From: Enorma phocaeensis
GTDB taxonomy: Bacteria; Actinomycetota; Coriobacteriia; Coriobacteriales; Coriobacteriaceae
Direction of reading: 5' to 3'
DNA length: 64,000 nt
Assembly (NCBI RefSeq): GCF_016901575.1
Contig: NZ_JACJKQ010000001.1
Location: forward strand, 124,001-188,000
Below the pieces are notes generated by a model. The model was given only the letters and a program-made list of their open reading frames with translations. It searched no databases and was not told where the DNA came from. A program made the position numbers and the translations under genes. Every line of letters starts with the position of its first letter. Position 1 is the stretch's first letter. Shown here in pieces: positions 1 through 64,000 of this stretch.

Positions 1-2367
1 GAGGTCGGCGTAGTCCTTGAGCGCATGCGGATACTGATACTGCGAGAAGGTGCCCATCTTGACGGGCTTCTCGGCGGCGTTGTAGCGCATGACGCGGGTC
101 AGGATGACGGCGTTGGCGAGGCCGTGCGGCAGGTGATGGAAGGCGCCGAGCTTGTGAGCCATGGAGTGGTTCACGCCGAGGAACGCGTTGGCGAAGGCCA
201 TGCCGGCCAGGCAGGAGGCGTTGTGCATCTCCTCGCGAGCATGCGGGTCGGCAGCGCCCTTCTCGTAGGCCGCGGGGAGGTTCTCGAAGACGAGCTTGGC
301 GGCACGCATGGACAGGCCACGGGTGTAATCGGAGCTCATGATGGAGACGTAGGACTCGATGGCGTGAGTCATGACGTCGATACCGGAGGCGCAGGTGAGG
401 CCCTTGGGAGCGGTCATGGCGTTGTCGACGTCGACGATGGCCATGTTCGGCAGCAGCGCGTAGTCGGTGATGGGCCACTTGATGCCGGTCTCGGCGTCGG
501 TGATGATGGCGAACGGCGTCACCTCGGAGCCGGTGCCCGAAGAGGTCGGAACGGCGACGAAGTAGGCCTTCTCGCCGAGTTTCGGGAAGGTGAAGACGCG
601 CTTGCGGATGTCCATGAAGTCCATGGCGGCGTCTTCGAAGTTGACCTCGGGATGTTCGTACATGAGCCACATGATCTTGCCGGCGTCCATGGCGGAGCCG
701 CCGCCGACGGCGATGATGACGTCGGGCTCGAACAGGCGCATGCGCTCGGCGCCCTTCTGGGCGTCCTGCAGGCGCGGATCGGGGCAGATGTCATAGAACG
801 CGTCGTGTGCGACGCCCATCTCGTCGAGCTTGGCCTCGATGGCGCGGCAGTTGCCGTTCTTGTACAGGAAGGAGTCGGTGACGATGAAGGCGCGCTTCTT
901 GCCCATGACGCGGCCGATCTCGTCGAGCGCGACGGGGGTGCAGCCCTTCTTGAAGTAGACCTTCTCGGGAGCCCTGAACCAGAGCATGTTCTCGCGGCGC
1001 TCGGCCACGGTCTTGATGTTGAGCAAGTGCTTCACCCCAACGTTCTCGGAGACGGAGTTGCCACCCCAGGAGCCGCAGCCCAGGGTGAGGGACGGCTTCA
1101 TGGCGAAGTTGTAGAGGTCGCCGATGCCACCCTGCGAAGACGGGGTGTTGATGACGATGCGGCAGGCCTTCATGGTGTCCTCGAAGAGGGCGATCTTCTC
1201 CTTCTCGGCGGGGTGCACGTACAGCGACGCGGTGTGGCCCGGGCCGCCGGCGAGCACGAGGTGCTCGGCCTTGTCCACGGCCTCCTGGAAGTCCTTGGCG
1301 TGGTACATGGCGAGGACGGGGGAGAGCTTCTCGTGGGAGAATTCCTCCTTGCCCGGATCGGTCGAGGTGACCTCGGCGATGAGGATCTTGGTCTTAGCGG
1401 GGACCTCGATGCCGGCGAGCTCAGCGATCTTGGCGGCGGGCATGCCGGGGATGCGGTGGTCGAGGGCGCCGTTCTTGAACATGGCCTCGCGCAGCGCCTC
1501 GAGCTCCTTGCCTTTCTTCACGAAGTAGCAGCCGCGATACTCGAACTCGCGCTTGACCTCGTCGTAGATGGAGTCAAGCGCGGTCACGGATTGCTCGGAG
1601 GCGCAGATCATGCCGTTGTCGAACGTCTTGGAGTGGATGATGGAGTTGACGGCGAGCTTGATGTCGGCGGTGTCATCGATGACGACCGGGGTGTTGCCGG
1701 CGCCGACGCCGAGGGCGGGCTTGCCGGAGGAGTAGGCGGCCTTCACCATGCCGGGGCCACCGGTGGCGAGAATGATGTCGACCTCGCGCATGAGCATGTT
1801 GGTGAGCTCGAGCGAGGGCTGGTCGATCCAGCCGATGATGCCCTCGGGCGCGCCGGCCTTCACCGCTGCCTCAAGCACGAGCTTGGCGGCGGCGATGGTG
1901 CACTTGGCGGCAGCCGGGTGAGGGGAGATGATGATGGCGTTGCGGGTCTTCAGGCTGATGAGGCACTTGAAGATCGCGGTGGAAGTGGGGTTGGTGGTGG
2001 GGATTACGGCGCCAACGATGCCGATCGGTTCGGCAACCTTGGTGACGCCATAGGCCTCGTCGCGCTCGATGACGCCGCAGGTCTTGGTGTTCTTGTAGGC
2101 GTTGTAGATGTACTCGGATGCGTAGTGGTTCTTGATGACCTTGTCCTCGACGATGCCTCGGCCGGTATCCTCGACTGCGAGCTTGGCGAGCGGGATGCGC
2201 GCCTTGTTCGCCGCCATGGCGGCCTCGTAGAAGATCTTGTCTACCTGCTCCTGAGTGTAGGTGGCAAAGACCTTCTGAGCCTCGCGCATGCACGCGAGCT
2301 TTGCCTCGAGAGCGTCGACGGTATCGACGACCTCAGGGGCGACGGGTGCCGTTGGTTTTTTCACCAT
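1..2367 (-). CDS. adhE: Bifunctional acetaldehyde-CoA/alcohol dehydrogenase AdhE (3' end missing)
   Basis: Reduces acetyl-CoA to acetaldehyde and then ethanol, regenerating NAD+ during fermentation in the cytoplasm. Reading the minus strand from the ATG at 2367 gives 789 residues still open at base 1; the family is about 870-890 residues, so roughly 80-100 are cut off. The N-terminal half is a CoA-acylating aldehyde dehydrogenase with the catalytic cysteine in NGMICASEQ (about residue 255). The C-terminal half is an iron-dependent alcohol dehydrogenase with GGGSAMDAGK and the iron-binding histidines in NHSMAHKLGAFHHLPHG (about 735-750). An AGGAGAG ribosome site precedes the ATG. The gene is monocistronic at its 5' side, with operator-like palindromes about 115 bp upstream. 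Confidence 0.96.
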   Translation of the reverse strand, partial: MVKKPTAPVAPEVVDTVDALEAKLACMREAQKVFATYTQEQVDKIFYEAAMAANKARIPLAKLAVEDTGRGIVEDKVIKNHYASEYIYNAYKNTKTCGVIERDEAYGVTKVAEPIGIVGAVIPTTNPTSTAIFKCLISLKTRNAIIISPHPAAAKCTIAAAKLVLEAAVKAGAPEGIIGWIDQPSLELTNMLMREVDIILATGGPGMVKAAYSSGKPALGVGAGNTPVVIDDTADIKLAVNSIIHSKTFDNGMICASEQSVTALDSIYDEVKREFEYRGCYFVKKGKELEALREAMFKNGALDHRIPGMPAAKIAELAGIEVPAKTKILIAEVTSTDPGKEEFSHEKLSPVLAMYHAKDFQEAVDKAEHLVLAGGPGHTASLYVHPAEKEKIALFEDTMKACRIVINTPSSQGGIGDLYNFAMKPSLTLGCGSWGGNSVSENVGVKHLLNIKTVAERRENMLWFRAPEKVYFKKGCTPVALDEIGRVMGKKRAFIVTDSFLYKNGNCRAIEAKLDEMGVAHDAFYDICPDPRLQDAQKGAERMRLFEPDVIIAVGGGSAMDAGKIMWLMYEHPEVNFEDAAMDFMDIRKRVFTFPKLGEKAYFVAVPTSSGTGSEVTPFAIITDAETGIKWPITDYALLPNMAIVDVDNAMTAPKGLTCASGIDVMTHAIESYVSIMSSDYTRGLSMRAAKLVFENLPAAYEKGAADPHAREEMHNASCLAGMAFANAFLGVNHSMAHKLGAFHHLPHGLANAVILTRVMRYNAAEKPVKMGTFSQYQYPHALKDYADL

Positions 2368-2407
2368 GTGTCTCTCCTTGTGACTGGTGACCTACCCTAC
2401 AACGTAA

Positions 2408-2413
2408 ATAATA
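2408..2413 (-). promoter_or_regulatory. Possible -10 element of adhE
   Basis: On the minus strand this reads TATTAT, about 40 bp upstream of the adhE ATG. No -35 hexamer sits at 16-18 bp; TTGCCA lies only 13 bp away. The call rests on the hexamer and position alone. Confidence 0.3.
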
Positions 2414-2466
2414 TCAAGACTTTTCTTGGCAAAAGGTGCAATTCCGGCAAACGGTAGATTAAAACG

Positions 2467-2503
2467 CTTCACTATTTTGGAACGTTTCAATTATCAAGTG
2501 AAG
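2467..2503. promoter_or_regulatory. Stacked palindromes upstream of adhE (candidate operator)
   Basis: CTTCACT (2467-2473) and AGTGAAG (2497-2503) form a perfect 7-bp inverted repeat. Within it, TTGGAACGTTTCAA (2477-2490) is a near-perfect palindrome (6 of 7 pairs) with a central CG, the layout typical of LacI/GalR-family operators. The two dyads share almost the same centre. Otherwise the 344 bases between adhE and the rpmB terminator hold nothing recognisable. Confidence 0.4.
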
Positions 2504-2711
2504 GTAAATACCAATTCAGAATGGGGGAGGGCTACCTACGGTGGGTTACGAAAGACACGGCGACGTTGGACGGCGCGAAGGGTTTGGCCGGAGGAGAATC
2601 ATGGGATGGAAGAACGGCACCATAGCGTTGCGAAAAGAGGCGCGGGGCTCTGTGGTCTCGTTGAGGATGTCCAGGCTGATTTGATGTCCGGTGCACGTCT
2701 GGGATCTTGAG

Positions 2712-2741
2712 ATAAGAAAAAAGGCGCTCCGAGGAGCGCCT
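2712..2741 (-). terminator. Rho-independent terminator of rpmB
   Basis: An 8-bp stem (AGGCGCTC 2722-2729 with GAGCGCCT 2734-2741) with a 4-base loop is followed, on the minus strand, by a run of six T then CTTA. It lies 47 bp after the rpmB stop codon. Confidence 0.85.
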
Positions 2742-2787
2742 GAACAGGTAGATCTGTCACGCCAATGAGGGCTTGGCACCATGCGTG

Positions 2788-2976
2788 TTAGGAGCGGGCA
2801 ACCTTGCCGGACTTCAGGCAGTTGGTGCACACGTTCATCTTGCGACGGTGACCGTCGACCACGACGTAGACACGCTGGATGTTGGGACGGAACGTGCGGT
2901 TGGTGACGCGGTGAGAGTGGCTGATAGAGCGACCAGCAACGGGGTGCTTACCGCAGATCTCGCAAACTTTGGACAT
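2788..2976 (-). CDS. rpmB: 50S ribosomal protein L28
   Basis: A structural protein of the large ribosomal subunit, 62 residues, the usual length for the family. It opens with MSKVCEICGKHP and carries a second cysteine pair in CTNCLK, so it is the zinc-binding (C+) form of L28. The ribosome site AAGGAGGG lies 8-9 bases before the ATG. It has its own promoter and terminator. In Firmicutes rpmB typically sits divergent to the Asp23 gene yloU; here an ABC exporter pair lies between them. Confidence 0.97.
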   Translation of the reverse strand: MSKVCEICGKHPVAGRSISHSHRVTNRTFRPNIQRVYVVVDGHRRKMNVCTNCLKSGKVARS

Positions 2977-3026
2977 TTCTAGACCCTCCTTGGGCGGTTT
3001 TGTGCCGCTTGAACAAACAGATAGGA

Positions 3027-3057
3027 ACTATAGCATATACCTACGCGCTGCGTGCAA
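3027..3057 (-). promoter_or_regulatory. Promoter of rpmB (extended -10)
   Basis: On the minus strand TGC-TATAGT (3027-3035) is an extended -10, with TTGCAC (3052-3057) upstream at a long 19-bp spacing. Transcription would start about 45 bp before the rpmB ATG. Confidence 0.55.
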
Positions 3058-3485
3058 TCTTCATACGGATACCCATCCACCGCCGGGGGAGCAGGTGCCC
3101 GGTGGGCGCGTGCGGGAATCGTTGTGCGGCGCGCTGACGCGTGCGTTCTGCATTATTGCAGGTCATAGGTGATTATGCAAGCGCCCAGCAGCTGTTTTCC
3201 GAAGACGTGTACCATGCGAGCAATGTGCGGTCAACATAGTTAGGTACCGGATGGAATGGAATTTCTATGAGTAGTCAACCATTTGGAAGGCGAGCACGCG
3301 CTCCGAGAAATGACGGGGTAGAACTAAGCGCTGACCCGCGACGCGCGTCTGGGGCGGACGCCACGGGTCCTGACGACACTTATATATGTATGGCTTGGGA
3401 CGCCGCGCGTGGAGCGGCGGCCAACCTATGGATGCACTTCGGTGTCGCCGGGGAGGGAACGTTTCGAAAACGATAGGGGGCGCAC
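3058..3485. other. Intergenic stretch between rpmB and the ABC exporter
   Basis: About 430 bases with no convincing gene. A 69-codon frame (3267-3476) ends 9 bp before the exporter but has no clear ribosome site or recognisable product. CGTTTCGAAAACG near 3464-3476 is an imperfect palindrome just before the exporter start and could be an operator. No riboswitch or tRNA was recognised. Confidence 0.4.
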
Positions 3486-5810
3486 GTGAAGATCTTCAAG
3501 TTCTTGAAGGGTCACGGCATCAACTTCCTCATAGCGCTGGTCTTGCTGTTTGCGCAGGCCAACTGTGAGCTGACGCTGCCGGGTCTCATGAGCAACATCG
3601 TCGACGTGGGCATCAGCCAAGGTGGAATCGAGAGCGCTGTTCCGGATGAGATTCCATCCGACCAGCTTCAGCAAGTCGCCCTGTTTATGGACGCCGACGA
3701 CGCCGAGCTCATGGAGGCCAGCTACTCGGGCAAGGACGCGAACGGTGTGAGAAGCTTTGCCGGCGACGACGAGGTCCGCAGCAGGCTCGAAGAGCCGATG
3801 GCCGAGGCTGAGATGCTCGTCTATCAGATCAATCAAGGCATCCCGGTAGAGGATTGGGCGGCTGCCGAGGGGGCTGAGACGCTCGACGCCATCAGGGCTC
3901 AGGTGGGGGACACCGTCGACCTTGCCGAGCTCGTGAGTCTTTCAGAGGCATTCGCTTCTGCCGAGGCGGGCCACCCGGTGAGCATGGGGCCGGGAAGTCT
4001 CTCTGACATGCGTGAGCAGCTCGTGTCTCAGCTTGGTGATAACGGTGACGCCATTATCGAGAGCCGTGCGATCGAGTTTGTGAAGGACGCATACCGCGAG
4101 GCGGGCCTCGACCTCAACGACGTCCAGACAGGCTATCTGTTCTCTGAGGGCATGACCATGCTCGCCTATGCCTTGCTCTCGGCGCTCTGCGCGATCCTTG
4201 CCGCGTTCAATGCGTCCAAGACGTCGGCTGCCATCGCCCGAGACCTTCGCCACGACCTGTATGAGCGCGTCCTCTCCTTCTCGCCTGCCGAGATGGAGAA
4301 GTTCTCTGCGGCATCTCTTATCACCCGCGCCACGAACGACATCCAGCAGATCCAGATGGTTCTCGTGATGTGCCTGCGCATTGTGCTTTTTGCCCCTTGC
4401 ATGGGCCTGGGGGCCGTGGTTCGGGTGCTTACCACCCCGACGGGTCTCGAATGGATACTTGTCGTGGCGATCGTCGCCATCGCGATCACCATCGGCATCC
4501 TCATGGGCCTCACGATGCCCAAGTTCCGCCGCATGCAGAGCCTTGTTGACCGCAACAATCTCGTCGCTCGCGAGATCGTGACGGGCATCATGCCCATCCG
4601 TGCCTTTGGCCGCCAGGATTACGAGCAGGATCGCTATGACCAGGCGAACCGCGAGCTCACCAACACCTATATTTTCACCAACCGCTGCATGACCTTCCTC
4701 ATGCCGGCGATGCTCATCGTGATGAACGCCACTACCATCGGCATCGTGTGGTTCGGCGGTCACGGCGTGGACGCCGGCGGCCTGATGGTCGGCGACCTCA
4801 TGGCCTATATCAATTATGTCATGCAGGTCATCATGAGCTTCATGATCTTGACCATGATTTCGGTCATGCTGCCTCGAGCCGACGTCGCCGCCGAGCGCGT
4901 CCAGGAGGTTCTCGCAACCTATTCGAGCATCGAAGACCCCTCGCCCGAAACGAGCGTCTCGCGTGAGCGCGGAGAGGGCTGGAGAGGAACCATCGCCTAC
5001 AACGACGTCTCGTTCACCTATCCGGATGCAAGCGAGCCCACGCTCGAGCACATCAGCTTCACGGCGCGTCCGGGCAAGACGACGGCCATCATCGGGTCGA
5101 CGGGCTGCGGCAAGTCCACGCTCGTTCAGCTCATGCCCCGCCTGTATGACGTCACGGAGGGCTCGATCACGCTCGACGGGGTCGATATCCGCTCCATCGG
5201 ACTCAAGGAGCTCCGCCGTTCGATCGGGTATGTCCCGCAAAAGCGCATGCTCTTCAGCGGGACCATCGAGAGCAGCATCAAGTACGGGGACCCCTCGATG
5301 CCCGACGCCGACATGGTCGAAGCGGCGAGCATCGCGCAGGCGACCGAGTTTATCGATGCGAAGCCGGACGGCTATCAAAGCCCCATCGCCCAGGGCGGTT
5401 CGAACGTGTCGGGCGGCCAGAACCAGCGCCTGTCCATCGCCCGCGCCCTGGCATGCCGTCCGAAGGTGCTTGTCTTCGACGACTCCTTCTCGGCCCTTGA
5501 CTACAAGACCGACTCGGTGCTGCGTGCCGAGCTGGCTGAGCGCGCCTCTGACGCCGCGCTCATCATCGTCGCCCAGCGTATCGCGACGATCATGCACGCC
5601 GACGAGATCCTCGTGCTCGACGACGGGCGCATCGTGGGGCGCGGCACCCATGAAGAGCTTCTGCGCTCTTGCCCTGAATACCTGGAGATTGCCAAGAGCC
5701 AGCTCTCGGCTGACGAGCTCGGCCTTGAGGGGGATGCTCCCGCCGAGCAGGGTGCCGTGGCAGAGGGCGCCGCTTCGGATGCATCGATTCTGGAAGGGGG
5801 TGAGCGCTGA
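3486..5810 (+). CDS. Heterodimeric ABC exporter subunit, degenerate-site half
   Basis: A fused membrane and ATPase half-transporter of 774 residues; with the next gene it should form a heterodimeric type IV ABC exporter of the LmrCD/BmrCD/TM287-288 kind. The first membrane segment is about residues 13-32. A long hydrophilic stretch (about 45-215) follows before membrane segment 2, so it should be an extracytoplasmic domain. The ATPase has Walker A GSTGCGKST (about 537-545), signature VSGGQ (about 641) and Walker B VLVFDDSFSALD. The catalytic glutamate position is aspartate, marking this as the degenerate-site partner. GTG start with AGGGGG upstream. Substrate unknown; drugs, lipids or peptides are all possible. 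Confidence 0.9.
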   Translation: MKIFKFLKGHGINFLIALVLLFAQANCELTLPGLMSNIVDVGISQGGIESAVPDEIPSDQLQQVALFMDADDAELMEASYSGKDANGVRSFAGDDEVRSRLEEPMAEAEMLVYQINQGIPVEDWAAAEGAETLDAIRAQVGDTVDLAELVSLSEAFASAEAGHPVSMGPGSLSDMREQLVSQLGDNGDAIIESRAIEFVKDAYREAGLDLNDVQTGYLFSEGMTMLAYALLSALCAILAAFNASKTSAAIARDLRHDLYERVLSFSPAEMEKFSAASLITRATNDIQQIQMVLVMCLRIVLFAPCMGLGAVVRVLTTPTGLEWILVVAIVAIAITIGILMGLTMPKFRRMQSLVDRNNLVAREIVTGIMPIRAFGRQDYEQDRYDQANRELTNTYIFTNRCMTFLMPAMLIVMNATTIGIVWFGGHGVDAGGLMVGDLMAYINYVMQVIMSFMILTMISVMLPRADVAAERVQEVLATYSSIEDPSPETSVSRERGEGWRGTIAYNDVSFTYPDASEPTLEHISFTARPGKTTAIIGSTGCGKSTLVQLMPRLYDVTEGSITLDGVDIRSIGLKELRRSIGYVPQKRMLFSGTIESSIKYGDPSMPDADMVEAASIAQATEFIDAKPDGYQSPIAQGGSNVSGGQNQRLSIARALACRPKVLVFDDSFSALDYKTDSVLRAELAERASDAALIIVAQRIATIMHADEILVLDDGRIVGRGTHEELLRSCPEYLEIAKSQLSADELGLEGDAPAEQGAVAEGAASDASILEGGER

Positions 5811-7624
5811 TGCCGGCTATGGGAAACCGCGGGCCTGCTGCCGAGCGCGCCAAGGACTTCAAGGGCACCATCAGAAAGCTCGTCATCTATATCGCCCATG
5901 AGCGCATCGCGCTCATCATAGCCATTGTCTGCGCGATCGCCTCGGTGGTATTCAACGTCCTCGGCCCTCGCATCTTGGGCCAGGCGACGACCGAGCTGTT
6001 CAACGGTCTTGCCGCGAAGGTCATGGGCACGGGCTCGATCGACTTCGCCAAGATCGGCTATATCTTGGCGGGGCTGCTGTGCCTCTACATCACCGCCGCC
6101 CTCATGAACTTTGTTCAGGGCTGGCTCATGACGGGCATCACCCAGCGCGTGTGCTATCGCATGCGCAAGGAGATCGTGCAAAAGATCGACCGGATGCCGC
6201 TATCGTATTTTGAGACCAATTCGGTCGGCGACGTCATGAGCCGCGTCACGAACGACGTCGATACCCTGGGCCAGTCCCTAAACCAGAGCGTCACACAGCT
6301 CATCACCTCCGTCACCCAGCTCATCGGCGTCGCGGTCATGATGGTCTCGGTGTCGATGGTGCTTGCGGGGCTCACCTTCCTCACGGTTCCCGTCTCGCTC
6401 GTTCTCGTGGTGGTCGTAGTGCGTTCCTCGCAACGCTACTTCCGTCGTCAGCAGACCATTCTTGGCCGCGTCGACGGCATCATCGAGGAGAGCTTCTCGG
6501 GTCAGAACGTCATCAAGGTGTTCAACCGCGAGGACCGCGCCGTCGCCGATTTCGACGTGGAGAACCGCAACCTCTATGACTCTGGCTGGCGTGCGCAGTT
6601 CTTCAGCGGCCTGATGCAGCCCATCATGAACTTCGTCGCGAACCTCGCCTATGTCGCAGTGGTTATCGTGGGCGCGTTTTTGGCCATCGCGGGGTCCATC
6701 AATCTGGGTGACATCCAGGCATTCATGCAGTATGTGCGCAACTTCACGCAGCCCATCACGCAGCTGTCCCAGGTGTCGAACATGCTGCAGATGCTATCGG
6801 CCGCCGCGGAGCGCGTCTTTGAGTTCCTCGACGAGCCCGAAGAGTCCGCCGATGCTCAGACGCCTGAGCTTCCTCGCTGCAGCGGGGCGGTAGAGTTCGA
6901 CCACGTACGGTTTGGATATGTTCCCAACAAGACCATCATCCACGACTTCTCATGCGACGTCGAACCGGGTCAGACGGTTGCCATCGTCGGCCCGACGGGT
7001 GCAGGCAAGACCACGCTCATGAAGCTCCTCATGCGTTTTTATGACGTGAACGCCGGCTCGATCAAGGTTGACGGGGTTGACCTTCGGGACTATGCGCGCG
7101 ACGACCTGCGCCGGAACTTTGCCATGGTGCTGCAGGACACGTGGCTCTTCAAGGGCTCGATTCGCGAGAACATCCGCTATGGCCGCGAGGACGCTTCCGA
7201 CGACGAGGTGTATGCCGCCGCGCGCGCGGCGCTCGCAGACCACTTCATTCGCACGCTTCCCGGCGGCTACGATTTCGAGCTCAACGAGGACGCCTCAAAC
7301 GTGTCGCAAGGCCAAAAGCAGCTGCTCACCATCGCGCGCGCCTTTATCGCCGATCGCCCCATCCTGATTCTCGACGAGGCGACATCCAACGTGGACACGC
7401 GTACCGAAGAGCGCATCCAGCGCGCCATGGACGCCCTCATGCAGGGCCGCACGAGCTTCGTGATCGCCCACCGTCTGAGCACGATTCGCAACGCCGACGT
7501 CATCTTGGTGCTTCGCGATGGCGACATCGTCGAGAAGGGCACCCATGATGAGCTTCTCGCGGCGGGCGGATTCTATGCCGACCTGTATAATTCGCAGTTC
7601 GCCGAAGGACCGGCGGAGGAGTAG
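5810..7624 (+). CDS. Heterodimeric ABC exporter subunit, consensus-site half
   Basis: The 604-residue partner of the preceding gene, overlapping its stop by one base, so the two are translationally coupled. Six predicted membrane segments lie in residues 25-320, with no large insertion. The ATPase has Walker A GPTGAGKTT (about 393-401), signature VSQGQ (about 498) instead of LSGGQ, and Walker B ILILDEATSNVD with the catalytic glutamate intact. The VSQGQ signature faces the degenerate Walker site of the partner, the pattern described for TM287/288. A second in-frame ATG lies three codons downstream. Possible roles are multidrug or peptide export; no nearby gene identifies the substrate. Confidence 0.91.
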   Translation: MPAMGNRGPAAERAKDFKGTIRKLVIYIAHERIALIIAIVCAIASVVFNVLGPRILGQATTELFNGLAAKVMGTGSIDFAKIGYILAGLLCLYITAALMNFVQGWLMTGITQRVCYRMRKEIVQKIDRMPLSYFETNSVGDVMSRVTNDVDTLGQSLNQSVTQLITSVTQLIGVAVMMVSVSMVLAGLTFLTVPVSLVLVVVVVRSSQRYFRRQQTILGRVDGIIEESFSGQNVIKVFNREDRAVADFDVENRNLYDSGWRAQFFSGLMQPIMNFVANLAYVAVVIVGAFLAIAGSINLGDIQAFMQYVRNFTQPITQLSQVSNMLQMLSAAAERVFEFLDEPEESADAQTPELPRCSGAVEFDHVRFGYVPNKTIIHDFSCDVEPGQTVAIVGPTGAGKTTLMKLLMRFYDVNAGSIKVDGVDLRDYARDDLRRNFAMVLQDTWLFKGSIRENIRYGREDASDDEVYAAARAALADHFIRTLPGGYDFELNEDASNVSQGQKQLLTIARAFIADRPILILDEATSNVDTRTEERIQRAMDALMQGRTSFVIAHRLSTIRNADVILVLRDGDIVEKGTHDELLAAGGFYADLYNSQFAEGPAEE

Positions 7625-7633
7625 CCCGATCGT

Positions 7634-7686
7634 CCGGGCGGCGGGGCCTCATGCGGAGATCTCCGGCAGGGCCTGAGGCCGCCCGG
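7634..7686 (+). terminator. Stem-loop after the ABC exporter operon
   Basis: CCGGGCGGC...CCTCA (7634-7651, with a GGGG bulge) pairs with TGAGGCCGCCCGG (7674-7686), starting 10 bp after the exporter stop. No T-run follows, so it may be a weak terminator or an mRNA 3'-end structure; the clear terminator is further on at 7870. Confidence 0.4.
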
Positions 7687-7852
7687 GCGGATTCGCGCCT
7701 CCCGCTCGCGCCGTAATGCCGCGCAGGGCTGCCCATCGAAGTCCGCATGGCGAGCAGCTCCTTTGCGCGCGTGATGCGGTAGCGCAGCAGGTAGTCGTAT
7801 GGTGTGGTGCCGAGGTTTTCCGAAAGAGCTTCATATTCTAGAAGATTCAGGT
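7652..7852 (-). pseudogene. Remnant of an AraC-family DNA-binding domain
   Basis: Read on the minus strand, this stretch encodes LSENLGTTPYDYLLRYRITR followed by AKELLA. That matches the middle of the AraC/XylS helix-turn-helix domain: the end of the first HTH, then the linker helix. The second HTH cannot be followed after this point and no N-terminal domain precedes it. AAGGAG directly abuts the first ATG, so it is not a normal start. I infer a decayed regulator, possibly once linked to the neighbouring exporter. Limits are approximate. Confidence 0.5.
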
Positions 7853-7869
7853 GCATCTCCTTAGCCAGG

Positions 7870-7910
7870 GCGCCCCGTCTGCCTCGATTCGCAGACGGGG
7901 CGCTCTTTAT
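7870..7910 (+). terminator. Strong rho-independent terminator
   Basis: A perfect 13-bp stem (7870-7882 with 7891-7903), loop CTCGATTC and tail TCTTTAT on the + strand. It lies 245 bp after the last exporter gene and insulates it from the Asp23 operon. The rest of the gap up to 8080 holds only possible promoter sequence for the Asp23 gene (TAGTATCAT near 8017). Confidence 0.85.
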
Positions 7911-8080
7911 GGTTGCGGCACGGCTCACTCCATGGGTCGGATGCGCGGTTGCCGGCGAATCTGGCGCGGTCAAGCTATGTGGATGTCGAATTCCCCTTCC
8001 GCTGCTTGCGGTGCGTAGTATCATATTGCAGATTATCCCCGCACCCTCGATGCGTGGTGAGCATCCGAAAGGAGATTTCT

Positions 8081-8437
8081 GTGACTGAGACAATTTCCGG
8101 AAGCCTCAGCGTCTCGAATGACGTCATCGCCGATATCGCCGGTTACGCCGCCATGTCCTGCTACGGCGTGGTCGGCATGGCCGAGCAGCTCCAGGGCGCC
8201 GAGAGCGTGCGACTTCTCGCTGGCCAGCGCCTTCGCAAGGGCGTTCTCGTCTCGAGCAACGAGGAGGGCCTCAAGGTGGACCTGCACGTGGTGCTCGAAA
8301 ACGGCGTGAACATGAAGTCCGTCTGCGCGAACCTGGCGAGCTCCGTCACGTTCACCCTGCAGGAGATCGCCGAGATCGATCCCGCAAAGCTCAAGATCGG
8401 CATCCACGTCGATGCCCTCAAGAGCCGCATGTACTAG
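8081..8437 (+). CDS. Asp23/Gls24 family envelope stress response protein
   Basis: A 118-residue Asp23/Gls24 (YloU-type) protein beginning at a GTG with AAAGGAG eight bases upstream; longer in-frame starts lack a ribosome site. It has the family pattern SGSLSVSNDVIADIAGYAA, then a predicted beta-alpha-beta fold ending in VDALKSRMY. Family members are small cytoplasmic proteins linked to envelope or alkaline stress. The Asp23-DhaL-recG order is the same as yloU-yloV-recG in Firmicutes, which supports the call. A second paralogue lies at 63119. Confidence 0.9.
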   Translation: MTETISGSLSVSNDVIADIAGYAAMSCYGVVGMAEQLQGAESVRLLAGQRLRKGVLVSSNEEGLKVDLHVVLENGVNMKSVCANLASSVTFTLQEIAEIDPAKLKIGIHVDALKSRMY

Positions 8438-8467
8438 CGCTCACCAAGGAGTTGGAGATACACGCCG

Positions 8468-10141
8468 ATGATTGCGAAGACCATTCGAACCTGCTTTCCC
8501 ATCGCCGCTGCCGCGGTATCCGATAAGGCCGAGGAGATCAACAAGCTCAACGTCTTCCCGGTGCCTGACGGCGATACCGGCACCAACATGTCGCTCACCC
8601 TGGGCTCGGTGGTGAAGGAGCTCAGCAGCCTTCCCGCTGACGCCGATATGGAGGCCATCGCCGCCGCCATCACCCATGGCTCGCTCATGGGCGCTCGCGG
8701 CAACTCCGGCGTCATCACCTCGCAGATTCTGCGCGGCGCCGCCGAGGGCTTTGTTGGCGCCGAGGACCCCATTACCTCTGCCGACATCGCGGCGGCCCTG
8801 CGCAATTCGGTGAAGGTCGCCTTTAAGGCCGTGCGCAAGCCGGTGGAGGGTACCATCCTCACGGTTCTTCGTGACATCTCCACCCGTGCAGACGCCTGCG
8901 CGAAGGCCAAGGACTCCTATGAGGACACCCTTGACGCGATCGTCGTCGAGGCCTATGAGTCCGTCGCCCGCACGCCCGACCTGCTGCCCGTGCTCAAGGA
9001 GAACGGCGTGGTCGACTCCGGCGCCTTCGGTTTCGCCATCTTCCTCGAGAACTTCGTCGCCGCCGCGCTCGGGCGCACCACCGAGGTCGAGGAGATTTCC
9101 ACAACCTTCGAGGGCACGGCGGACTCCGCTCGCGAGGGCGCTCTTGACCGCGTGAAGATCGAGGCGAACGACGACTGGGAGGGCTCGGAGTATCGCTACT
9201 GCAACGAGTTCCTCTTCAAGGCGGATGCCCCCTTCGATGAGGACGAGTGCCTGCAGTTCCTCGCCTCCATGGGCGATTGCGAGCTGCTCGTGGGCGCCTA
9301 TCCTGACTATAAGATCCACGTTCATTCCAACACGCCCAACCTTGTTCTCGAGCACATGCTCAACTTGGGCCAGATCTACGAGGTCTTTATCCATAACATG
9401 GATATGGAGTCTCGTGAGCGCACCGCGAAGATCCATGAGGACCAGGATGCTTCCGAGCAGGCCTCTGAGCCTGCCAAGCCTTTGGGCTACGTCGCCGTCG
9501 CGGCTGGCTCGGGCGAGGCCGAGATTCTGACCTCGCTCGGCGTCGATGTGGTGGTTTCTGGCGGCCAGACCATGAACCCCTCCACCGCCGACCTTCTTGA
9601 TGCCGTCTCGAAGGTCAATGCCGAGGCTGTGATCATTCTGCCCAACAACTCCAATATCCGCATGGCGGCCGAGGCCGCCGCGAACGCCTGCTCTGACAAG
9701 CAGGTCGCGGTGGTGCCCACCAAGACCGTGCCGCAGGCGTTCTCAGCGCTCTTCGCCGTGCTTCCCGACTCCTCTCTCGAGGATGCCGTCGAGGCCATGA
9801 CCGAGGCCGCCTCCGAGGTCCGCGACGGCGAGGTCACCTGCGCCGTGCGCGATTCTGCGGCGTCCGACGGCACCCCCATCCATGCAGGGGATGTCATGGG
9901 CATCATCAACGATTCGATCGATGTGGTCGGCTCCGATGTCAAGCAGGTCACGCTTGACTGCATCAATCGCATGCAGGAAGAGGAGGAGGGAGACGCCCTC
10001 ACCATTCTTGCCGGCTCCGATATGAGCGACGAGGTCTTCGAGGACCTCATCGCTGCCATCGAAGAGGCCCAGCCCGACCTTGAGATTGACTCGCACCGTG
10101 GCGAGCAGCCGCTCTACCCGGTGATCTTCTCGATCGAGTAG
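8468..10141 (+). CDS. DAK2/DhaL domain protein, FakA-like (YloV)
   Basis: A 557-residue protein with an N-terminal DhaL-type kinase domain: FPVPDGDTGTNMSLTL (about 33-48) holds the Mg-ATP aspartates and GARGNSGVITSQILRG (about 77-92) the nucleotide loop. Two further domains follow, as in FakA, which phosphorylates fatty acids held by FakB carriers for phospholipid synthesis. No fakB lies in this window. Function as a fatty acid kinase subunit is inferred from family and length; plsX, which shares acyl-phosphate chemistry, is 5 kb downstream. It lies 30 bp after the Asp23 gene and 2 bp before recG, probably one operon. Confidence 0.88.
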   Translation: MIAKTIRTCFPIAAAAVSDKAEEINKLNVFPVPDGDTGTNMSLTLGSVVKELSSLPADADMEAIAAAITHGSLMGARGNSGVITSQILRGAAEGFVGAEDPITSADIAAALRNSVKVAFKAVRKPVEGTILTVLRDISTRADACAKAKDSYEDTLDAIVVEAYESVARTPDLLPVLKENGVVDSGAFGFAIFLENFVAAALGRTTEVEEISTTFEGTADSAREGALDRVKIEANDDWEGSEYRYCNEFLFKADAPFDEDECLQFLASMGDCELLVGAYPDYKIHVHSNTPNLVLEHMLNLGQIYEVFIHNMDMESRERTAKIHEDQDASEQASEPAKPLGYVAVAAGSGEAEILTSLGVDVVVSGGQTMNPSTADLLDAVSKVNAEAVIILPNNSNIRMAAEAAANACSDKQVAVVPTKTVPQAFSALFAVLPDSSLEDAVEAMTEAASEVRDGEVTCAVRDSAASDGTPIHAGDVMGIINDSIDVVGSDVKQVTLDCINRMQEEEEGDALTILAGSDMSDEVFEDLIAAIEEAQPDLEIDSHRGEQPLYPVIFSIE

Positions 10142-10143
10142 CC

Positions 10144-12321
10144 GTGTCCGCGCCGGCACGCACTCCTTCGGTGCCGCCCGCGTCCGACCGATTGCTTCGC
10201 ACGCTTTCGCTCGGTGAGGACGTGAGCAGGCTCAAATATGTATCCGGTGCTCGTGAGGAGGCCCTCCACCGTATGGGGATTGAGACGGTGGAGGACCTCC
10301 TCCTTCATATCCCGCGCCGCTATCTAGACTTCACGCATGCCTACACCATCGAGGCGGCGCCACTCGGCGAGGTGGCAACCATTGTGGGCACGGTCGACAG
10401 GGTCTCGCTCAAGCATCCCAAGCCACGTCTCTCGGTTGTTGAGGTGTCTCTGGTGGATGACACGGGCGTGCTCCAGCTTGCATTTTTCAAGCAGCCTTGG
10501 CTCGCCAAGCAGCTGTCCCGGGGAGACCGCATGGCTGTTCAGGGCAAGGTCGAGTTCTCCTATGGCTTCAAGCAGATGGCATCCCCTCATTTCGAGCGAC
10601 TTGACGGCCATGCCTCCGCGGGCGCCATGATCCCTGTGCATCCTGTGAGCGAGGGCGTCTCCGTCGCGTGGATGCGTCGCATCGTGTCGGGGGCCCTGGA
10701 GCGTGTCGGCGCCTTCGCCGATCACCTGCCTGCCCCCCTGAGGGCGCGGCGGGGTCTCATGAGCGCTTCTCGAGCGCTGCGCTCGATTCATTTTCCTTTG
10801 AGCGGGGCGGAGCGCGAGCATGCCCGGCGCCGCCTTGCCTATGATGAGCTCCTGCATCTTCAGCTCGCCCTCCGTCTGAGAAACGACGCCAACCTTCTCG
10901 ACGTGACGCCCCACGCGCACGCTGTCGGCGCTCATGTCGAGGCGTTCCGCCGCGTCTTGCCGTTTTCTCTCACCGACGAGCAAGATGCTGCCGTCTCGGA
11001 TATCTTGAGGGACATGCAGGACGGCTCGCGTGTCATGAATCGCCTGCTTCTGGGCGACGTGGGAACGGGAAAGACTGCCGTCGCGTGTTTTGGTCTTGCC
11101 GCCGTTGCCGACAGCGCGACGCAGGGCTGCGTCATGGCCCCGACGGGCGTCCTCGCGCAGCAGTATGCCCACAAGAGCGGCCCGCTTCTCGAAAGGGCGG
11201 GCATCACGTGGGCCCTGCTCACCGGCGCCACGTCCGCCTCCGAGCGTGAAGACATGTTGCACCGCTTGGCATCGGGCGAGCTCCAGGTGTTGTTCGGGAC
11301 CCATGCCGTGCTGTCGGATGACGTGGTGTTTCGGGAGCTCTCGCTTGTGATCATCGACGAGCAGCATCGCTTTGGCGTGAACCAGCGCAACGCGCTGCGC
11401 GCCAAAGGGCCGGGTGCCGACCTGCTCGTGATGACCGCTACGCCCATCCCGCGCACGCTTGCGTTGTCCGTATACGGCGATCTTGATGTGAGCATAATCC
11501 GCAAGCGCCCCGTCGCCGGTGCCGGCGTTGCCACGCACGTTCTCACCGAGGCCAATCGCGATGTCGCCTACGGCGCGGTCCGCGAGGCGCTCGCTGCGGG
11601 CAGGAGCGCCTATGTCATCTGCCCCATGGTCGAACCCACCGACCATGCAGAGGACCTTGAGGATGTGCCCGGCATTGGTGGCGAGGACGACCAACAGCAC
11701 GTTCGCCTGCACAACGTGGTGGAGGAGACCGAACGCTTGAAGACGGTCTTCAGGGACGCCCGGATCGACATGCTTCACGGCCGCATGCCTGCACAAGAGA
11801 AGGACCGGGCGATTGCACGGTTCAGGGCGGGGGAGACCGATGTCCTGGTGTCGACGACAGTGGTGGAGGTCGGCGTGGACGTTCCCGACGCCACGGTCAT
11901 GATTATCGAAGACGGCGAGCGGTTTGGCCTTGCAACCTTGCATCAGCTGCGCGGCCGAGTGGGCCGCGGCGGCCACGCCGGCCTCTGCTATGTCATGACG
12001 CATGCAGGGGCGGGCGGCCGGCGCAGCCCGGCTCAAGATCGCCTCGAGGCGCTCGAGCGCACCGACGACGGATTCTCCCTTGCTGAGATGGACCTTCGGC
12101 TCCGTCATGAGGGCGAGATCCTGGGTCTGCGCCAACACGGAGGCGTTTCCTTGCGTTTTGTGGACCTAGATGCCGATGTGGAGCTCATCGAGGATGCTCA
12201 CGAGGACGCGCAGGAGCTTTTGCGCTATGCTTCCACATTGCAATCGGTGGCGACCCTTCCCATGCGGCAGGAGGTCGTCAAGAGATATGGCGACGTGTTC
12301 AAAGAGGTGAGCGGCGGATGA
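10144..12321 (+). CDS. recG: ATP-dependent DNA helicase RecG
   Basis: A branch-migration helicase that remodels stalled forks and Holliday junctions. The 725 residues include an N-terminal wedge/OB region (about 60-160) and a superfamily 2 motor with Walker A GDVGTGKT (about 304-311), DEQHRFG (motif II, about 405), TATPIPRTLAL (motif III), and C-terminal motifs VVEVGVDVP and QLRGRVGRG. GTG start two bases after the FakA-like stop, and it overlaps rsmD by four bases, so it is in the middle of an operon. Length is normal or slightly long. Confidence 0.97.
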   Translation: MSAPARTPSVPPASDRLLRTLSLGEDVSRLKYVSGAREEALHRMGIETVEDLLLHIPRRYLDFTHAYTIEAAPLGEVATIVGTVDRVSLKHPKPRLSVVEVSLVDDTGVLQLAFFKQPWLAKQLSRGDRMAVQGKVEFSYGFKQMASPHFERLDGHASAGAMIPVHPVSEGVSVAWMRRIVSGALERVGAFADHLPAPLRARRGLMSASRALRSIHFPLSGAEREHARRRLAYDELLHLQLALRLRNDANLLDVTPHAHAVGAHVEAFRRVLPFSLTDEQDAAVSDILRDMQDGSRVMNRLLLGDVGTGKTAVACFGLAAVADSATQGCVMAPTGVLAQQYAHKSGPLLERAGITWALLTGATSASEREDMLHRLASGELQVLFGTHAVLSDDVVFRELSLVIIDEQHRFGVNQRNALRAKGPGADLLVMTATPIPRTLALSVYGDLDVSIIRKRPVAGAGVATHVLTEANRDVAYGAVREALAAGRSAYVICPMVEPTDHAEDLEDVPGIGGEDDQQHVRLHNVVEETERLKTVFRDARIDMLHGRMPAQEKDRAIARFRAGETDVLVSTTVVEVGVDVPDATVMIIEDGERFGLATLHQLRGRVGRGGHAGLCYVMTHAGAGGRRSPAQDRLEALERTDDGFSLAEMDLRLRHEGEILGLRQHGGVSLRFVDLDADVELIEDAHEDAQELLRYASTLQSVATLPMRQEVVKRYGDVFKEVSGG

Positions 12322-12890
12322 GGATCGTAGGCGGCGAGTGGCGCGGCAGAAAGATCGGCGAGCCCCAAGGCAGAGACACCACCCGGCCCACCACCGATCG
12401 CGTTCGCGAAGCCTGCGCCTCCATGGTCGACTCCGCCCTGCCAGAGGGCATCGAAGGCATTCGCGTTCTCGACGCATTTGCCGGATCGGGGGCGATGGGG
12501 CTCGAGATGCTTTCTCGAGGGGCGGCTCATGCCACCTTCTTCGAGATCGATCGCAAGGCCTCGGCGCTCGTGCGAAGCAACGTCGAGTCTCTCGCTGGCA
12601 AAGGCGGGCGTTACAAGGTGGTCACCGGCGACGTGCTGCTATCTGCCGGTCGCGGCAGGGTGCCGGGCGGCCCTTTCGACCTCGTGGTGCTCGACCCTCC
12701 GTATGCCTTCGGGGTAGAAACGGTGGAGGAACTGCTGCACAACCTCGACACGTCGGGGGTTCTTGCGCCGGGGGCGCTGGCCCTCTACGAGCATGACGCG
12801 CATGCTCCGGGTGCCCGACCCGAGGGCTTCGAGGTCCTTCGCGAGAAGAGCTATGGCAAGATCGCCGTCGACCTCTTGCGGCTCATATAG
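12318..12890 (+). CDS. rsmD: 16S rRNA (guanine(966)-N2)-methyltransferase RsmD
   Basis: An S-adenosylmethionine-dependent methyltransferase of 190 residues that modifies G966 of 16S rRNA. SAM-binding motif LDAFAGSGAMGLEMLSRGA is followed by the catalytic DPPY motif (VVLDPPYAFG). It begins MRIVGGEWRGRKI, the classical RsmD opening. The ATG overlaps the recG stop as ATGA. The rsmD-coaD order that follows is conserved in many Gram-positive bacteria. Confidence 0.95.
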   Translation: MRIVGGEWRGRKIGEPQGRDTTRPTTDRVREACASMVDSALPEGIEGIRVLDAFAGSGAMGLEMLSRGAAHATFFEIDRKASALVRSNVESLAGKGGRYKVVTGDVLLSAGRGRVPGGPFDLVVLDPPYAFGVETVEELLHNLDTSGVLAPGALALYEHDAHAPGARPEGFEVLREKSYGKIAVDLLRLI

Positions 12891-12938
12891 GTATATCGCT
12901 TTCGCCTATCAGGCTCATGATTTCCAAGGAGGCACATC

Positions 12939-13454
12939 ATGCACGATGTCCTTACCGACCAGACCATCACGCACGTGCTGGTGCCGGGTACGTTTGATCC
13001 CATCACGTTCGGACACATCGACGTCGTCCGAAGGGCTCGCCGGCTGTTCCCGCATGTCACCGTGGCCGTGGCGGAGTCGCTCGGCAAGAACGGGACAGGC
13101 CCCACGTTCTCGCTGCAAGACCGCGTGTCGCTTGCGCGCGAGGCGCTGGGCGATATCGATGGCGTCGAGGTTCGTCCCTTCACGGGCCTGCTCGTCGACT
13201 TTGCTAACGAGGTCGGCGCTGGAGCCGTGGTCAAGGGCTTGCGCGCGATGACCGATTTTGAATACGAGCTGCAGCAGGCCGACCTCAACTACCGCCTCGA
13301 CCCGGGTGTGGAGTCCATCTTCGTCATGAGTTCGCCAGAATACGGGTACCTTTCCTCGTCGGTCGTTCGCCAGATCGCATCCTTCGGCGGGGACGTTTCG
13401 GAATTCGTGCCCGACAATGTGGTGAAGGCGCTCAAAGAACGCTTCAAGTGCTGA
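12939..13454 (+). CDS. coaD: Phosphopantetheine adenylyltransferase (PPAT)
   Basis: Catalyses the penultimate step of coenzyme A synthesis, transferring AMP to 4'-phosphopantetheine. The 171 residues contain the nucleotidyltransferase signature VPGTFDPITFGHIDVVRRA (the TFDP..GH variant of the usual motif) and the C-terminal YLSSSVVRQIASFGGDVSEF (the ISSTxVR element). The N-terminus is about ten residues longer than in typical CoaD, so a later start is possible, but CCAAGGAGG lies 8-9 bases before this ATG. Confidence 0.95.
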   Translation: MHDVLTDQTITHVLVPGTFDPITFGHIDVVRRARRLFPHVTVAVAESLGKNGTGPTFSLQDRVSLAREALGDIDGVEVRPFTGLLVDFANEVGAGAVVKGLRAMTDFEYELQQADLNYRLDPGVESIFVMSSPEYGYLSSSVVRQIASFGGDVSEFVPDNVVKALKERFKC

Positions 13455-13476
13455 TTTGTGTATTGTCGTATGTGAT

Positions 13477-13482
13477 ACTATG
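13477..13482 (+). promoter_or_regulatory. Candidate promoter for the DivIVA-like operon
   Basis: TGA-TACTAT is an extended -10 (TGnTAnnnT) 35 bp before the next start codon. No strong -35 is present at the usual distance. It would start transcription of the DivIVA-like/DUF177 pair independently of coaD. Confidence 0.4.
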
Positions 13483-13517
13483 ACCAGATGAGATGTAACC
13501 GTTGAAAGGAGACCGGG

Positions 13518-14018
13518 ATGCCGGGCGACAACTTCCCTGGCGAGAGGATCGAGAGCTTGGTCGATGAGCTCGAGGGCATCATCGAAGAAGCCAAGCCGCC
13601 TTTCGGCAAGAATGCGCAGTTCAAGGTCATCGAGACCGACGTCTTCTTCAACATTCTCGATGAGATCCGCATGAGCTATCCCGAGGAGTGGCAGAAGTCT
13701 CGTCGCATCTTGAAGGAGCGCGACGAGCTCATCGCTTCGGCGACCGCCCAGGCCGACTCCATCATCGCTGACGCGCAGCAGCAGGCTCTCACCATTGCCG
13801 GCGAGCAGGAGATCGTGCGCCTTGCCCAGCAGCAGGCCGATGACATCCGCGACCGCGCGCAGCAATATGAGCGCGAGACCCGCTATGCTGCGGAGGATTA
13901 TGCCGAGCAGGTGTTCACGCACCTCGAGGAGAACCTCAAGAGCCTCACCTCCACCGTGGCGCGCTGCCGCCAGCAGCTCAACGAGAGCTCTAACAACGCT
14001 CAGAACGGTGGCTGGTAA
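13518..14018 (+). CDS. DivIVA-like coiled-coil protein
   Basis: A 166-residue, largely helical protein. It begins MPGDNFPGERIESLVDELEG. The middle (about 60-130) is a heptad-like coiled coil rich in Ala, Gln and Glu with QADSIIADAQQQALTIAGEQ and related repeats. It resembles short DivIVA/SepIVA-type proteins or ATP synthase b-subunit stalks but has no membrane anchor. A role at the cell pole or division site is inferred from the fold and is uncertain. AAAGGAG lies upstream. Its stop overlaps the next ATG by one base. Confidence 0.7.
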   Translation: MPGDNFPGERIESLVDELEGIIEEAKPPFGKNAQFKVIETDVFFNILDEIRMSYPEEWQKSRRILKERDELIASATAQADSIIADAQQQALTIAGEQEIVRLAQQQADDIRDRAQQYERETRYAAEDYAEQVFTHLEENLKSLTSTVARCRQQLNESSNNAQNGGW

Positions 14019-14572
14019 TGGCGTTCATCGACCCTATCGTTATCGAGCTCGAAGGCCGTCTCGAAGCGCCGGGCGAGAGCTTGCCCGTCTCGGGCACGGT
14101 CGATATCCCCAGCTATGAGGTGGGCGACAAGGAGTTCGCGCTCGACGGGGGCATCTCCTACGACGTGGTTCTCACCAACGCCGGCGACGGGATCTTGGTG
14201 TCAGGGCTGGTTCGCGCCCATGCGGTAGGCGAGTGCGACCGCTGCCTGGATCCCGCCCATTTCGACGTCGCCGGTGAGATCGAAGAGTATTTCCTGTTCC
14301 ATGAGCCCGAGGACGCCGAAACATATGAGGACGGCTTCGAGTTGGTGGGGGAGAATCGCTCGGTAGACCTTGCGGGTCCCATCGCTGACGCGGTAGTCAT
14401 GGATACGCCATTCGTGGTGCTCTGCCGCCCCGATTGCGCCGGTCTGTGCCCGACGTGTGGCTGCAATCTCAACCGCGAGCAGTGCGACTGCGCTGCCCGA
14501 GCCGAGGAGGAGTACGTCACGAGCGACGAGAATCCCTTCGCCGCCCTCAAGAACCTCAAGCTCGACGACTAG
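14018..14572 (+). CDS. DUF177 (YceD) family protein with zinc-ribbon-like tail
   Basis: A 184-residue DUF177 protein. Homologues accompany rpmF and plsX across bacteria and are linked to 23S rRNA accumulation. The first part is beta-rich (LVRAHAVGECDRCLDPAHFD). The C-terminal part has a cysteine cluster, CRPDCAGLCPTCGCNL followed by CDC, likely to bind a metal. Directly coupled to the upstream coiled-coil gene; rpmF follows after 180 bp, as expected for the family. Confidence 0.88.
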   Translation: MAFIDPIVIELEGRLEAPGESLPVSGTVDIPSYEVGDKEFALDGGISYDVVLTNAGDGILVSGLVRAHAVGECDRCLDPAHFDVAGEIEEYFLFHEPEDAETYEDGFELVGENRSVDLAGPIADAVVMDTPFVVLCRPDCAGLCPTCGCNLNREQCDCAARAEEEYVTSDENPFAALKNLKLDD

Positions 14573-14752
14573 CTTGTAGACATTGAGGTTTCGCTTTCCG
14601 CATCGATTCTACGGCCATCGCATGCGTCGCGTAAACAATGTGGGCAAGCGGTGACGAGCGATAATAATTGCTGTACACGCGGCAGTTCTGTGTGGTAGTA
14701 TCGCTACTTGCGCGTATTCACGCCTGTTCATTAGGTCATAAGGAAGGTCATC

Positions 14753-14932
14753 ATGCCAGTACCAAAGCAAAAGAAGGGCCGCGGAGCAACCCATTCCCGC
14801 CGTTCCGCCAACATGAAGATCGAGGCTCCCGCACGTTCCGTTTGCCCTCGTTGCGGTGCCGTGAAGCTTCCCCATCACGTTTGCCCCAACTGCGGTTTCT
14901 ACAAGGACCGCGAGGTCATCGTCACCGAGTAG
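14753..14932 (+). CDS. rpmF: 50S ribosomal protein L32
   Basis: A 59-residue ribosomal protein beginning MPVPKQKKGRGATHSRRSAN, the classical L32 opening. Two cysteine pairs (CPRCG and CPNCG) form the zinc ribbon of the C+ form. ATAAGGAAGG lies upstream. A TAGTAT hexamer near 14696-14701 may be the -10 of its promoter. It sits between DUF177 and plsX, its usual neighbours. Confidence 0.97.
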   Translation: MPVPKQKKGRGATHSRRSANMKIEAPARSVCPRCGAVKLPHHVCPNCGFYKDREVIVTE

Positions 14933-14989
14933 CCATTTTCGCGGGGTTTCCCTCGCTGCATGATGCCCGTTGAAGGTGATAAACTATCA

Positions 14990-15011
14990 TGTGCGCTCGC
15001 CGCACATTCTT
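14990..15011 (+). terminator. Possible weak terminator after rpmF
   Basis: TGTGCG (14990-14995) pairs with CGCACA (15001-15006), loop CTCGC, then TTCTTA. A second hairpin, ATGGCCG/CGGCCAT (15020-15046), follows. Both are short, so read-through into plsX is likely. Confidence 0.4.
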
Positions 15012-15067
15012 AGGGAATATATGGCCGGCTCCATGAGTCGGCCATTTCGCTATTGAGGTGATGAATC

Positions 15068-16087
15068 ATGAGCAAGGTCCGTGTCTGTGTTGACGTTATG
15101 GGCGGAGACGAAGAGCCCCAGGTCGTTCTCGACGGCATCGATGCAGCGCTCGCTGCCGATAGCGAGCTCGAAGTGCTTGCGGTCGGTCCAGCCGAGCTGG
15201 TCGAACCTTTTGCCGCCTCGCGCGATCGCGTCGAAGCGCTCGTCGCCCCTGATGTCATCACCATGGAGGACGACCCCATCAAGGCCGTCATGACCAAGCG
15301 CAAGTCATCCATCGTCATCGCTTGCCGCGCCGTCAAGAAGGGTACTGCCCAAGGTTTCTTCTCGGCGGGTGCTACCGGCGCGATCACCGCGGCGGCGACC
15401 GCGTATGTCACGCCGTTTCGCTATGAGGCGGACGGTAAGCGAGAGCCGATTCGTCCCTGCATCACCACGGCAGTTCCCAACCGTGCGGGCGGTTTGACCG
15501 TTCTGTGCGACATGGGCGCGAATCCAGACGTCGAGGTCGAGGACATGGTGCGCTTTGGCCAGATGGGGGCCGTGTACTCCCAGCTGGTGTGCGGCGTTGC
15601 CCACCCGCGGGTCGGGTTGCTGTCAAACGGCACCGAGGACACGAAGGGTTCCCACTTTACCAAGGCGTGCTTCCCTGCGATGCGCGACGCGGTTCCGGGC
15701 TTTGTCGGCAATTGCGAGGGCACCGACCTGCTTGCGGGAACGGTCGACGTGGTGGTGACGGATGGCTTTGCCGGCAACGTTGCCCTGAAGGCCACCGAAG
15801 GTGCCGCCAAGATGATCATGAGCGAGCTCAAGGGCGCTCTTCTGAGCTCGTTGTCTGGAAAGATCGCGGCTCTGCTCATCAAGAGCAAGCTCAGCGCTCT
15901 TAAGGAGAAGCTTTCCGGCGACGCCGTCGGCGGCGCCATTCTTTTGGGTCTCAAGGGCGTGGTGCTTATCGGTCATGGCGCCACCTCTGTCGAGGCGGTG
16001 AAGAACGGCACGCTCGCGACCGCCCGCGCCATCCGTGCAGGCCTCGTCGAGAAGGTGGCGGCCTCTATGGACGGCTTGGTGGAATAG
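15068..16087 (+). CDS. plsX: Phosphate acyltransferase PlsX
   Basis: Converts acyl-ACP to acyl-phosphate, the first step of phosphatidic acid synthesis by the PlsX/PlsY route. The 339 residues start with VCVDVMGGDEEPQVVLDGI, the family opening (usual form DxMGGD.aP), and contain GATGAI and TDGFAGNVALKATEG. The start was chosen at ATG 15068 after GAGGTGATGAATC; the glutamates in EEP replace the more usual HAP. acpP, encoding the acyl carrier, follows. Confidence 0.95.
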   Translation: MSKVRVCVDVMGGDEEPQVVLDGIDAALAADSELEVLAVGPAELVEPFAASRDRVEALVAPDVITMEDDPIKAVMTKRKSSIVIACRAVKKGTAQGFFSAGATGAITAAATAYVTPFRYEADGKREPIRPCITTAVPNRAGGLTVLCDMGANPDVEVEDMVRFGQMGAVYSQLVCGVAHPRVGLLSNGTEDTKGSHFTKACFPAMRDAVPGFVGNCEGTDLLAGTVDVVVTDGFAGNVALKATEGAAKMIMSELKGALLSSLSGKIAALLIKSKLSALKEKLSGDAVGGAILLGLKGVVLIGHGATSVEAVKNGTLATARAIRAGLVEKVAASMDGLVE

Positions 16088-16108
16088 CCTTTTTGGTGAC
16101 ATGCCATG

Positions 16109-16139
16109 CCCCGATTTCGGCTCGGGGTTCTCGCTTCTC
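16109..16139 (+). terminator. Possible terminator after plsX
   Basis: CCCCGA (16109-16114) pairs with TCGGGG (16122-16127), followed by a pyrimidine-rich TTCTCGCTTCTCT. The stem is short and the T-run interrupted. Confidence 0.45.
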
Positions 16140-16181
16140 TGGCGTTCGTGCGGGCAAATCTGCCGCCCGCGCCACGCGTCG

Positions 16182-16210
16182 TTGAGCGCCCCCGCCTTTG
16201 CGGGTAGAAT
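16182..16210 (+). promoter_or_regulatory. Sigma-70-type promoter of acpP
   Basis: TTGAGC (16182-16187) and TAGAAT (16205-16210) are separated by exactly 17 bp. Predicted start is near 16217, about 42 bases before the acpP ATG. This is the best-formed vegetative promoter in the window. Confidence 0.75.
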
Positions 16211-16258
16211 CGTTACGGTTCATTGTCGCCGCTTGCCGGCACGCGAAAGGAGTCAACC

Positions 16259-16501
16259 ATGGAGCGCACCGAGATTTTTGACAAGGTCGTTGACGTTGCC
16301 AGCGACGTGTTGGGCATCAGTCCCGATGAGATTACCGAACAGACCACCTTTGACGATCTTGACGCCGACTCTCTCGATCGCCTGCAGCTCGTCACCGCTT
16401 TCGAGGACGAGTTCGACATCGAGATCGAGGAAGAGCGTCTCATGTCCATCAGCTCCGTCGCTGATGCCATCGATGCCATCGAGGCAACTCAGGAGGCTTA
16501 A
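16259..16501 (+). CDS. acpP: Acyl carrier protein
   Basis: An 80-residue carrier for growing fatty acyl chains. The phosphopantetheine attachment serine is in DLDADSLDRLQL (about residue 38). GAAAGGAG lies seven bases before the ATG at 16259; an upstream in-frame GTG has no ribosome site. It follows plsX after a 171-bp gap with its own promoter and precedes rnc by 5 bp, the usual Gram-positive order. No fabD/fabG lies between plsX and acpP here. Confidence 0.97.
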   Translation: MERTEIFDKVVDVASDVLGISPDEITEQTTFDDLDADSLDRLQLVTAFEDEFDIEIEEERLMSISSVADAIDAIEATQEA

Positions 16502-16506
16502 CGTCC

Positions 16507-17232
16507 GTGCCCGTATCCGAAAAGCTCGCCCGGGTCGAGGAGATCTGCGAATACGAGTTCCATGACAAAAAACTGCTCCGCTGCGCCATCACGCATCCGT
16601 CAGCGGTCGAGGGGCAGCCTGTTTCTGCATCCTACGAGCGTCTGGAGTTCCTTGGCGATTCCATCTTGGGCTCCATCGTCGCGCTCTCCCTGTATCGAAA
16701 TTACCCCACGTTTGATGAGGGAAAGCTCACCCGGCTCAAAGTGTCGCTCGTCTCGGGCATGACGCTTTCCGATGTCGGCCTCGAGCTCGGCATCGACTCC
16801 TGCATCATCTTCGGTGCCTCTGAGACGGGTACCGGTGCACGCGGGCTTCACTCGGCGCTTGAGAACGTGTATGAGTCGCTCGTGGGCGCCCTCTATCTCG
16901 ACGGGGGCTGGGACGTGGCGGAGCGTTTCGTCACGCGCACCCTCAAGCCCCATCTCGCTGCCGATCGCGCAGAGCATCCAACGAATCCTAAATCGTACTT
17001 GCAGGAATGCGTGCAGGGCGATCACGGCGATCCGCCCGTATACAAGCTCGTGGACACCAGCGGCCCTGCCCATGAGCCCACCTTTACCGCAGTGGTGATC
17101 GTGGGAGGCGCTCGCATGGGCCGTGGAACCGGCTCTTCGAAGAAGGAGGCTGAGGCCGCTGCCGCGCTCGACGCGCTCGAGCGCCTGGGATACACCACGG
17201 GCGGCGTGATTCTTCAGAAGAAGCTGGGGTAG
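16507..17232 (+). CDS. rnc: Ribonuclease III
   Basis: A double-strand-specific endoribonuclease that processes rRNA precursors, 241 residues. The catalytic domain has the signature ERLEFLGDSILGSIV (about 42-56) and the second acidic site in ENVYESLVGALYLDGG. A dsRNA-binding domain follows (about 160-235; GRGTGSSKKEAEAAAALDAL). GTG start five bases after acpP, which should make the two cotranscribed; smc follows after 8 bp. Confidence 0.96.
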   Translation: MPVSEKLARVEEICEYEFHDKKLLRCAITHPSAVEGQPVSASYERLEFLGDSILGSIVALSLYRNYPTFDEGKLTRLKVSLVSGMTLSDVGLELGIDSCIIFGASETGTGARGLHSALENVYESLVGALYLDGGWDVAERFVTRTLKPHLAADRAEHPTNPKSYLQECVQGDHGDPPVYKLVDTSGPAHEPTFTAVVIVGGARMGRGTGSSKKEAEAAAALDALERLGYTTGGVILQKKLG

Positions 17233-17240
17233 GGGGCGCC

Positions 17241-20200
17241 GTGTATCTGAAGTCGTTGACCCTCAAGGGGTTCAAGTCGTTTGCGGATCGTGCCCACATG
17301 ACGTTCGAGCCGGGGCTCACCGTCATCGTGGGCCCCAACGGCTCGGGCAAATCTAATATCTCCGACGCCATCTTGTGGGTCCTCGGCGAGCAGAGCGCCA
17401 AACAGCTGCGCGGCCAGGCCATGGAGGATGTCATCTTCTCCGGGTCTTCCGCACGAAAACCCGTCGGCGTTGCCGAAGTCACGCTCGTGCTCGACAACGC
17501 CGACCATGTGTTGCCGGTAGACTTCGACGAAGTCGCCATCACGCGACGCATGTATCGTTCGGGCGAGAGCGAATACCTCATCAACCAGAGCCCCTGCCGT
17601 CTTATGGACATTCAGGACATCCTGCATGATTCGGGTCTGGGCAAGGATACGCATTCCATCATCTCGCAGGGCAAGCTCGACGCCATCTTGCAGAGCCGTC
17701 CCGAGGAGCGTCGCGCCCTCATCGAAGAGGCGGCGGGCATCTCCAAGCACAAGCGTCGCAAGGAGCGCGCCGCCAAGAAGATCAAGTCCATGGACGAGCA
17801 CCTCGTCCGCGCCCGAGACGTGAGCCGCGAGGTCACTCGCCAGCTCCGCCCTCTCGAGCGCCAGGTAGACCGTGCGCGGAAGTATCGCGACCTCTCGGCG
17901 CGGGCCACCCGTCTCACGCAGATTCTCGCGGTGGACGAGCTCCGTCGTCTTCAGGCCGAGTGGTCCGAGCTCGAGAGCCGGTCCAAAGAGGGGGAAGCCA
18001 CGCTCGAGGTGGCGCGTTATCGGCTTGCGGAGAAAGAGCGCGAGCTGGAAAAGCTCCAGGTGATGCTTGAAGAAAAAGGCCTCTTCGTCGGGGACCTTGG
18101 CGAGCAACGCCGCCGCGTGCAGGATGTGGTCGGCCGCATGGGCTCCGACATGCGTCTTCTGGAGGAAAAGGGTCACAACATGGTGACCCGCCTCTCAGAG
18201 ATGCGCGGCACCCTCTCGGGGTCCGAGCACCAGCGCAAGCGTGTTTCTGAAGAGCTCGAGCAGGTTCGCGGGCAGCTGGACGAGGTCCGGGCCGAGCTTT
18301 CTGTCGCCGAGTCGGACGTGGCCGAGCTCGAGCCCGCCGCCGACCGGATTCATGCTCGCCGCGTCGAGCTTGATGAAGAGATCGGCGCCCTCGGCAGGGA
18401 GCAGCGCGAGGAGCAGCGTCGGGCCGATGAGGCGGCGCTCGCGCTGGCCAAGGTGAAGGAGACCCTTGCCAACGCAGAGATCGAGGACGACCTTTTTGCA
18501 TCGCGTCTGGAACAGCTTGCTGAGTCGATCGATACGGTGCAGGCGTCGTTGGAGAGCCGCCGGGGACGTGCCGAGGAGCTCGAGGCCGCCCTCCTCGAGG
18601 CGCGTCGTGCCAAAGAGGACGCCGAGGGTGCCATCAGCGTTGCCGAAGCCGCTCTGTCAGAGCTGTCCGGCAAGGAGGCGCAGGCCCGCGATCGCTTGGG
18701 CGAGGTGCGTACGGAGCTCTCGAGCCTGCGCAAGCTCGATGAGCGCCTGGCATCCTCATCGCCGCTCGCCGCGCGTCTCGCCTCGGCGTGCGCCGGCAGC
18801 GTCGAGGCCCGCCTCGGCGATGTTATCGAGGCGCCGAAGGAGCTCGAATCGCTGGTAGAACGCCTGCTTTCTGATGATATCGATGCTTTGGTGGTGTCGG
18901 ATACCGCCGCCCTCGCCTCGGCAGGCGCCGCCGCGCATGCCGAGGACGCGTCAGGCGAGGCCCTCCTTGTTTCGCGCAACGTGCTGCCCGTGGATGCCGC
19001 GTCAGGCGCTGCCGGCGAGCGCCTGGTCGAGCGCCTGCAGGTGCGCGAGGGCTTCGGCCCCGTCGTTGCCGCGCTTCTTGGCCGCATCCAGCTTGTCGAC
19101 AGCTTGGAGGAGGCGCTCGCCGCGCCCGCGATCCCGGGCGTCTTGTACGTGACCCCTGATGGCGCGCGCGTGCGCGACGGCGGCGTGGTTCGCCTGGGCA
19201 CGGGCGCCGACGCCGCCCAGGGCGCGCTTGAGCGCAAGCGCCGCATCCGTGAGCTCGCGGGTCTTGAGCCCGACCTCTCCGCCACCTTTGAGCATGCAGG
19301 CCAGCAGGTCGATGAGGCTCGCGCGGCATTGATGCAGGCGCGTTCCTCTGAAGGCGACGTCGCAGGCGAGATCGCCCGCCTTGAAGGTGAACGGACTTCG
19401 GTCCTTGCCGAGATCGGTCGACTCGAGCAGTCTCTGTCGTCTTCTCTGGCAGACCAGTCTCAGCTCTCGCGCCGTCGCGAGAAGGCCGCAGAGCAGGTTA
19501 GGGCGGCTCAGCCCCAGGTGGACGAGCTGTCGCGCACGCGTGACGAGGCCCGTGCTCGTGTGGGCGAGATTGCTGCCGAGCTTGCCGAGCGTAACGATGA
19601 GTTTGACCGCCTGCGTCGCGAGGACGCCGAGGCGGCAGGGCGCCTGGGCGATGCGAAGGTCCGCCGCGCGCAGGCATCCGAGCGCCAGCGGAGCCTTGAT
19701 CGTCGAATTCCCGAGCTTGAGCGCCGCCTTGAGGGCATCGAACGCCGTATTCGAGCCACCACCCAAGCGGCCCGCTCGCTCGAGGTGCTTCGTCTTCGCG
19801 TCGACCCGCTGCATGACCGCTATTCCGCTTTGCTTGAGCGCGCGATGGATTGGGCGGCGCGCCTGCGCGACCAGGCCTCACTTGAGGAGGCCGACTCCGC
19901 AAGCCTCAAGGCGACCATCGAAGAAGCCAAATCTCACGTCGCCGCCGCGAAGCGCGAGGTCGACGAGGCCTCTCTCGCCCAGAATGCGTTTCAGGTCGAA
20001 CGCGGCAAGCTCGAGGTCAAGGTCGAGAACGCCATCAAGGCGATCACCGCTGACGGCAAGACGGTTCTTGAGGAGGCACTCGCGCTTCCCGCTCCTGAGG
20101 ACCGCGATGCCGCCGAGCGGGAGCTCAACGACTTGGTGCGCCAAATCAACAACCTCGGCCCCGTCAACCAGGTTGCCATGGAGGAGTACGAGCGGCTGCG

Positions 20201-20774
20201 CGAGCGTGCCGACTATATCGCCGCGCAGCTTGCCGACCTCGAGGCGGCCCGCAAGGCGCTGACTAAGATCACTGCCGCCATCGACCGCAAGATGCGCAAT
20301 GCCTTCTTGACCACCTTCGACAAGGTCGACGCCAACTTCCGAGAGGTCTTTGGCATGCTCTTCCCAGGCGGCCAGGCCCATCTTGAGATGACCGACCCCG
20401 AGCATCCCGCTGAGACCGGCATCGAGGTGGTCGCTCAGCCGCGCGGCAAGCGCATCACTAAGATGATGCTCATGAGCGGCGGGGAGAAGAGCTTGACGGC
20501 GCTTGCGCTGCTGTTTGCCGTCTACCGCACGCGCACGGTTCCGTTCTATGTGCTCGACGAGGTCGAGGCGGCGCTCGACGATTCGAATCTCTCGAAGCTG
20601 CTCGACGCCATCGATGTCTTGCGAAAGTCCACGCAGCTGCTGGTGGTCTCGCACCAGCGCCGTACCATGGAGGACGCAGACGTGCTATATGGCGTATCCA
20701 TGCAGGCTGACGGCGTGAGCCGCGTCGTGAGCCAGCGGCTTGATCGCACGACAGGAAAGGTTGTGAATGCATAA
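17241..20774 (+). CDS. smc: Chromosome segregation protein SMC
   Basis: The 1177-residue ATPase of the condensin complex. The N-terminal head has Walker A VGPNGSGKSNISDAI (about 30-44). Two long coiled-coil arms (about 165-500 and 670-1010) flank a hinge (about 510-660, with LGDVIEAPKELESLVERLLS). The C-terminal head has the signature LMSGGEKSLTALAL (about 1076-1089) and Walker B FYVLDEVEAALDD. GTG start. Overlaps ftsY by one base. Partners ScpA/ScpB are not in the window. Confidence 0.97.
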   Translation: MYLKSLTLKGFKSFADRAHMTFEPGLTVIVGPNGSGKSNISDAILWVLGEQSAKQLRGQAMEDVIFSGSSARKPVGVAEVTLVLDNADHVLPVDFDEVAITRRMYRSGESEYLINQSPCRLMDIQDILHDSGLGKDTHSIISQGKLDAILQSRPEERRALIEEAAGISKHKRRKERAAKKIKSMDEHLVRARDVSREVTRQLRPLERQVDRARKYRDLSARATRLTQILAVDELRRLQAEWSELESRSKEGEATLEVARYRLAEKERELEKLQVMLEEKGLFVGDLGEQRRRVQDVVGRMGSDMRLLEEKGHNMVTRLSEMRGTLSGSEHQRKRVSEELEQVRGQLDEVRAELSVAESDVAELEPAADRIHARRVELDEEIGALGREQREEQRRADEAALALAKVKETLANAEIEDDLFASRLEQLAESIDTVQASLESRRGRAEELEAALLEARRAKEDAEGAISVAEAALSELSGKEAQARDRLGEVRTELSSLRKLDERLASSSPLAARLASACAGSVEARLGDVIEAPKELESLVERLLSDDIDALVVSDTAALASAGAAAHAEDASGEALLVSRNVLPVDAASGAAGERLVERLQVREGFGPVVAALLGRIQLVDSLEEALAAPAIPGVLYVTPDGARVRDGGVVRLGTGADAAQGALERKRRIRELAGLEPDLSATFEHAGQQVDEARAALMQARSSEGDVAGEIARLEGERTSVLAEIGRLEQSLSSSLADQSQLSRRREKAAEQVRAAQPQVDELSRTRDEARARVGEIAAELAERNDEFDRLRREDAEAAGRLGDAKVRRAQASERQRSLDRRIPELERRLEGIERRIRATTQAARSLEVLRLRVDPLHDRYSALLERAMDWAARLRDQASLEEADSASLKATIEEAKSHVAAAKREVDEASLAQNAFQVERGKLEVKVENAIKAITADGKTVLEEALALPAPEDRDAAERELNDLVRQINNLGPVNQVAMEEYERLRERADYIAAQLADLEAARKALTKITAAIDRKMRNAFLTTFDKVDANFREVFGMLFPGGQAHLEMTDPEHPAETGIEVVAQPRGKRITKMMLMSGGEKSLTALALLFAVYRTRTVPFYVLDEVEAALDDSNLSKLLDAIDVLRKSTQLLVVSHQRRTMEDADVLYGVSMQADGVSRVVSQRLDRTTGKVVNA

Positions 20775-21688
20775 TGGGACTCTTCGACGCTCTCTCGCGA
20801 GGGCTTAAGCGCAGCCGCGAGGCTTTGAATGAGATCTTCTACTTCGGCGGAGAGGTCACGGAAGATTTCTGGGAGGATCTTGAGGACACCTTGGTTATGG
20901 GTGACATGGGCGCCGAGATCTCCATGCAGGTAACCGATGACCTGCGCGACCTCGCCGCCCGGCAAAACCTCAAGACCGCTCCGCAGCTGCGCGCCGCGCT
21001 CGCCGACCGGCTTGCCGAGAACTTCGTGAAGCCCGAGCATGACCCCTTTGACGAGACGCCGTCGTGCGTGCTGTTCGTGGGAATCAACGGGGCGGGAAAG
21101 ACCACCACGGTTGGCAAGATCGCCTGCGCCGCGCACGAGGCGGGCAAAAACGTCGTCATCGGGTCTGCCGACACCTTCCGCGCCGCCGCCATCGAGCAGC
21201 TTGATGTTTGGGGCCAGCGCGCTGGCGTGCCCGTGGTGAAGCGCGACCGCGGCAGCGATCCCGCGAGCGTCTGCTACGACGTGCTCGACGAAGCCGATCG
21301 CCGGACCTCCGACCTTGTCCTCATCGACACCGCGGGCCGACTTCATACGTCGCCCGAGCTTATGCGCGAGCTCGCCAAGGTCGTCAACGTGACGCGCAAG
21401 CGCGCCTCCAAGTGCCGCGCGGGGGCTATGCCGGTCTACGTTGTCCTGGTGATCGACGCAGCGACCGGGCAGAACGGCCTGAACCAGGCGCTCGAGTTCA
21501 ACGATGCCCTCGGCCTCGACGGCATCATCATGACCAAGCTCGACGGCACGGCAAAGGGAGGCATCGCCATGGCGGTCGCCTCGAAGCTCAAGCTCCCCAT
21601 CTACCGCGTCGGCGTAGGCGAGCACATCGAAGACCTCCAGCCCTTCGATGCGCACGATTTCTGCCGAGCCCTTGTGGGGGAGGAGTAG
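20774..21688 (+). CDS. ftsY: Signal recognition particle receptor FtsY
   Basis: A GTPase that docks SRP-ribosome complexes at the membrane. The 304 residues are almost only the NG domain: G1 GINGAGKTTTVGKIA (about 100-114), DTFRAAAIEQL, DTAGRLHT and TKLDGTAKGG. The acidic A domain of longer FtsY proteins is missing; membrane contact would rely on the N-terminal amphipathic helix. Start overlaps the smc stop. ffh follows after 239 bp; that gap has no ylxM gene and I recognise no SRP RNA in it. Confidence 0.96.
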   Translation: MGLFDALSRGLKRSREALNEIFYFGGEVTEDFWEDLEDTLVMGDMGAEISMQVTDDLRDLAARQNLKTAPQLRAALADRLAENFVKPEHDPFDETPSCVLFVGINGAGKTTTVGKIACAAHEAGKNVVIGSADTFRAAAIEQLDVWGQRAGVPVVKRDRGSDPASVCYDVLDEADRRTSDLVLIDTAGRLHTSPELMRELAKVVNVTRKRASKCRAGAMPVYVVLVIDAATGQNGLNQALEFNDALGLDGIIMTKLDGTAKGGIAMAVASKLKLPIYRVGVGEHIEDLQPFDAHDFCRALVGEE

Positions 21689-21927
21689 CGGCGCCAGTGC
21701 CCCGCATATATCTGCCCGCGTCCGCGTGGTAGAGTTATTGGTACGTAATGGTTTCTGCTGAGCAGCCTTTTCGTTCATAACCTTTGCGAGCATGCGGTCG
21801 CAGCGCGGGATTCCTTACAAAGGGCCCATTGCGGGCTCCATTGCGAACAATGCGAGCAAGGATGGCTCGTTGAGGGTGCTTCATGAGCGAGATCCCCTCT
21901 GGGAGCAGCACCACGATAGGAGACTTC

Positions 21928-23421
21928 ATGTTTAACAGCCTTTCCGATCGTCTCACCGATACGTTCGACCGCCTTCGCGGCAAAGGCAAGCTTACCGAGG
22001 CTGATATCACTGCCGCCATGCGCGAGATCCGCATGGCGCTGCTCGAGGCGGACGTCAACTATCGAGTCGTCAAGGACTTCGTCGCCCGCACGCGCGAGCG
22101 CTGCCTCACGGCCGAGGTGATGGACTCGCTCACCCCGGCGCAGAACGTCGTCAAGATCGTCCTTGACGAGCTCATCGAGCTTTTGGGCTCAACCGAGAGC
22201 AAGCTCGTTCTCTCCAACCGCATTCCCAACGTGATCATGCTTGTGGGCCTTCAGGGATCGGGCAAGACCACCGCGGCGGTGAAGCTCGCATACATGTTGA
22301 AGAAGCAGGGGCGCTCTCCGCTGCTTGCAGCCTGTGACGTGTATCGCCCCGCGGCCGCCGACCAGCTTGCCACTCTCGGCGGGGAGATCGGCGTTCCGGT
22401 CTTCAGGGGTGACGGGCAGCATCCCATCGACATCGCAACCGGGGCCGTCCGCGAGGCCATCGACCACCTTCGTGACGTCGTGATCGTCGACACGGCGGGA
22501 CGCCTGCAGATCGATGAGCAGATGATGCAGGAGGCCGTGGACATCAAGCGCGCGGTGAAACCCGACCAGGTGCTCATGGTTGTCGATGCCATGACCGGCC
22601 AGGACATCGTCAACGTGGTGTCCACCTTTGCCGAGCGCACCGATTTCGACGGCGTGATCATCTCGAAGCTCGACGGCGACGCGCGAGGCGGCGGCGCCCT
22701 CTCGGTTCGCGAGGTCACGGGCAAGCCCATCAAGTTCGTCTCCATGGGCGAGAAGCCCGATTCGCTCGAGGTCTTCAGCCCCGAACGCATGGCCAAGCGC
22801 ATCCTCGGCATGGGCGACGTTGTCGGCATCATCGAGAAGGCCCAGGAGCTCGCCGACGAGGAGCAGATGGAGGCTGCCGAGCGCATGCTGCGCGAGGGCC
22901 TGACCATGAACGACATGCTCGAACAGATGCGTGCGCTTAAGAAGATGGGCGGCATGAAGTCCATCTTGGGCATGTTGCCTGGAGGCCAGAAGCTCTTGAA
23001 CCAGATGGGTGGCAACATAGACGAGTCTGTCATGGACAAGATCGAGGCCATGATCATGTCCATGACCGCTGAAGAACGTTTGAAACCCTCCATCATCAAC
23101 GGCCAGCGCCGCGCCCGCATCGCCCGCGGTTCCGGTACGACGCCCACCGATGTGAACAACCTCATGCGCCAGTGGGGCGAGATGAACAAGATGATGGGTA
23201 AGATGCGCTCCATGTCGCAGCAGATGGGCGGAAAGAAGGGCAAGAAGGGGAAGAAGGGCAAGCGGATGCGCATGCCTGGCATGCCCGGAATGCCCGGTAT
23301 GGGCGGCATGCCTGGCATGGGCGGAGGCAACCCGTTTGCCGGGATGGGCTCGGGCGCTTCAAGCGACATGGACATGCTGCGCGCGATGGAGCGCCAAATG
23401 AAGGGCGGCAATAAGTTCTAG
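21928..23421 (+). CDS. ffh: Signal recognition particle protein Ffh
   Basis: The SRP54 GTPase, which binds signal peptides and SRP RNA. ATG 21928 is preferred over an upstream in-frame ATG at 21883 because AGGAG lies five bases before it and the protein then begins MFNSLSDRL, as in the family. This gives 497 residues: NG domain with GLQGSGKTTAAVKL and DTAGRLQID, and a methionine-rich M domain. The tail is unusual: a lysine/glycine stretch (KGKKGKKGKKG), then GMPGMPGMGGMPGM repeats. Such tails occur in actinobacterial Ffh proteins. rpsP, a common follower, is absent. Confidence 0.97.
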   Translation: MFNSLSDRLTDTFDRLRGKGKLTEADITAAMREIRMALLEADVNYRVVKDFVARTRERCLTAEVMDSLTPAQNVVKIVLDELIELLGSTESKLVLSNRIPNVIMLVGLQGSGKTTAAVKLAYMLKKQGRSPLLAACDVYRPAAADQLATLGGEIGVPVFRGDGQHPIDIATGAVREAIDHLRDVVIVDTAGRLQIDEQMMQEAVDIKRAVKPDQVLMVVDAMTGQDIVNVVSTFAERTDFDGVIISKLDGDARGGGALSVREVTGKPIKFVSMGEKPDSLEVFSPERMAKRILGMGDVVGIIEKAQELADEEQMEAAERMLREGLTMNDMLEQMRALKKMGGMKSILGMLPGGQKLLNQMGGNIDESVMDKIEAMIMSMTAEERLKPSIINGQRRARIARGSGTTPTDVNNLMRQWGEMNKMMGKMRSMSQQMGGKKGKKGKKGKRMRMPGMPGMPGMGGMPGMGGGNPFAGMGSGASSDMDMLRAMERQMKGGNKF

Positions 23422-23436
23422 CGGGGTCCCGCCCGC

Positions 23437-24258
23437 TTAGGGGCGCACGTGCAGCTCGATGCGCGTGAGGAATTCGCGCTCGTCGTCGGTGGTCCTGTTG
23501 TCCACCTCGAAGATCTCGAAGGGCTTGTCATGGATGGCGAGCCCTTTTCCCTGCGCATACTCGACCATGCTACGGTATAGCTTTCCGTTCTGCTCGTACG
23601 GTCCTCGATAGCGCAGGGTGAGGTAGTACCCGGCGGGAAGCACAAAGTCGCAGGGGACGGCAGGGTTGCGCAGGACAAAGAATACGGCGTCATACACGTT
23701 TGCGTGGCCTGCGGCGAGCGACTCGACGTTGAGCGCGCCTCCTACCTCGAGCATCCCCAAATCGGGGAGCTCGCCCTCATGCGAGCGGTGGAGCCGCTGC
23801 ATGAGGAGATCCATCTCGGCGTCGAGCTCGATCCGTGCGGCAAGCTCGACGCAGCGGCGCTCCTCACGCTGTTCGACCGTTGGCTCTCCCACGGCCGCCC
23901 CCTTGGCCGCCTGCAGCTTGGCTGCCCGCTCTAACAGGTCGCGCCGCGTCTGCTCGAGCTCGTCTATACGCAGTTGAATGCGTCGCGCCTCATCGTTGAG
24001 CAGGTCGACGGTCTTTTGAAGATCGCGTTCCCGGAAATGCTCTTTTATGTCTGCAAGGGGGACGTCGAGAGAGCGAAGGCCTTTGATGAGGGAGAGCTTG
24101 TACATGTCCTCCAAATCGAACAGGCGGTAGCCGTTGGAGGCACGTTTCGGGGTGAGGACGCCGAGACGCTCGTAATATCTGAGCGAATCGGTTCCGATTC
24201 CAAACAGCTCGGAAACCTCCCCTATGGTGTAGCGCCTCTTGTGACGTGCAGATTTCAT
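23437..24258 (-). CDS. MerR-family transcriptional regulator with GyrI-like effector domain
   Basis: A 273-residue regulator. The N-terminal winged helix-turn-helix has TIGEVSELFGIGTDSLRYYE and NGYRLFDLEDMYKL, a coiled-coil dimer helix spans about 75-120, and a C-terminal domain (about 125-270) resembles GyrI/BltR multidrug-binding domains (YYLTLRYRGPYEQNGKLY). ATG 24258 with CGGAGG upstream. It is convergent with ffh, separated by 15 bp. It is divergent from a YitT-type gene, and the shared region holds a typical MerR operator, so it probably controls that gene. The inducing ligand is unknown. Confidence 0.88.
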   Translation of the reverse strand: MKSARHKRRYTIGEVSELFGIGTDSLRYYERLGVLTPKRASNGYRLFDLEDMYKLSLIKGLRSLDVPLADIKEHFRERDLQKTVDLLNDEARRIQLRIDELEQTRRDLLERAAKLQAAKGAAVGEPTVEQREERRCVELAARIELDAEMDLLMQRLHRSHEGELPDLGMLEVGGALNVESLAAGHANVYDAVFFVLRNPAVPCDFVLPAGYYLTLRYRGPYEQNGKLYRSMVEYAQGKGLAIHDKPFEIFEVDNRTTDDEREFLTRIELHVRP

Positions 24259-24278
24259 GGCGGCCTCCGCGTCGTTGC

Positions 24279-24309
24279 TTGACCTTGGCACCATACCAAA
24301 GTTTATCGT
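24279..24309 (+). promoter_or_regulatory. MerR-type promoter/operator with 19-bp spacer
   Basis: TTGACC (24279-24284) and TATCGT (24304-24309) are 19 bp apart, the stretched spacing that MerR-family activators correct. An inverted repeat, ACCTTGG (24282-24288) and CCAAAGT (24296-24302), fills the spacer (6 of 7 pairs). It reads towards the YitT-type gene. Confidence 0.75.
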
Positions 24310-24354
24310 CTTTGTAGACATGAGGACGAAATGAAGGGAATGTAGGGGATAGGT

Positions 24355-25065
24355 ATGGATTTCGGCAAGATGTTGCAGGGGATTCGCGGCATCTCGGCGG
24401 ACGTGTGCGGACGCATGCGCGGGCTTGCCAATGTGCGAAACGCACGTCGCGTCGCGTTGATTGCCCTCGGCGCAGGGATCATGACGTTCGGAATCCATAA
24501 CATCCACCAGGTCGTCGGGATAACGGAAGGCGGCGTAATCGGCGGGCTTTTGCTTTTGAACCATTGGTTCGGCATCCCGACGTCGATCGTCTCGCCCCTT
24601 CTTGACATGGCCTGCTACGCCGTGGGCCTCGTGTTGCTCGGAGCGGGCTTTTTGGGATGGTCGGCTGTCGCCAGCGCGTTTCTGGCGCTCTTTTATGCCT
24701 TGTGGGAGAGCCTGCCGCACATGCTTCCCGACTTGTCCGCCCTCCCGCTCGTGGCCGCGCTCCTCGGAGGCGTGTTTGTGGGTCTGGGCGCCGGACTTGT
24801 GGTGCGCTGCGGCGCCTCTGCCGGTGGAGACGACGCGCTCGCGCTCTCCATCAACAAGTTGACGGGCTGGCGGCTGGCTCGTTGCTACCTGTTTACGGAC
24901 CTCTCCGTGCTCGTGCTGTCGCTCAGCTATATCCCTGCAGCCAATATCGTGTTCTCGCTCGTCACCGTGTTCGTCTCATCGCCGCTTATCGACTTCGTCG
25001 TGGGATTCGGGCGCTCCGATCGGGATGAGACCGCATCCAATGTGACGGCGGACGGCCGCGTCTAG
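24355..25065 (+). CDS. YitT/DUF161-type integral membrane protein
   Basis: A 236-residue protein with about five membrane segments starting near residue 32 (ARRVALIALGAGIMTFGIHN), and GITEGGVIGGLLLLNHWFGI, a pattern close to the YitT family opening (N..GGvtGi...l). GASAGGDDALALSINKLTG lies in a later loop. The usual cytosolic DUF2179 domain of YitT proteins is absent, so this is the short form. Function is unknown. Divergent from the MerR gene and downstream of a MerR-type promoter, so probably induced by that regulator; a transport or efflux role is inference only. Confidence 0.7.
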   Translation: MDFGKMLQGIRGISADVCGRMRGLANVRNARRVALIALGAGIMTFGIHNIHQVVGITEGGVIGGLLLLNHWFGIPTSIVSPLLDMACYAVGLVLLGAGFLGWSAVASAFLALFYALWESLPHMLPDLSALPLVAALLGGVFVGLGAGLVVRCGASAGGDDALALSINKLTGWRLARCYLFTDLSVLVLSLSYIPAANIVFSLVTVFVSSPLIDFVVGFGRSDRDETASNVTADGRV

Positions 25066-25167
25066 CGAGCGGGTAGGTTGCATGCCCCTTTCATGGGATA
25101 AGCCGGACGCCGTCCCGCTTGGCCTACAATGGGTGGACTCGTACACCGTTGCCAGGGAGGCGTCCAT

Positions 25168-26016
25168 ATGAGCAAGGCGGATCAGCTGTTTGTGAAGATG
25201 TGCACCGACATTCTCGACCACGGCACCACTACCGAGGGCGAGAAGGTGCGTCCCCGCTGGGAGGATGGTACGCCGGCATATACCATCAAGAACTTCGGCG
25301 TCACCGCTCGCTATGACCTGCGTGAGGAGTTTCCGGCTCTCACGTTGCGTCGAACGGCTCTCAAGTCTGCAATGGACGAGGTGTTGTGGATCTACCAGAA
25401 GAAGTCCAACAACATCCATGACCTCAAGAGCCATATATGGGACGAGTGGGCCGACGAGACCGGCTCGATCGGCAAGGCGTACGGTTATCAGATTGCGCAG
25501 AAGTCGCATTATCCAGAGGGCGATTTCGACCAGATGGATCGCGTTCTCTACGACCTCACCCATACGCCCTATTCCCGTCGCATCATGACGAACATGTACA
25601 CCTTTGCAGACCTCTCTGAGATGCATCTGTATCCGTGCGCCTACAGCGTGACGTACAACGTCACGCACGCGGCGGGAGACGAGCGGCCCACGCTCAACAT
25701 GTGCCTCATGCAGCGCAGCCAGGATATCCTTGCGGCAAACAACTGGAATGTGTGCCAGTACGCCATCTTGCTCATGATGGTCGCACAGTCGGTCGGCATG
25801 GTCGCAGGCGAGCTTCTTCATGTTATTGTGGACGCCCATATCTACGATCGCCATGTGGATATCGTCCGCGAGCTCATCTCTCGCCCGCAGTATCCTGCTC
25901 CAAGGGTCTCCCTCAACCCCGACGTCACCAACTTCTATGACTTCACCACCGACGACCTCATCGTCGAGGGCTATGAGCACGGGCCGCAGGTGAAAAACAT
26001 TCCTATCGCCGTTTAG
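25168..26016 (+). CDS. thyA: Thymidylate synthase
   Basis: Methylates dUMP to dTMP with methylene-tetrahydrofolate. The 282 residues begin after AGGGAGG at ATG 25168. The catalytic cysteine is in LYPCAYSVTY, and NVCQYAILLMMVAQSVG and HIYDRHVDIVREL are the folate and dUMP elements. It resembles the Bacillus ThyA/phage phi3T type (ending ...FYDFTTDDL...YEHG) more than the E. coli type. Dihydrofolate reductase follows after 19 bp, closing the folate cycle. Confidence 0.93.
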   Translation: MSKADQLFVKMCTDILDHGTTTEGEKVRPRWEDGTPAYTIKNFGVTARYDLREEFPALTLRRTALKSAMDEVLWIYQKKSNNIHDLKSHIWDEWADETGSIGKAYGYQIAQKSHYPEGDFDQMDRVLYDLTHTPYSRRIMTNMYTFADLSEMHLYPCAYSVTYNVTHAAGDERPTLNMCLMQRSQDILAANNWNVCQYAILLMMVAQSVGMVAGELLHVIVDAHIYDRHVDIVRELISRPQYPAPRVSLNPDVTNFYDFTTDDLIVEGYEHGPQVKNIPIAV

Positions 26017-26035
26017 ATACAAAGGTTTCGAAGAG

Positions 26036-26572
26036 ATGGGTGGACGCGTGGACAAGGCATCTGGGAACATTGCCGCCATCGTTGCGGTCTGTGACGATTG
26101 GGGCATAGGGCTCGGTGGAGACATGGTGGTCTCCAATCGTGCCGACATGCGCCATTTTGTGGCGTGCACGAAAGGGCATACGGTCATCATGGGAAGAAAG
26201 ACCTTGGATAGCTTTCCGGGCGGCCGCCCCCTGAAGGATCGTCGCAACATTGTCCTGACGCGCGACGCCGCCTTTGTCCGCGACGGGGTGGAGACGGCGA
26301 GTTCCGTCGAAGATGCGCTCTCCATGCTTGCTCCCGATGAGGAGGCGTGGGTCGTCGGCGGCGCTGAGGTGTATCGTCAGATGCTTCCGTACTGCACACG
26401 TGCCGTCGTGACGAAAAACCGCTGTGTCCGCCCTGCCGACACCTTCTTTCCCGACCTTGACGACGACCCGACCTGGAGGGTGGATGTCGCCACGCCCGAG
26501 GCGGCGATCGAGGCGGGGGAGGGCGACGAGGGGGTTGTCTACTCCTTTGTGACGTACGTGCGCAACGATTAG
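26036..26572 (+). CDS. Dihydrofolate reductase
   Basis: Regenerates tetrahydrofolate after thymidylate synthesis. The 178 residues contain DWGIGLGGDMVVSNRADMRH (substrate and NADPH loop, with the conserved acidic residue in the D/E position) and GRKTLDSFPGGRPLKDRRNI, then VVGGAEVYRQMLP. Two starts are possible: ATG 26036 (weak GAAGAG upstream) and GTG 26048. It directly follows thyA, the usual pairing, and is very likely cotranscribed. Confidence 0.9.
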   Translation: MGGRVDKASGNIAAIVAVCDDWGIGLGGDMVVSNRADMRHFVACTKGHTVIMGRKTLDSFPGGRPLKDRRNIVLTRDAAFVRDGVETASSVEDALSMLAPDEEAWVVGGAEVYRQMLPYCTRAVVTKNRCVRPADTFFPDLDDDPTWRVDVATPEAAIEAGEGDEGVVYSFVTYVRND

Positions 26573-26685
26573 GGGCCTGCCGTCTCAAGGCTGCCTGGTC
26601 GTGCCGAGAACGATGCGCTGCGGTATCATTACGTCTCATGTACAGCCCGGACGTCGGGCAAGGGTTTGTATCTGGAAAGGTCATC

Positions 26686-27276
26686 ATGAAGACCGCTATC
26701 CTCTATGTTTCCAAGCATCACGGCAACACCAAGCGTCTTGTCGATGCGATCGCTGCCGCCCACGATGACGTCGACCTGATCGACGTCACTGCACTTGGCA
26801 AAGACGAGACGCCAGACTTGTCCGACTACCGTCTGATCGGCCTTGCGTCCGGCATCTATTATTCGGAGTTCGACCGTGCCCTCACGCGCGTCGCTGCCAA
26901 TGCCCTGACGCAGGGCGACATGGTTTTCGCGCTCATGACATACGGAAGCCAGAACAAATGGTATGGCAAGGACCTGGACAGCATCTGCCGTATGAAGCAG
27001 GCGGTTCTGCTGCGCATCTATGGCTGCCCGGGCTGGGACACCTGGGGTCCGTTCAAGATCGGCGGCGGCGTCGCAAAAGGCCACCCGACTGACGAAGAGG
27101 TCCAGGGCGCCCTTGCGTTTTATGACCAGCTGGTCGAGGACTACGGTGAGCCTATCGAGGTCGAGTTCCAAAAGCGTGCCAAGCGTCGCGCCCAGGAGGC
27201 GCAGATCCATCGTGGCGGCCTGCTGATGCTCATCAAGCGTACGGTCAACAAGATCTTCAACAAGTTCACGCGCTAG
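26686..27276 (+). CDS. Flavodoxin-like domain protein
   Basis: A 196-residue protein with the FMN phosphate loop TAILYVSKHHGNTKRLVDAI at its N-terminus, followed by LIGLASGIYYSEFDRAL and ALMTYGSQ, matching the flavodoxin fold used in HemG-like and related redox proteins. The basic C-terminus (KRAKRRAQEAQ, then TVNKIFNKFTR) is not part of the fold. It should transfer electrons in the cytoplasm; the partner is unknown. ATG 26686 with GGAAAGG upstream was chosen over 26638. Confidence 0.82.
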   Translation: MKTAILYVSKHHGNTKRLVDAIAAAHDDVDLIDVTALGKDETPDLSDYRLIGLASGIYYSEFDRALTRVAANALTQGDMVFALMTYGSQNKWYGKDLDSICRMKQAVLLRIYGCPGWDTWGPFKIGGGVAKGHPTDEEVQGALAFYDQLVEDYGEPIEVEFQKRAKRRAQEAQIHRGGLLMLIKRTVNKIFNKFTR

Positions 27277-27288
27277 CCGGTCGCCGCT

Positions 27289-28188
27289 ATGAGTCCCGAG
27301 GTCATTCGAATCGAAACGCTCGAGGATCAACGCCTCGACGCCTACACACGCCTTACCGAGCGGGAGCTGCGCTGCGTCTTGGAGCCCGAGAAAGGCATTT
27401 TTATAGCCGAGAGCGCCAAGGTGATCGAGCGGGCTCTCGAAGCGGGGATGCAGCCGGTGAGCTTCCTCATGGCTGAGCGATGGCTCGAGATGCTCTCGCC
27501 CCTGCTTGCGCGCATCGATACTCCCGAGCCAGTTCCGGTATTCGTGGCATCAATGGAGCTCATGGAGAGCTTGACGGGCTTTTCCGTCACCCGCGGCGCC
27601 CTGTGCGCATGCCGAAGGCCGCGGCTTCCGGAGCCTGCCCGCTTCCTAAGGGACATCGTGGAGCACGCAGACGGAGGACCTGCGAGGGTGTGCGTCCTCG
27701 AGGGCATCGTCGACCACACCAACGTCGGCGCGATTTTTCGTTCCGCCGCCGCGCTCAATGTCGACGGCATCCTGGTGAGCCCCACGTGCTGCGACCCCCT
27801 CTATCGTAGGGCCATTCGGGTATCCATGGGGACGGTGTTCCAGGTGCCGTGGTGTCGCATCGGCAGCGAGGCTCGCCTCTGGCCGCATGACGGTCTCGAC
27901 GTGCTGCATGATGCCGGCTTTACCTGCGCTGCCATGGCCTTGGCCGACGACTCCGTCTCGCTTGACGAGCCGGAGCTCGGCAACATCGAGCGCCTGGCGC
28001 TTTTTATGGGTACCGAGGGCGCGGGCCTCACCCATAAGACCATCAAGGGCTGCGACCTTGCGGTTCGTATTCCCATGGCGCACGGGGTTGATTCGCTCAA
28101 CGTCGCCGCGGCTTCGGCGGTCGCCTTCTGGCAGCTCTGTCCCCATGCGTCGAATAGCTATCGTTATCGACCTGGTCTGTATTCGTAG
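27289..28188 (+). CDS. TrmH/SpoU-family RNA 2'-O-methyltransferase
   Basis: A 299-residue SPOUT methyltransferase. The C-terminal half carries the three SpoU motifs: VDHTNVGAIFRSAAALNVDG, MGTEGAGLTHKTIKGC and IPMAHGVDSLNVAAASAV. The N-terminal part (1-110) is the substrate-binding region typical of 23S rRNA enzymes. It should methylate a ribose in rRNA or tRNA; which one cannot be told. Starts 12 bp after the flavodoxin gene, so probably the same transcript. Confidence 0.88.
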   Translation: MSPEVIRIETLEDQRLDAYTRLTERELRCVLEPEKGIFIAESAKVIERALEAGMQPVSFLMAERWLEMLSPLLARIDTPEPVPVFVASMELMESLTGFSVTRGALCACRRPRLPEPARFLRDIVEHADGGPARVCVLEGIVDHTNVGAIFRSAAALNVDGILVSPTCCDPLYRRAIRVSMGTVFQVPWCRIGSEARLWPHDGLDVLHDAGFTCAAMALADDSVSLDEPELGNIERLALFMGTEGAGLTHKTIKGCDLAVRIPMAHGVDSLNVAAASAVAFWQLCPHASNSYRYRPGLYS

Positions 28189-28208
28189 AAGACGCAAGGG
28201 CCGTCTTC
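28188..28208 (+). terminator. Possible weak terminator after the methyltransferase gene
   Basis: GAAGACG (28188-28194) pairs perfectly with CGTCTTC (28202-28208), beginning at the stop codon. No T-run follows. Confidence 0.35.
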
Positions 28209-28342
28209 GGTTGCCGGTTTAGGTCTGTCGTGGTCTTTCGGCCTGTCTTCTTCCTCCTGCTGCGGATTAGTTGCGCAACTCTTTCACTTGCCTGCAAGGT
28301 AACGTTTGGCGTGACGTGTTGTTCGGAGGAATGGGAGGACCG

Positions 28343-30676
28343 ATGAAGATACGTGCCCTGCTGCGCGGCGCCGTGGTCGTCGCTGCTGCGACGATGGTTG
28401 CGCTTGCTCCTGCAAAGATGTCCTACGCAGAACCTGTGCAGGAAGCTTTGGTGGAGACGCTGGCGACCAATGTTTCCGAAACGCAAGCATATTCTAAGAT
28501 CGTTGCGCTCAAGTCGCAGTATCCCAATGGTATGCGGTGGACGAACGACCAATACTATTACTCTCCGGTACTCGGTGGAGGATATGGATGCGCGGGGTTC
28601 TCCTACATCCTCTCCGACGCCGCGTTTGGCAACAACCCTGCGACCCGATACTATCAAGCGAATGAATCGACGGTCCGCGTGGGCGATATCCTGCGCATCA
28701 ATAACGATTCGCATTCGGTCGTGGTCCTCAACGTCAGGAGTTCGGGCGTCACGGTTGCCGAAGGCAATATCAATAGCTCGATTTATTGGGGACGTACCTT
28801 GTCATGGTCGAGCGTCCAGAATGGTTTTACGTATGGAATAACTCGTTATGCATCGGGAAATCCTGAGCCAGAGAAGTTTCAGGTGAAGATTGATAAGCCA
28901 GATCACGGTGAGATATCGGTCAGCCCAAGTTTAGCTGCCTCTGGTGAAACGGTGACGGTAACCGTTTCGCCTGATGAGGGATTTCAGGTGGCCTCTATTA
29001 GCGTATTGAGGAACGGTTTCTTGATTAAGTCAGTGATAGGGTCTTCGAAAACAATGACCTTTACAATGCCTGAGGGAACGGTCACTGTCTCGGCGAAGCT
29101 TGAGGTGATAGAGGAAGATGCTGCTGAGCGGTCTTGGTATGTCACTTTGTTGAAGCCAAATGGGGGCGGCACGCTATCGGCTTCAAGTAATCGGGCACAA
29201 AAGGGAGAGATGGTCAAAATCTACGCAACGCCCTATCAAGGCTATCGAGTTGATTCTGTTTCTGCAACAGATGGCTACGGACGCACTTGGGAGCTTGCCC
29301 AGACAGCGAACACAACATGGGAATTGTATATGCCTGACAGCGATGTCACGGTTTCGGCAACATTTATTAAAAACAACGAGTACCGCGTGAGTGCAAATAA
29401 GCCCGAACACGCGGAGGTCTACTACTTCTATAAATGGGCTGAAGGTTCAAATCCCACGGTTACCGTTGATTGTGAGAGAGGCTACTCGGTTACCTCAATT
29501 AAAGCTTCGAGCGCCTTTGGTTCGGTTGATCTTTCTGGACCTGAGATTATTCCTGATGGGCTTAGATGGTCGTTCGTGATGCCCGCTTCTGATGTGGCTA
29601 TTGACATTACGGTTGGACCGACTGCAACGGCTCAACCGATAGAATTTACATCGAGCAATTGTGATGTTCTGGCTCCAAACCAAGCTGAGCCAGGTGAGAC
29701 GGTCAGTTTCTTTGCCCGTCCCAAGAACGGATACTATTTCAGAAGTAGCTCTGTACGTGCATACGCCAAAGATGGGTCCGACATCTCGTTAACCACAGAC
29801 GGGAATGATTACTATTACTTCACCATGCCTGATAGTCCTGTTTCTCTTGAGTGTTCGGCATATTCAAATGTTGACTATGAGGTTAAGCTTTTTTCAAACG
29901 GATCCGCACACATTAATAAGCCAAGCGCAATGCCTGGCGAGCAGGTTACGCTAACCGTTGCCGTTGATAAAGGCTATGAAGTGAAGGAAATTGCAGTTGT
30001 TGACGAAGATGGGAGGAAGCTGTCGTTAACGCCAGCGGGTAATAATACCTGGACGTTCATAATGCCTGAGGGCAAGATCAGTGTTGACGGTGTAATCGAT
30101 AAAGCTTCTGATGAGGAGCCCCTTCCGTTTGTGGACATCGACCAGAGCGCTTGGTATATCGATGCCGTGCGTTGGGCTTATGAGCACGACGTGATGGGCG
30201 GCTACTCCGACGGCTCCGGTCGTTTCGATCCGAACGGCAACCTCACGCGTGCGCAGGCGGCGCAGATTCTATACAACATGGCGGGCAAACCTGATGTAGT
30301 TCCGGAATCCTCGAAGCTGTTTAGCGATTGCCATGCGGGCGAGTGGTACGATGCCGCGGTGACCTGGACGGCACAATCAGGCGTTTTCGCCGGCTACTCT
30401 GATGGTACGGGACGCTTCGGCCCGAACGACAAGATTACTCGCGAGCAGATGGCGGTTGTCATTTGGCGCAATAACGGCGAGCCGGACGGTTCCGGAGACC
30501 TCGCTTCGTTCCCTGATGGCTGGGAGACGAGCGCTTGGGCAGCTGAGGGCATGCAGTGGGCAGTGGGCGAGGGCCTGCTATCTGGTTACGACAATACAGG
30601 GGAGCTTGATCCAACGGGCCTGCTCACCCGCGCTCAGGCGGCTGCCATCATGATGCGCTGGATTGAGGGAGCGTAG
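28343..30676 (+). CDS. Secreted SLH-domain surface protein with cysteine-hydrolase-like domain and five repeats
   Basis: A 777-residue exported protein anchored by S-layer homology domains. Residues 1-29 are a signal peptide (cleavage near SYA-EP). Residues 45-172 form a domain with GCAGFSYILSDAAFG (Cys83), SHSVVVLNV (His124) and VAEGNINSS, a Cys/His pattern like NlpC/CHAP-type amidases, so cell wall or peptide hydrolysis is possible. Five divergent repeats of about 78 residues follow (about 178-590), each ending in a MPxxxVxV-like strand, like InlB B-repeat relatives. Three SLH domains close the protein (about 595-777; DPNGNLTRAQAAQILYNMAG). The repeat region is visibly poorer in GC than both ends and the neighbours. 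Start: ATG after GGGAGGACCG. Confidence 0.8.
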   Translation: MKIRALLRGAVVVAAATMVALAPAKMSYAEPVQEALVETLATNVSETQAYSKIVALKSQYPNGMRWTNDQYYYSPVLGGGYGCAGFSYILSDAAFGNNPATRYYQANESTVRVGDILRINNDSHSVVVLNVRSSGVTVAEGNINSSIYWGRTLSWSSVQNGFTYGITRYASGNPEPEKFQVKIDKPDHGEISVSPSLAASGETVTVTVSPDEGFQVASISVLRNGFLIKSVIGSSKTMTFTMPEGTVTVSAKLEVIEEDAAERSWYVTLLKPNGGGTLSASSNRAQKGEMVKIYATPYQGYRVDSVSATDGYGRTWELAQTANTTWELYMPDSDVTVSATFIKNNEYRVSANKPEHAEVYYFYKWAEGSNPTVTVDCERGYSVTSIKASSAFGSVDLSGPEIIPDGLRWSFVMPASDVAIDITVGPTATAQPIEFTSSNCDVLAPNQAEPGETVSFFARPKNGYYFRSSSVRAYAKDGSDISLTTDGNDYYYFTMPDSPVSLECSAYSNVDYEVKLFSNGSAHINKPSAMPGEQVTLTVAVDKGYEVKEIAVVDEDGRKLSLTPAGNNTWTFIMPEGKISVDGVIDKASDEEPLPFVDIDQSAWYIDAVRWAYEHDVMGGYSDGSGRFDPNGNLTRAQAAQILYNMAGKPDVVPESSKLFSDCHAGEWYDAAVTWTAQSGVFAGYSDGTGRFGPNDKITREQMAVVIWRNNGEPDGSGDLASFPDGWETSAWAAEGMQWAVGEGLLSGYDNTGELDPTGLLTRAQAAAIMMRWIEGA

Positions 30677-30715
30677 CGTTTGAGCATCCACTCAGAGCGG
30701 TTCTGAACCATCTTG

Positions 30716-30757
30716 CGTCGGCGCCTGCATGCACTGCTTGCAGGCGCCGACGTATGT
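30716..30757 (+). terminator. Terminator after the SLH protein gene
   Basis: A perfect 14-bp stem (30716-30729 with 30739-30752) with a 9-base loop, then TATGTTT. The strong GC-rich stem is followed by only a weak T-tract. Confidence 0.75.
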
Positions 30758-30858
30758 TTCACGGAACAAAGGAGGATTATCGAGCAGGGCTTTGGGTATC
30801 CTTCTACCATTGCGGCTGCGTGTCGCGCGGCCGATGGACGAAACGGAGTATGCACACC

Positions 30859-32757
30859 ATGGAGATGGACGACCACAAGCGTAGAAGGAATATGATCCTC
30901 TACGTGCTCATCGCGTGCGTGATCTACCTCGTGCTCAATACGCTGCTGTTTCCAAACATAGCGCAGCGCCAGCAGGTGGTCGATGTATCGTACACGCAGC
31001 TTCTCGATGACCTTGAGAACGAAGAGGTCAACGAGATCAAATATGATAACAGCTCGCTCGACGTCTCGTACTCTAAGAAGGGCGAGGACAACACCGTCTA
31101 CACCACGACCGCGATGTCTGGTGCCCAGCAAAGCCTGGAGGCCGCCATTCGCGAGTCCGGAGCTAAGCAGACCAACAGCGTCCAGCAGGACAACAGCCTG
31201 TGGACCTACATGCTGCTCATGTACGGCCTGCCCCTCATCATCTTCTTTGCTCTGGGTGTCTGGCTCAATCGACGCATGAAGAAGGCTGCAGGCGACGATG
31301 GCCCGTCGATGAACTTTGGCGGTGGCGGCTTCGGAGGCATGGGAGGCGGCCTTGGCAAGAGCGGTGCCCGTATCGTCGCTTCCAAAGATGTCGGCGTCAC
31401 CTTTAAGGATGTCGCCGGTCAGGAGGAGGCCAAGGAGTCTCTCAAAGAGGTCGTCGACTTCTTGGAGAACCCCAAGCGTTATGAAGACATCGGTGCTCGC
31501 CTGCCGCGCGGCGCCCTGCTCGTCGGCCCTCCTGGCACGGGTAAGACGCTTCTCGCCAAGGCGGTCGCCGGAGAAGCAGGCGTCCCGTTCTTCTCCATCT
31601 CCGGTTCGGAGTTTGTCGAGATGTTCGTGGGACGCGGTGCCGCCAAGGTTCGCGACCTGTTCAAGCAGGCAAACGAGAAGGCTCCCTGCATCGTCTTTAT
31701 CGACGAGATCGACGCGGTTGGCAAGCGTCGCGATCAGGGCCTTTCCTCTAATGACGAGCGCGAGCAGACGCTGAACCAGCTGCTCACCGAGATGGACGGC
31801 TTTGACAACCATAAGGGTATCGTGGTGCTCGCTGCGACCAACCGCCCCGATTCGCTCGATCCGGCGCTGCTGCGTCCCGGCCGCTTCGATCGCCGTATTC
31901 CCGTCGAGCTGCCCGACCTCACAGGCCGCAAGGCGATTCTTGAGCTGCACGCGAAAGACGTCAAGGTCGAGCCTCCTATCGATCTGACGGCGATCGCGCG
32001 TGCCACGCCCGGTGCTTCGGGCGCAGACCTCTCCAACATCATCAACGAGGGTGCCCTGCGCGCTGTTCGCATGGGGCGCAAGCGTGCCACACAGGAGGAT
32101 TTCGAGGAGTCCGTCGAGGTCGTTATCGCGGGACAGAAGCGTAAGTCCACTGTGCTTTCCGACCACGAGAAGCAGGTGGTTTCCTATCACGAGATCGGCC
32201 ATGCCATCGTTGCCGCGAACATGAAGGGCGGTGCCCCGGTCACGAAGATCACCATCGTGCCGCGCACGTCTGGCGCCCTTGGCTACACCATGCAGGTCGA
32301 GGAGGACGAGAAGTTCCTTACCACCAAGCAGGAGGTGCTCGACAAGCTGGCGGTCTACTGTGGTGGACGCGCCGCGGAGGAGCTCATCTTTGGAGAGATG
32401 ACCACCGGTGCCGCCAACGATATCGAGCAGGCGACCAAGCTCGCGCGCAATATGATCACGCGTTTTGGCATGTCTGACGAGTTTGGCATGATGGCGCTCG
32501 GCACGGTTCAGAACGCCTATCTCAACCAAGACGCTTCGCTCACCTGTGCCCCCGGCACTGCTGAGCGTGTGGACGAGGCGGTAAAGAAGGTCATCGAGGA
32601 CGCTCACGCCCGCGCCCTTCAGGTGCTCAAAGAGAACAAGTTCAAGCTCCATGAGCTTGCGCGCTACCTGTATAAGAAGGAGACCATCACCGGCGAGGAG
32701 TTCATGACGCTGCTCAAGCGCGAGAACCCCCTTATGCCGCCGAAGCCCCAGGCGTAG
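30859..32757 (+). CDS. ftsH: ATP-dependent zinc metalloprotease FtsH
   Basis: A membrane-anchored AAA+ protease that degrades misfolded membrane and regulatory proteins. The 632 residues have membrane segments at about 12-31 and 117-136 with an extracytoplasmic domain between, a glycine-rich linker ([11 protein letters not shown]), Walker A GPPGTGKT (about 223-230), Walker [13 protein letters not shown], and the zinc site HEIGH (about 444-448), with the third ligand in [16 protein letters not shown] is a mild variant of the usual HEAGH/HESGH. ATG 30859 is preferred, with GGAG ten bases upstream; the reading frame is open to 30754. Confidence 0.96.
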
Positions 32758-32806
32758 TAGCGTGTGAGGCATTCAGCCTGCTTGACATGCCCTGATCTTA
32801 ATGGTG

Positions 32807-32848
32807 AATGCGCCCCGCATCCGTCGTGATGCGGGGCGCATTCTTGTA
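32807..32848. terminator. Strong hairpin after ftsH
   Basis: A perfect 14-bp stem (32807-32820 with 32829-32842), loop CCGTCGTG, tail CTTGT on the + strand. Acts as the ftsH terminator. The remaining 190 bases to the next gene hold no recognisable feature. Confidence 0.75.
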
Positions 32849-33032
32849 CCTCTATGGGGTGGCGAGTTCGCTGCGATATGCCCGAGCGTATATCTGGATT
32901 CACCGAGGGGAACACCGGCCAGCGCCATTATTTGTCGGCTTCAGAGGGGCTCATGGATTGCATGCCGACTGCGCATGCCTATCATTGAACGGGGTACCAT
33001 TACACAGTAACAATCTATATTGAAAGGCACCT

Positions 33033-34070
33033 ATGGCCAGCTCATATTCCTCCGATTTGCGGTTCGCCATCCTCATCGATGCGGACAACATCTCGGATAA
33101 ATACATGAAGATTATTCTCGATGAGGTCGCAAACTCCGGCGTTGCGACGTACAAGCGCATCTATGGCGACTGGACGAGCCAGCGCTTGGCTTCTTGGAAA
33201 GGCGTCCTGCTCGAGAATTCAATCATTCCCATGCAGCAATACAGCTACACCTACGGCAAGAGCTCTACCGACTCTGCCATGATCATCGATGCCATGGACA
33301 TTCTGTATTCGGGAAACGTCGACGGATTCGCCATCGTGAGCTCTGACTCGGATTTCACGAGGCTCGCGGCGCGCCTGCGCGAAAGCGGGATGCAGGTGAT
33401 CGGCATGGGGGAGCAGAAGACCCCTCAGCCCTTCATCTCGGCATGCAATCAGTTCAAATACCTCGACCTGCTCTACGCCGCACGAAAGGCGGAAGAGGTC
33501 GACGAGGATGACGCCGATGTCGAGGATCCCGATCCTCGCCCGAAGCGCCGCAAGAAGGCGCAGAAGAAGGGGCAGAAGGCGGCTGCGAAGGGCAAGGGCT
33601 CCAGCTCGTCCGACGATGACGCTCCGGCGCTTGATGTTGACGCCGCCGGCGCCGCCGAGCCCGCCAGCGTCGAGAGGCAGGTTGCAGACACGTCCCACCG
33701 CACGGGCCGCCGTCCTGGCGACGCCGGCGGGGAGGCTCGCCTTGTGGCCGCGGAGGACCTCTTTGACGAGGTGGATGCATCCGAGGTCGAGTTCGGTGAG
33801 ATGAGCAAGGCGGACAGGCGCCGCCATATGAAGAAGATCCGCTCGACGGTGAACGCGATCTTGGACAAGTTCTCCGATGACGAGGGCTGGGTCTCCCTGG
33901 GCCGCATCGGCAACGAGCTCCCAAAGCGTCTGCCCGACTTCGATGTGCGCAACTATGGCTTCAAGAAGCTCCGCCCGTTCCTGAAGTCTCTCGGCGTCTA
34001 TGAGTTCGACGAGCCCGACGGCACATCGGGCCAGCGCCAGATCTATCTGCGCGTGCGCGACCAGGACTAG
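33033..34070 (+). CDS. NYN domain protein with C-terminal OST-HTH/LOTUS domain
   Basis: A 345-residue LabA/DUF88-type protein. The NYN (PIN-like) ribonuclease domain covers about 8-150, with acidic residues in FAILIDADNIS (Asp16), DSAMIIDAMDIL and IVSSDSDFTRLA in the expected places for metal binding. A charged, low-complexity linker (about 155-250, with KKAQKKGQKAAAKGKG) leads to an OST-HTH/LOTUS RNA-binding domain (about 258-335; DEGWVSLGRIGNELPKRLPD). The combination predicts an RNA-cleaving or RNA-sequestering protein. AAAGGCACC upstream. No partner is apparent. Confidence 0.87.
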   Translation: MASSYSSDLRFAILIDADNISDKYMKIILDEVANSGVATYKRIYGDWTSQRLASWKGVLLENSIIPMQQYSYTYGKSSTDSAMIIDAMDILYSGNVDGFAIVSSDSDFTRLAARLRESGMQVIGMGEQKTPQPFISACNQFKYLDLLYAARKAEEVDEDDADVEDPDPRPKRRKKAQKKGQKAAAKGKGSSSSDDDAPALDVDAAGAAEPASVERQVADTSHRTGRRPGDAGGEARLVAAEDLFDEVDASEVEFGEMSKADRRRHMKKIRSTVNAILDKFSDDEGWVSLGRIGNELPKRLPDFDVRNYGFKKLRPFLKSLGVYEFDEPDGTSGQRQIYLRVRDQD

Positions 34071-34072
34071 AC

Positions 34073-34510
34073 ATGCGCATCGCGGTGAGTGCGTGCCTGT
34101 TAGGTGAAGCGTGTAAATACAACGGCGGCGACAACTTGAGCGAGGAGCTTGTCGATGTGCTTCGTGCAGGATGCCACGAGGTCATCCCCGTCTGCCCCGA
34201 GGTCGCGGGCGGCCTGCCATGTCCTCGTCCGCCTGCCGAGATCGTTGGCGGCGAGGTGCGCACTGCAACAGGGGAGAGCGTGGACGCTGCGTTTCGTCTT
34301 GGCGCGCGGATGTCCCTTGAAGCAATCGATGATGCCGGGGGCTGCGACGTCGCCGTGCTTCAGCCCCGAAGCCCATCGTGTGGCGCGGGGCAGGTCTACG
34401 ATGGCACCTTTTCGGGCCGCCTCGTGGCCGGCTCGGGCGTCTTTGCCGCTCTGTTGGAGGAACGGGGCGTCACGATCTTGTCTCCGGAAGAGGCGCGTAG
34501 GCGTCTGTAG
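34073..34510 (+). CDS. DUF523 family protein
   Basis: A 145-residue DUF523 protein, function unknown in the family. It shows the conserved VSACLLGEACKYNG, PVCPEVAGGLPCPRPPAEI, and LQPRSPSCG patterns; the conserved cysteines suggest metal or sulfur chemistry. It begins two bases after the NYN gene stop and is probably cotranscribed. Confidence 0.88.
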   Translation: MRIAVSACLLGEACKYNGGDNLSEELVDVLRAGCHEVIPVCPEVAGGLPCPRPPAEIVGGEVRTATGESVDAAFRLGARMSLEAIDDAGGCDVAVLQPRSPSCGAGQVYDGTFSGRLVAGSGVFAALLEERGVTILSPEEARRRL

Positions 34511-34549
34511 GTCCTCATACGCTCTCCGGCGTCTTGTCGCGATGTTTTT

Positions 34550-34684
34550 CGCTCCACTTTTCCGACATTTTGGGCGCACCTCTCGAGTAGACCTGAAATC
34601 GCTGACACGTCTACCTGCGGCTTCATTGCGACAGAAGCGTTGCCTGCTCGCCGCACTGTCCCGAAATGTCGGAAAAGCGGAGCG
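34550..34684. repeat. Imperfect 25-bp inverted repeats bounding a 135-bp element
   Basis: Bases 34550-34574 and 34660-34684 are inverted copies matching at 23 of 25 positions (core CTTTTCCGACATTT). Inside lies a second perfect pair, GTAGAC (34587-34592) and GTCTAC (34609-34614). The element fills most of the 306-bp gap between DUF523 and the FMN reductase, and no gene lies in that gap. It could be a MITE-like remnant or a bidirectional 3'-end structure between the convergent genes. Confidence 0.65.
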
Positions 34685-34816
34685 TGTTGTTCAGGGCGCC
34701 CGCACGACACCCCTGCCCATGGCGTGCCGTGCCCCTCCCTCGAGACGCCTGGCGCGACCGTGTCGCCGCACGCCGGCCGCGCCGGATGGCAAGTCCCTTG
34801 CGTGGAACCTTGAACG

Positions 34817-35365
34817 CTAAGAAATGAACGCGAGGAACGCCTCCGCTTGTCTCTGCAGGTAGGGGAGGGAGTCACCCAGCTCGAGCGCCCCGTCTTTCAT
34901 CTTTGAGAATCCGAAGGGGATGGTGAGGCGGGGCTTGTTCATGATGTTCATGTTTAAAAGTGAAACGAGGGTCACGAGGTGGTCCTGCGCGACAACGGTG
35001 CCGGACCCTCCCGCAGAAACGCCGCTGATGGCGCAGGGCTTTCTGTCAAGCACCTGGCCTTGCTGCGCGTCGACGGGGCGAGAGAGCCAGTCGAGCAGGT
35101 TCTTGAGCGTCCCGGGGAAGTAATGGTTGTATTCAGGCGTAAAGAACCAGATGCCGTCGGCGGCGAGAACCTGCTCGCGAACACGCTGCACCGCGCTTGG
35201 CGCCGGGCGCTCGATGTCTTCGTTGAAGAGCGGAACATCTGCCCAGTCGAGGATGGTAAACGTTGCGGTGGGGTCGAGCGATGCGATCTCGCGTTTCGCC
35301 GTCTCGGCGAGCTTTCGGTTCATGCTGCCGTCGCGCAGCGATCCCACGATGGCAAGGATATCCAT
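34817..35365 (-). CDS. NADPH-dependent FMN reductase family protein
   Basis: A 182-residue flavoprotein. The FMN phosphate loop is VGSLRDGSMNRKLAET (about 7-22), and TPEYNHYFPGTLKNLLDWLS is the second flavin contact characteristic of the NADPH:FMN reductase/azoreductase family. It should reduce quinones, azo compounds or flavins with NAD(P)H. GAAAGGACG lies upstream of the ATG at 35365. It stands alone on the minus strand. Confidence 0.9.
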   Translation of the reverse strand: MDILAIVGSLRDGSMNRKLAETAKREIASLDPTATFTILDWADVPLFNEDIERPAPSAVQRVREQVLAADGIWFFTPEYNHYFPGTLKNLLDWLSRPVDAQQGQVLDRKPCAISGVSAGGSGTVVAQDHLVTLVSLLNMNIMNKPRLTIPFGFSKMKDGALELGDSLPYLQRQAEAFLAFIS

Positions 35366-35623
35366 AGGCGTCCTTTCATGCTTTTGTCGGCAGCCTAGAC
35401 CGACATCGTCAAGTACCGTATGCCCCGAATGCGTCGGTGGGATGCCGCGATTCTTCGTTTACCTGTTTGAGGTAAGGCGGGGCCGTTCTCGCCCCCGCGC
35501 AATCGTGACGGCGGGGAGGTGATTGGTCGGGTGCCGTGAATCACACCTGACAGACGTCGGCCATCTCTACTTCAAACAGCTTGTTTGGGGGATTCCATGT
35601 AGGGTTTTGCTTGTAGCGTTGTG

Positions 35624-35632
35624 TGCTACAAT
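35624..35632 (+). promoter_or_regulatory. Promoter of the ileS T-box transcript
   Basis: TGC-TACAAT is an extended -10 (TGnTAnaAT). GTTTTG or TTTTGC lies 16-17 bp upstream as a weak -35. Transcription should begin near 35640, giving a leader of about 420 bases before ileS. Confidence 0.6.
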
Positions 35633-35639
35633 ACCGCGC

Positions 35640-36000
35640 AATGGCTGTGAAGGGGACGAGTAGCCAGCCTATGCGCCCTACAGAGAGCGGGCGTTGCTGA
35701 GAAGCTTGCGAGCGCACCTGGCGAATATCACCCCGGAGCCGCGGCCCGAACGAACGGCTGTGGGATGATCGATACCGTTTTGTCCCAACCATGGTTGTTC
35801 CAGTAGGCGTCGCCGGGACGACCGCCGTGATGTGGTCGGCCGAGTACGGGTGTGTGGATGCAGATGTTGGAAATCTTTCCCGGCTGTGTCCCAGGCACCT
35901 AAGCTGGGTGGTATAGCGGAGAGCTTCCGTTCGCCAGGTCAGAATCTTGGCGACATCGAGAGCGCTTCGTCCCAGCTTCGAGGGACGGGCGCTTTTTTCA
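35640..36000 (+). promoter_or_regulatory. T-box riboswitch controlling ileS, with terminator
   Basis: A leader RNA that senses uncharged tRNA-Ile. The candidate specifier is ATC (35727-35729) in GCGAATATCACC, an isoleucine codon. The T-box sequence is CTGGGTGGTATAGCGGA (about 35904-35920), matching the antiterminator bulge that pairs with the tRNA acceptor end. The terminator is GCGC..CGTCCC (35962-35973) pairing with GGGACG..GCGC (35982-35992), followed by six T. Readthrough needs uncharged tRNA-Ile. The terminator shows regulation by transcription attenuation rather than by translation. Confidence 0.88.
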
Positions 36001-36062
36001 TAGGGCGCCTCAGCGACAGAGGGGCGCGACGCCTAGGCGCCCCAGCCACCAAGGAGGGGCAG

Positions 36063-38888
36063 ATGGCGAAAGAGAAGAGCAAGTACAACAGCACTATGAA
36101 CCTGCCGAAGACCGGGTTCCCCATGCGCGCCGGGCTCGCGAAGTCCGAGCCCAAGCGCCTGGCAGACTGGAACGAAAACCATGTCTATGAGCAGGTGCTG
36201 AAGAAGAACGAGGGACACGACAAGTTTGTCCTGCATGATGGCCCTCCGTATGCAAACGGCCCCATCCATATCGGTCACGCGATGAACAAGATCGCGAAAG
36301 ACATGATCAACCGCTATCAGATGATGCAGGGGAAAGAGGTCGTTTACGTCCCCGGTTGGGATTGCCACGGCCAGCCTATCGAGCATAAGGTCGAGGAGAA
36401 GCTCGGTACAAAGAAGTTCAACGATACGCCGACGGACAAGATTCGTGAGATGTGCCACGAGTTTGCCGTCGAGAATATCGAGCTTCAGAAGGCCGGTTTC
36501 CGTCGCCTGGGCGTTCTCGGCGACTGGGACAATCCCTATCTCACGCTCTATCACGTTCACGATGCCGCCGACATCGAGGTCTTCAAGGCCATGTTCGATA
36601 AGGGCATGATCTACCGCGGCCGCAAGCCGGTGCACTGGTGCAAGCACTGCCACACGGCGCTCGCCGAGGCCGAGATTGAATACGCCGACGAGGTGAGCCC
36701 GTCTGTCTTCGTGCGTTTCGAGCTCATCGATGTCCCCGAGGCGCTCACTGCCTCCGGCATGCCCGTCGACGTCGTCATTTGGACCACCACCCCTTGGACG
36801 CTGCCGGCGAACTCCGGTGTCGCGCTTTCCGCCGAGGCCGATTACGTCGCGGTCGAGGCCGAGGGTCGCTTGGGCATCATGGCGAAGGCGCTTTGGGAAA
36901 AGGTGTTCCATGGCGCAGCGAAGCTCGAGGACGCCCGCCTGTTCGTTCCCGCGGGCGAGTCTGAGCCTTGGTGCGTGCACGGCGAGGACCTCGTTGGCAT
37001 CACGTACAAGCAGCCGATCTTTGAGGGCGTCACCGGCAAAGTGGTGACTGCGGACTACGTCACCCTCGAGGACGGTACCGGGTGCGTCCATACCGCTCCC
37101 GGCCACGGTGTCGACGACTACTACACCGGCATGCGCTGCGGCCTGCCCATCATCATGCCTGTCGATGACGATGGCCGTTTCTATGTGGGCGAGGAGTATG
37201 GGACGGGCGGCCCCTTCTCTGGCCTCGATACCGATGAGGCGAACCCCAAGATCATCGCTTGGCTGCGTGAGCGCGGGACGCTTCTTGCGGAGAAGAAGAT
37301 CAACCACAGCTATCCGCACTGCTGGCGTTGCAAGAACCCGACCATCTTCCGCGCGACCGACCAATGGTTTGTCTCCATGGATGAGACGGGCCTTCGCGAG
37401 CAGGCGCTCGACCAGATTCGCAATAATGTGCGCTGGTATCCCGAGCGCGCCGCCAACCGTATCGGAGCGATGGTGGAGGGCCGTCCTGACTGGTGCATCT
37501 CGCGCCAGCGCAACTGGGGCGTCCCCATCCCCAGCTACACCTGCGCGGACTGCGGCGAGAAGGTCATGAACGACGATACGCTCGATGCCGTGATCAAGCT
37601 CTTCCACGAGAAGGGCTCCGACGCCTGGTTTACCGACGCGCCTGAGGACTACCTGGGCGATGCGTGCGTTTGCCCCAAGTGCGGCGGCCATCACCTCAAG
37701 GCCGATCGCGACATCCTCGACGTGTGGTGGGATTCCGGCGTGTCTTGGAAGGCCGTGTGCGAGGCTCGCGAAAACCTCGAGTATCCCGCCGATGTCTATC
37801 TCGAGGGCTCCGACCAGCACCGCGGATGGTTCCAGAGCTCGCTGCTGACGAGCGTCGGCGCCAACGGCATCGCTCCGTACAAGGCGGTCGTCTCTCAGGG
37901 CTTCACGCTTGACGGCCAGGGCCGCAAGATGTCCAAGTCGCTCGGCAACGTGATCGATCCCAACAAGGTCTGCGACGAGATGGGTGCAGACATCATCCGC
38001 CTGTGGGTGTCTTCGGTCGATACGTCTTCGGACGTTGCCATCGACCATGAGATTCTGGCGCGCACCTCTGATGCGTATCGTCGCTTCCGCAACATCTTCC
38101 GCTTCCTGCTGGGCGAGCTTGAGGGCCAGTTTGACCCTGAGACGGAGGCCGTTGCCTTTGATGAGCTGCTTCCGCTCGACAAGCTCATGCTTGCCCGCCT
38201 CACCCAGGTGCAGGCTGAGGTTGACGAGGCCTATGCCGCATACGAGTTCAACCGCGTGTATCGCGTGCTCTACGACTTCGTGGTGACGGAGCTCTCGAAC
38301 GTCTACCTCGATGCCCTGAAGGATCGCCTGTACTGCGAGAAGCCCGGCTCCCTTGCCCGTCGCAGCGCCCAGACGGTGACCTCCGAGCTGCTGTCGATGC
38401 TCCTGCGCGACCTCCAGCCCATTCTTGCCTATACCTGCGACGAGGTCATGGCGTATGCTCCCGCTGGATGCCGCGACCACCAGACGTATGCCGCGCTGCT
38501 CGACTGGTATCGCTCGCCCATCTCGGTCGAGGTCGCCGACGAGTATCGGCCGGTCCTCGAGGCCGCCCTCGAGCTTCGCGGCGTGGTGACCAAGGCGCTC
38601 GAGGACGCGCGTGCCGACGGAACCTTCACCAAGAGCCAGCAGACCCGCGTCGTGGCGACCGTGCCGCACGAGAGCTTTGCCCTGTTGACCGGCGAGAAAG
38701 CCTGTGACCTTGCGGAGTTCTTCATTGTTTCCGAGGTTGAGCTCCACGAAGGTGACGACTTCTCCGTCGAGGTCGAGGCCGCGCATGGCGAGTGCTGCGA
38801 GCGCTGCTGGAACTATCGCGAGAGCACCGGCGTCCATGGCGAGCATGAGCATGTTTGCGCTCGCTGTGCAGAGGCCCTCGGGCAGTAG
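36063..38888 (+). CDS. ileS: Isoleucyl-tRNA synthetase
   Basis: Charges tRNA-Ile, class I synthetase, 941 residues from ATG 36063, which follows AAGGAGGGGCAG. The frame is open further upstream, but that part is the T-box leader. Class I motifs: PPYANGPIHIGHAMNK (HIGH) and KMSKSLGN (KMSKS). The editing domain (about 190-400) carries TTTPWTLPAN and the HGVDD segment. The C-terminus has the zinc-binding cysteines (CCERCWNYR and CARCAEALG) of the bacterial type. lspA and rluA-type genes follow closely. Confidence 0.97.
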   Translation: MAKEKSKYNSTMNLPKTGFPMRAGLAKSEPKRLADWNENHVYEQVLKKNEGHDKFVLHDGPPYANGPIHIGHAMNKIAKDMINRYQMMQGKEVVYVPGWDCHGQPIEHKVEEKLGTKKFNDTPTDKIREMCHEFAVENIELQKAGFRRLGVLGDWDNPYLTLYHVHDAADIEVFKAMFDKGMIYRGRKPVHWCKHCHTALAEAEIEYADEVSPSVFVRFELIDVPEALTASGMPVDVVIWTTTPWTLPANSGVALSAEADYVAVEAEGRLGIMAKALWEKVFHGAAKLEDARLFVPAGESEPWCVHGEDLVGITYKQPIFEGVTGKVVTADYVTLEDGTGCVHTAPGHGVDDYYTGMRCGLPIIMPVDDDGRFYVGEEYGTGGPFSGLDTDEANPKIIAWLRERGTLLAEKKINHSYPHCWRCKNPTIFRATDQWFVSMDETGLREQALDQIRNNVRWYPERAANRIGAMVEGRPDWCISRQRNWGVPIPSYTCADCGEKVMNDDTLDAVIKLFHEKGSDAWFTDAPEDYLGDACVCPKCGGHHLKADRDILDVWWDSGVSWKAVCEARENLEYPADVYLEGSDQHRGWFQSSLLTSVGANGIAPYKAVVSQGFTLDGQGRKMSKSLGNVIDPNKVCDEMGADIIRLWVSSVDTSSDVAIDHEILARTSDAYRRFRNIFRFLLGELEGQFDPETEAVAFDELLPLDKLMLARLTQVQAEVDEAYAAYEFNRVYRVLYDFVVTELSNVYLDALKDRLYCEKPGSLARRSAQTVTSELLSMLLRDLQPILAYTCDEVMAYAPAGCRDHQTYAALLDWYRSPISVEVADEYRPVLEAALELRGVVTKALEDARADGTFTKSQQTRVVATVPHESFALLTGEKACDLAEFFIVSEVELHEGDDFSVEVEAAHGECCERCWNYRESTGVHGEHEHVCARCAEALGQ

Positions 38889-38926
38889 GAGAGAATAGCA
38901 ACGTGATGCCGGGGAAAGGATGCCCA

Positions 38927-39514
38927 GTGGATAGGAAAACCCAGGATGTGAAGCCGCCTCGCGCGTGGCGCCTTGCCGTCGCCGCCGCTTTCGCGGTCGC
39001 CTTTCTTGCGGTGGACCAGCTAACCAAGGTGCTTGTTCGTGCAACGCTTGGATCTGGCACGGTGGGCGTCCAGCTGATCCCCGGCATCATCGGTTTTGAG
39101 TACGTCGAGAACACCGGCGTCGCCTTTGGCATGGCGAGCGGCTATGGCTATACCTTTGTGTTGCTCGCCGCCGTGGTCGTCGTCGTGAGCATCGCCTACC
39201 TGTGGCGTGCCCCCCTCATTTCAAGGCTCGAGGCCGTCGGCCTCGGCATGCTCGCGGGCGGCGCCATCGGCAATGCCGTCGATCGCCTTGTGTTTGGATT
39301 CGTGACCGATTTCATCGCGACCGAGTTCATCAACTTCCCAGTGTTCAATGTTGCCGATATCGGGATCACAGTCGGCGTCGTCATCGCATTCGTCGGTTTT
39401 CTGTTCTCTCCGGCAAACGCCGAGGCAAAGCGTCGCGCCGAGGAAGACCGAGCTGAGCGGCTTGCTCGGCGCTCCGACTCCAAAAAGGTCGACGACACGC
39501 GCAAGGGGCGCTGA
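38927..39514 (+). CDS. lspA: Lipoprotein signal peptidase II
   Basis: An inner-membrane aspartyl protease that removes signal peptides from diacylated prolipoproteins. About 195 residues from GTG 38927 (AAAGGA upstream); ATG 38906 is an alternative. Four membrane segments are visible. The catalytic aspartates lie in GNAVDRLVFGFVTDF and FNVADIGITVG, with the conserved FEYVENTGVAFGM before. A charged tail of about 35 residues (AEAKRRAEEDRAERLARRSD) extends past the last membrane segment, longer than usual. Confidence 0.94.
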   Translation: MDRKTQDVKPPRAWRLAVAAAFAVAFLAVDQLTKVLVRATLGSGTVGVQLIPGIIGFEYVENTGVAFGMASGYGYTFVLLAAVVVVVSIAYLWRAPLISRLEAVGLGMLAGGAIGNAVDRLVFGFVTDFIATEFINFPVFNVADIGITVGVVIAFVGFLFSPANAEAKRRAEEDRAERLARRSDSKKVDDTRKGR

Positions 39515-39517
39515 TCG

Positions 39518-40534
39518 ATGGCGGGCGACATTCATATTCTTGTGTCCGACGCCCAGGCGGGAAAACGTCTCGACGCCCTGCTGGGCAGCCTGGATGGCTG
39601 CCCGTCTCGCTCCGCATGCGCCCATCTCATCGAGGCGGGTGCGGTGGCGCTGAACGGGGAGACCTGCCTTTCCAAGAAGCAGATCGTCTCCGTCGGGGAT
39701 CGCATTTCGATCGAGCTTCCGGAAGAGGAAGAGCCAGGCGTCGTGGTTCCTCAGAACATCCCGCTCGATATCCGCTATGAAGACGACTATCTGATCGTTC
39801 TTTCCAAGCAGCGCGGACTCGTGTGCCATCCTGCCCATGGCCATGCTTCCGGTACGCTTGCGAACGCGCTCGTCTACCATTGCGGTGCGGACCATCTCGG
39901 GACCCTGCAGGGGGAGGACCGCCCCGGCATCGTCCACCGACTCGACCGCGATACCTCTGGGCTCATGCTCGCCGCGAAGGATGACGACACGCAGCGCGCC
40001 CTGCAGGACCTCATCCGTCTCCGCACGCTCGATCGACGCTACATCACGCTCGTCCATGGATATGTTGCCCATGACGAGGGGACTATCAATACGGGCATTG
40101 CCCGCTCGACGCGCGACCGCGTCAAGATGGCGGTATCCGATGACCCCTTTGCCCGCCAGGCCATCACCACCTTCCGCGTACTCGAGCGCTTCGACGCTTC
40201 TCGCGGAGACGACGGCTATACGCTGCTCGAGTGCCATCTCTACACCGGGCGAACCCATCAGATCCGCGTGCATATGCGCCACATCAACCATCCTTGCGTG
40301 GGCGACCCCCTCTACGGACGGGGCAACGAGCGGGCTGACCGGGGGCTTACGCGCCAATTCCTGCACTCTTGGCGCGTTCGATTCGATCACCCGGTGACGG
40401 GGGAGACCATTGAGTGCCGCGACGAGCTTCCCTGGGATCTTTCCGCCGTGCTCGAAGAGCTTGCTCCGGCATCGCTCGGCCGCACCGAGGTCGGCGACGA
40501 GATCGTTCCGCAACTCGGCCTTTGGGAGGGCTGA
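39518..40534 (+). CDS. RluA-family pseudouridine synthase
   Basis: A 338-residue enzyme that isomerises uridine in rRNA. An S4 RNA-binding domain (about 10-75, with RLDALLGSL) precedes the catalytic domain with HRLDRDTSGLMLAAK (catalytic Asp in the HRLDxxTSG motif) and LLECHLYTGRTHQIRVHM. Family RluA/RluD; the exact site is uncertain. It starts three bases after lspA. The lspA-rluD order is widely conserved in Gram-positive bacteria. Confidence 0.92.
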   Translation: MAGDIHILVSDAQAGKRLDALLGSLDGCPSRSACAHLIEAGAVALNGETCLSKKQIVSVGDRISIELPEEEEPGVVVPQNIPLDIRYEDDYLIVLSKQRGLVCHPAHGHASGTLANALVYHCGADHLGTLQGEDRPGIVHRLDRDTSGLMLAAKDDDTQRALQDLIRLRTLDRRYITLVHGYVAHDEGTINTGIARSTRDRVKMAVSDDPFARQAITTFRVLERFDASRGDDGYTLLECHLYTGRTHQIRVHMRHINHPCVGDPLYGRGNERADRGLTRQFLHSWRVRFDHPVTGETIECRDELPWDLSAVLEELAPASLGRTEVGDEIVPQLGLWEG

Positions 40535-40652
40535 GCCCTCTACCGTGGAAAGCCTGCGCAGACCACGTGGACGCCGCAGGCGGGGGCCGTGCGCTACGGT
40601 ACACTTCTGTGCGGCATAAGCCTGTATTTCCCGTCTAGACCGGAGCGCATGC

Positions 40653-41960
40653 ATGCTCAACCTCGACTTCTGGCTTCCTGGGCAAATCACCCCGATGGTG
40701 GTGTTCAACCTCATCATCATGGTGCTTTTTTCCTGCTGCTTCTTCTACCAGTTCATCTTTTTTCTCGTGGGGTTCCTGCGCGGCGAGTATCGCTATCCCA
40801 AGGCGAAGAAGCTGCATCGCTACGCGTTCTTCATTGCGGCTCATAACGAGGAGGCGGTCATCGCCAACCTTGTGACCTCGATCAAGAGCCAGAGGTATCC
40901 CTCCGAGCTCATCGACGTCTTCGTCGTCGCCGATGCGTGCACCGACAACACCGCCAACGCGGCGCGTGATGCCGGAGCTATCGTCTATGAGCGCAACGAC
41001 CTCGCACGCAAAGGCAAGAGCTGGGTCATGGACTATGGCTTCAAGCGAATTTTGAATGAGTATCCCGGCGTTTACGAAGGATTCTTCATCTTCGATGCCG
41101 ACAACCTCATCTCTCCCGACTACGTGCGCATCATGAATGATGCCTTTGACCAGGGCTACATGGCGGTAACCAGCTATCGCAACTCGAAAAACTTCGGCAG
41201 CTCGTGGATCTCTTCCGCAAACGCCATCTGGTTCTTGCGCGAGGCGCGCTTCCTTAACAATGCGCGCATGTTCTGCGGCACCTCCTGCGCCGTCTCTGGT
41301 TCGGGATACCTCATCTCATCCAAGATCGTCGAAGGGATGCAGGGATGGCATTTCCATACCCTCACCGAAGACATCCAGTTCTCTACCTTCTGTGCGGTCC
41401 ATGGCGTGCGCATCGCGTACGCTCCGGCTGAGTTTTACGACGAGCAGCCCGTGACCTTTGTCGCTTCCTGGCGTCAGCGCATGCGTTGGACCAAAGGGTT
41501 TTACCAGGTCTTTTTCACCTATGGCAAACAGTTGGTGAAATCGATGACGGTATATCGTCGCTTTGCCGCCTACGATCTACTTATGACCATCGCGCCCGGC
41601 ATGCTGCTGTCGCTGCTCTCTCTTCTTGCAAACGGCACCTTTATGATCGTCGGCATGTTGAGCCACGGGTTCTTGGCGACAAATTATGAGCTCGAGACGT
41701 GTGCGGCGTCGCTCATCATGACGTTTGTGTCCATGTATTCGACGTTTTTCCTCATGGGTTTCACGACGACGATTCTCGAGCGAAAGCACATTCACTCCCC
41801 ACAGCGTTGGCGCGTGCTGACGAACTTGCTCACCTTCCCATTCTTTATGTTCTCCTATATTCCCCTGACGGTCGCGGCGTTGTTCTTGAAGGTCGACTGG
41901 GTGCCTACGCCCCACAATGTCTCGGTCACCCTTGACCAGGTCATTGACGGCGCAAAATAA
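40653..41960 (+). CDS. Membrane-bound glycosyltransferase family 2 protein
   Basis: A processive-type GT2 of 435 residues. One membrane segment (about 13-39) precedes the cytosolic catalytic domain: FFIAAHNEEAVIANL, ADACTDNTA, FIFDADNLI (metal-binding DAD), TEDIQFS (catalytic TED) and QRMRW (the QxxRW motif of hyaluronan, cellulose or poly-GlcNAc synthases). About four C-terminal membrane segments follow. It should polymerise or transfer a sugar at the membrane, but no other polysaccharide gene is nearby. Confidence 0.86.
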   Translation: MLNLDFWLPGQITPMVVFNLIIMVLFSCCFFYQFIFFLVGFLRGEYRYPKAKKLHRYAFFIAAHNEEAVIANLVTSIKSQRYPSELIDVFVVADACTDNTANAARDAGAIVYERNDLARKGKSWVMDYGFKRILNEYPGVYEGFFIFDADNLISPDYVRIMNDAFDQGYMAVTSYRNSKNFGSSWISSANAIWFLREARFLNNARMFCGTSCAVSGSGYLISSKIVEGMQGWHFHTLTEDIQFSTFCAVHGVRIAYAPAEFYDEQPVTFVASWRQRMRWTKGFYQVFFTYGKQLVKSMTVYRRFAAYDLLMTIAPGMLLSLLSLLANGTFMIVGMLSHGFLATNYELETCAASLIMTFVSMYSTFFLMGFTTTILERKHIHSPQRWRVLTNLLTFPFFMFSYIPLTVAALFLKVDWVPTPHNVSVTLDQVIDGAK

Positions 41961-41961
41961 G

Positions 41962-42005
41962 GGATGCGTATAGGCGGGGCCGTGCTGCGCCGTATGGGCG
42001 CATCC
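41962..42005. terminator. Hairpin between convergent genes
   Basis: GGATGCG (41962-41968) pairs with CGCATCC (41999-42005), directly between the stop codons of the GT2 gene and the minus-strand small membrane protein gene. It could end both transcripts; T-tracts are lacking. Confidence 0.4.
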
Positions 42006-42006
42006 G

Positions 42007-42336
42007 CTACGCCCAGGTATCTCCGTCCGGCGCGCCGAAGCCTTCGTAGCCGCTCCAGGCATCGTCGAGGTCGCCCCATGCGTAGCCGTCATGGGGGTCA
42101 ACGTATACATCGCCATAGTCATAGCCGCTTGATGCCAGCGTCCCCATATATCCGAGCGCACCAAACACAAGGAGGGTGGCTGCTAGGGCGATGAGGGCTA
42201 CCACGCCGAGCACGATGCCAGTCACCACATAGCAGAACTTGGAATCATTGGTCTGGCATGCCGTCGAGGCGCTCGCGCTCTCGACGGGGCGAGTTGGCTG
42301 TTGGCTCACGATGGAGCTGTCGGTTTGATTGCTCAT
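42007..42336 (-). CDS. Small single-pass membrane protein of unknown function
   Basis: A 109-residue protein with a polar N-terminus (1-38), one membrane segment (about 40-68, VVTGIVLGVVALIALAATLL) and an acidic, tyrosine- and glycine-rich tail (YDYGDVYVDPHDGYAWGDLD). AAGGAC lies four bases before ATG 42336. I recognise no family. Codon use looks like the neighbouring genes, and its acidic tail suggests a real product. It is divergent from the ATP-grasp gene across 228 bp with no clear promoter. Confidence 0.6.
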   Translation of the reverse strand: MSNQTDSSIVSQQPTRPVESASASTACQTNDSKFCYVVTGIVLGVVALIALAATLLVFGALGYMGTLASSGYDYGDVYVDPHDGYAWGDLDDAWSGYEGFGAPDGDTWA

Positions 42337-42564
42337 GCCAGTCCTTGTTCTTGAGTCGTGCGTGATGGTGGGCATTGAAGCCCTGGTGCCGAATGCTTCG
42401 GCCCATCATACCATGGTCGACCCTCAGGCGGCCTTCGTCGGATTGTGCCGGTCTCACACGTTCTTCGATGGGGCGCGAAGCTAGGGGCTCCTCTGTGGGT
42501 AGTATCAAGGTGTTATGACGCCGGCGCTATCGTTTCGACGCCGATACTCTGACATGGAGGTTGC

Positions 42565-43953
42565 ATGGATACCAACGCACGCTTGACGGTTTCTGACAGC
42601 TTGTCTTCCGGCGGACCCATTGCCGTCCCGCTCGATTCGTTGTCGCTCGAGGCGGAATATCTCGAGCTTGCCGAAGGTCTTTCGGGTGACGACGCCTCTC
42701 ATGAGGCAGGGGATGCCTACCTTGCTGGCACGAACGCGCTCTATCACGGCGGGCCGGTCCAATGGAGCTTCGTGCCGAAAGTGTTCTCAAGGCGTGACCT
42801 GACCTACCTATCTTGGATTGCCGAGACCATGGGCGACATCATGCAGAAGCTCACCCGCCAGTTCATCGAGGATGCGGAGCTTCGGCAGAGATTCGGGTTC
42901 GACCCCCGCGTCGAAGAGCTGGCATGCTGCCCCGTACCGTATTCGACGGATATCCCCATCGCGCGTGTCGACATATTCCTTGACGAGCGGACAGGCGCCT
43001 TTACGTTTTGCGAGCTGAACACCGATGGCTCCTCGGGCATGCTGGTGACCGAGGAGGTGACCCGTGCCAACCTGCTGACCGAGACGGGTAGGCGATTTGC
43101 GGCTCGCCATGACGTAGCGACCTTTGATGTCTATGGGGGATGTGCCGATGCGGTGCTCGGGTGCATTGCCGAGGCATCAGGCGAGAAGGAGGCTCCGGTC
43201 GTTGCGGCTGTCGATTATTCCGAGAGCATCGTGGCGGAAGAGATAGAGGAATTCAAACGCGTCTTTGCCGAGCGCGGGGCAACGCTTCGATTTGCCGACA
43301 TCCGCGACTTGCGCTATGTGGACGGCGTCTTGTATGACGCGCAGGGCCCTCTCGACGGCGTGTGGCGTCGCGTGGTGATTTCAGAGATGCTTGAGAAGCC
43401 CTGCGCCGGCGCTGACGCCTTCATGACATGCGTGCGCGAGGGCGCCGTTCCTGTCGTCGGCGGATTTCGAACGTGGCCCTGCGCCACCAAGACGGTGTTT
43501 GCCGTCCTGCATGACCCCATCGCAGAACGCTTCCTTTCTGCCGATGAGCTCGCGTTCGTTCGTGAACACGTTCCTGCTACGTATATGCTTGACGAGTCGA
43601 GCGATCTTTCACGGTTTTCCGAGCGCGAGCTGTGGATCGCCAAGCCGCGTGACGGATACAACAGCGTTGGCGTTCGAGCTGGACAGGATTGCACGGACGC
43701 CGAGTGGTCGGACGTCTTGCACGAGATGGCGGCGACGGGCGGCACGGTGCAGGAGTATGTGACGCCTTTCGCGACGCCCAACGTCGAGGGCGGCGTCGCT
43801 GGTGTGGGGAGACGGGCCGAACCCTATATGGACATGGAAGGGCTCTTCTTGTTCCGCAACCGGTTTGGCGGCGTGTTCACGCGGTGCGGGCAGGCGGCCG
43901 TCATCGGCGAGTTCGCCGGGCGGCTCAACATGGGCTGTCTCGTGGTTGACTGA
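42565..43953 (+). CDS. Glutathionylspermidine synthase-like ATP-grasp protein
   Basis: A 462-residue protein of the GSP synthase ATP-grasp family. Its signature FCELNTDGSSGM (about 152-163) and WIAKPRDGYNSVGVRAG (about 357-373) match the ATP- and Mg-binding parts of that fold. Glutathionylspermidine itself is unlikely in this kind of bacterium, so it probably ligates another peptide or amine; the substrate is unknown. GGAGG lies four bases before the ATG. The next gene begins one base after its stop. Confidence 0.75.
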   Translation: MDTNARLTVSDSLSSGGPIAVPLDSLSLEAEYLELAEGLSGDDASHEAGDAYLAGTNALYHGGPVQWSFVPKVFSRRDLTYLSWIAETMGDIMQKLTRQFIEDAELRQRFGFDPRVEELACCPVPYSTDIPIARVDIFLDERTGAFTFCELNTDGSSGMLVTEEVTRANLLTETGRRFAARHDVATFDVYGGCADAVLGCIAEASGEKEAPVVAAVDYSESIVAEEIEEFKRVFAERGATLRFADIRDLRYVDGVLYDAQGPLDGVWRRVVISEMLEKPCAGADAFMTCVREGAVPVVGGFRTWPCATKTVFAVLHDPIAERFLSADELAFVREHVPATYMLDESSDLSRFSERELWIAKPRDGYNSVGVRAGQDCTDAEWSDVLHEMAATGGTVQEYVTPFATPNVEGGVAGVGRRAEPYMDMEGLFLFRNRFGGVFTRCGQAAVIGEFAGRLNMGCLVVD

Positions 43954-43954
43954 C

Positions 43955-44395
43955 ATGGACGCAGCCGTAGCCTTGGGTGTGCCGGCTTGGGCCGTTCTCG
44001 CGGTGCCCCTCGCGGTCGCCGCGTTGCTAGATCTTCGAGAGCGCCGCCTGCCGAACGCACTTGCGGCTGTCATTGCTTGCGCGGCTGCAGCGCTCTCCTA
44101 TTTGACGGCGGGGTGGCAGACGCTCCTCGTGCATGCGCTCATGGCGCTTGCAGTCTGTGGCGCGCTTTTCGGTTTTGAGCTTGGTTGGAGACGGGCAAAC
44201 CATGAGGCGGGCCTGGGCATGGGCGACCTCAAGGCGCTGTTTTCCCTTATGCTGCTCGACCCATGGGGCGGTCTCTTCACCTTTGCCTTCTCGCTGTTTG
44301 CGATGGCGGTCTCAGGCGTGATCATGGGACGACGCGCGCTTCCGCTTCTGCCATTCATCTTCATCGTCTGGATGGTCATGGGTGCTATGGGCTAG
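43955..44395 (+). CDS. A24-type prepilin peptidase, catalytic domain only
   Basis: A 146-residue membrane protein. The two catalytic aspartates of the A24 (TadV/PilD) family are present: DLRERRLPN (Asp26) and GLGMGDLKAL (Asp91, GxGD motif). The N-terminal methylase domain of PilD is absent, as in Flp/Tad-type peptidases. It should cleave type IV prepilin-like leader peptides, yet no pilin or secretion gene lies in this window. It is coupled to the ATP-grasp gene with a one-base gap. Confidence 0.82.
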   Translation: MDAAVALGVPAWAVLAVPLAVAALLDLRERRLPNALAAVIACAAAALSYLTAGWQTLLVHALMALAVCGALFGFELGWRRANHEAGLGMGDLKALFSLMLLDPWGGLFTFAFSLFAMAVSGVIMGRRALPLLPFIFIVWMVMGAMG

Positions 44396-44534
44396 GCGGC
44401 GGGTGTTTATCCATAGCGGCGGCAGGCCGGAGCGTCCTGCCGACTGCGGCAAAAAGGCCGGCGTTTCCCGCGCCGCCGGGGCTGTTGTCCGTACGATATG
44501 CGAAGATGGGTCGTGACGACAGGAAGGAGCTGCC

Positions 44535-45788
44535 ATGTCATCTGATTCTCATGTATCCCGCACGGAGCTGCGTGGCCGCATGGCGCGCATTCCTGAAGTC
44601 TTGTCTGACGAGCTTGTCGAGCGAATGGCTCACGATCGCGCCCATGGTTGGGTCAACCCCTTTAGGGCAGAAGACGCCGATGCCATACGGCGTGAGGATC
44701 GTGAGGGCGACCGGGCCAGCATATGGCGGCCCGCCTACGTGCGCGACGTCGAGAAGATCCTCCACACCCCTGCCTATAATCGCTATGCAGGCAAGACGCA
44801 GGTGTTCAGCTTTCGCAGCAATGACGACCTCTCGCGACGGGGCCTCCATGTTCAGCTCGTTGCCCGCATCGCCCGCGACATCGGATACGCACTCGGCTTG
44901 AACTGTGACTTGATCGAGGCGATCGGCCTTGGGCACGATCTTGGCCATACGCCGTTTGGACATGCGGGGGAGCGTTGCCTGAACGACGTCTACCATGCGC
45001 ATACGGGTCGTTGGTTCTTCCACAACGTCCACTCGGTCAGGGTTCTCGACGTCCTGTACGGACGCAACCTGACCCTTCAGACGCTTGACGGGGCGCTCAC
45101 CCATAACGGGGAGTACGAGCAGCGCGTGTTCGAGCTGTCGGGCCTATCGGGCTTTGACGAATTCGATCGTACGGTCGAGGCGTGTTATCGAGATGGAGAC
45201 ATCGCCGTCGGCCACCTGAGGCCCATGACGCTCGAGGGCTGCGTGGTGCGCATCTCCGACATCATCGCCTATGTGGGGCGCGATCGGCAGGATGCGATCG
45301 CTGCAGGCCTGCTTGACGAGGACGCTTTTGAAGATGGCCTCGGCGGGGCCTATAACTCCTGGATTCTCTCCCATGCCTCGGCGGATATCATCGAGCATAG
45401 CTATGGGCGCGATCGCATCGAGATGAGCGAGGAGCTGTTTGAGGAGATTCGTCGCGCCAAAGCGGAAAACTATGCAAAAATCTATCGGGCAAGCGGCATA
45501 GAAGGGGAGAGCGCGGCGGTTTTGGCACGTGCATTCGAGCTCATGTATGAGCGCTGCCTCGCCGACCTTCTCGATCGTGACGAGTCGAGTTATATCTATC
45601 GGCACCATATTCTTCGCATCGAGCAGCATCTTGCGCACTACGGGAGAACCTATGAGTGGGAACGAGATCCCCACCAGACCGTGGTGGACTATATCGCAAG
45701 CATGAGCGACGGATATTTTGCCGAGCTTGCGACAAAGCTGTTCCCTGAGATCAGATTCCCGCGTCGCACCTATATCAACGAGCGTTGA
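44535..45788 (+). CDS. dGTPase-like HD-domain protein
   Basis: A 417-residue deoxyguanosinetriphosphate triphosphohydrolase-like protein. The HD metal site appears in GLGHDLGHTPFGHAGERCL with an earlier histidine in RRGLHVQLVARIARDIG; the second His/Asp pair (THNGEYEQ and later RISDIIAYVGRDRQD) completes the fold. It should hydrolyse dNTPs to nucleosides and triphosphate, balancing DNA precursors. AGGAAGGAG lies upstream. In many genomes this gene precedes dnaG; here mgsA follows after 48 bp. Confidence 0.87.
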   Translation: MSSDSHVSRTELRGRMARIPEVLSDELVERMAHDRAHGWVNPFRAEDADAIRREDREGDRASIWRPAYVRDVEKILHTPAYNRYAGKTQVFSFRSNDDLSRRGLHVQLVARIARDIGYALGLNCDLIEAIGLGHDLGHTPFGHAGERCLNDVYHAHTGRWFFHNVHSVRVLDVLYGRNLTLQTLDGALTHNGEYEQRVFELSGLSGFDEFDRTVEACYRDGDIAVGHLRPMTLEGCVVRISDIIAYVGRDRQDAIAAGLLDEDAFEDGLGGAYNSWILSHASADIIEHSYGRDRIEMSEELFEEIRRAKAENYAKIYRASGIEGESAAVLARAFELMYERCLADLLDRDESSYIYRHHILRIEQHLAHYGRTYEWERDPHQTVVDYIASMSDGYFAELATKLFPEIRFPRRTYINER

Positions 45789-45836
45789 TATCGCGGTGCA
45801 GACCGTAGTGTTGAGAAAGAGAGTGGACCGTCGTAC

Positions 45837-47177
45837 ATGGAAACCTTGTTCAGCGCTGGCGAGCAGGAGAAGCGCAACCGATATGCCCCGCTCGCCGTGC
45901 GCATGCGTCCTGAATCGCTCGACGAATACGTTGGTCAGAAGAAAGCGGTCGGACCCGAGTCATGGCTCCGGCGGGCAATCGAACACGATGTATTGTCGAG
46001 CGTGATACTCTATGGCCCAGCCGGAACCGGAAAGACGACGCTTGCGCATATCATCGCCCAGCATACGCGCAGCGAGTTTGTCGAGGTCTCAGCCGTGACC
46101 GGTACGGTGAAAGATCTGCGCCGCGAAATCGACGAGGCGCAGCGCCGCCTTATGGCCTTCGACCGGAGAACCATTCTCTTCATTGACGAGATCCATCGGT
46201 TTTCTCGCTCGCAACAGGATGCATTGCTTCATGCCGTCGAGAACCGCACCGTCGTCATGATCGGCGCGACGACCGAAAACCCGTACTTCGAGGTTAACTC
46301 GGCGCTGCTCTCGCGCAGCCGCGTGGTGGAGCTGGGCTATCTGTCAGATGATGACGTTGCGGTGCTCGTTCGGAGGGCGCTCGCGGACGAGCGCGGTCTT
46401 GCGGGGGCGTTTTGCGCTGACGAAGAGGTCGTCTCTGCAATCTGCCGCCTTGCTGCAGGAGATGCACGCAGCGCTCTGACCACGCTCGAGCTTGCAAGCG
46501 AGGTCGCCATTCTGCGTCCTGAGTCGGATGCGCTTCGCGAAGCCGGCGAGGCGGTGCCGATCTTACTCGATGACGTGACGACCGCGAATCCGCGCCGAGG
46601 ACTCTCATATGACAAGGCCGGGGATATGCATTACGACATCATCTCCGCGTTCATAAAGTCCATGCGTGGCAGCGACCCGGATGCCGCGGTATATTGGCTT
46701 GCACGCATGATCGATGCAGGTGAGGATCCAAAGTTCATCGCGCGACGCATCATGATCCAGGCATCAGAGGATATCGGCAACGCCGACCCCCAGGCCCTTC
46801 TCGTTGCTGAGGCCGCATTCAAGGCGGCCGAGGTGATCGGATACCCCGAATGCCGCATCAACCTTGCCCAGGCGGCGATCTACAATGCGCTCGCACCCAA
46901 GTCCAATGCCTGCGAGGCGGCCATAGACGCTGCGCTCGAAGACGTGCGTACGAGCGGGCAGCGCGAGGTCCCGAGCTATCTGCGTGACCGGCACCGTCCC
47001 GGCTCGGAGGAGTATGGCGACTACCTCTATCCGCACGATTATCCCGAGGGATGGGTCGAGCAGCGTTATCTTCCAGAGGGTTTGGAGCGTGGGGCGTTTT
47101 GGAAGCCAGCGGGGCGCGGCTGGGAGCAGTGGCGCTTCGAGCAGGCGCCTCGGGGGAAGGGAGCCCCTTCACGGTAG
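45837..47177 (+). CDS. rarA: Replication-associated recombination protein A (RarA/MgsA)
   Basis: A AAA+ ATPase related to clamp loaders, acting at stalled replication forks. The 446 residues contain YVGQKKAVGPESWLRRAI, Walker A GPAGTGKTTLAHII (about 62-75), Walker B ILFIDEIHRFSRSQQDAL and sensor 1 GATTENPYFEV. The C-terminal tetramerisation domain has IDAGEDPKFIARRIMIQASE. The proposed ATG is preceded by GAGTGGACC, a weak ribosome site. Length is normal. Confidence 0.94.
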   Translation: METLFSAGEQEKRNRYAPLAVRMRPESLDEYVGQKKAVGPESWLRRAIEHDVLSSVILYGPAGTGKTTLAHIIAQHTRSEFVEVSAVTGTVKDLRREIDEAQRRLMAFDRRTILFIDEIHRFSRSQQDALLHAVENRTVVMIGATTENPYFEVNSALLSRSRVVELGYLSDDDVAVLVRRALADERGLAGAFCADEEVVSAICRLAAGDARSALTTLELASEVAILRPESDALREAGEAVPILLDDVTTANPRRGLSYDKAGDMHYDIISAFIKSMRGSDPDAAVYWLARMIDAGEDPKFIARRIMIQASEDIGNADPQALLVAEAAFKAAEVIGYPECRINLAQAAIYNALAPKSNACEAAIDAALEDVRTSGQREVPSYLRDRHRPGSEEYGDYLYPHDYPEGWVEQRYLPEGLERGAFWKPAGRGWEQWRFEQAPRGKGAPSR

Positions 47178-47319
47178 ACATCGGTAGACATGCCGGATCT
47201 CAAAAGGCGGAGGATGACTATTCGGTCGAGTGGTATGGTCTGCGGAAGGCATGGGCGAGCTTGCCCGAACGACTCAAAGTCGACGCATGGGGTAGTATTA
47301 GCTCAGTTGTGTTGAGGTC

Positions 47320-47342
47320 GCGGCGATGAATCGCCGCTTTTT
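47320..47342 (+). terminator. Terminator between rarA and the sigma-factor operon
   Basis: A perfect 7-bp stem, GCGGCGA (47320-47326) with TCGCCGC (47331-47337), loop TGAA, then five T. It lies only 15 bases before the next ATG. A TAGTAT hexamer sits upstream at 47293-47298, so if transcription starts there this would be a leader terminator; otherwise it ends rarA. Confidence 0.7.
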
Positions 47343-47356
47343 GTAGGGGAGGCAGC

Positions 47357-48052
47357 ATGGATCCGCTGCAGATCGCTCTCATTGTCCTGGCGCTTGTCGC
47401 CATCTGGGCGGTTATTGAAGTGGCGCTCACGGTTCGCCGGTCGCGCGGCACCTTTGACGAGGTCGACCGTGCCGTCGGTCGCATGGATAAGACCATGGAC
47501 GGCGTCGATGATGTGGTGGTCGAGCTCAAGCAGGTCGCCGCCGATGCCCAGCCCGTGCTGAGGCACCTTGACGAGGCCATCGTCGAGGCGCGTCCCGTCA
47601 TCGCCCATCTTGATGATGCGGCTGGCGAGCTGCAGCCTGCTGCTGCGCAGCTTGAGCCCTTGCTCAAGTCCGCCACCGTCGCTGTCGACGCCCTCTCCGC
47701 AAATCTTGTTGAGGTCGAAGGCGTTGTACGGGACGTCTCTGCGGTGACGGGCGCCGCGGCGAGTGCTGGAAATGCCGTTTCGGGCATTACCGACTCCGCC
47801 ACGGGCGTGGTGAACCGTATTATCGGCAAGTTCAAGCCGCGTGATGAAGAGACGCCCGCTCTCGAGGAGCCAATTAACCCTGCTCCCGCCGCATCGCATG
47901 CCCCCGCGGGGCCACGGGAGGTTTCAGTTGAGCCTTCTGAGACGCCAAAGCCGTCGCAACCGGATCGATATTTCACCTATGCTGCCACCGATGACGCCCC
48001 TGCGACCGGCGCCGAGCCGACCGCCGATGTAAAGGAGAACTCCCATGCCTAA
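47357..48052 (+). CDS. DUF948-type membrane-anchored protein
   Basis: A 231-residue protein with an N-terminal membrane segment (about 5-25, IALIVLALVAIWAVIEVALT), then a long amphipathic helical region (about 30-140; Asp/Val/Ala heptads) as in DUF948/YtxG proteins, then a disordered Pro/Ala/Glu-rich tail. YtxG-like proteins are linked to general stress in Bacillus. GGGGAGGCAGC lies upstream. Its end overlaps the next gene by 8 bases, so it belongs to the anti-sigma/sigma group. Confidence 0.75.
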   Translation: MDPLQIALIVLALVAIWAVIEVALTVRRSRGTFDEVDRAVGRMDKTMDGVDDVVVELKQVAADAQPVLRHLDEAIVEARPVIAHLDDAAGELQPAAAQLEPLLKSATVAVDALSANLVEVEGVVRDVSAVTGAAASAGNAVSGITDSATGVVNRIIGKFKPRDEETPALEEPINPAPAASHAPAGPREVSVEPSETPKPSQPDRYFTYAATDDAPATGAEPTADVKENSHA

Positions 48053-48425
48053 TGCTTCTGCGGAGCGCATTCAGCTTGAGGTCCGCTGCGAGCCGCGCCT
48101 CGCTCGCCTTGTGCGCATGACGGCGGCGAATGTCGCGGCACTTTCGTCCATGTCGGTCGATCGCATCGAGGACCTCCGCATGGCTGCGGAAGAGGCTTTC
48201 ATCTATGCTTGCACGGTTGAGCCCGACGAGGCTATTCGCATAGCCTTTGACGTTGATGCCGAGCACGTCTCGATGGATTTCGATCTCGGTGAGGTCGACC
48301 TGGCCTCTGTAGACGGGGCCCCCGAGGCCGCTTACGCCGACCTTATCCTTACTGCCGTGTGCGACTCGTATGCGAAAGATGAGAATCCCACGAGATTGCA
48401 CCTCGAACTCAAGGCGGATGTGTGA
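48045..48425 (+). CDS. RsbW-like anti-sigma factor lacking key kinase residues
   Basis: A 126-residue protein aligned with RsbW/SpoIIAB along its length: IEDLRMAAEEAFIYACT corresponds to the N-box region (IEDLKIAVSEACTNAV in B. subtilis). The N-box Asn is replaced by Tyr54, and the glycine-rich GLGL box near the C-terminus cannot be found, so ATP binding and kinase activity are doubtful. It could still bind sigma. It overlaps the upstream gene by 8 bases and precedes the sigma gene by one base. AAGGAG lies upstream. No RsbV-type anti-anti-sigma gene is present. Confidence 0.75.
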   Translation: MPNASAERIQLEVRCEPRLARLVRMTAANVAALSSMSVDRIEDLRMAAEEAFIYACTVEPDEAIRIAFDVDAEHVSMDFDLGEVDLASVDGAPEAAYADLILTAVCDSYAKDENPTRLHLELKADV

Positions 48426-48426
48426 T

Positions 48427-49218
48427 ATGGCTGAACGAACACAGTCCACGAAAACCGCCTGGGACAAGGAGAAGACGCGAGAGCTCTTCCGCAGGTATAA
48501 GGAAGAGGGAGACATGGACGCGCGCGAGAAGCTCGTCATGTCCCACCTTAACCTGGTGCGGTTTTTGGCAAACAAGTTTAAGAATCGCGGCGAGCCGATC
48601 GACGATTTGGTTCAGGTCGGCTATCTGGGCCTGCTCAAGGCGATCGATCGCTTTGACCCGAGCAGGGGCCTTGAGTTCACCACGTATGCCACGCCGACCA
48701 TCTTGGGCGAGATCAAGCGCCACTTCCGTGACAAGGGGTGGAGCGTGCGAGTGCCGAGACGCCTTCAGGAGCTTTCCGCGAAGGTGAACCAGGCTACCGA
48801 CACGCTTACGACCCAGCTGCAGCGCTCTCCGACCATCGAAGAGGTCGCAGACTATCTTGACGCTTCGGTCGACGAAGTGCTCGAGGCCATGGAGTCCTCT
48901 TCTGCCTACAGCTCGGTGCCCCTTGAGGGAACCGGCTCGTCCGAGGGAGAGGATGCGCCGTCGATCATCGATCGCTATGCATCGGAGGACAACGAGCTCA
49001 GCTTTACCGACGACCGCTTGGTCATCGAAGAGGCGCTGCAGTCGTTCTCCCCGCGTGAGCGTGAGGTCATCGAGCTGAGGTTCCTGAAAGGCATGACCCA
49101 GATCGAGATTGCGCAGCAGCTCGGCATTTCCCAGGTTCAGGTGTCACGCCTGTTGCGTCGGACGCTTAAGAAGATTCAGGACAAGATCGACCCTGAGGGA
49201 GTCATCGCACGAGCATGA
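48427..49218 (+). CDS. SigB/SigF-family RNA polymerase sigma factor
   Basis: A 263-residue group 3 sigma factor from ATG 48427. Region 2 has LVRFLANKFKNRGEPIDDLV and RGLEFTTYATPTILGEIKRH; region 3 follows WSVRVPRRLQELSAKVNQ; region 4 has LQSFSPREREVIELRFLKG and the HTH IEIAQQLGISQVQVSRLLRR. This is the general-stress/sporulation type. It is bracketed by an RsbW-like gene and a PerM-type transporter that overlaps its stop, so its operon includes the likely regulator. It probably also drives its own operon, but no clear SigB-type promoter (GTTT...GGGTAT) was found upstream. Confidence 0.93.
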   Translation: MAERTQSTKTAWDKEKTRELFRRYKEEGDMDAREKLVMSHLNLVRFLANKFKNRGEPIDDLVQVGYLGLLKAIDRFDPSRGLEFTTYATPTILGEIKRHFRDKGWSVRVPRRLQELSAKVNQATDTLTTQLQRSPTIEEVADYLDASVDEVLEAMESSSAYSSVPLEGTGSSEGEDAPSIIDRYASEDNELSFTDDRLVIEEALQSFSPREREVIELRFLKGMTQIEIAQQLGISQVQVSRLLRRTLKKIQDKIDPEGVIARA

Positions 49219-50651
49219 GCACGCAGGGAAGCCCCTCGCACGCCGAGGCCGATACCAACAAGATACGTTCGCTTGCCCCCATCGCCTTGCGCGTGTGGAT
49301 CGTCGTCGGTGCAATCATCATCGGCATCGCGATTCTCAACGTCTTCGGCGTTCTGGCTCCCGTCGTTGAGTTCCTTGCCGTGGGATCGCTTGTTGCCTTC
49401 GTTGCCTCTCCGATCGTCAACATGCTCGAGCATCACGGCGTTCCCCGCGGCGTTGGCGCCTTGGTGGGCTTGGTCGTCGTCGTTGCCGCGATCCTCTGCC
49501 TCCTGCTGGTCATCGCCCCCGTCTTCGTCGAACAGGTCGTCGATGTTCTCACCGCCCTGCCGTCGCAGCTTCGTGGTTTTGGCGAATGGGTGGTGACCGT
49601 CGCAAATGACTTCAAGGTGTTTTCGGAGTCGAGCTGGGCGACGCAGCTTGATTCGGCCTTGGGCTCGCTGGCCAACGTGGCGTCCGACTTTGTCGCCCAG
49701 CTCGCCGGCGATGTCGGCAAGGGGATGTTCCCCTTTATTTCGGGCTTTGCCTCGCAGCTCTTTGTGATCTTTTTAGGGCTCGTGCTTGCTTACTGGCTTG
49801 CCCGCGACTACCCCACCATCCATCGCGAGGTGGGAACCATCGTCGGGGAGGAGCGTGCGACGAGTTATCGCTTCATGGTCGCGATCCTGTCGCGCTCGGT
49901 GGGTGGCTACATGCGCGGCCAGGTCATCACCTCCGTCATCAACGGAGTTCTCGCTTTCGTCGGCTTTCTCGTCGTGGGCCATCCCTATGCGGGCCTCATG
50001 GCGGTCCTTACCGGACTTTTGCACCTCATCCCCGTGGTCGGTCCTTGGATCTCTGCCTCGGTTGCGGTCCTGCTTGCGGTTATTTCCGATCCGCTCACGG
50101 CGCTCTGGACGCTCATATGGGCTGCAGTCGCCCAAAACATCACCGATAACGTCATCTCGCCAAAGATCATGCAGTCCGCAGTTTCGGTGCACCCCGCGAT
50201 GAGCCTCACCGCGATCGTTGTCGGCTCCGCGCTCTTGGGCGCTCTGGGCATGGTCATCGCCATCCCCCTGTGTGCCGCCCTGAAGGGCCTGTTCATCTTC
50301 TACTTTGAAAACGGCACGAAGCGCCAGCTTGTTGCGTATGACGGTGCGATATTCCAGGGAACCCCGTATCGGGATGCCCAAGGCGCTCCCGTCGCTGCGT
50401 ATGACGCGCTGGGCGACGACTCATTCGTGACCGAGTCGGAGATCGTTGACGAGGACACCGCGCCAGATGCTGAGGCGATGCCTCGACCTGAGCTTGATAA
50501 TCCCTGGAGCCGCCTCGCGTCGCTTCAGCCTTCGGCCACGGGCATGTTCCGCAACCCGTTTGCAGGCGACCGCCACGAAGATTCATCTTCGGTTCCCGAT
50601 GGGAAGGACGGCTGCCCATCAGACGAGAGCCGCGAGGATGACGGACGATAG
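49215..50651 (+). CDS. AI-2E family transporter (PerM-like)
   Basis: A 478-residue integral membrane protein of the AI-2E/PerM family with about eight membrane segments; LLHLIPVVGPWISASVAVLL and MSLTAIVVGSALLGALGMVI are the conserved C-terminal elements. A hydrophilic tail (about 385-478) is longer than usual. Some members export autoinducer-2, others Na+/H+; substrate here is unknown. The ATG overlaps the sigma-factor stop by four bases (ATGA), placing it in the sigma operon. Confidence 0.86.
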   Translation: MSTQGSPSHAEADTNKIRSLAPIALRVWIVVGAIIIGIAILNVFGVLAPVVEFLAVGSLVAFVASPIVNMLEHHGVPRGVGALVGLVVVVAAILCLLLVIAPVFVEQVVDVLTALPSQLRGFGEWVVTVANDFKVFSESSWATQLDSALGSLANVASDFVAQLAGDVGKGMFPFISGFASQLFVIFLGLVLAYWLARDYPTIHREVGTIVGEERATSYRFMVAILSRSVGGYMRGQVITSVINGVLAFVGFLVVGHPYAGLMAVLTGLLHLIPVVGPWISASVAVLLAVISDPLTALWTLIWAAVAQNITDNVISPKIMQSAVSVHPAMSLTAIVVGSALLGALGMVIAIPLCAALKGLFIFYFENGTKRQLVAYDGAIFQGTPYRDAQGAPVAAYDALGDDSFVTESEIVDEDTAPDAEAMPRPELDNPWSRLASLQPSATGMFRNPFAGDRHEDSSSVPDGKDGCPSDESREDDGR

Positions 50652-50774
50652 TGGGGCAATCTCCGCACAATCCATGCAACGCCGCTCCCTCGCACCTCAA
50701 GGACGCAGGGCATGCTATCCTTCTGTACGTTTACGTCACTAGGATTCAACGTGTGCTTCTGAGGAGAATACCCC

Positions 50775-53432
50775 ATGACCGAAGACCGACCCATCATGTC
50801 AACCGCAGAGATCCGCTCAGCGTTTCTCAAGTTCTTTGAGGACAAGGGCTGCAAGCTCTATCCCAGCTCCTCGCTCGTGCCCGACGATCCGTCGCTGCTG
50901 CTCGCCAACGCAGGCATGAACCAATTCAAGGAGTATTACCAGGGCAAGAAGACCATGCGCGAGATCGGGGCGACCTCGTGCCAGAAGTGTGTGCGCACCA
51001 ATGACATCGACATCATCGGTGCCGACGGCCGCCACGCCTCGTTCTTCGAGATGCTCGGCAACTTCTCTTTCGGCGGCGTCTCGAAGGAGCAGGCTTGCGC
51101 CTGGGCGCTCGAGCTTTCAACCAAGGTGTTCAAGCTCCCCATCGAGCGGCTGTACTTCACCGTCTTCACCGATGATGACGAGACCTTTGACATCTGGCGT
51201 AAGCTGGGTGTCGAGGAGAGCCATATTTCCCGTCTTGGCGAGGATGACAACTTCTGGGCCGCCGGCCCCACGGGCCCCTGCGGTCCCTGCTCTGAGATTT
51301 ACTACGACATGGGCGAACATGTCGGTTGCGGCCGTCCTGACTGCGCGCCTGGCTGCGACTGTGACCGCTTCCTCGAATACTGGAACCTCGTGTTCACGCA
51401 GTTCGACCGCCAGGAGGATGGCTCTATGCCAGAGCTTCCTCATCGCAACCTCGATACCGGCATGGGCTTGGAGCGCATGAGCGCCATCATGCAGGGCAAG
51501 AGCTCATTCTTTGACAGCGACATCATGCAGGGGCTCATCAAGCTCGGCGAGGAGATTTCCGGGGCCACCTACGTGAGTGACGACTACACCGGGCCTAGCC
51601 GCAGCCTGCGCATCATCGCCGACCACGCCCGCTCGGTCGACTTCCTGATTTCTGATGGGGTGCTTCCCGGAAACGAGGGGCGCGGCTACGTCTTGCGCCG
51701 TCTTCTCCGCCGCGCCGTCTTCCATGGCCGCCTGCTTGGCGTCGACGGGCCCTTCTTGGGCAAGTTCATCGACAAGGTGAACGAGCTGATGGGGGACGCC
51801 TACCCTGACCTTCTTAAAAACGTCGCGCTTGTGCAGGGCATCGTAAATGCCGAAGAGGAGCGTTTCTCCACCACGCTCGACAACGGCCGGGTATATCTGG
51901 ACGAGGCGCTTTCCAAGCTCGCGGAAGGCGAGGCACTTGACGGCGCCGCCGCCTTCATGCTCCATGACACGTTCGGCTTCCCGATCGACCTCACTGTCGA
52001 GATCGCCGAGGGAGCCGGCCATGCGGTGGACATCGACGGCTTCAACCGCGAGATGGAGGCACAGAGGGAGCGTGCGCGCGCCAACGTGAAGGGGGATGCC
52101 TGGGGCACCTTCAACGACGTATGGACCGAGCTTTCTGACAAGCTTCCCGCAACCGAGTTCTGCGGCTACGATCTGGAGACGCTCGAGGGCGCCCGCGTTC
52201 TCGCTTTGGTGCGCGGGGGCGAGCGGGTCGCCAACGTACACCCCGGCGATGAGGTCGAGGTCGTGCTCGACCGCACCCCGTTCTACGGCGAGATGGGCGG
52301 CCAGATGGGCGATACCGGTGTCATCACCATGGGCGACACCATCCTTACGGTGAGCGACACCAAGGTTCACAACGGCCTGTATGCGCACGTCTGCGTGGCG
52401 GAGGGCGGAAACCTCGCCGAGGGAAATGCGGTCTGCGCCGCGGTCGACCACCATCGCCGCGAGCTCCTTCGCCGCAACCATACGGCGACCCATCTGCTTG
52501 ACGCCGCCTTGAAGCAGGTCCTTGGCGAGCATGTGAACCAGGCGGGCTCGCTCGTCGCCCCCATGCACCTGCGTTTTGACTTCACGCATTTCGAGGCGCT
52601 TTCGACCGAGCAGCTCAAGAGCATCGAAGAGCTGGTGAATCGCGAGATCTTTGCAGCGAAGCCCGTCGTGACCCGGGTGATGGGCATCGAGGAGGCGAAG
52701 GCGGCTGGCGCCGTGGCGCTCTTCGGCGAGAAGTACGGCGACGTGGTGCGCGTCGTATCGGTTGGAGAGGAAGAGCGTCCCTTCTCCCGCGAGCTTTGCG
52801 GCGGCACGCATGCGCACAACACCGCCGAGATCGGTCTTTTCCGAATCGTCTCCGAGTCCTCTACGGGCTCCAATGTCCGTCGTATCGAAGCGGTGACGAG
52901 TGAGGGCGCGGTGGCGTATCTCGAGGAGCGCGCCCAGCTTCTTGCTGACGCCGCGTCATCCTTGAAATGCCGCGTCGACGAAGTCCCCGCTCGCATCGCC
53001 GGCCTTCAGAGGGACCTGCGCGAGGCAAACCAGAAACTCAAGGCTGCGCTTACGGGGGGTTCGTCGGACGCCATCGGGTCCGCTATCGACGGAGCGGTTG
53101 ATGCAGCCGGCTATAAGGTGGTCATCGCTCAGCTGAGCGGTCTCGAGGGCGCCGAGCTTCGAAATGTGTGGGACACCATTCGCCAGAAGGTTTCCGCTCC
53201 CGTTGCCTGCGTGCTTGCTACCGTTACGGAAAAGGGAACGCCCGCGCTTCTTGCCGCCGCAACCGACGACGCGGTCGCGAGCGGGTTCAAGGCGGGCGAC
53301 GTCATCAAGGCCATCGCTCCCTGCGTGGATGGACGCGGCGGCGGCCGTCCCACCATGGCTCAGGCCGGCGGAAAGAATGCTGACGGCATTCCTGCCGCAC
53401 TCGCTGCCGCCCGCGAGATGCTGGGCTTATAA
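50775..53432 (+). CDS. alaS: Alanyl-tRNA synthetase
   Basis: Class II synthetase of 885 residues. The aminoacylation domain has GMNQFKEYYQGKKT and RTNDIDIIG, the editing domain HTATHLL and the zinc-binding CGGTHAHNTAEIG, and the C-terminal oligomerisation domain ends GRGGGRPTMAQAGG. GAGGAG lies about eight bases before the ATG; a second Met (MSTAEIRSAF) is seven codons in. The alaS-ruvX order that follows is common in Gram-positive bacteria. Confidence 0.97.
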   Translation: MTEDRPIMSTAEIRSAFLKFFEDKGCKLYPSSSLVPDDPSLLLANAGMNQFKEYYQGKKTMREIGATSCQKCVRTNDIDIIGADGRHASFFEMLGNFSFGGVSKEQACAWALELSTKVFKLPIERLYFTVFTDDDETFDIWRKLGVEESHISRLGEDDNFWAAGPTGPCGPCSEIYYDMGEHVGCGRPDCAPGCDCDRFLEYWNLVFTQFDRQEDGSMPELPHRNLDTGMGLERMSAIMQGKSSFFDSDIMQGLIKLGEEISGATYVSDDYTGPSRSLRIIADHARSVDFLISDGVLPGNEGRGYVLRRLLRRAVFHGRLLGVDGPFLGKFIDKVNELMGDAYPDLLKNVALVQGIVNAEEERFSTTLDNGRVYLDEALSKLAEGEALDGAAAFMLHDTFGFPIDLTVEIAEGAGHAVDIDGFNREMEAQRERARANVKGDAWGTFNDVWTELSDKLPATEFCGYDLETLEGARVLALVRGGERVANVHPGDEVEVVLDRTPFYGEMGGQMGDTGVITMGDTILTVSDTKVHNGLYAHVCVAEGGNLAEGNAVCAAVDHHRRELLRRNHTATHLLDAALKQVLGEHVNQAGSLVAPMHLRFDFTHFEALSTEQLKSIEELVNREIFAAKPVVTRVMGIEEAKAAGAVALFGEKYGDVVRVVSVGEEERPFSRELCGGTHAHNTAEIGLFRIVSESSTGSNVRRIEAVTSEGAVAYLEERAQLLADAASSLKCRVDEVPARIAGLQRDLREANQKLKAALTGGSSDAIGSAIDGAVDAAGYKVVIAQLSGLEGAELRNVWDTIRQKVSAPVACVLATVTEKGTPALLAAATDDAVASGFKAGDVIKAIAPCVDGRGGGRPTMAQAGGKNADGIPAALAAAREMLGL

Positions 53433-53435
53433 ACG

Positions 53436-53849
53436 ATGGTCGCGCTCGCTCTTGATATCGGCGAGGTCCGTGTCGGCATTGCGGCATCCGATGCTTCGGG
53501 CAGGGTCGCCATGCCGGTCAAGGTCTTGCCTGCGGCCGAGGTCGCAGGCATGGCGCGTCCCTTCAGGCGCATCTTGGAGGATTATGAGCCCGATGTTCTC
53601 GTCTGCGGCCGTCCTGAGACCCTCGGCGGGGAGGACGGTCCGCAGGCCGAGCGGGTCATGAAGATTGCGCGTGCCGTAGCCGATGCCTGCGGGCTGCCTC
53701 TCGAGTTTGTCGATGAGCGTCTCTCTTCGCGTGAGGCGAAGCGTATTCTGCGCGAGCAGGGCATGAGCGAGCGCGACATGCGTGGCAAGGTCGACATGGT
53801 GGCGGCAAGCCTGTTCTTGCAGACCTGGCTTGATCAGCGACGGAATTGA
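53436..53849 (+). CDS. ruvX: Putative pre-16S rRNA nuclease / Holliday junction resolvase-like YqgF
   Basis: A 137-residue YqgF/RuvX protein with the RNase H-like fold: ALDIGEVRVGIAASD at the N-terminus, VCGRPETLGGEDGPQAE, and VDERLSSREAKRIL near the end, each holding a conserved acidic residue. The family processes the 5' end of pre-16S rRNA. It starts three bases after alaS and is closed by a terminator. The mltG gene that often follows is about 4 kb away here, separated by the PTS operon. Confidence 0.92.
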   Translation: MVALALDIGEVRVGIAASDASGRVAMPVKVLPAAEVAGMARPFRRILEDYEPDVLVCGRPETLGGEDGPQAERVMKIARAVADACGLPLEFVDERLSSREAKRILREQGMSERDMRGKVDMVAASLFLQTWLDQRRN

Positions 53850-53886
53850 TGCTGCGCGCCGACTAAAACGAGAGCTCTCATCGCAA

Positions 53887-53929
53887 GGGCTGCATGTCAC
53901 TGACGGGTGGCATGCAGCCCTTTTTCTTG
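53887..53929 (+). terminator. Rho-independent terminator after ruvX
   Basis: GGGCTGCATG (53887-53896) pairs perfectly with CATGCAGCCC (53911-53920), followed by TTTTTCTTG. A clean 10-bp stem with a T-tract. Confidence 0.9.
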
Positions 53930-54080
53930 TATCTGGCAGGAGCGCGCTTCTAAGGAGTGCGAACTGTCGCGAGCAGAGGCGTGCTCGCACAGGCGTCTGC
54001 CGACCTCTGGAAGCTTGGCGTGCGACAGGCGCTGTGCGATCGGTTCAATTACCACTTTTGAGAACAATATACTCATGACA

Positions 54081-54209
54081 CCGTGAACGGTATAAAAGTG
54101 CCTGTAAACGGTCATTTTTTACGGCTGAGGCTGTATAAATACACAAATACGAATGTCTGTAAAGACCGTTTACCGAAACGCATCTACCTGCGGAAACTAC
54201 CGTTCACGG
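54081..54209. promoter_or_regulatory. Nested inverted repeats upstream of the PTS operon
   Basis: CCGTGAACGGT (54081-54091) pairs perfectly with ACCGTTCACGG (54199-54209), and inside it GTAAACGGTC (54104-54113) pairs with GACCGTTTAC (54164-54173). All four contain the same core, G-T-G/A-A-A-C-G-G-T or its complement, two in each orientation. TATAAA (54134-54139) lies in the middle. The region is AT-rich. It may be a set of operator sites for a sugar-responsive regulator or an RNA structure. The remainder of the gap (53930-54321) holds no gene; TATACAATTATATG near 54239 could also be a -10. Confidence 0.65.
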
Positions 54210-54321
54210 AGAATGAGCGGCCCACGGTTCATCATTTCTATACAATTATATGCGGTCTGTGGATGGCAGGCATGACGTCTCTGCGGACCACAATGTAACC
54301 TCTCTAGCTAAGGAGGTAGGT

Positions 54322-55314
54322 ATGGTAGGTATTGTCCTTGCAAGTCATGGCGACCTTGCTGCGGGCATCAAGCAGACGGCCTCGATGGTCTTCGGCGATC
54401 AGCCGGACGTCGTGTCGGTCAGCTTGCAGCCGAGCATGGGACCAGATGACCTGAGGGCCGAGATCGAGAAGGAGGTGGCAACACTTTCAGACCCAGAGCA
54501 GGTGCTGTTCCTGGTCGACCTGTGGGGCGGTACGCCCTTCAACCAGATCAACGGACTTCTCGACTCGCATCCGACGTGGGTGGCGGTCACTGGTATGAAC
54601 CTTCCTATGGTCATCACCGCCTATACGCTGCGCATGAATCCCGATGCGACCGCTCACGAGATCGCTGCCGGTCTCATCACCGAGTCCCGCGACGGCGTGC
54701 GCGTGAAGCCTGAGGATCTGGAGCCCAAGACGGAGAAGGCCGTCGTCGAGGCGCCCGTCGCGCCTGCCGGCGCAATCCCCGAGGGCACGGTGCTCGGTGA
54801 CGGGCATATCAAGTTCGTGCTCGTCCGCGTGGATACCCGTCTGCTCCATGGCCAGGTCGCTACGACCTGGACCAAGATGACCGGTCCCGACCGCATCATC
54901 GTGGTCTCCGACGCCGTCGCGCACGACGAGCTCCGCAAGACCATGATTCAGCAGGCCGCGCCTCCGGGAGTCAAGGCTCACGTCGTGCCCATCCAGAAGA
55001 TGATCGACGTTGCCAAGGACCCGCGCTTTGGCGCCACCAAGGCCATGCTTCTCTTCGAGACGCCCCAAGACCTGCTCAAGTGCATCGAGGGCGGCGTGGA
55101 CATCAAGAAGGTCAACCTTGGTTCCATGGCTCACTCGGTGGGCAAGGTCGTCGTCACCAACGCCATCGCTATGGATCAGGCCGACGTCGACTGCCTTGAG
55201 GCGCTTGCCGCCAAGGGCATCGAGTTCGACGTCCGCAAGGTTCCTGCCGACTCGCCTGAGTCGTTTGACGGCATGATGAAGAAGGCCAAGTCCGAGTTGG
55301 CCGCACAGGCATAA
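54322..55314 (+). CDS. PTS mannose-family EIIAB component
   Basis: A 330-residue fused EIIA-EIIB of the mannose/fructose/sorbose family. It accepts phosphate from HPr on His9 (VLASHGDLA) in EIIA and passes it to His176 (VRVDTRLLHGQVATTW) in EIIB, which phosphorylates the sugar brought in by EIIC/EIID. An Ala/Pro/Glu linker (about 128-158) joins the domains. ATG 54322 with AAGGAGG upstream was chosen over an earlier in-frame start. First gene of the operon. The sugar cannot be told; mannose, glucose or GlcNAc are likely. Confidence 0.93.
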   Translation: MVGIVLASHGDLAAGIKQTASMVFGDQPDVVSVSLQPSMGPDDLRAEIEKEVATLSDPEQVLFLVDLWGGTPFNQINGLLDSHPTWVAVTGMNLPMVITAYTLRMNPDATAHEIAAGLITESRDGVRVKPEDLEPKTEKAVVEAPVAPAGAIPEGTVLGDGHIKFVLVRVDTRLLHGQVATTWTKMTGPDRIIVVSDAVAHDELRKTMIQQAAPPGVKAHVVPIQKMIDVAKDPRFGATKAMLLFETPQDLLKCIEGGVDIKKVNLGSMAHSVGKVVVTNAIAMDQADVDCLEALAAKGIEFDVRKVPADSPESFDGMMKKAKSELAAQA

Positions 55315-55327
55315 AAAGGAGGGAAAC

Positions 55328-56143
55328 ATGTCGGTAATTACAATCGTCCTGATTGTCATTGTTGCCTTCCTCGCCGGCATGGAAGGCGTTCTGGACCAGT
55401 GGCAGTTCCATCAGCCGCTCGTCGCGTGCACGCTCATCGGCCTGGTGAGCGGTCAACTCGAGGCGGGCATCATCCTGGGCGGCACGCTTCAGATGATGGC
55501 CCTCGGTTGGGCAAACGTCGGTGCAGCAGTTGCGCCTGACGCGGCGCTCGCGTCTGTTGCCTCGGCAATTCTGATGGTCATTGCTGTTGGCAATGGCGCC
55601 GACCAGGCGACCGCCATCTCCACGGCAATCGCCGTGGCCGTGCCGCTGTCCGTGGCCGGCCTCTTCCTCACGATGATCGTTCGTACGCTCGCCATTCCGG
55701 TGGTCCACTTTATGGACGGCGCCGCAGCCCGCGGCGACTTCCTCGCCATCGATGTCTGGTCGATCATCGCCATCTGCATGCAGGGCGTTCGTATCGCCAT
55801 TCCGGCAGCCGCCCTCTGCTTCATTCCCTCTGACGCCGTCATGGGCGCCCTCAACATGATGCCCGCCTGGCTTTCCGATGGCATGTCCATTGGCGGCGGC
55901 ATGGTCGCTGCCGTTGGTTACGCCATGGTCATCAACATGATGGCGACCAAGGAGGTCTGGCCGTTCTTCGCGCTGGGCTTCTGCCTCGCTGCCATCTCTG
56001 AGCTCACGCTGATCGCCCTTGGTGTCATCGGCATCTCCCTCGCCCTCATCTACCTTGGCCTCAAGGAGCTTGCCAAGCAGGGCGGCGGCGTCGGCGGTGG
56101 GTCCGGTGACCCGCTGGGCGACATTCTGGACGACTACGAGTAG
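55328..56143 (+). CDS. PTS mannose-family EIIC component
   Basis: A 271-residue sugar permease with about seven membrane segments. GMEGVLDQWQFHQPLVACTL and GLVSGQLEAGIILGGTLQMM are the family hallmarks of ManY-type EIIC proteins. It should form the translocation channel together with EIID. AAAAGGAGG lies before the ATG. It follows EIIAB by 13 bp and precedes EIID by 18 bp. Confidence 0.95.
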   Translation: MSVITIVLIVIVAFLAGMEGVLDQWQFHQPLVACTLIGLVSGQLEAGIILGGTLQMMALGWANVGAAVAPDAALASVASAILMVIAVGNGADQATAISTAIAVAVPLSVAGLFLTMIVRTLAIPVVHFMDGAAARGDFLAIDVWSIIAICMQGVRIAIPAAALCFIPSDAVMGALNMMPAWLSDGMSIGGGMVAAVGYAMVINMMATKEVWPFFALGFCLAAISELTLIALGVIGISLALIYLGLKELAKQGGGVGGGSGDPLGDILDDYE

Positions 56144-56161
56144 GAAGGGAGGAGACAGATA

Positions 56162-57106
56162 ATGGCAGAGAACAAGATTAAGCTCTCTAAGAGCGACCGT
56201 CTGCAGGTTTGGTTCCGTCACCAGTATCTCCAGGGCTCCTGGAACTACGAGCGTATGCAGAACGGCGGTTGGTGCTTCTCGATGATCCCCGCGATCAAGA
56301 AGCTCTACACCAACAAAGACGACCAGATTGCCGCGCTCAAGCGCCATATGGAGTTCTACAACACGCATCCGTATGTGTCTTCCCCGGTCATCGGCGTCAC
56401 CCTCGCCCTCGAGGAGGACCGCGCAAACGGTGCCCCTGTTGAGGACGCAGCCATCCAGGGCGTTAAGGTCGGTATGATGGGCCCGCTCGCCGGCGTCGGC
56501 GACCCCGTCTTCTGGTTCACGCTTCGCCCGCTGCTGGGTGCCCTTGGCGCCTCGCTCGCCATGGGCGGCTCCATCATGGGCCCGGTCCTCTTCTTCGTGG
56601 CCTGGAACGTCATCCGCCTCGTCTTCGAGTGGTACACCCAGGAGTTTGGCTACAAGCTCGGCACCTCCATCACCGAGGACCTCTCTGGCGGCCTCATGGG
56701 CAAGATCACCGAGGGTGCCTCCATCCTTGGTATGTTCGTCATCGGCGGCCTCGTCGAGCGCTGGGTGTCCATCTCCTTCGCGCCCGTCGTTTCCACGGTT
56801 ACGCAGTCCGAGGGCGCCTACATCGATTGGGATGCCATCGCCGAGACTGCCGGCCAGGGCGGCCAGGGCGTTGCGGACGCCATCAAGAGCGCGCTTTCGC
56901 AGTATGCGTCCCTTGGCTCCACCGGTCTGGAGGTTGAGAAGGTTACCACGCTTCAGGCTAACCTCGACTCGCTCATTCCCGGCCTTGCCGCCGTGGGCGT
57001 GACGCTGCTGTGCTGCTGGCTGCTCAAGAAGAAGGTTTCCCCGATCGTGATCATCATCGGCATGTTTGCCGTTGGTATCGTCGGTCACTACATCGGCCTT
57101 CTCTAA
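56162..57106 (+). CDS. PTS mannose-family EIID component
   Basis: A 314-residue ManZ-type EIID, the second membrane subunit of the permease. The cytosolic N-terminal part has WFRHQYLQGSWNYERMQNGG and RHMEFYNTHPYVSSPVIGV; GMMGPLAGVGDPVFWFTLRP starts the membrane region. The last segment (ITIGMFAVGIVGHYIGLL-like) ends at the stop. GGAAGGGAGG lies upstream. Found only in mannose-family PTS. Confidence 0.95.
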   Translation: MAENKIKLSKSDRLQVWFRHQYLQGSWNYERMQNGGWCFSMIPAIKKLYTNKDDQIAALKRHMEFYNTHPYVSSPVIGVTLALEEDRANGAPVEDAAIQGVKVGMMGPLAGVGDPVFWFTLRPLLGALGASLAMGGSIMGPVLFFVAWNVIRLVFEWYTQEFGYKLGTSITEDLSGGLMGKITEGASILGMFVIGGLVERWVSISFAPVVSTVTQSEGAYIDWDAIAETAGQGGQGVADAIKSALSQYASLGSTGLEVEKVTTLQANLDSLIPGLAAVGVTLLCCWLLKKKVSPIVIIIGMFAVGIVGHYIGLL

Positions 57107-57139
57107 TTACCTGGGCATTGCCTGCGCCTGCAGGTTGTT

Positions 57140-57197
57140 GCGGGGTTCGCGCTCGCTCGTGCCGGTTATGGCATGTCGGGCGCGACCCCGCCTTTTC
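57140..57197 (+). terminator. Terminator after the PTS EIID gene
   Basis: GCGGGGT-T-CGCGC (57140-57152) pairs with GCGCG-ACCCCGC (57180-57191) with a one-base bulge, then CTTTTCTG. The loop is large. It would separate EIIAB-EIIC-EIID from the DUF956 gene or reduce its transcription. Confidence 0.65.
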
Positions 57198-57226
57198 TGT
57201 ATTCGACATAAAGGGATCGAGTGACC

Positions 57227-57601
57227 ATGGCACAATCTCAGAACTCCACCGTTGAGCTTACGACTCCCGGAACGTTTTTTGCGGGGCTGTCCACCTACGG
57301 CAACGTCATGGTGGGGGATAAGGCGTTTGAGTTCTATAACGAGCGCAATCCCGAGGATTATGTTCAAATCCCCTGGGACGAGGTGGACTATGTCTCTGCC
57401 TCGGTGATGTTTGGCGGGCGCTGGATCCCACGCTTTGCGATCTTCACAAAGTCGAACGGCCATTTTGCGTTTTCCACCAAGGACAACAAGCGCACGCTCC
57501 GTGCCGTTCGCGAGCATGTACCCGCAGACCGTCTGCTGCGCTCGCTTGGATTTTTCGATGTGGTGAAGTCAGGTATCACGGGCCTGTTCCATCGTCGCTA
57601 G
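57227..57601 (+). CDS. DUF956 (ManO) family protein
   Basis: A 124-residue DUF956 protein. In lactic acid bacteria and Listeria the same family follows the manXYZ-type operon and is called ManO. It has LSTYGNVMVGDKAFEFYNER and IPWDEVDYVSASVMFGGRWI, a beta-rich fold with no membrane segment. Role unknown, perhaps regulating PTS assembly or expression. ATG 57227 is chosen; GTG 57221 two codons earlier is possible (AAAGGGA upstream). Confidence 0.86.
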   Translation: MAQSQNSTVELTTPGTFFAGLSTYGNVMVGDKAFEFYNERNPEDYVQIPWDEVDYVSASVMFGGRWIPRFAIFTKSNGHFAFSTKDNKRTLRAVREHVPADRLLRSLGFFDVVKSGITGLFHRR

Positions 57602-57707
57602 GAGTCTGATAATCCTTCAAGGTTCGATGGAAACTTTAAGGTTGAGGGGTCACTGAGGTACACTACAGAATCGATAAGATTCTTTCGCCTTTTGTGGAGG
57701 GGACCTC

Positions 57708-58967
57708 GTGGCTAACGCTTCCCATCGTTCCAATCAGCCTGCTCGCAGCGGTGCGCGTCGCACCCAGACCCAGCCAACTGCTCGTCCGGCGGGAACTCGC
57801 TTCAAGCAATCCTCCACGTCTCGAGGGAGCGCCCGACGTTTCGCTACGCATGCCTCCCGGGCATCTCGAACGCGGCCGGCTCCTCGGCCCGTGGCGAGCG
57901 CCTACCAGGTTCCCCAGCGTAAGAAGAGCTCCCCGGTCCCCGTCGTCATCGCCCTCGTCGTTGCCGTCCTTGCTGTTGCGGTCGTGATGGGCGTCGTGCT
58001 GCCGGCGGTGACGCCCCTGTTTGTCGGCTCTTCCGAGCCTGCGGTCGCGGCGGGCCAAGAAGTCCAGGTAAACATCCCCGAAGGTGCCTCCGGCGACCAG
58101 ATCGCCTCTACGCTATCCACCAATCATGTCATTGAGGACCCCCAGGATTACTATGCGGCAGTTCGTCAGCTCAACGCCGATGCGCTGCTTAAGCCTGGCG
58201 ACTATCTGTTTACCACCGGCCAAGATCCGCTCGAGGTCGTCCAGCAGCTCATCGACGGTCCCAACGTCGAGGGCGTGAGCCTCACCATCCAAGAGGGGCT
58301 GACGGTTCAGCAGACCGCTGCCCGCGTGGAGGAGGTTTACGGCATTCCGGCCGACGAGTTCCTCCAGCAGGCAAAGGCGTCAAACTATGTTGACGACTAC
58401 CCCTTCCTAGAGGGCGCCTATGACGATTCCCTCGAGGGCTATCTCTATCCCAAGACGTACAGCTTCTCCGGAACCCCTACCGCGGACGACATCATTCGGG
58501 CGCTCCTCGATCAGTTTGAGATCGAGACCGCAGACATCGACCTTGCCTCGGGCGCCAACGGCCTCACTTCTCAGCAGCTCATCTCGCTTGCGTCGCTCGT
58601 GGAGCGCGAGACGGCAGTCGAGGACGAGCGTCCCATGGTCGCGAGCGTCATCTACAACCGTCTCGATGAGGACATGCCGCTTCAGATCGATGCCGCCATC
58701 GTGTATGCCCGCGGAGGCGGTTCGCAGTCCGTCACATACGATGACCTCGAGATCGACTCGCCGTACAACGTCTATCAAAACACCGGCCTCACGCCTGGAC
58801 CAATCTGTTCTCCGAGTATCTCGTCGATTCAGGCCGCCGTGAACCCCGCTGACACCTCGTACCTGTATTATGTACTGTCTAGTGCCAACGACGGCACGCA
58901 TAAGTTCAGCGAGACCTACGACGAGTTCCTCACGAATCGTCAGGAGTATTTGGATTCACGTTCATGA
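57708..58967 (+). CDS. mltG: Endolytic murein transglycosylase MltG
   Basis: Cuts nascent glycan strands of peptidoglycan outside the membrane. 419 residues: a basic, low-complexity cytosolic N-terminus (1-75), one membrane segment (about 77-101), a LysM-like domain, and the YceG catalytic domain with SLVERETAVEDERPMVASVI (catalytic Glu near 299) and TGLTPGPICSPSISSIQAAV. GTG start with GGAGGGG upstream. Overlaps the next gene by four bases. Confidence 0.92.
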   Translation: MANASHRSNQPARSGARRTQTQPTARPAGTRFKQSSTSRGSARRFATHASRASRTRPAPRPVASAYQVPQRKKSSPVPVVIALVVAVLAVAVVMGVVLPAVTPLFVGSSEPAVAAGQEVQVNIPEGASGDQIASTLSTNHVIEDPQDYYAAVRQLNADALLKPGDYLFTTGQDPLEVVQQLIDGPNVEGVSLTIQEGLTVQQTAARVEEVYGIPADEFLQQAKASNYVDDYPFLEGAYDDSLEGYLYPKTYSFSGTPTADDIIRALLDQFEIETADIDLASGANGLTSQQLISLASLVERETAVEDERPMVASVIYNRLDEDMPLQIDAAIVYARGGGSQSVTYDDLEIDSPYNVYQNTGLTPGPICSPSISSIQAAVNPADTSYLYYVLSSANDGTHKFSETYDEFLTNRQEYLDSRS

Positions 58968-59461
58968 GCATCTTTTCTCCCGGGCGGTATGTCGCCTCGG
59001 TCGACCGGATAGATTTAGACGATCTGTGGGCGCAGGGCAAGCGTGCCATTCTCTTGGATCGCGACAACACCTTGGTACCACGTGATCGCGCAACGGCCCC
59101 GGCGGAGGTAGCCTCTTGGCTCGACCGTGCCCGAGAGAAAGGCTTCAGCCTTTACATGGTTTCCAACAACTGGCATCGCGACCAGGTTGAGCGTTCGGCG
59201 AGCGAACTGGGGCTTGGGTCCATCTGCTTTGCATTAAAGCCCCTCCCATTCGCGCTCGCGCGCGCCCTTCGGCATCTAGACGTTCCGCGTGATGCGGCCG
59301 TCATGGTGGGCGACCAGCTCTATACCGATGTCTGGGCAGGCAACTTTGCTGGAATCGATTCGATCCTGGTAAAGCCGCAGACCACGGTCGATTTGTGGTA
59401 CACGCAGATCTTCCGCATCTTTGAGCGTCGGGCGCTCAAGGGCGTTCCCTGCGAGGAGTAG
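58964..59461 (+). CDS. YqeG-family HAD phosphatase
   Basis: A 165-residue HAD-IIIA phosphatase. The catalytic aspartates are in ILLDRDNTLVPR (Asp32 and Asp34), the Thr/Ser motif in MVSNNWHRD, and the last acidic motif in MVGDQLYTDVWAGN. YqeG-like proteins often accompany aroE/aroK and yqeH; the substrate is uncertain. The ATG overlaps the mltG stop. Confidence 0.87.
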   Translation: MSIFSPGRYVASVDRIDLDDLWAQGKRAILLDRDNTLVPRDRATAPAEVASWLDRAREKGFSLYMVSNNWHRDQVERSASELGLGSICFALKPLPFALARALRHLDVPRDAAVMVGDQLYTDVWAGNFAGIDSILVKPQTTVDLWYTQIFRIFERRALKGVPCEE

Positions 59462-59464
59462 CCG

Positions 59465-59998
59465 ATGCCTGAGAGCGTCAAGCGCGGCTGCGACCATGTC
59501 TTCTTCATCGGTTTTCTCGGTGCGGGGAAGTCGACCCTCGCCCGGAACCTCGGCTCCCTGTTCAATCGCCGCTTCGTCGACACCGATCGGCTTGTCGAGC
59601 GGCGCGCGGGCATGTCGGTCGGCGCCATGTATCGCACCCGCGGCGAGGCGTACTTTCGCAAGCTCGAGACCCAGGCCCTTCGTTCCCTGCGAAGCGAGCG
59701 GAGCCTGCTGGTCTCATGCGGCGGCGGTGTCGTCGAGACGCCCGAGAACATTCGGCTCATGCGTGAGATGGGGTTCTGCGTCTATCTAGACGGGGACCTG
59801 GATGACTCTCTCCGGCAGATTCGGTCCTATGCGGCACGACCGGATTTTCGTTCGCCAAAACATGCCGCGAGCCTGCTCGAACATCGCAGGCCGCTCTATC
59901 AGGCTGCCGCAGACCTCACGATCGACATCCGCGGTCGTTCGTTCAAGGAGGTCTCCTATCAGTGCGCGGAGCTGCTATTGGAGCGTGGTCTGCTGTGA
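59465..59998 (+). CDS. aroK: Shikimate kinase
   Basis: Phosphorylates shikimate on the path to chorismate and aromatic amino acids. 177 residues with Walker A GFLGAGKST (about 16-24), the shikimate-binding DTDRLVERRAGMSV and CGGGVVETPENI, and the adenine lid near RPDFRSPKHA. It starts four bases after the HAD gene. Its stop overlaps the aroB-like gene (GTGA). Length is normal. Confidence 0.9.
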   Translation: MPESVKRGCDHVFFIGFLGAGKSTLARNLGSLFNRRFVDTDRLVERRAGMSVGAMYRTRGEAYFRKLETQALRSLRSERSLLVSCGGGVVETPENIRLMREMGFCVYLDGDLDDSLRQIRSYAARPDFRSPKHAASLLEHRRPLYQAAADLTIDIRGRSFKEVSYQCAELLLERGLL

Positions 59999-61113
59999 CG
60001 GTACGGCGTCAGCTGCTTAACTTCTCGTCGAGAAGCGTCGATGTGCGTATGGGCCCTCGTGCCTTGGATGAGCTGTCTCGCATGGTGCGCGGTACCGTCG
60101 GCCTTCCCAAGCGCGCGGCGCTTGTTGCGGCGGGTTCGCTTGGGGCAGAGCTTGAAACCGAGATCCGGCACGAGCTTGTCGATGCGGGCTTTACGGTGAC
60201 GAGAATCGTCTTGCCTGATGGCGATGAGCTGCAATCCATGGGTGCGGTCACGTCGGTACTTGAAGACCTGGGACATATGGGCGCCACGCGTGACGACGTG
60301 CTGGTGTGCGCTGGCGGTGCGGTCGCCTGCTCGGTGGGTTCTCTGGCTGCGAAGCTCTGGTGCGGCGGCATGTCTTGCGCGCTCATTCCCACCACGTTTG
60401 ATGCCATGATCACCGTCGCGACGTCTATGGAGCCCCTGTCTGCCGGCGGCGTGTCAGGCGTGGCCTGGATGACGCCCGAGCCGTCGCTTGTCGTATGCGA
60501 CATCGATTTTGTTACGGAGTCGTCGCTCTCGGAGAGGGCTTGCGGCTACGTCTACCTCATGGGCTCGCTTCTCGCCGACAGCCGTCGTTCGTGGGATCGG
60601 ATGGGGGAGCTCGTGCCTCGGCTTGTCGAAGGCGATTCCCGTGCCTATGTGGATGCCCTGGCTGCCGCCCAGCTCGCTCGACGGGCGGTCGTCACCGCTG
60701 CAAACCCTTCCGCCCGCAATGCCCTTCAGTATGGCCTCACCTGCGCGCGGGCGCTTCGCGCATGCTTGGGCGGGGGCGTGCCCTGGCATGTCTTGCTTGC
60801 CGAAGGCATGCGTTTCGAAGCCCGCCTCGCCGTCGAGGCGGCGAAGTTCGACGTCGACGCCGTCTTCGAGCAGGACGACCGCTTCGACGACCTCGGAATC
60901 GAGGAGCTTCCCTTCAAGCTCGATGTGGACCGCTTCATCGATGCGCTGAAGGGGGCTAATGCTCGCTATTCAAACCGTCTCTTATTCGCGCTGCCAAAGA
61001 ATCCGGGCATCATCCGCCTGACGGCCGTCACCGACGATGTGCTTGTCCGCCATGCCTCGGCATATGTCGCCTCGCGCGCGGAGCTTCTTGAAGGGGACGA
61101 AGCGGTCGAATAG
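59995..61113 (+). CDS. AroB-like protein lacking the dehydroquinate synthase active site
   Basis: A 372-residue homologue of 3-dehydroquinate synthase, in the expected place after aroK. Homology is clear (IVLPDGDELQSM, IPTTFDAMI, GMRFEARL). But the catalytic positions differ: the NAD loop GGGVVGD is GGAVACS (about 107-113); the SSVGGK lysine loop cannot be aligned; the metal ligand Glu in AEVIK is Tyr185; both histidines of GHTFGHA are Leu248 and Arg252; and the HGEAV histidine aligns with Trp264 (a His lies one residue later). The frame is intact. It is probably a pseudoenzyme or a protein with a new job. GTG start at 59995. Confidence 0.75.
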   Translation: MTVRRQLLNFSSRSVDVRMGPRALDELSRMVRGTVGLPKRAALVAAGSLGAELETEIRHELVDAGFTVTRIVLPDGDELQSMGAVTSVLEDLGHMGATRDDVLVCAGGAVACSVGSLAAKLWCGGMSCALIPTTFDAMITVATSMEPLSAGGVSGVAWMTPEPSLVVCDIDFVTESSLSERACGYVYLMGSLLADSRRSWDRMGELVPRLVEGDSRAYVDALAAAQLARRAVVTAANPSARNALQYGLTCARALRACLGGGVPWHVLLAEGMRFEARLAVEAAKFDVDAVFEQDDRFDDLGIEELPFKLDVDRFIDALKGANARYSNRLLFALPKNPGIIRLTAVTDDVLVRHASAYVASRAELLEGDEAVE

Positions 61114-61210
61114 GCTTGTTCGCATGCCCGCGTTGGTTCCATGCACGGTCTCTCCAAGAGGAGTATCCTGTCGCTTGGAAGAATTCCTTTAGAAGAAAGA
61201 GGGGACTGCT

Positions 61211-62341
61211 ATGGCAGCATCAATTTCCGGCCCCGTCGGCCGCATCGCCCGCGTCCGCGCCATGATGGAGGAGCGCGGCTACGATGCCGTCGTCGTTCGT
61301 GACGAGGCGAATCTGCGCTGGCTCACGGGTGCCGAAGGGGTCTTCGACTTCACCGGCGAGCTCCCGCATGCCGCGTTCATCACGCTCGATGATACCTATT
61401 TGCACACCGACTCCCGATACTTCAACACCTTCGAAGAACATCTGCCCGAGGGTTCCACCTGGAAGCTCGACATGCGGGTCATCGATATCTTCCGCTGGGT
61501 CGCTGAGCGCGCTCGCGACTCACGTTGCCACGTCGTCGCCATCGAGGACACCACCGAGCTTTCTTTCTATACGGGCCTCGTGCGTTCGCTCGAAGACGTA
61601 TCCATCGTCTGCAGCTTGCCCCAGCTGCACGGCGACCTTCGTCGCATGCGTGCCGTGAAGGACGCCGAGGAGGTCGAGCTCATGAAGAAGGCGCAGGCCA
61701 TTACCGATGCGGCTTTCCAGCACATGCTCGGCTTCATTCGCCCGGGCCTCACTGAGAAGCAGCTCCGCATCGAGCTTGAGAACTTCATGTACGAGCACGG
61801 CGCCGACGGCCTCGCCTTCGGATCGATTGTCGCAGCCGGCCCCAACGCGGCGAACCCGCATGCCATCCCGAGCGATCGGGTGGTTGAGAAGGGCGAGTTC
61901 GTCCTGATGGATTATGGCGCGCGCTATCGCGACTACAACTCGGATATGACCCGCACCGTTAGCGTGGGCGAGCCGTCTTCCAAGATGCGCGAAATCTACG
62001 ACATCGTTCGTCATACCCATGAGGAATGCGCCAAGGCCGTCTATGCCGGCATCGACGGCAACGAGATCCACGAGCTGTCTCGCAAGCTTATCGGCGAGGC
62101 GGGTTACGGCGCCTACTATGGACATGGCCTTGGCCACGGCGTGGGCATCGACATTCACGAGCTGCCCAACTTCGGTCGTGCTCACAACACGGTTGCCGAG
62201 GGCTCCGTGGTAACCATCGAGCCTGGCATCTATCTGCCTGGCGAGTTTGGCGTTCGCCTGGAGGACTACGGCATCGTGACAGACAAGGGATTCGAGCCCT
62301 TCACCCAGAGCCCGCACGAGCTTCAGATTATCGATTGCTAA
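61211..62341 (+). CDS. Xaa-Pro aminopeptidase (M24 family)
   Basis: A 376-residue creatinase-fold metallopeptidase that removes N-terminal residues before proline. The C-terminal pita-bread domain has the metal ligands in VLMDYGARYRDYNSDMTRTV, GHGLGHGVGIDIHELP and TIEPGIYLPGEFGVRLED. The N-terminal domain (1-130) matches short PepP/PepQ-like enzymes. AAGAGGGG lies upstream. It precedes efp, as in many Gram-positive genomes. Whether it cuts dipeptides or longer peptides is not clear. Confidence 0.92.
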   Translation: MAASISGPVGRIARVRAMMEERGYDAVVVRDEANLRWLTGAEGVFDFTGELPHAAFITLDDTYLHTDSRYFNTFEEHLPEGSTWKLDMRVIDIFRWVAERARDSRCHVVAIEDTTELSFYTGLVRSLEDVSIVCSLPQLHGDLRRMRAVKDAEEVELMKKAQAITDAAFQHMLGFIRPGLTEKQLRIELENFMYEHGADGLAFGSIVAAGPNAANPHAIPSDRVVEKGEFVLMDYGARYRDYNSDMTRTVSVGEPSSKMREIYDIVRHTHEECAKAVYAGIDGNEIHELSRKLIGEAGYGAYYGHGLGHGVGIDIHELPNFGRAHNTVAEGSVVTIEPGIYLPGEFGVRLEDYGIVTDKGFEPFTQSPHELQIIDC

Positions 62342-62422
62342 CAGCTTCGCGTGCTGCCATGGGGCCGTGCTCTTAGTCGAGCGAGGGCGTGCCCTGTCAG
62401 GTCATGACGCGTGGATTTACTG

Positions 62423-62458
62423 CCGTGGGCGCGAGCTGCATCGCGCCCACGGGCGTTT
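62423..62458 (+). terminator. Terminator between pepP and efp
   Basis: CCGTGGGCGCG (62423-62433) pairs perfectly with CGCGCCCACGG (62442-62452), loop AGCTGCAT, then GCGTTT. A strong 11-bp stem with a short T-tract. TATACT at 62464-62469 is a likely -10 for efp, though its -35 would fall in the stem. Confidence 0.75.
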
Positions 62459-62518
62459 GAGAGTATACTTTTGTAGATTGCATTCATGCGCCCAAGGCGC
62501 GAGATAAGAAAGGTAACC

Positions 62519-63085
62519 ATGGCTAGCATTACCACCGCTGACTTCAAGAATGGCATCGGCCTGCGCATCAAGGACAAGGTGTGCACCATCGTCGAGTTCC
62601 AGCACGTCAAGCCTGGCAAGGGCGGCGCCTTCGTGCGTTATAAGACCAAGGACCTCAAGACGGGCCGCGTGGTTGAGCAGACCTGCAACGCTGGCACCAA
62701 GTTTGAGAGCGTCACCCTTACGACCACCGAGATGCAGTATCTCTACAACGACGGGGATCACTACTACTTCATGAACATGGAGACCTATGACCAGGTTCCC
62801 GTCCCCGTTGACTTCATTGGCGACAACGCCAAGTGGCTCAAGGAGAACGACGTCTGCCAGCTGCTCTATGCAGACGACGAGCTCATGGGCGTCAATCCGC
62901 CGATGTTCATCGAGGTCGAGATCGTCCAGACCGACCCCGGCTTCAAGGGCGACACCGTTCAGGGCTCTACCAAGCCTGCGACCATTGAGACCGGCGCCGT
63001 CATCCAGGTGCCCATGTATCTCAACGAGGGCGAGAAGGTCAAGGTCGACACGCGTGACGGCAAGTTCGTTTCTCGCGTCTCCTAG
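62519..63085 (+). CDS. efp: Elongation factor P
   Basis: Relieves ribosome stalling at polyproline. 188 residues in three domains. The domain I loop HVKPGKGGAFVRYK carries the conserved lysine (Lys34 here) at the tip; ending ...TRDGKFVSRVS is the family C-terminus. ATG 62519 with AAAGG upstream, chosen over an upstream in-frame ATG at 62486. The EpmA/EpmB lysylation genes are not nearby, nor a recognisable modification enzyme. Confidence 0.96.
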   Translation: MASITTADFKNGIGLRIKDKVCTIVEFQHVKPGKGGAFVRYKTKDLKTGRVVEQTCNAGTKFESVTLTTTEMQYLYNDGDHYYFMNMETYDQVPVPVDFIGDNAKWLKENDVCQLLYADDELMGVNPPMFIEVEIVQTDPGFKGDTVQGSTKPATIETGAVIQVPMYLNEGEKVKVDTRDGKFVSRVS

Positions 63086-63118
63086 TATCCGCATACGTTC
63101 GAGGGAATGAGGGAGCTC

Positions 63119-63478
63119 ATGTCTCAGGAGATCTTCATTGACGGTATTGGCATCTCTCCCGATGTTCTGACTGCCGTTGTATCCCGCTTCGCCGAAGAGG
63201 TGGAGGGCGTCGCGTCGGTGGGCGTGAAGGACCTCGCCACCAACCTCGTCTCCATGCTTTCCACGCGCGCTCCTTCCGCGGCGCCCGCACTGGAGGCCCG
63301 AGTCGAGGGCAACAAGCTCGTCTTGACCGTGCACGCCGTGGTCTTCTTCGGCTATCCGTTCAAGAAGCTTGCCGAGGCCATTCGCGAGGCGGTTCTGCGC
63401 GGCATTGATGCCCAGGTCGGCGTCGAGGTCGAGCGCATCGACGTCTGCATCGATGGTCTTGTATTTCCCAAGGAGTAG
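63119..63478 (+). CDS. Second Asp23/Gls24 family protein
   Basis: A 119-residue Asp23/Gls24 paralogue, the second in the window. It shows IFIDGIGISPDVLTAVVSRF and VHAVVFFGYPFKKLAEAIRE. The efp-asp23-nusB order is the same as efp-yqhY-nusB in Bacillus, so this is the YqhY type, linked to acetyl-CoA carboxylase or envelope homeostasis. ATG 63119 with GGGAG upstream; an ATG at 63107 is also possible. Confidence 0.88.
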   Translation: MSQEIFIDGIGISPDVLTAVVSRFAEEVEGVASVGVKDLATNLVSMLSTRAPSAAPALEARVEGNKLVLTVHAVVFFGYPFKKLAEAIREAVLRGIDAQVGVEVERIDVCIDGLVFPKE

Positions 63479-63481
63479 CGC

Positions 63482-63961
63482 GTGAGCTTGAAAGTCGACC
63501 GCGGCCGCACGTTGGCCCGCAGCCAGGCCCTGCAGCTCCTGTTCCAGGCTGAGGCGCTCGGCGTCTCGGTTGAGACGGTCCTTGCCGGGGACTACCTCAT
63601 CTCAAAGGGTCCGCTTCACCCGTATGCCGCCGAGCTTGCCCGTGGCTGCAGCGAGAACATGCTTCGCATCGATGCTGCGCTGCGTGCGGTTTCTCAGAAC
63701 TGGGCGCTTTCTCGCATGCCGGGAGCCGACCGCAACTTGCTGCGTCTTGCCGTGTATGAGATGCGTTTCGCACCTGAGAAGGTCGAGGACGCCGTTGTGA
63801 TCAACGAGGCGGTTGAGATCGCTAAAGCGTATGGCACGGATGACTCTGCGGCATTTGTGAATGGCGTTCTTGGACGCATCGCACGCTCGCAGAATCTTCC
63901 GCTTTCCGCGGCAGGCCCCAACGAGGCGTCCGGCTCCTCGTCCTCGAAAGAGGATGAGTAG
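63482..63961 (+). CDS. nusB: Transcription antitermination factor NusB
   Basis: Binds boxA RNA with NusE to allow rRNA operon transcription. 159 residues, all-helical, with ARSQALQLLFQAEALGVSVE at the start, then LSRMPGADRNLLRLAVYEMR and INEAVEIAKAYGTDDSAAFV near the end. GTG start three bases after the Asp23-type stop. It ends in a short Ser-rich tail. The next gene starts two bases later. Confidence 0.95.
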   Translation: MSLKVDRGRTLARSQALQLLFQAEALGVSVETVLAGDYLISKGPLHPYAAELARGCSENMLRIDAALRAVSQNWALSRMPGADRNLLRLAVYEMRFAPEKVEDAVVINEAVEIAKAYGTDDSAAFVNGVLGRIARSQNLPLSAAGPNEASGSSSSKEDE

Positions 63962-63963
63962 GC

Positions 63964-64000
63964 ATGCCGGAGTCGACGGTACATACCTTCGACGACATAA
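63964..64000 (+). CDS. Start of a further gene, cut by the window end
   Basis: An ATG two bases after nusB begins MPESTVHTFDDI, with GAGTAGGC upstream. Only 12 residues are visible. TFDDI resembles the opening of exodeoxyribonuclease VII small subunit proteins (xseB, TFEEAL...), which often follow nusB, but this is too short to call. Confidence 0.4.
   Translation, partial: MPESTVHTFDDI

Follow-up and report, generated by a model that had tools for sequence, protein, structure and literature searches.

AroBL, an AroB homologue without the catalytic residues, is a conserved putative pseudoenzyme of Coriobacteriaceae and Atopobiaceae

Introduction

Pseudoenzymes as such are well known, and the candidate described here, AroBL, has 3-dehydroquinate synthase (AroB, DHQS) as its closest described relative. 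The zinc ligands of Aspergillus DHQS are E194, H271 and H287, and its K250/R264 pair grips the substrate carboxylate; by the same residue roles, the AroB histidine that matches Arg252 of AroBL is a phosphate ligand. The sugar phosphate cyclases 2-deoxy-scyllo-inosose synthase and 2-epi-5-epi-valiolone synthase use NAD and metal. In the literature searched, whose coverage leaves most subscription journals outside, we find neither an AroB pseudoenzyme nor the pair formed by AroBL and its neighbouring kinase, AroKL, described.

AroBL is encoded in a 64,000-nucleotide stretch of an Enorma phocaeensis contig (the window). The features of the locus, all on the + strand, are as follows.

57708..58967, +, mltG (YceG family), conserved neighbour (Pfam PF02618, 270 bits; synteny)
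58964..59461, +, yqeG HAD phosphatase, conserved neighbour (TIGR01668, 107 bits, above cut-off; synteny)
59465..59998, +, AroKL, shikimate-kinase homologue, 177 aa (Pfam SKI, 126 bits; alignment; PDB shikimate kinase matches)
59980..59983, +, GGAG, Shine-Dalgarno-like site for AroBL within the 3' end of AroKL (sequence)
59995..61113, +, AroBL, AroB homologue without catalytic residues, 372 aa, GTG start
61211..62341, +, pepP/pepQ-type M24 peptidase, conserved, directly downstream of AroBL (Pfam M24; synteny)
62486..63085, +, efp, elongation factor P, conserved neighbour (TIGR00038; synteny)
63107..63478, +, Asp23-family gene, conserved neighbour (Pfam PF03780; synteny)
63482..63961, +, nusB, conserved neighbour (Pfam PF01029; synteny)

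Results

The AroBL frame is intact and overlaps that of AroKL

We find that the 372 codons of AroBL run without interruption at 59995-61113 (+), as the initial annotation had read them. The GTG start overlaps the AroKL stop in the sequence GTGA at 59995-59998 (+), and the same start position is used in Coriobacteriaceae relatives as ATG, GTG or TTG; a longer alternative from the GTG at 59962 is unsupported by relatives. An NTGA overlap is present in every Coriobacteriaceae locus examined, and the Shine-Dalgarno-like site is conserved among them, consistent with translational coupling of AroKL and AroBL at all of these loci. Several Atopobiaceae loci lack the overlap and have gaps of 90-171 nt, and canonical native loci (e.g., L045 and L047) already have an AroK-AroB overlap, which is ancestral. 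A scan for promoters and terminators of the operon reveals no signal above chance. A role in defence was also considered and rejected, with no PADLOC match.

AroBL retains the AroB fold and has lost its binding sites

AroBL scores 60.6 bits (E 1e-16) against the NCBIfam AroB model TIGR01357, with residues 21-346 aligned and a cut-off of 305, compared to 340.8 for the canonical AroB of the same genome and 356.8 for a native-locus canonical AroB from another family of the order. The protein thus lies below the equivalog cut-off for AroB and is recognized as a homologue by its fold and full-length alignment, as first proposed. An AlphaFold2 model built from 50 sequences has a mean pLDDT of 95.9 and a pTM of 0.93, and its top Foldseek matches are 3-dehydroquinate synthases (3okf/6lla; TM 0.84-0.86). 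The orthologue from G065, a genome with neither AroKL nor the shikimate pathway, is modelled at a pLDDT of 95.8.

The binding sites were compared by aligning AroBL with E. coli AroB and 18 coriobacterial AroB sequences (E. coli numbering for AroB). The NAD loop GGGVVGD becomes GGAVACS in AroBL, as originally noted; this loop is variable across the AroBL family, with the last D replaced by S in 39/41 members. The zinc ligands E184, H247 and H264 are replaced by Y187, L248 and W264, and the triad is intact in no AroBL member tabulated. The reported loss of the zinc site therefore stands for all three ligands, with two corrections: the glutamate aligns with Tyr187 rather than Tyr185, and Arg252, which does replace a histidine, matches the AroB phosphate ligand and not a zinc ligand. 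None of the six phosphate ligands (R120, K142, N152, N244, H251, K324) is retained in the window AroBL, with R120 changed to G, N244 to Q, H251 to R (Arg252) and K324 to A. D136 is replaced by T and K187 by G, and the lysine loop is altered as described, with K142, K151 and N152 all lost. Misalignment masking complete sites was rejected, as no placement in this alignment restores them.

The catalytic set is lost in all 41 AroBL sequences compared, and is complete in 17/18 coriobacterial AroB as far as the sequences reach. The exception to the claim that every catalytic position had been replaced is the carboxylate-binding pair K226/R240, which persists as R229/R241, counting K to R as charge kept. 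R229 is found in 36/36 Coriobacteriaceae and 23/27 Atopobiaceae AroBL, and R241 in 35/36 and 27/27, respectively.

This pair raises the idea that AroBL is a ligand sensor, which would bind a carboxylate such as an aromatic or shikimate-like acid through the two arginines and control a partner. The persistence across both families of the equivalents of Aspergillus K250/R264 agrees with such a role, but R241 may be structural, and two divergent copies, L051 and L138, lack R229, the former lacking R241 as well. We regard a sensor as improbable.

AroBL is near-universal in two families and under purifying selection

AroBL is present in 37/37 Coriobacteriaceae genomes, a set that spans Collinsella, Enorma and Candidatus Limicola and includes the genome studied here; the other copies are 43-68% identical to the window protein, and the nearest named match is from Collinsella sp. 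An2 (69%). It is also found in 90/91 Atopobiaceae genomes (partial in G067, split in G083 and divergent in G091) and in G043, the sole genome examined from another family. The one Atopobiaceae genome without it, G104, has a run of N directly upstream of pepP, and this assembly gap accounts for the absence. The gene order mltG-yqeG-(prepilin peptidase)-(AroKL)-AroBL-pepP-efp-asp23-nusB is kept, with parentheses marking genes that are not present at every locus; several Atopobiaceae have the prepilin-peptidase-like gene (PF01478; e.g., L129:4729-5199) after yqeG and before AroBL.

A few loci are rearranged. AroBL and PepP form a single 734-aa frame at L015:1501-3702 (G028) and are separate genes in the close relative L008; this frame is either a real fusion or an assembly error. 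AroBL is split at L154 (G083) and at L121 (Collinsella vaginalis), with mltG-yqeG between the pieces or duplicated. L121 was set aside as an exception, as it is a scaffold whose frames contain unread bases, and its split is therefore probably a misassembly.

The median dN/dS over 176 matched genome pairs is 0.108 for AroBL, the same for MltG, 0.041 for AroKL and 0.033 for PepP. Were AroBL no more than a decaying remnant of the former aroB, the loss of its catalytic residues and its faster change relative to AroKL and PepP would be in keeping, but the frame is open across two families, the gene context is fixed, selection is purifying and the predicted fold is confident. Conservation over family-level divergence led us to reject decay, which is barely credible, in line with the initial preference for a pseudoenzyme. 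With the catalytic residues gone in all orthologues and both frame and predicted fold under selection, AroBL is, as judged from sequence, an AroB-derived pseudoenzyme, and one probably devoid of any catalysis.

Residues that are invariant or nearly so in both families include R5, D101, G107, W122, R229, R241, R273, R277, D294, R328, P334 and H353, and the near-invariant arginines among them (R229, R241, R273, R277, R328) could make up a novel site for binding or catalysis. Another reading is accordingly that AroBL is a new enzyme, with a cleft rebuilt for some reaction that uses neither zinc nor NAD, possibly on the product of AroKL. Six nearly invariant residues (S113, W122, R229, N327, R328, R341) are typical of AroBL and absent from canonical AroB, both carboxylate-arm positions are held as arginine, the adjoining kinase could provide a phosphorylated substrate, and the AroKL-AroBL pair persists in genomes without the shikimate pathway. 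On the other side, many of the conserved C-terminal-domain residues (EGMRF-ARLA, D294, H353) are common to canonical native AroB and therefore seem to be structural, variation is free at several former cleft positions, and AroBL remains where AroKL has been lost. A new enzyme is in our judgement unlikely.

The shikimate pathway is encoded elsewhere, or is missing where AroBL is kept

In the genome studied here (2.36 Mb, 99.8% complete), an intact aroB lies at 197 kb on the contig, 9 kb beyond the window end, and this excludes AroBL as a stand-in for a missing AroB. It belongs to an aro cluster on the other strand (L033) with aroB, aroA, aroC and an aroE-aroK fusion; aroF, tyrA and pheA were read from translations only. 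Given this separate cluster, AroKL and AroBL of the window are not needed for chorismate. In the fusion (L033:3977-5332), shikimate dehydrogenase and shikimate kinase are joined within a canonical aro cluster, and similarly long frames surround the second kinase domain in most relatives.

Four genomes, G004, G043, G065 and G091, yield no chorismate synthase, shikimate dehydrogenase or canonical AroB, and no EPSP synthase either, with matches of at most 23-26% identity, as expected of MurA. G004 is one closed contig of 2,115,681 bases; completeness is 94% for G043 and G091 and 86% for G065, making gene absences less sure there than in G004, but the absences agree in that four separate genes are all missing. 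G092 was dropped from this group, as canonical AroB is present. AroBL is kept in all four genomes lacking aroA, aroB, aroC and aroE, which places its role outside the shikimate pathway and shows that AroBL is independent of it. AroKL is retained in G004 and G043, and is thus not restricted to shikimate-pathway genomes.

These genomes bear on whether AroBL still serves the pathway, as an activator or scaffold of AroK or of the second AroB. The intact shikimate-kinase residues of the adjoining kinase and the nearby aro cluster speak for such a role; the four pathway-free genomes largely refute it, and the pathway owns an AroE-AroK fusion. We consider it very improbable.

AroKL keeps a complete kinase site but is probably not the only partner

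In an alignment of 50 AroKL sequences with canonical AroK, AroKL retains the P-loop (GFLGAGKST) and the DTD, FRKLE, CGGG, RP and RRPLY motifs. It thus has the P-loop and shikimate-site residues of a shikimate kinase, and the adjoining aroK reported earlier is indeed intact, with a complete kinase site. Against NF010553, AroKL scores 108 bits, with a cut-off of 204.

AroKL is found in 76/91 Atopobiaceae genomes. Three of the 15 without it are uninformative (G067, 57% complete; G104, assembly gap; G133, contig end), leaving 12 genomes from six genera with AroBL and no AroKL; at 11 of these 12 loci, which were inspected, AroKL is absent and its site closed up or occupied by the prepilin peptidase. 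AroBL is therefore not solely a kinase partner. Retention of conserved AroBL residues is about equal without AroKL (0.62) and with it (0.65), which argues against AroKL as the only partner. AroBL is still constrained in these genomes, with dN/dS of 0.17-0.20 in the closer pairs of one AroKL-less genus. An attempt to map a putative AroKL interface from R18, R341 and L342, residues under relaxed constraint in genomes that have lost AroKL, gives a weak signal, mostly from one genus. The suggestion that AroBL partners a shikimate kinase thus fits the translational coupling read from Coriobacteriaceae loci, but fails in part, as the pathway has its AroE-AroK fusion, G004 and G043 keep the pair without the pathway, and 12 genomes have AroBL alone.

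AroBL and AroKL derive from the native AroB and AroK

A tree of 49 AroB and AroBL sequences places AroBL in one clade (100/99) among the native-locus AroB of other families of the order and apart from the aro-cluster AroB; a union of AroBL with the latter is rejected (p-AU 0.005). The AroKL sequences, too, fall into a single clade (100/100), which sits among native-locus AroK. These trees show that AroBL and AroKL descend from native coriobacterial AroB and AroK. The simplest history is that the native genes were replaced in their old task and then took on another role, in what we infer to be that order.

A further native-locus AroB, at L043:4008-5093 (G041), lies by mltG-yqeG-pepP without aroK, in a genome that also has a canonical AroB (L044). 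It retains the NAD loop and a single zinc ligand; the other two are lost (E184A, H247Q), with R240G and N244A in addition. A single clade of this protein with AroBL is not rejected (p-AU 0.47). It appears partly dead, and represents either an intermediate stage or another such case.

Discussion

On balance, we lean towards AroBL as a pseudoenzyme conserved throughout Coriobacteriaceae and Atopobiaceae, where it belongs to the core proteins and acts outside the shikimate pathway in a structural or regulatory capacity. A second, complete aro cluster would have taken over chorismate synthesis and released the native AroB from its old job; the residues for zinc, NAD and phosphate binding were lost, and the predicted AroB fold stayed. 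AroBL, presumably dimeric as AroB is, would act non-catalytically, binding a partner and either positioning or regulating it. The likely partner in most lineages would be the coupled kinase AroKL, whose substrate is probably other than shikimate; survival of AroBL without AroKL in several genera points to one or more additional partners or roles. It is also probable that AroKL and AroBL make up a new core module of the two families, built from retired shikimate genes; in this module the kinase would work together with, or alongside, a dead AroB whose new cellular function has nothing to do with aromatic amino acids.

AroBL would thus be a case in which gene replacement released an old housekeeping enzyme to evolve into a pseudoenzyme, and, as a near-universal, constrained protein of two families with a clear origin, it is a good target for study. 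Because public models still link AroBL and AroKL with 3-dehydroquinate synthase and shikimate kinase, pathway reconstructions for common gut bacteria (Collinsella, Enorma, Atopobiaceae) may include the two as shikimate genes; for G004, for example, such a count would wrongly point to parts of a missing pathway.

Among known systems, AroBL most resembles 3-dehydroquinate synthase (TIGR01357, PF01761/PF24621), with which it shares fold, length, domain order, a position beside aroK and descent, and from which it differs in lacking the NAD loop, zinc ligands and phosphate-binding residues and in being retained without the shikimate pathway. The sugar phosphate cyclases belong to the same fold superfamily (Foldseek 2gru, 4p53), but their model TIGR04425 gives AroBL only 27 bits, with a cut-off of 400, and AroBL has neither NAD nor metal site. 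AroK-AroB fusions (NF010627, NF010556) have the same two domains in the same order and adjacency, whereas AroKL and AroBL are two separate genes and the AroB half appears dead. AroKL, finally, carries all kinase and shikimate-site motifs of the shikimate kinase AroK, but has the lid motif RPDF/RPDL where AroK has mostly RPLL, and occurs in two genomes that are free of the pathway.
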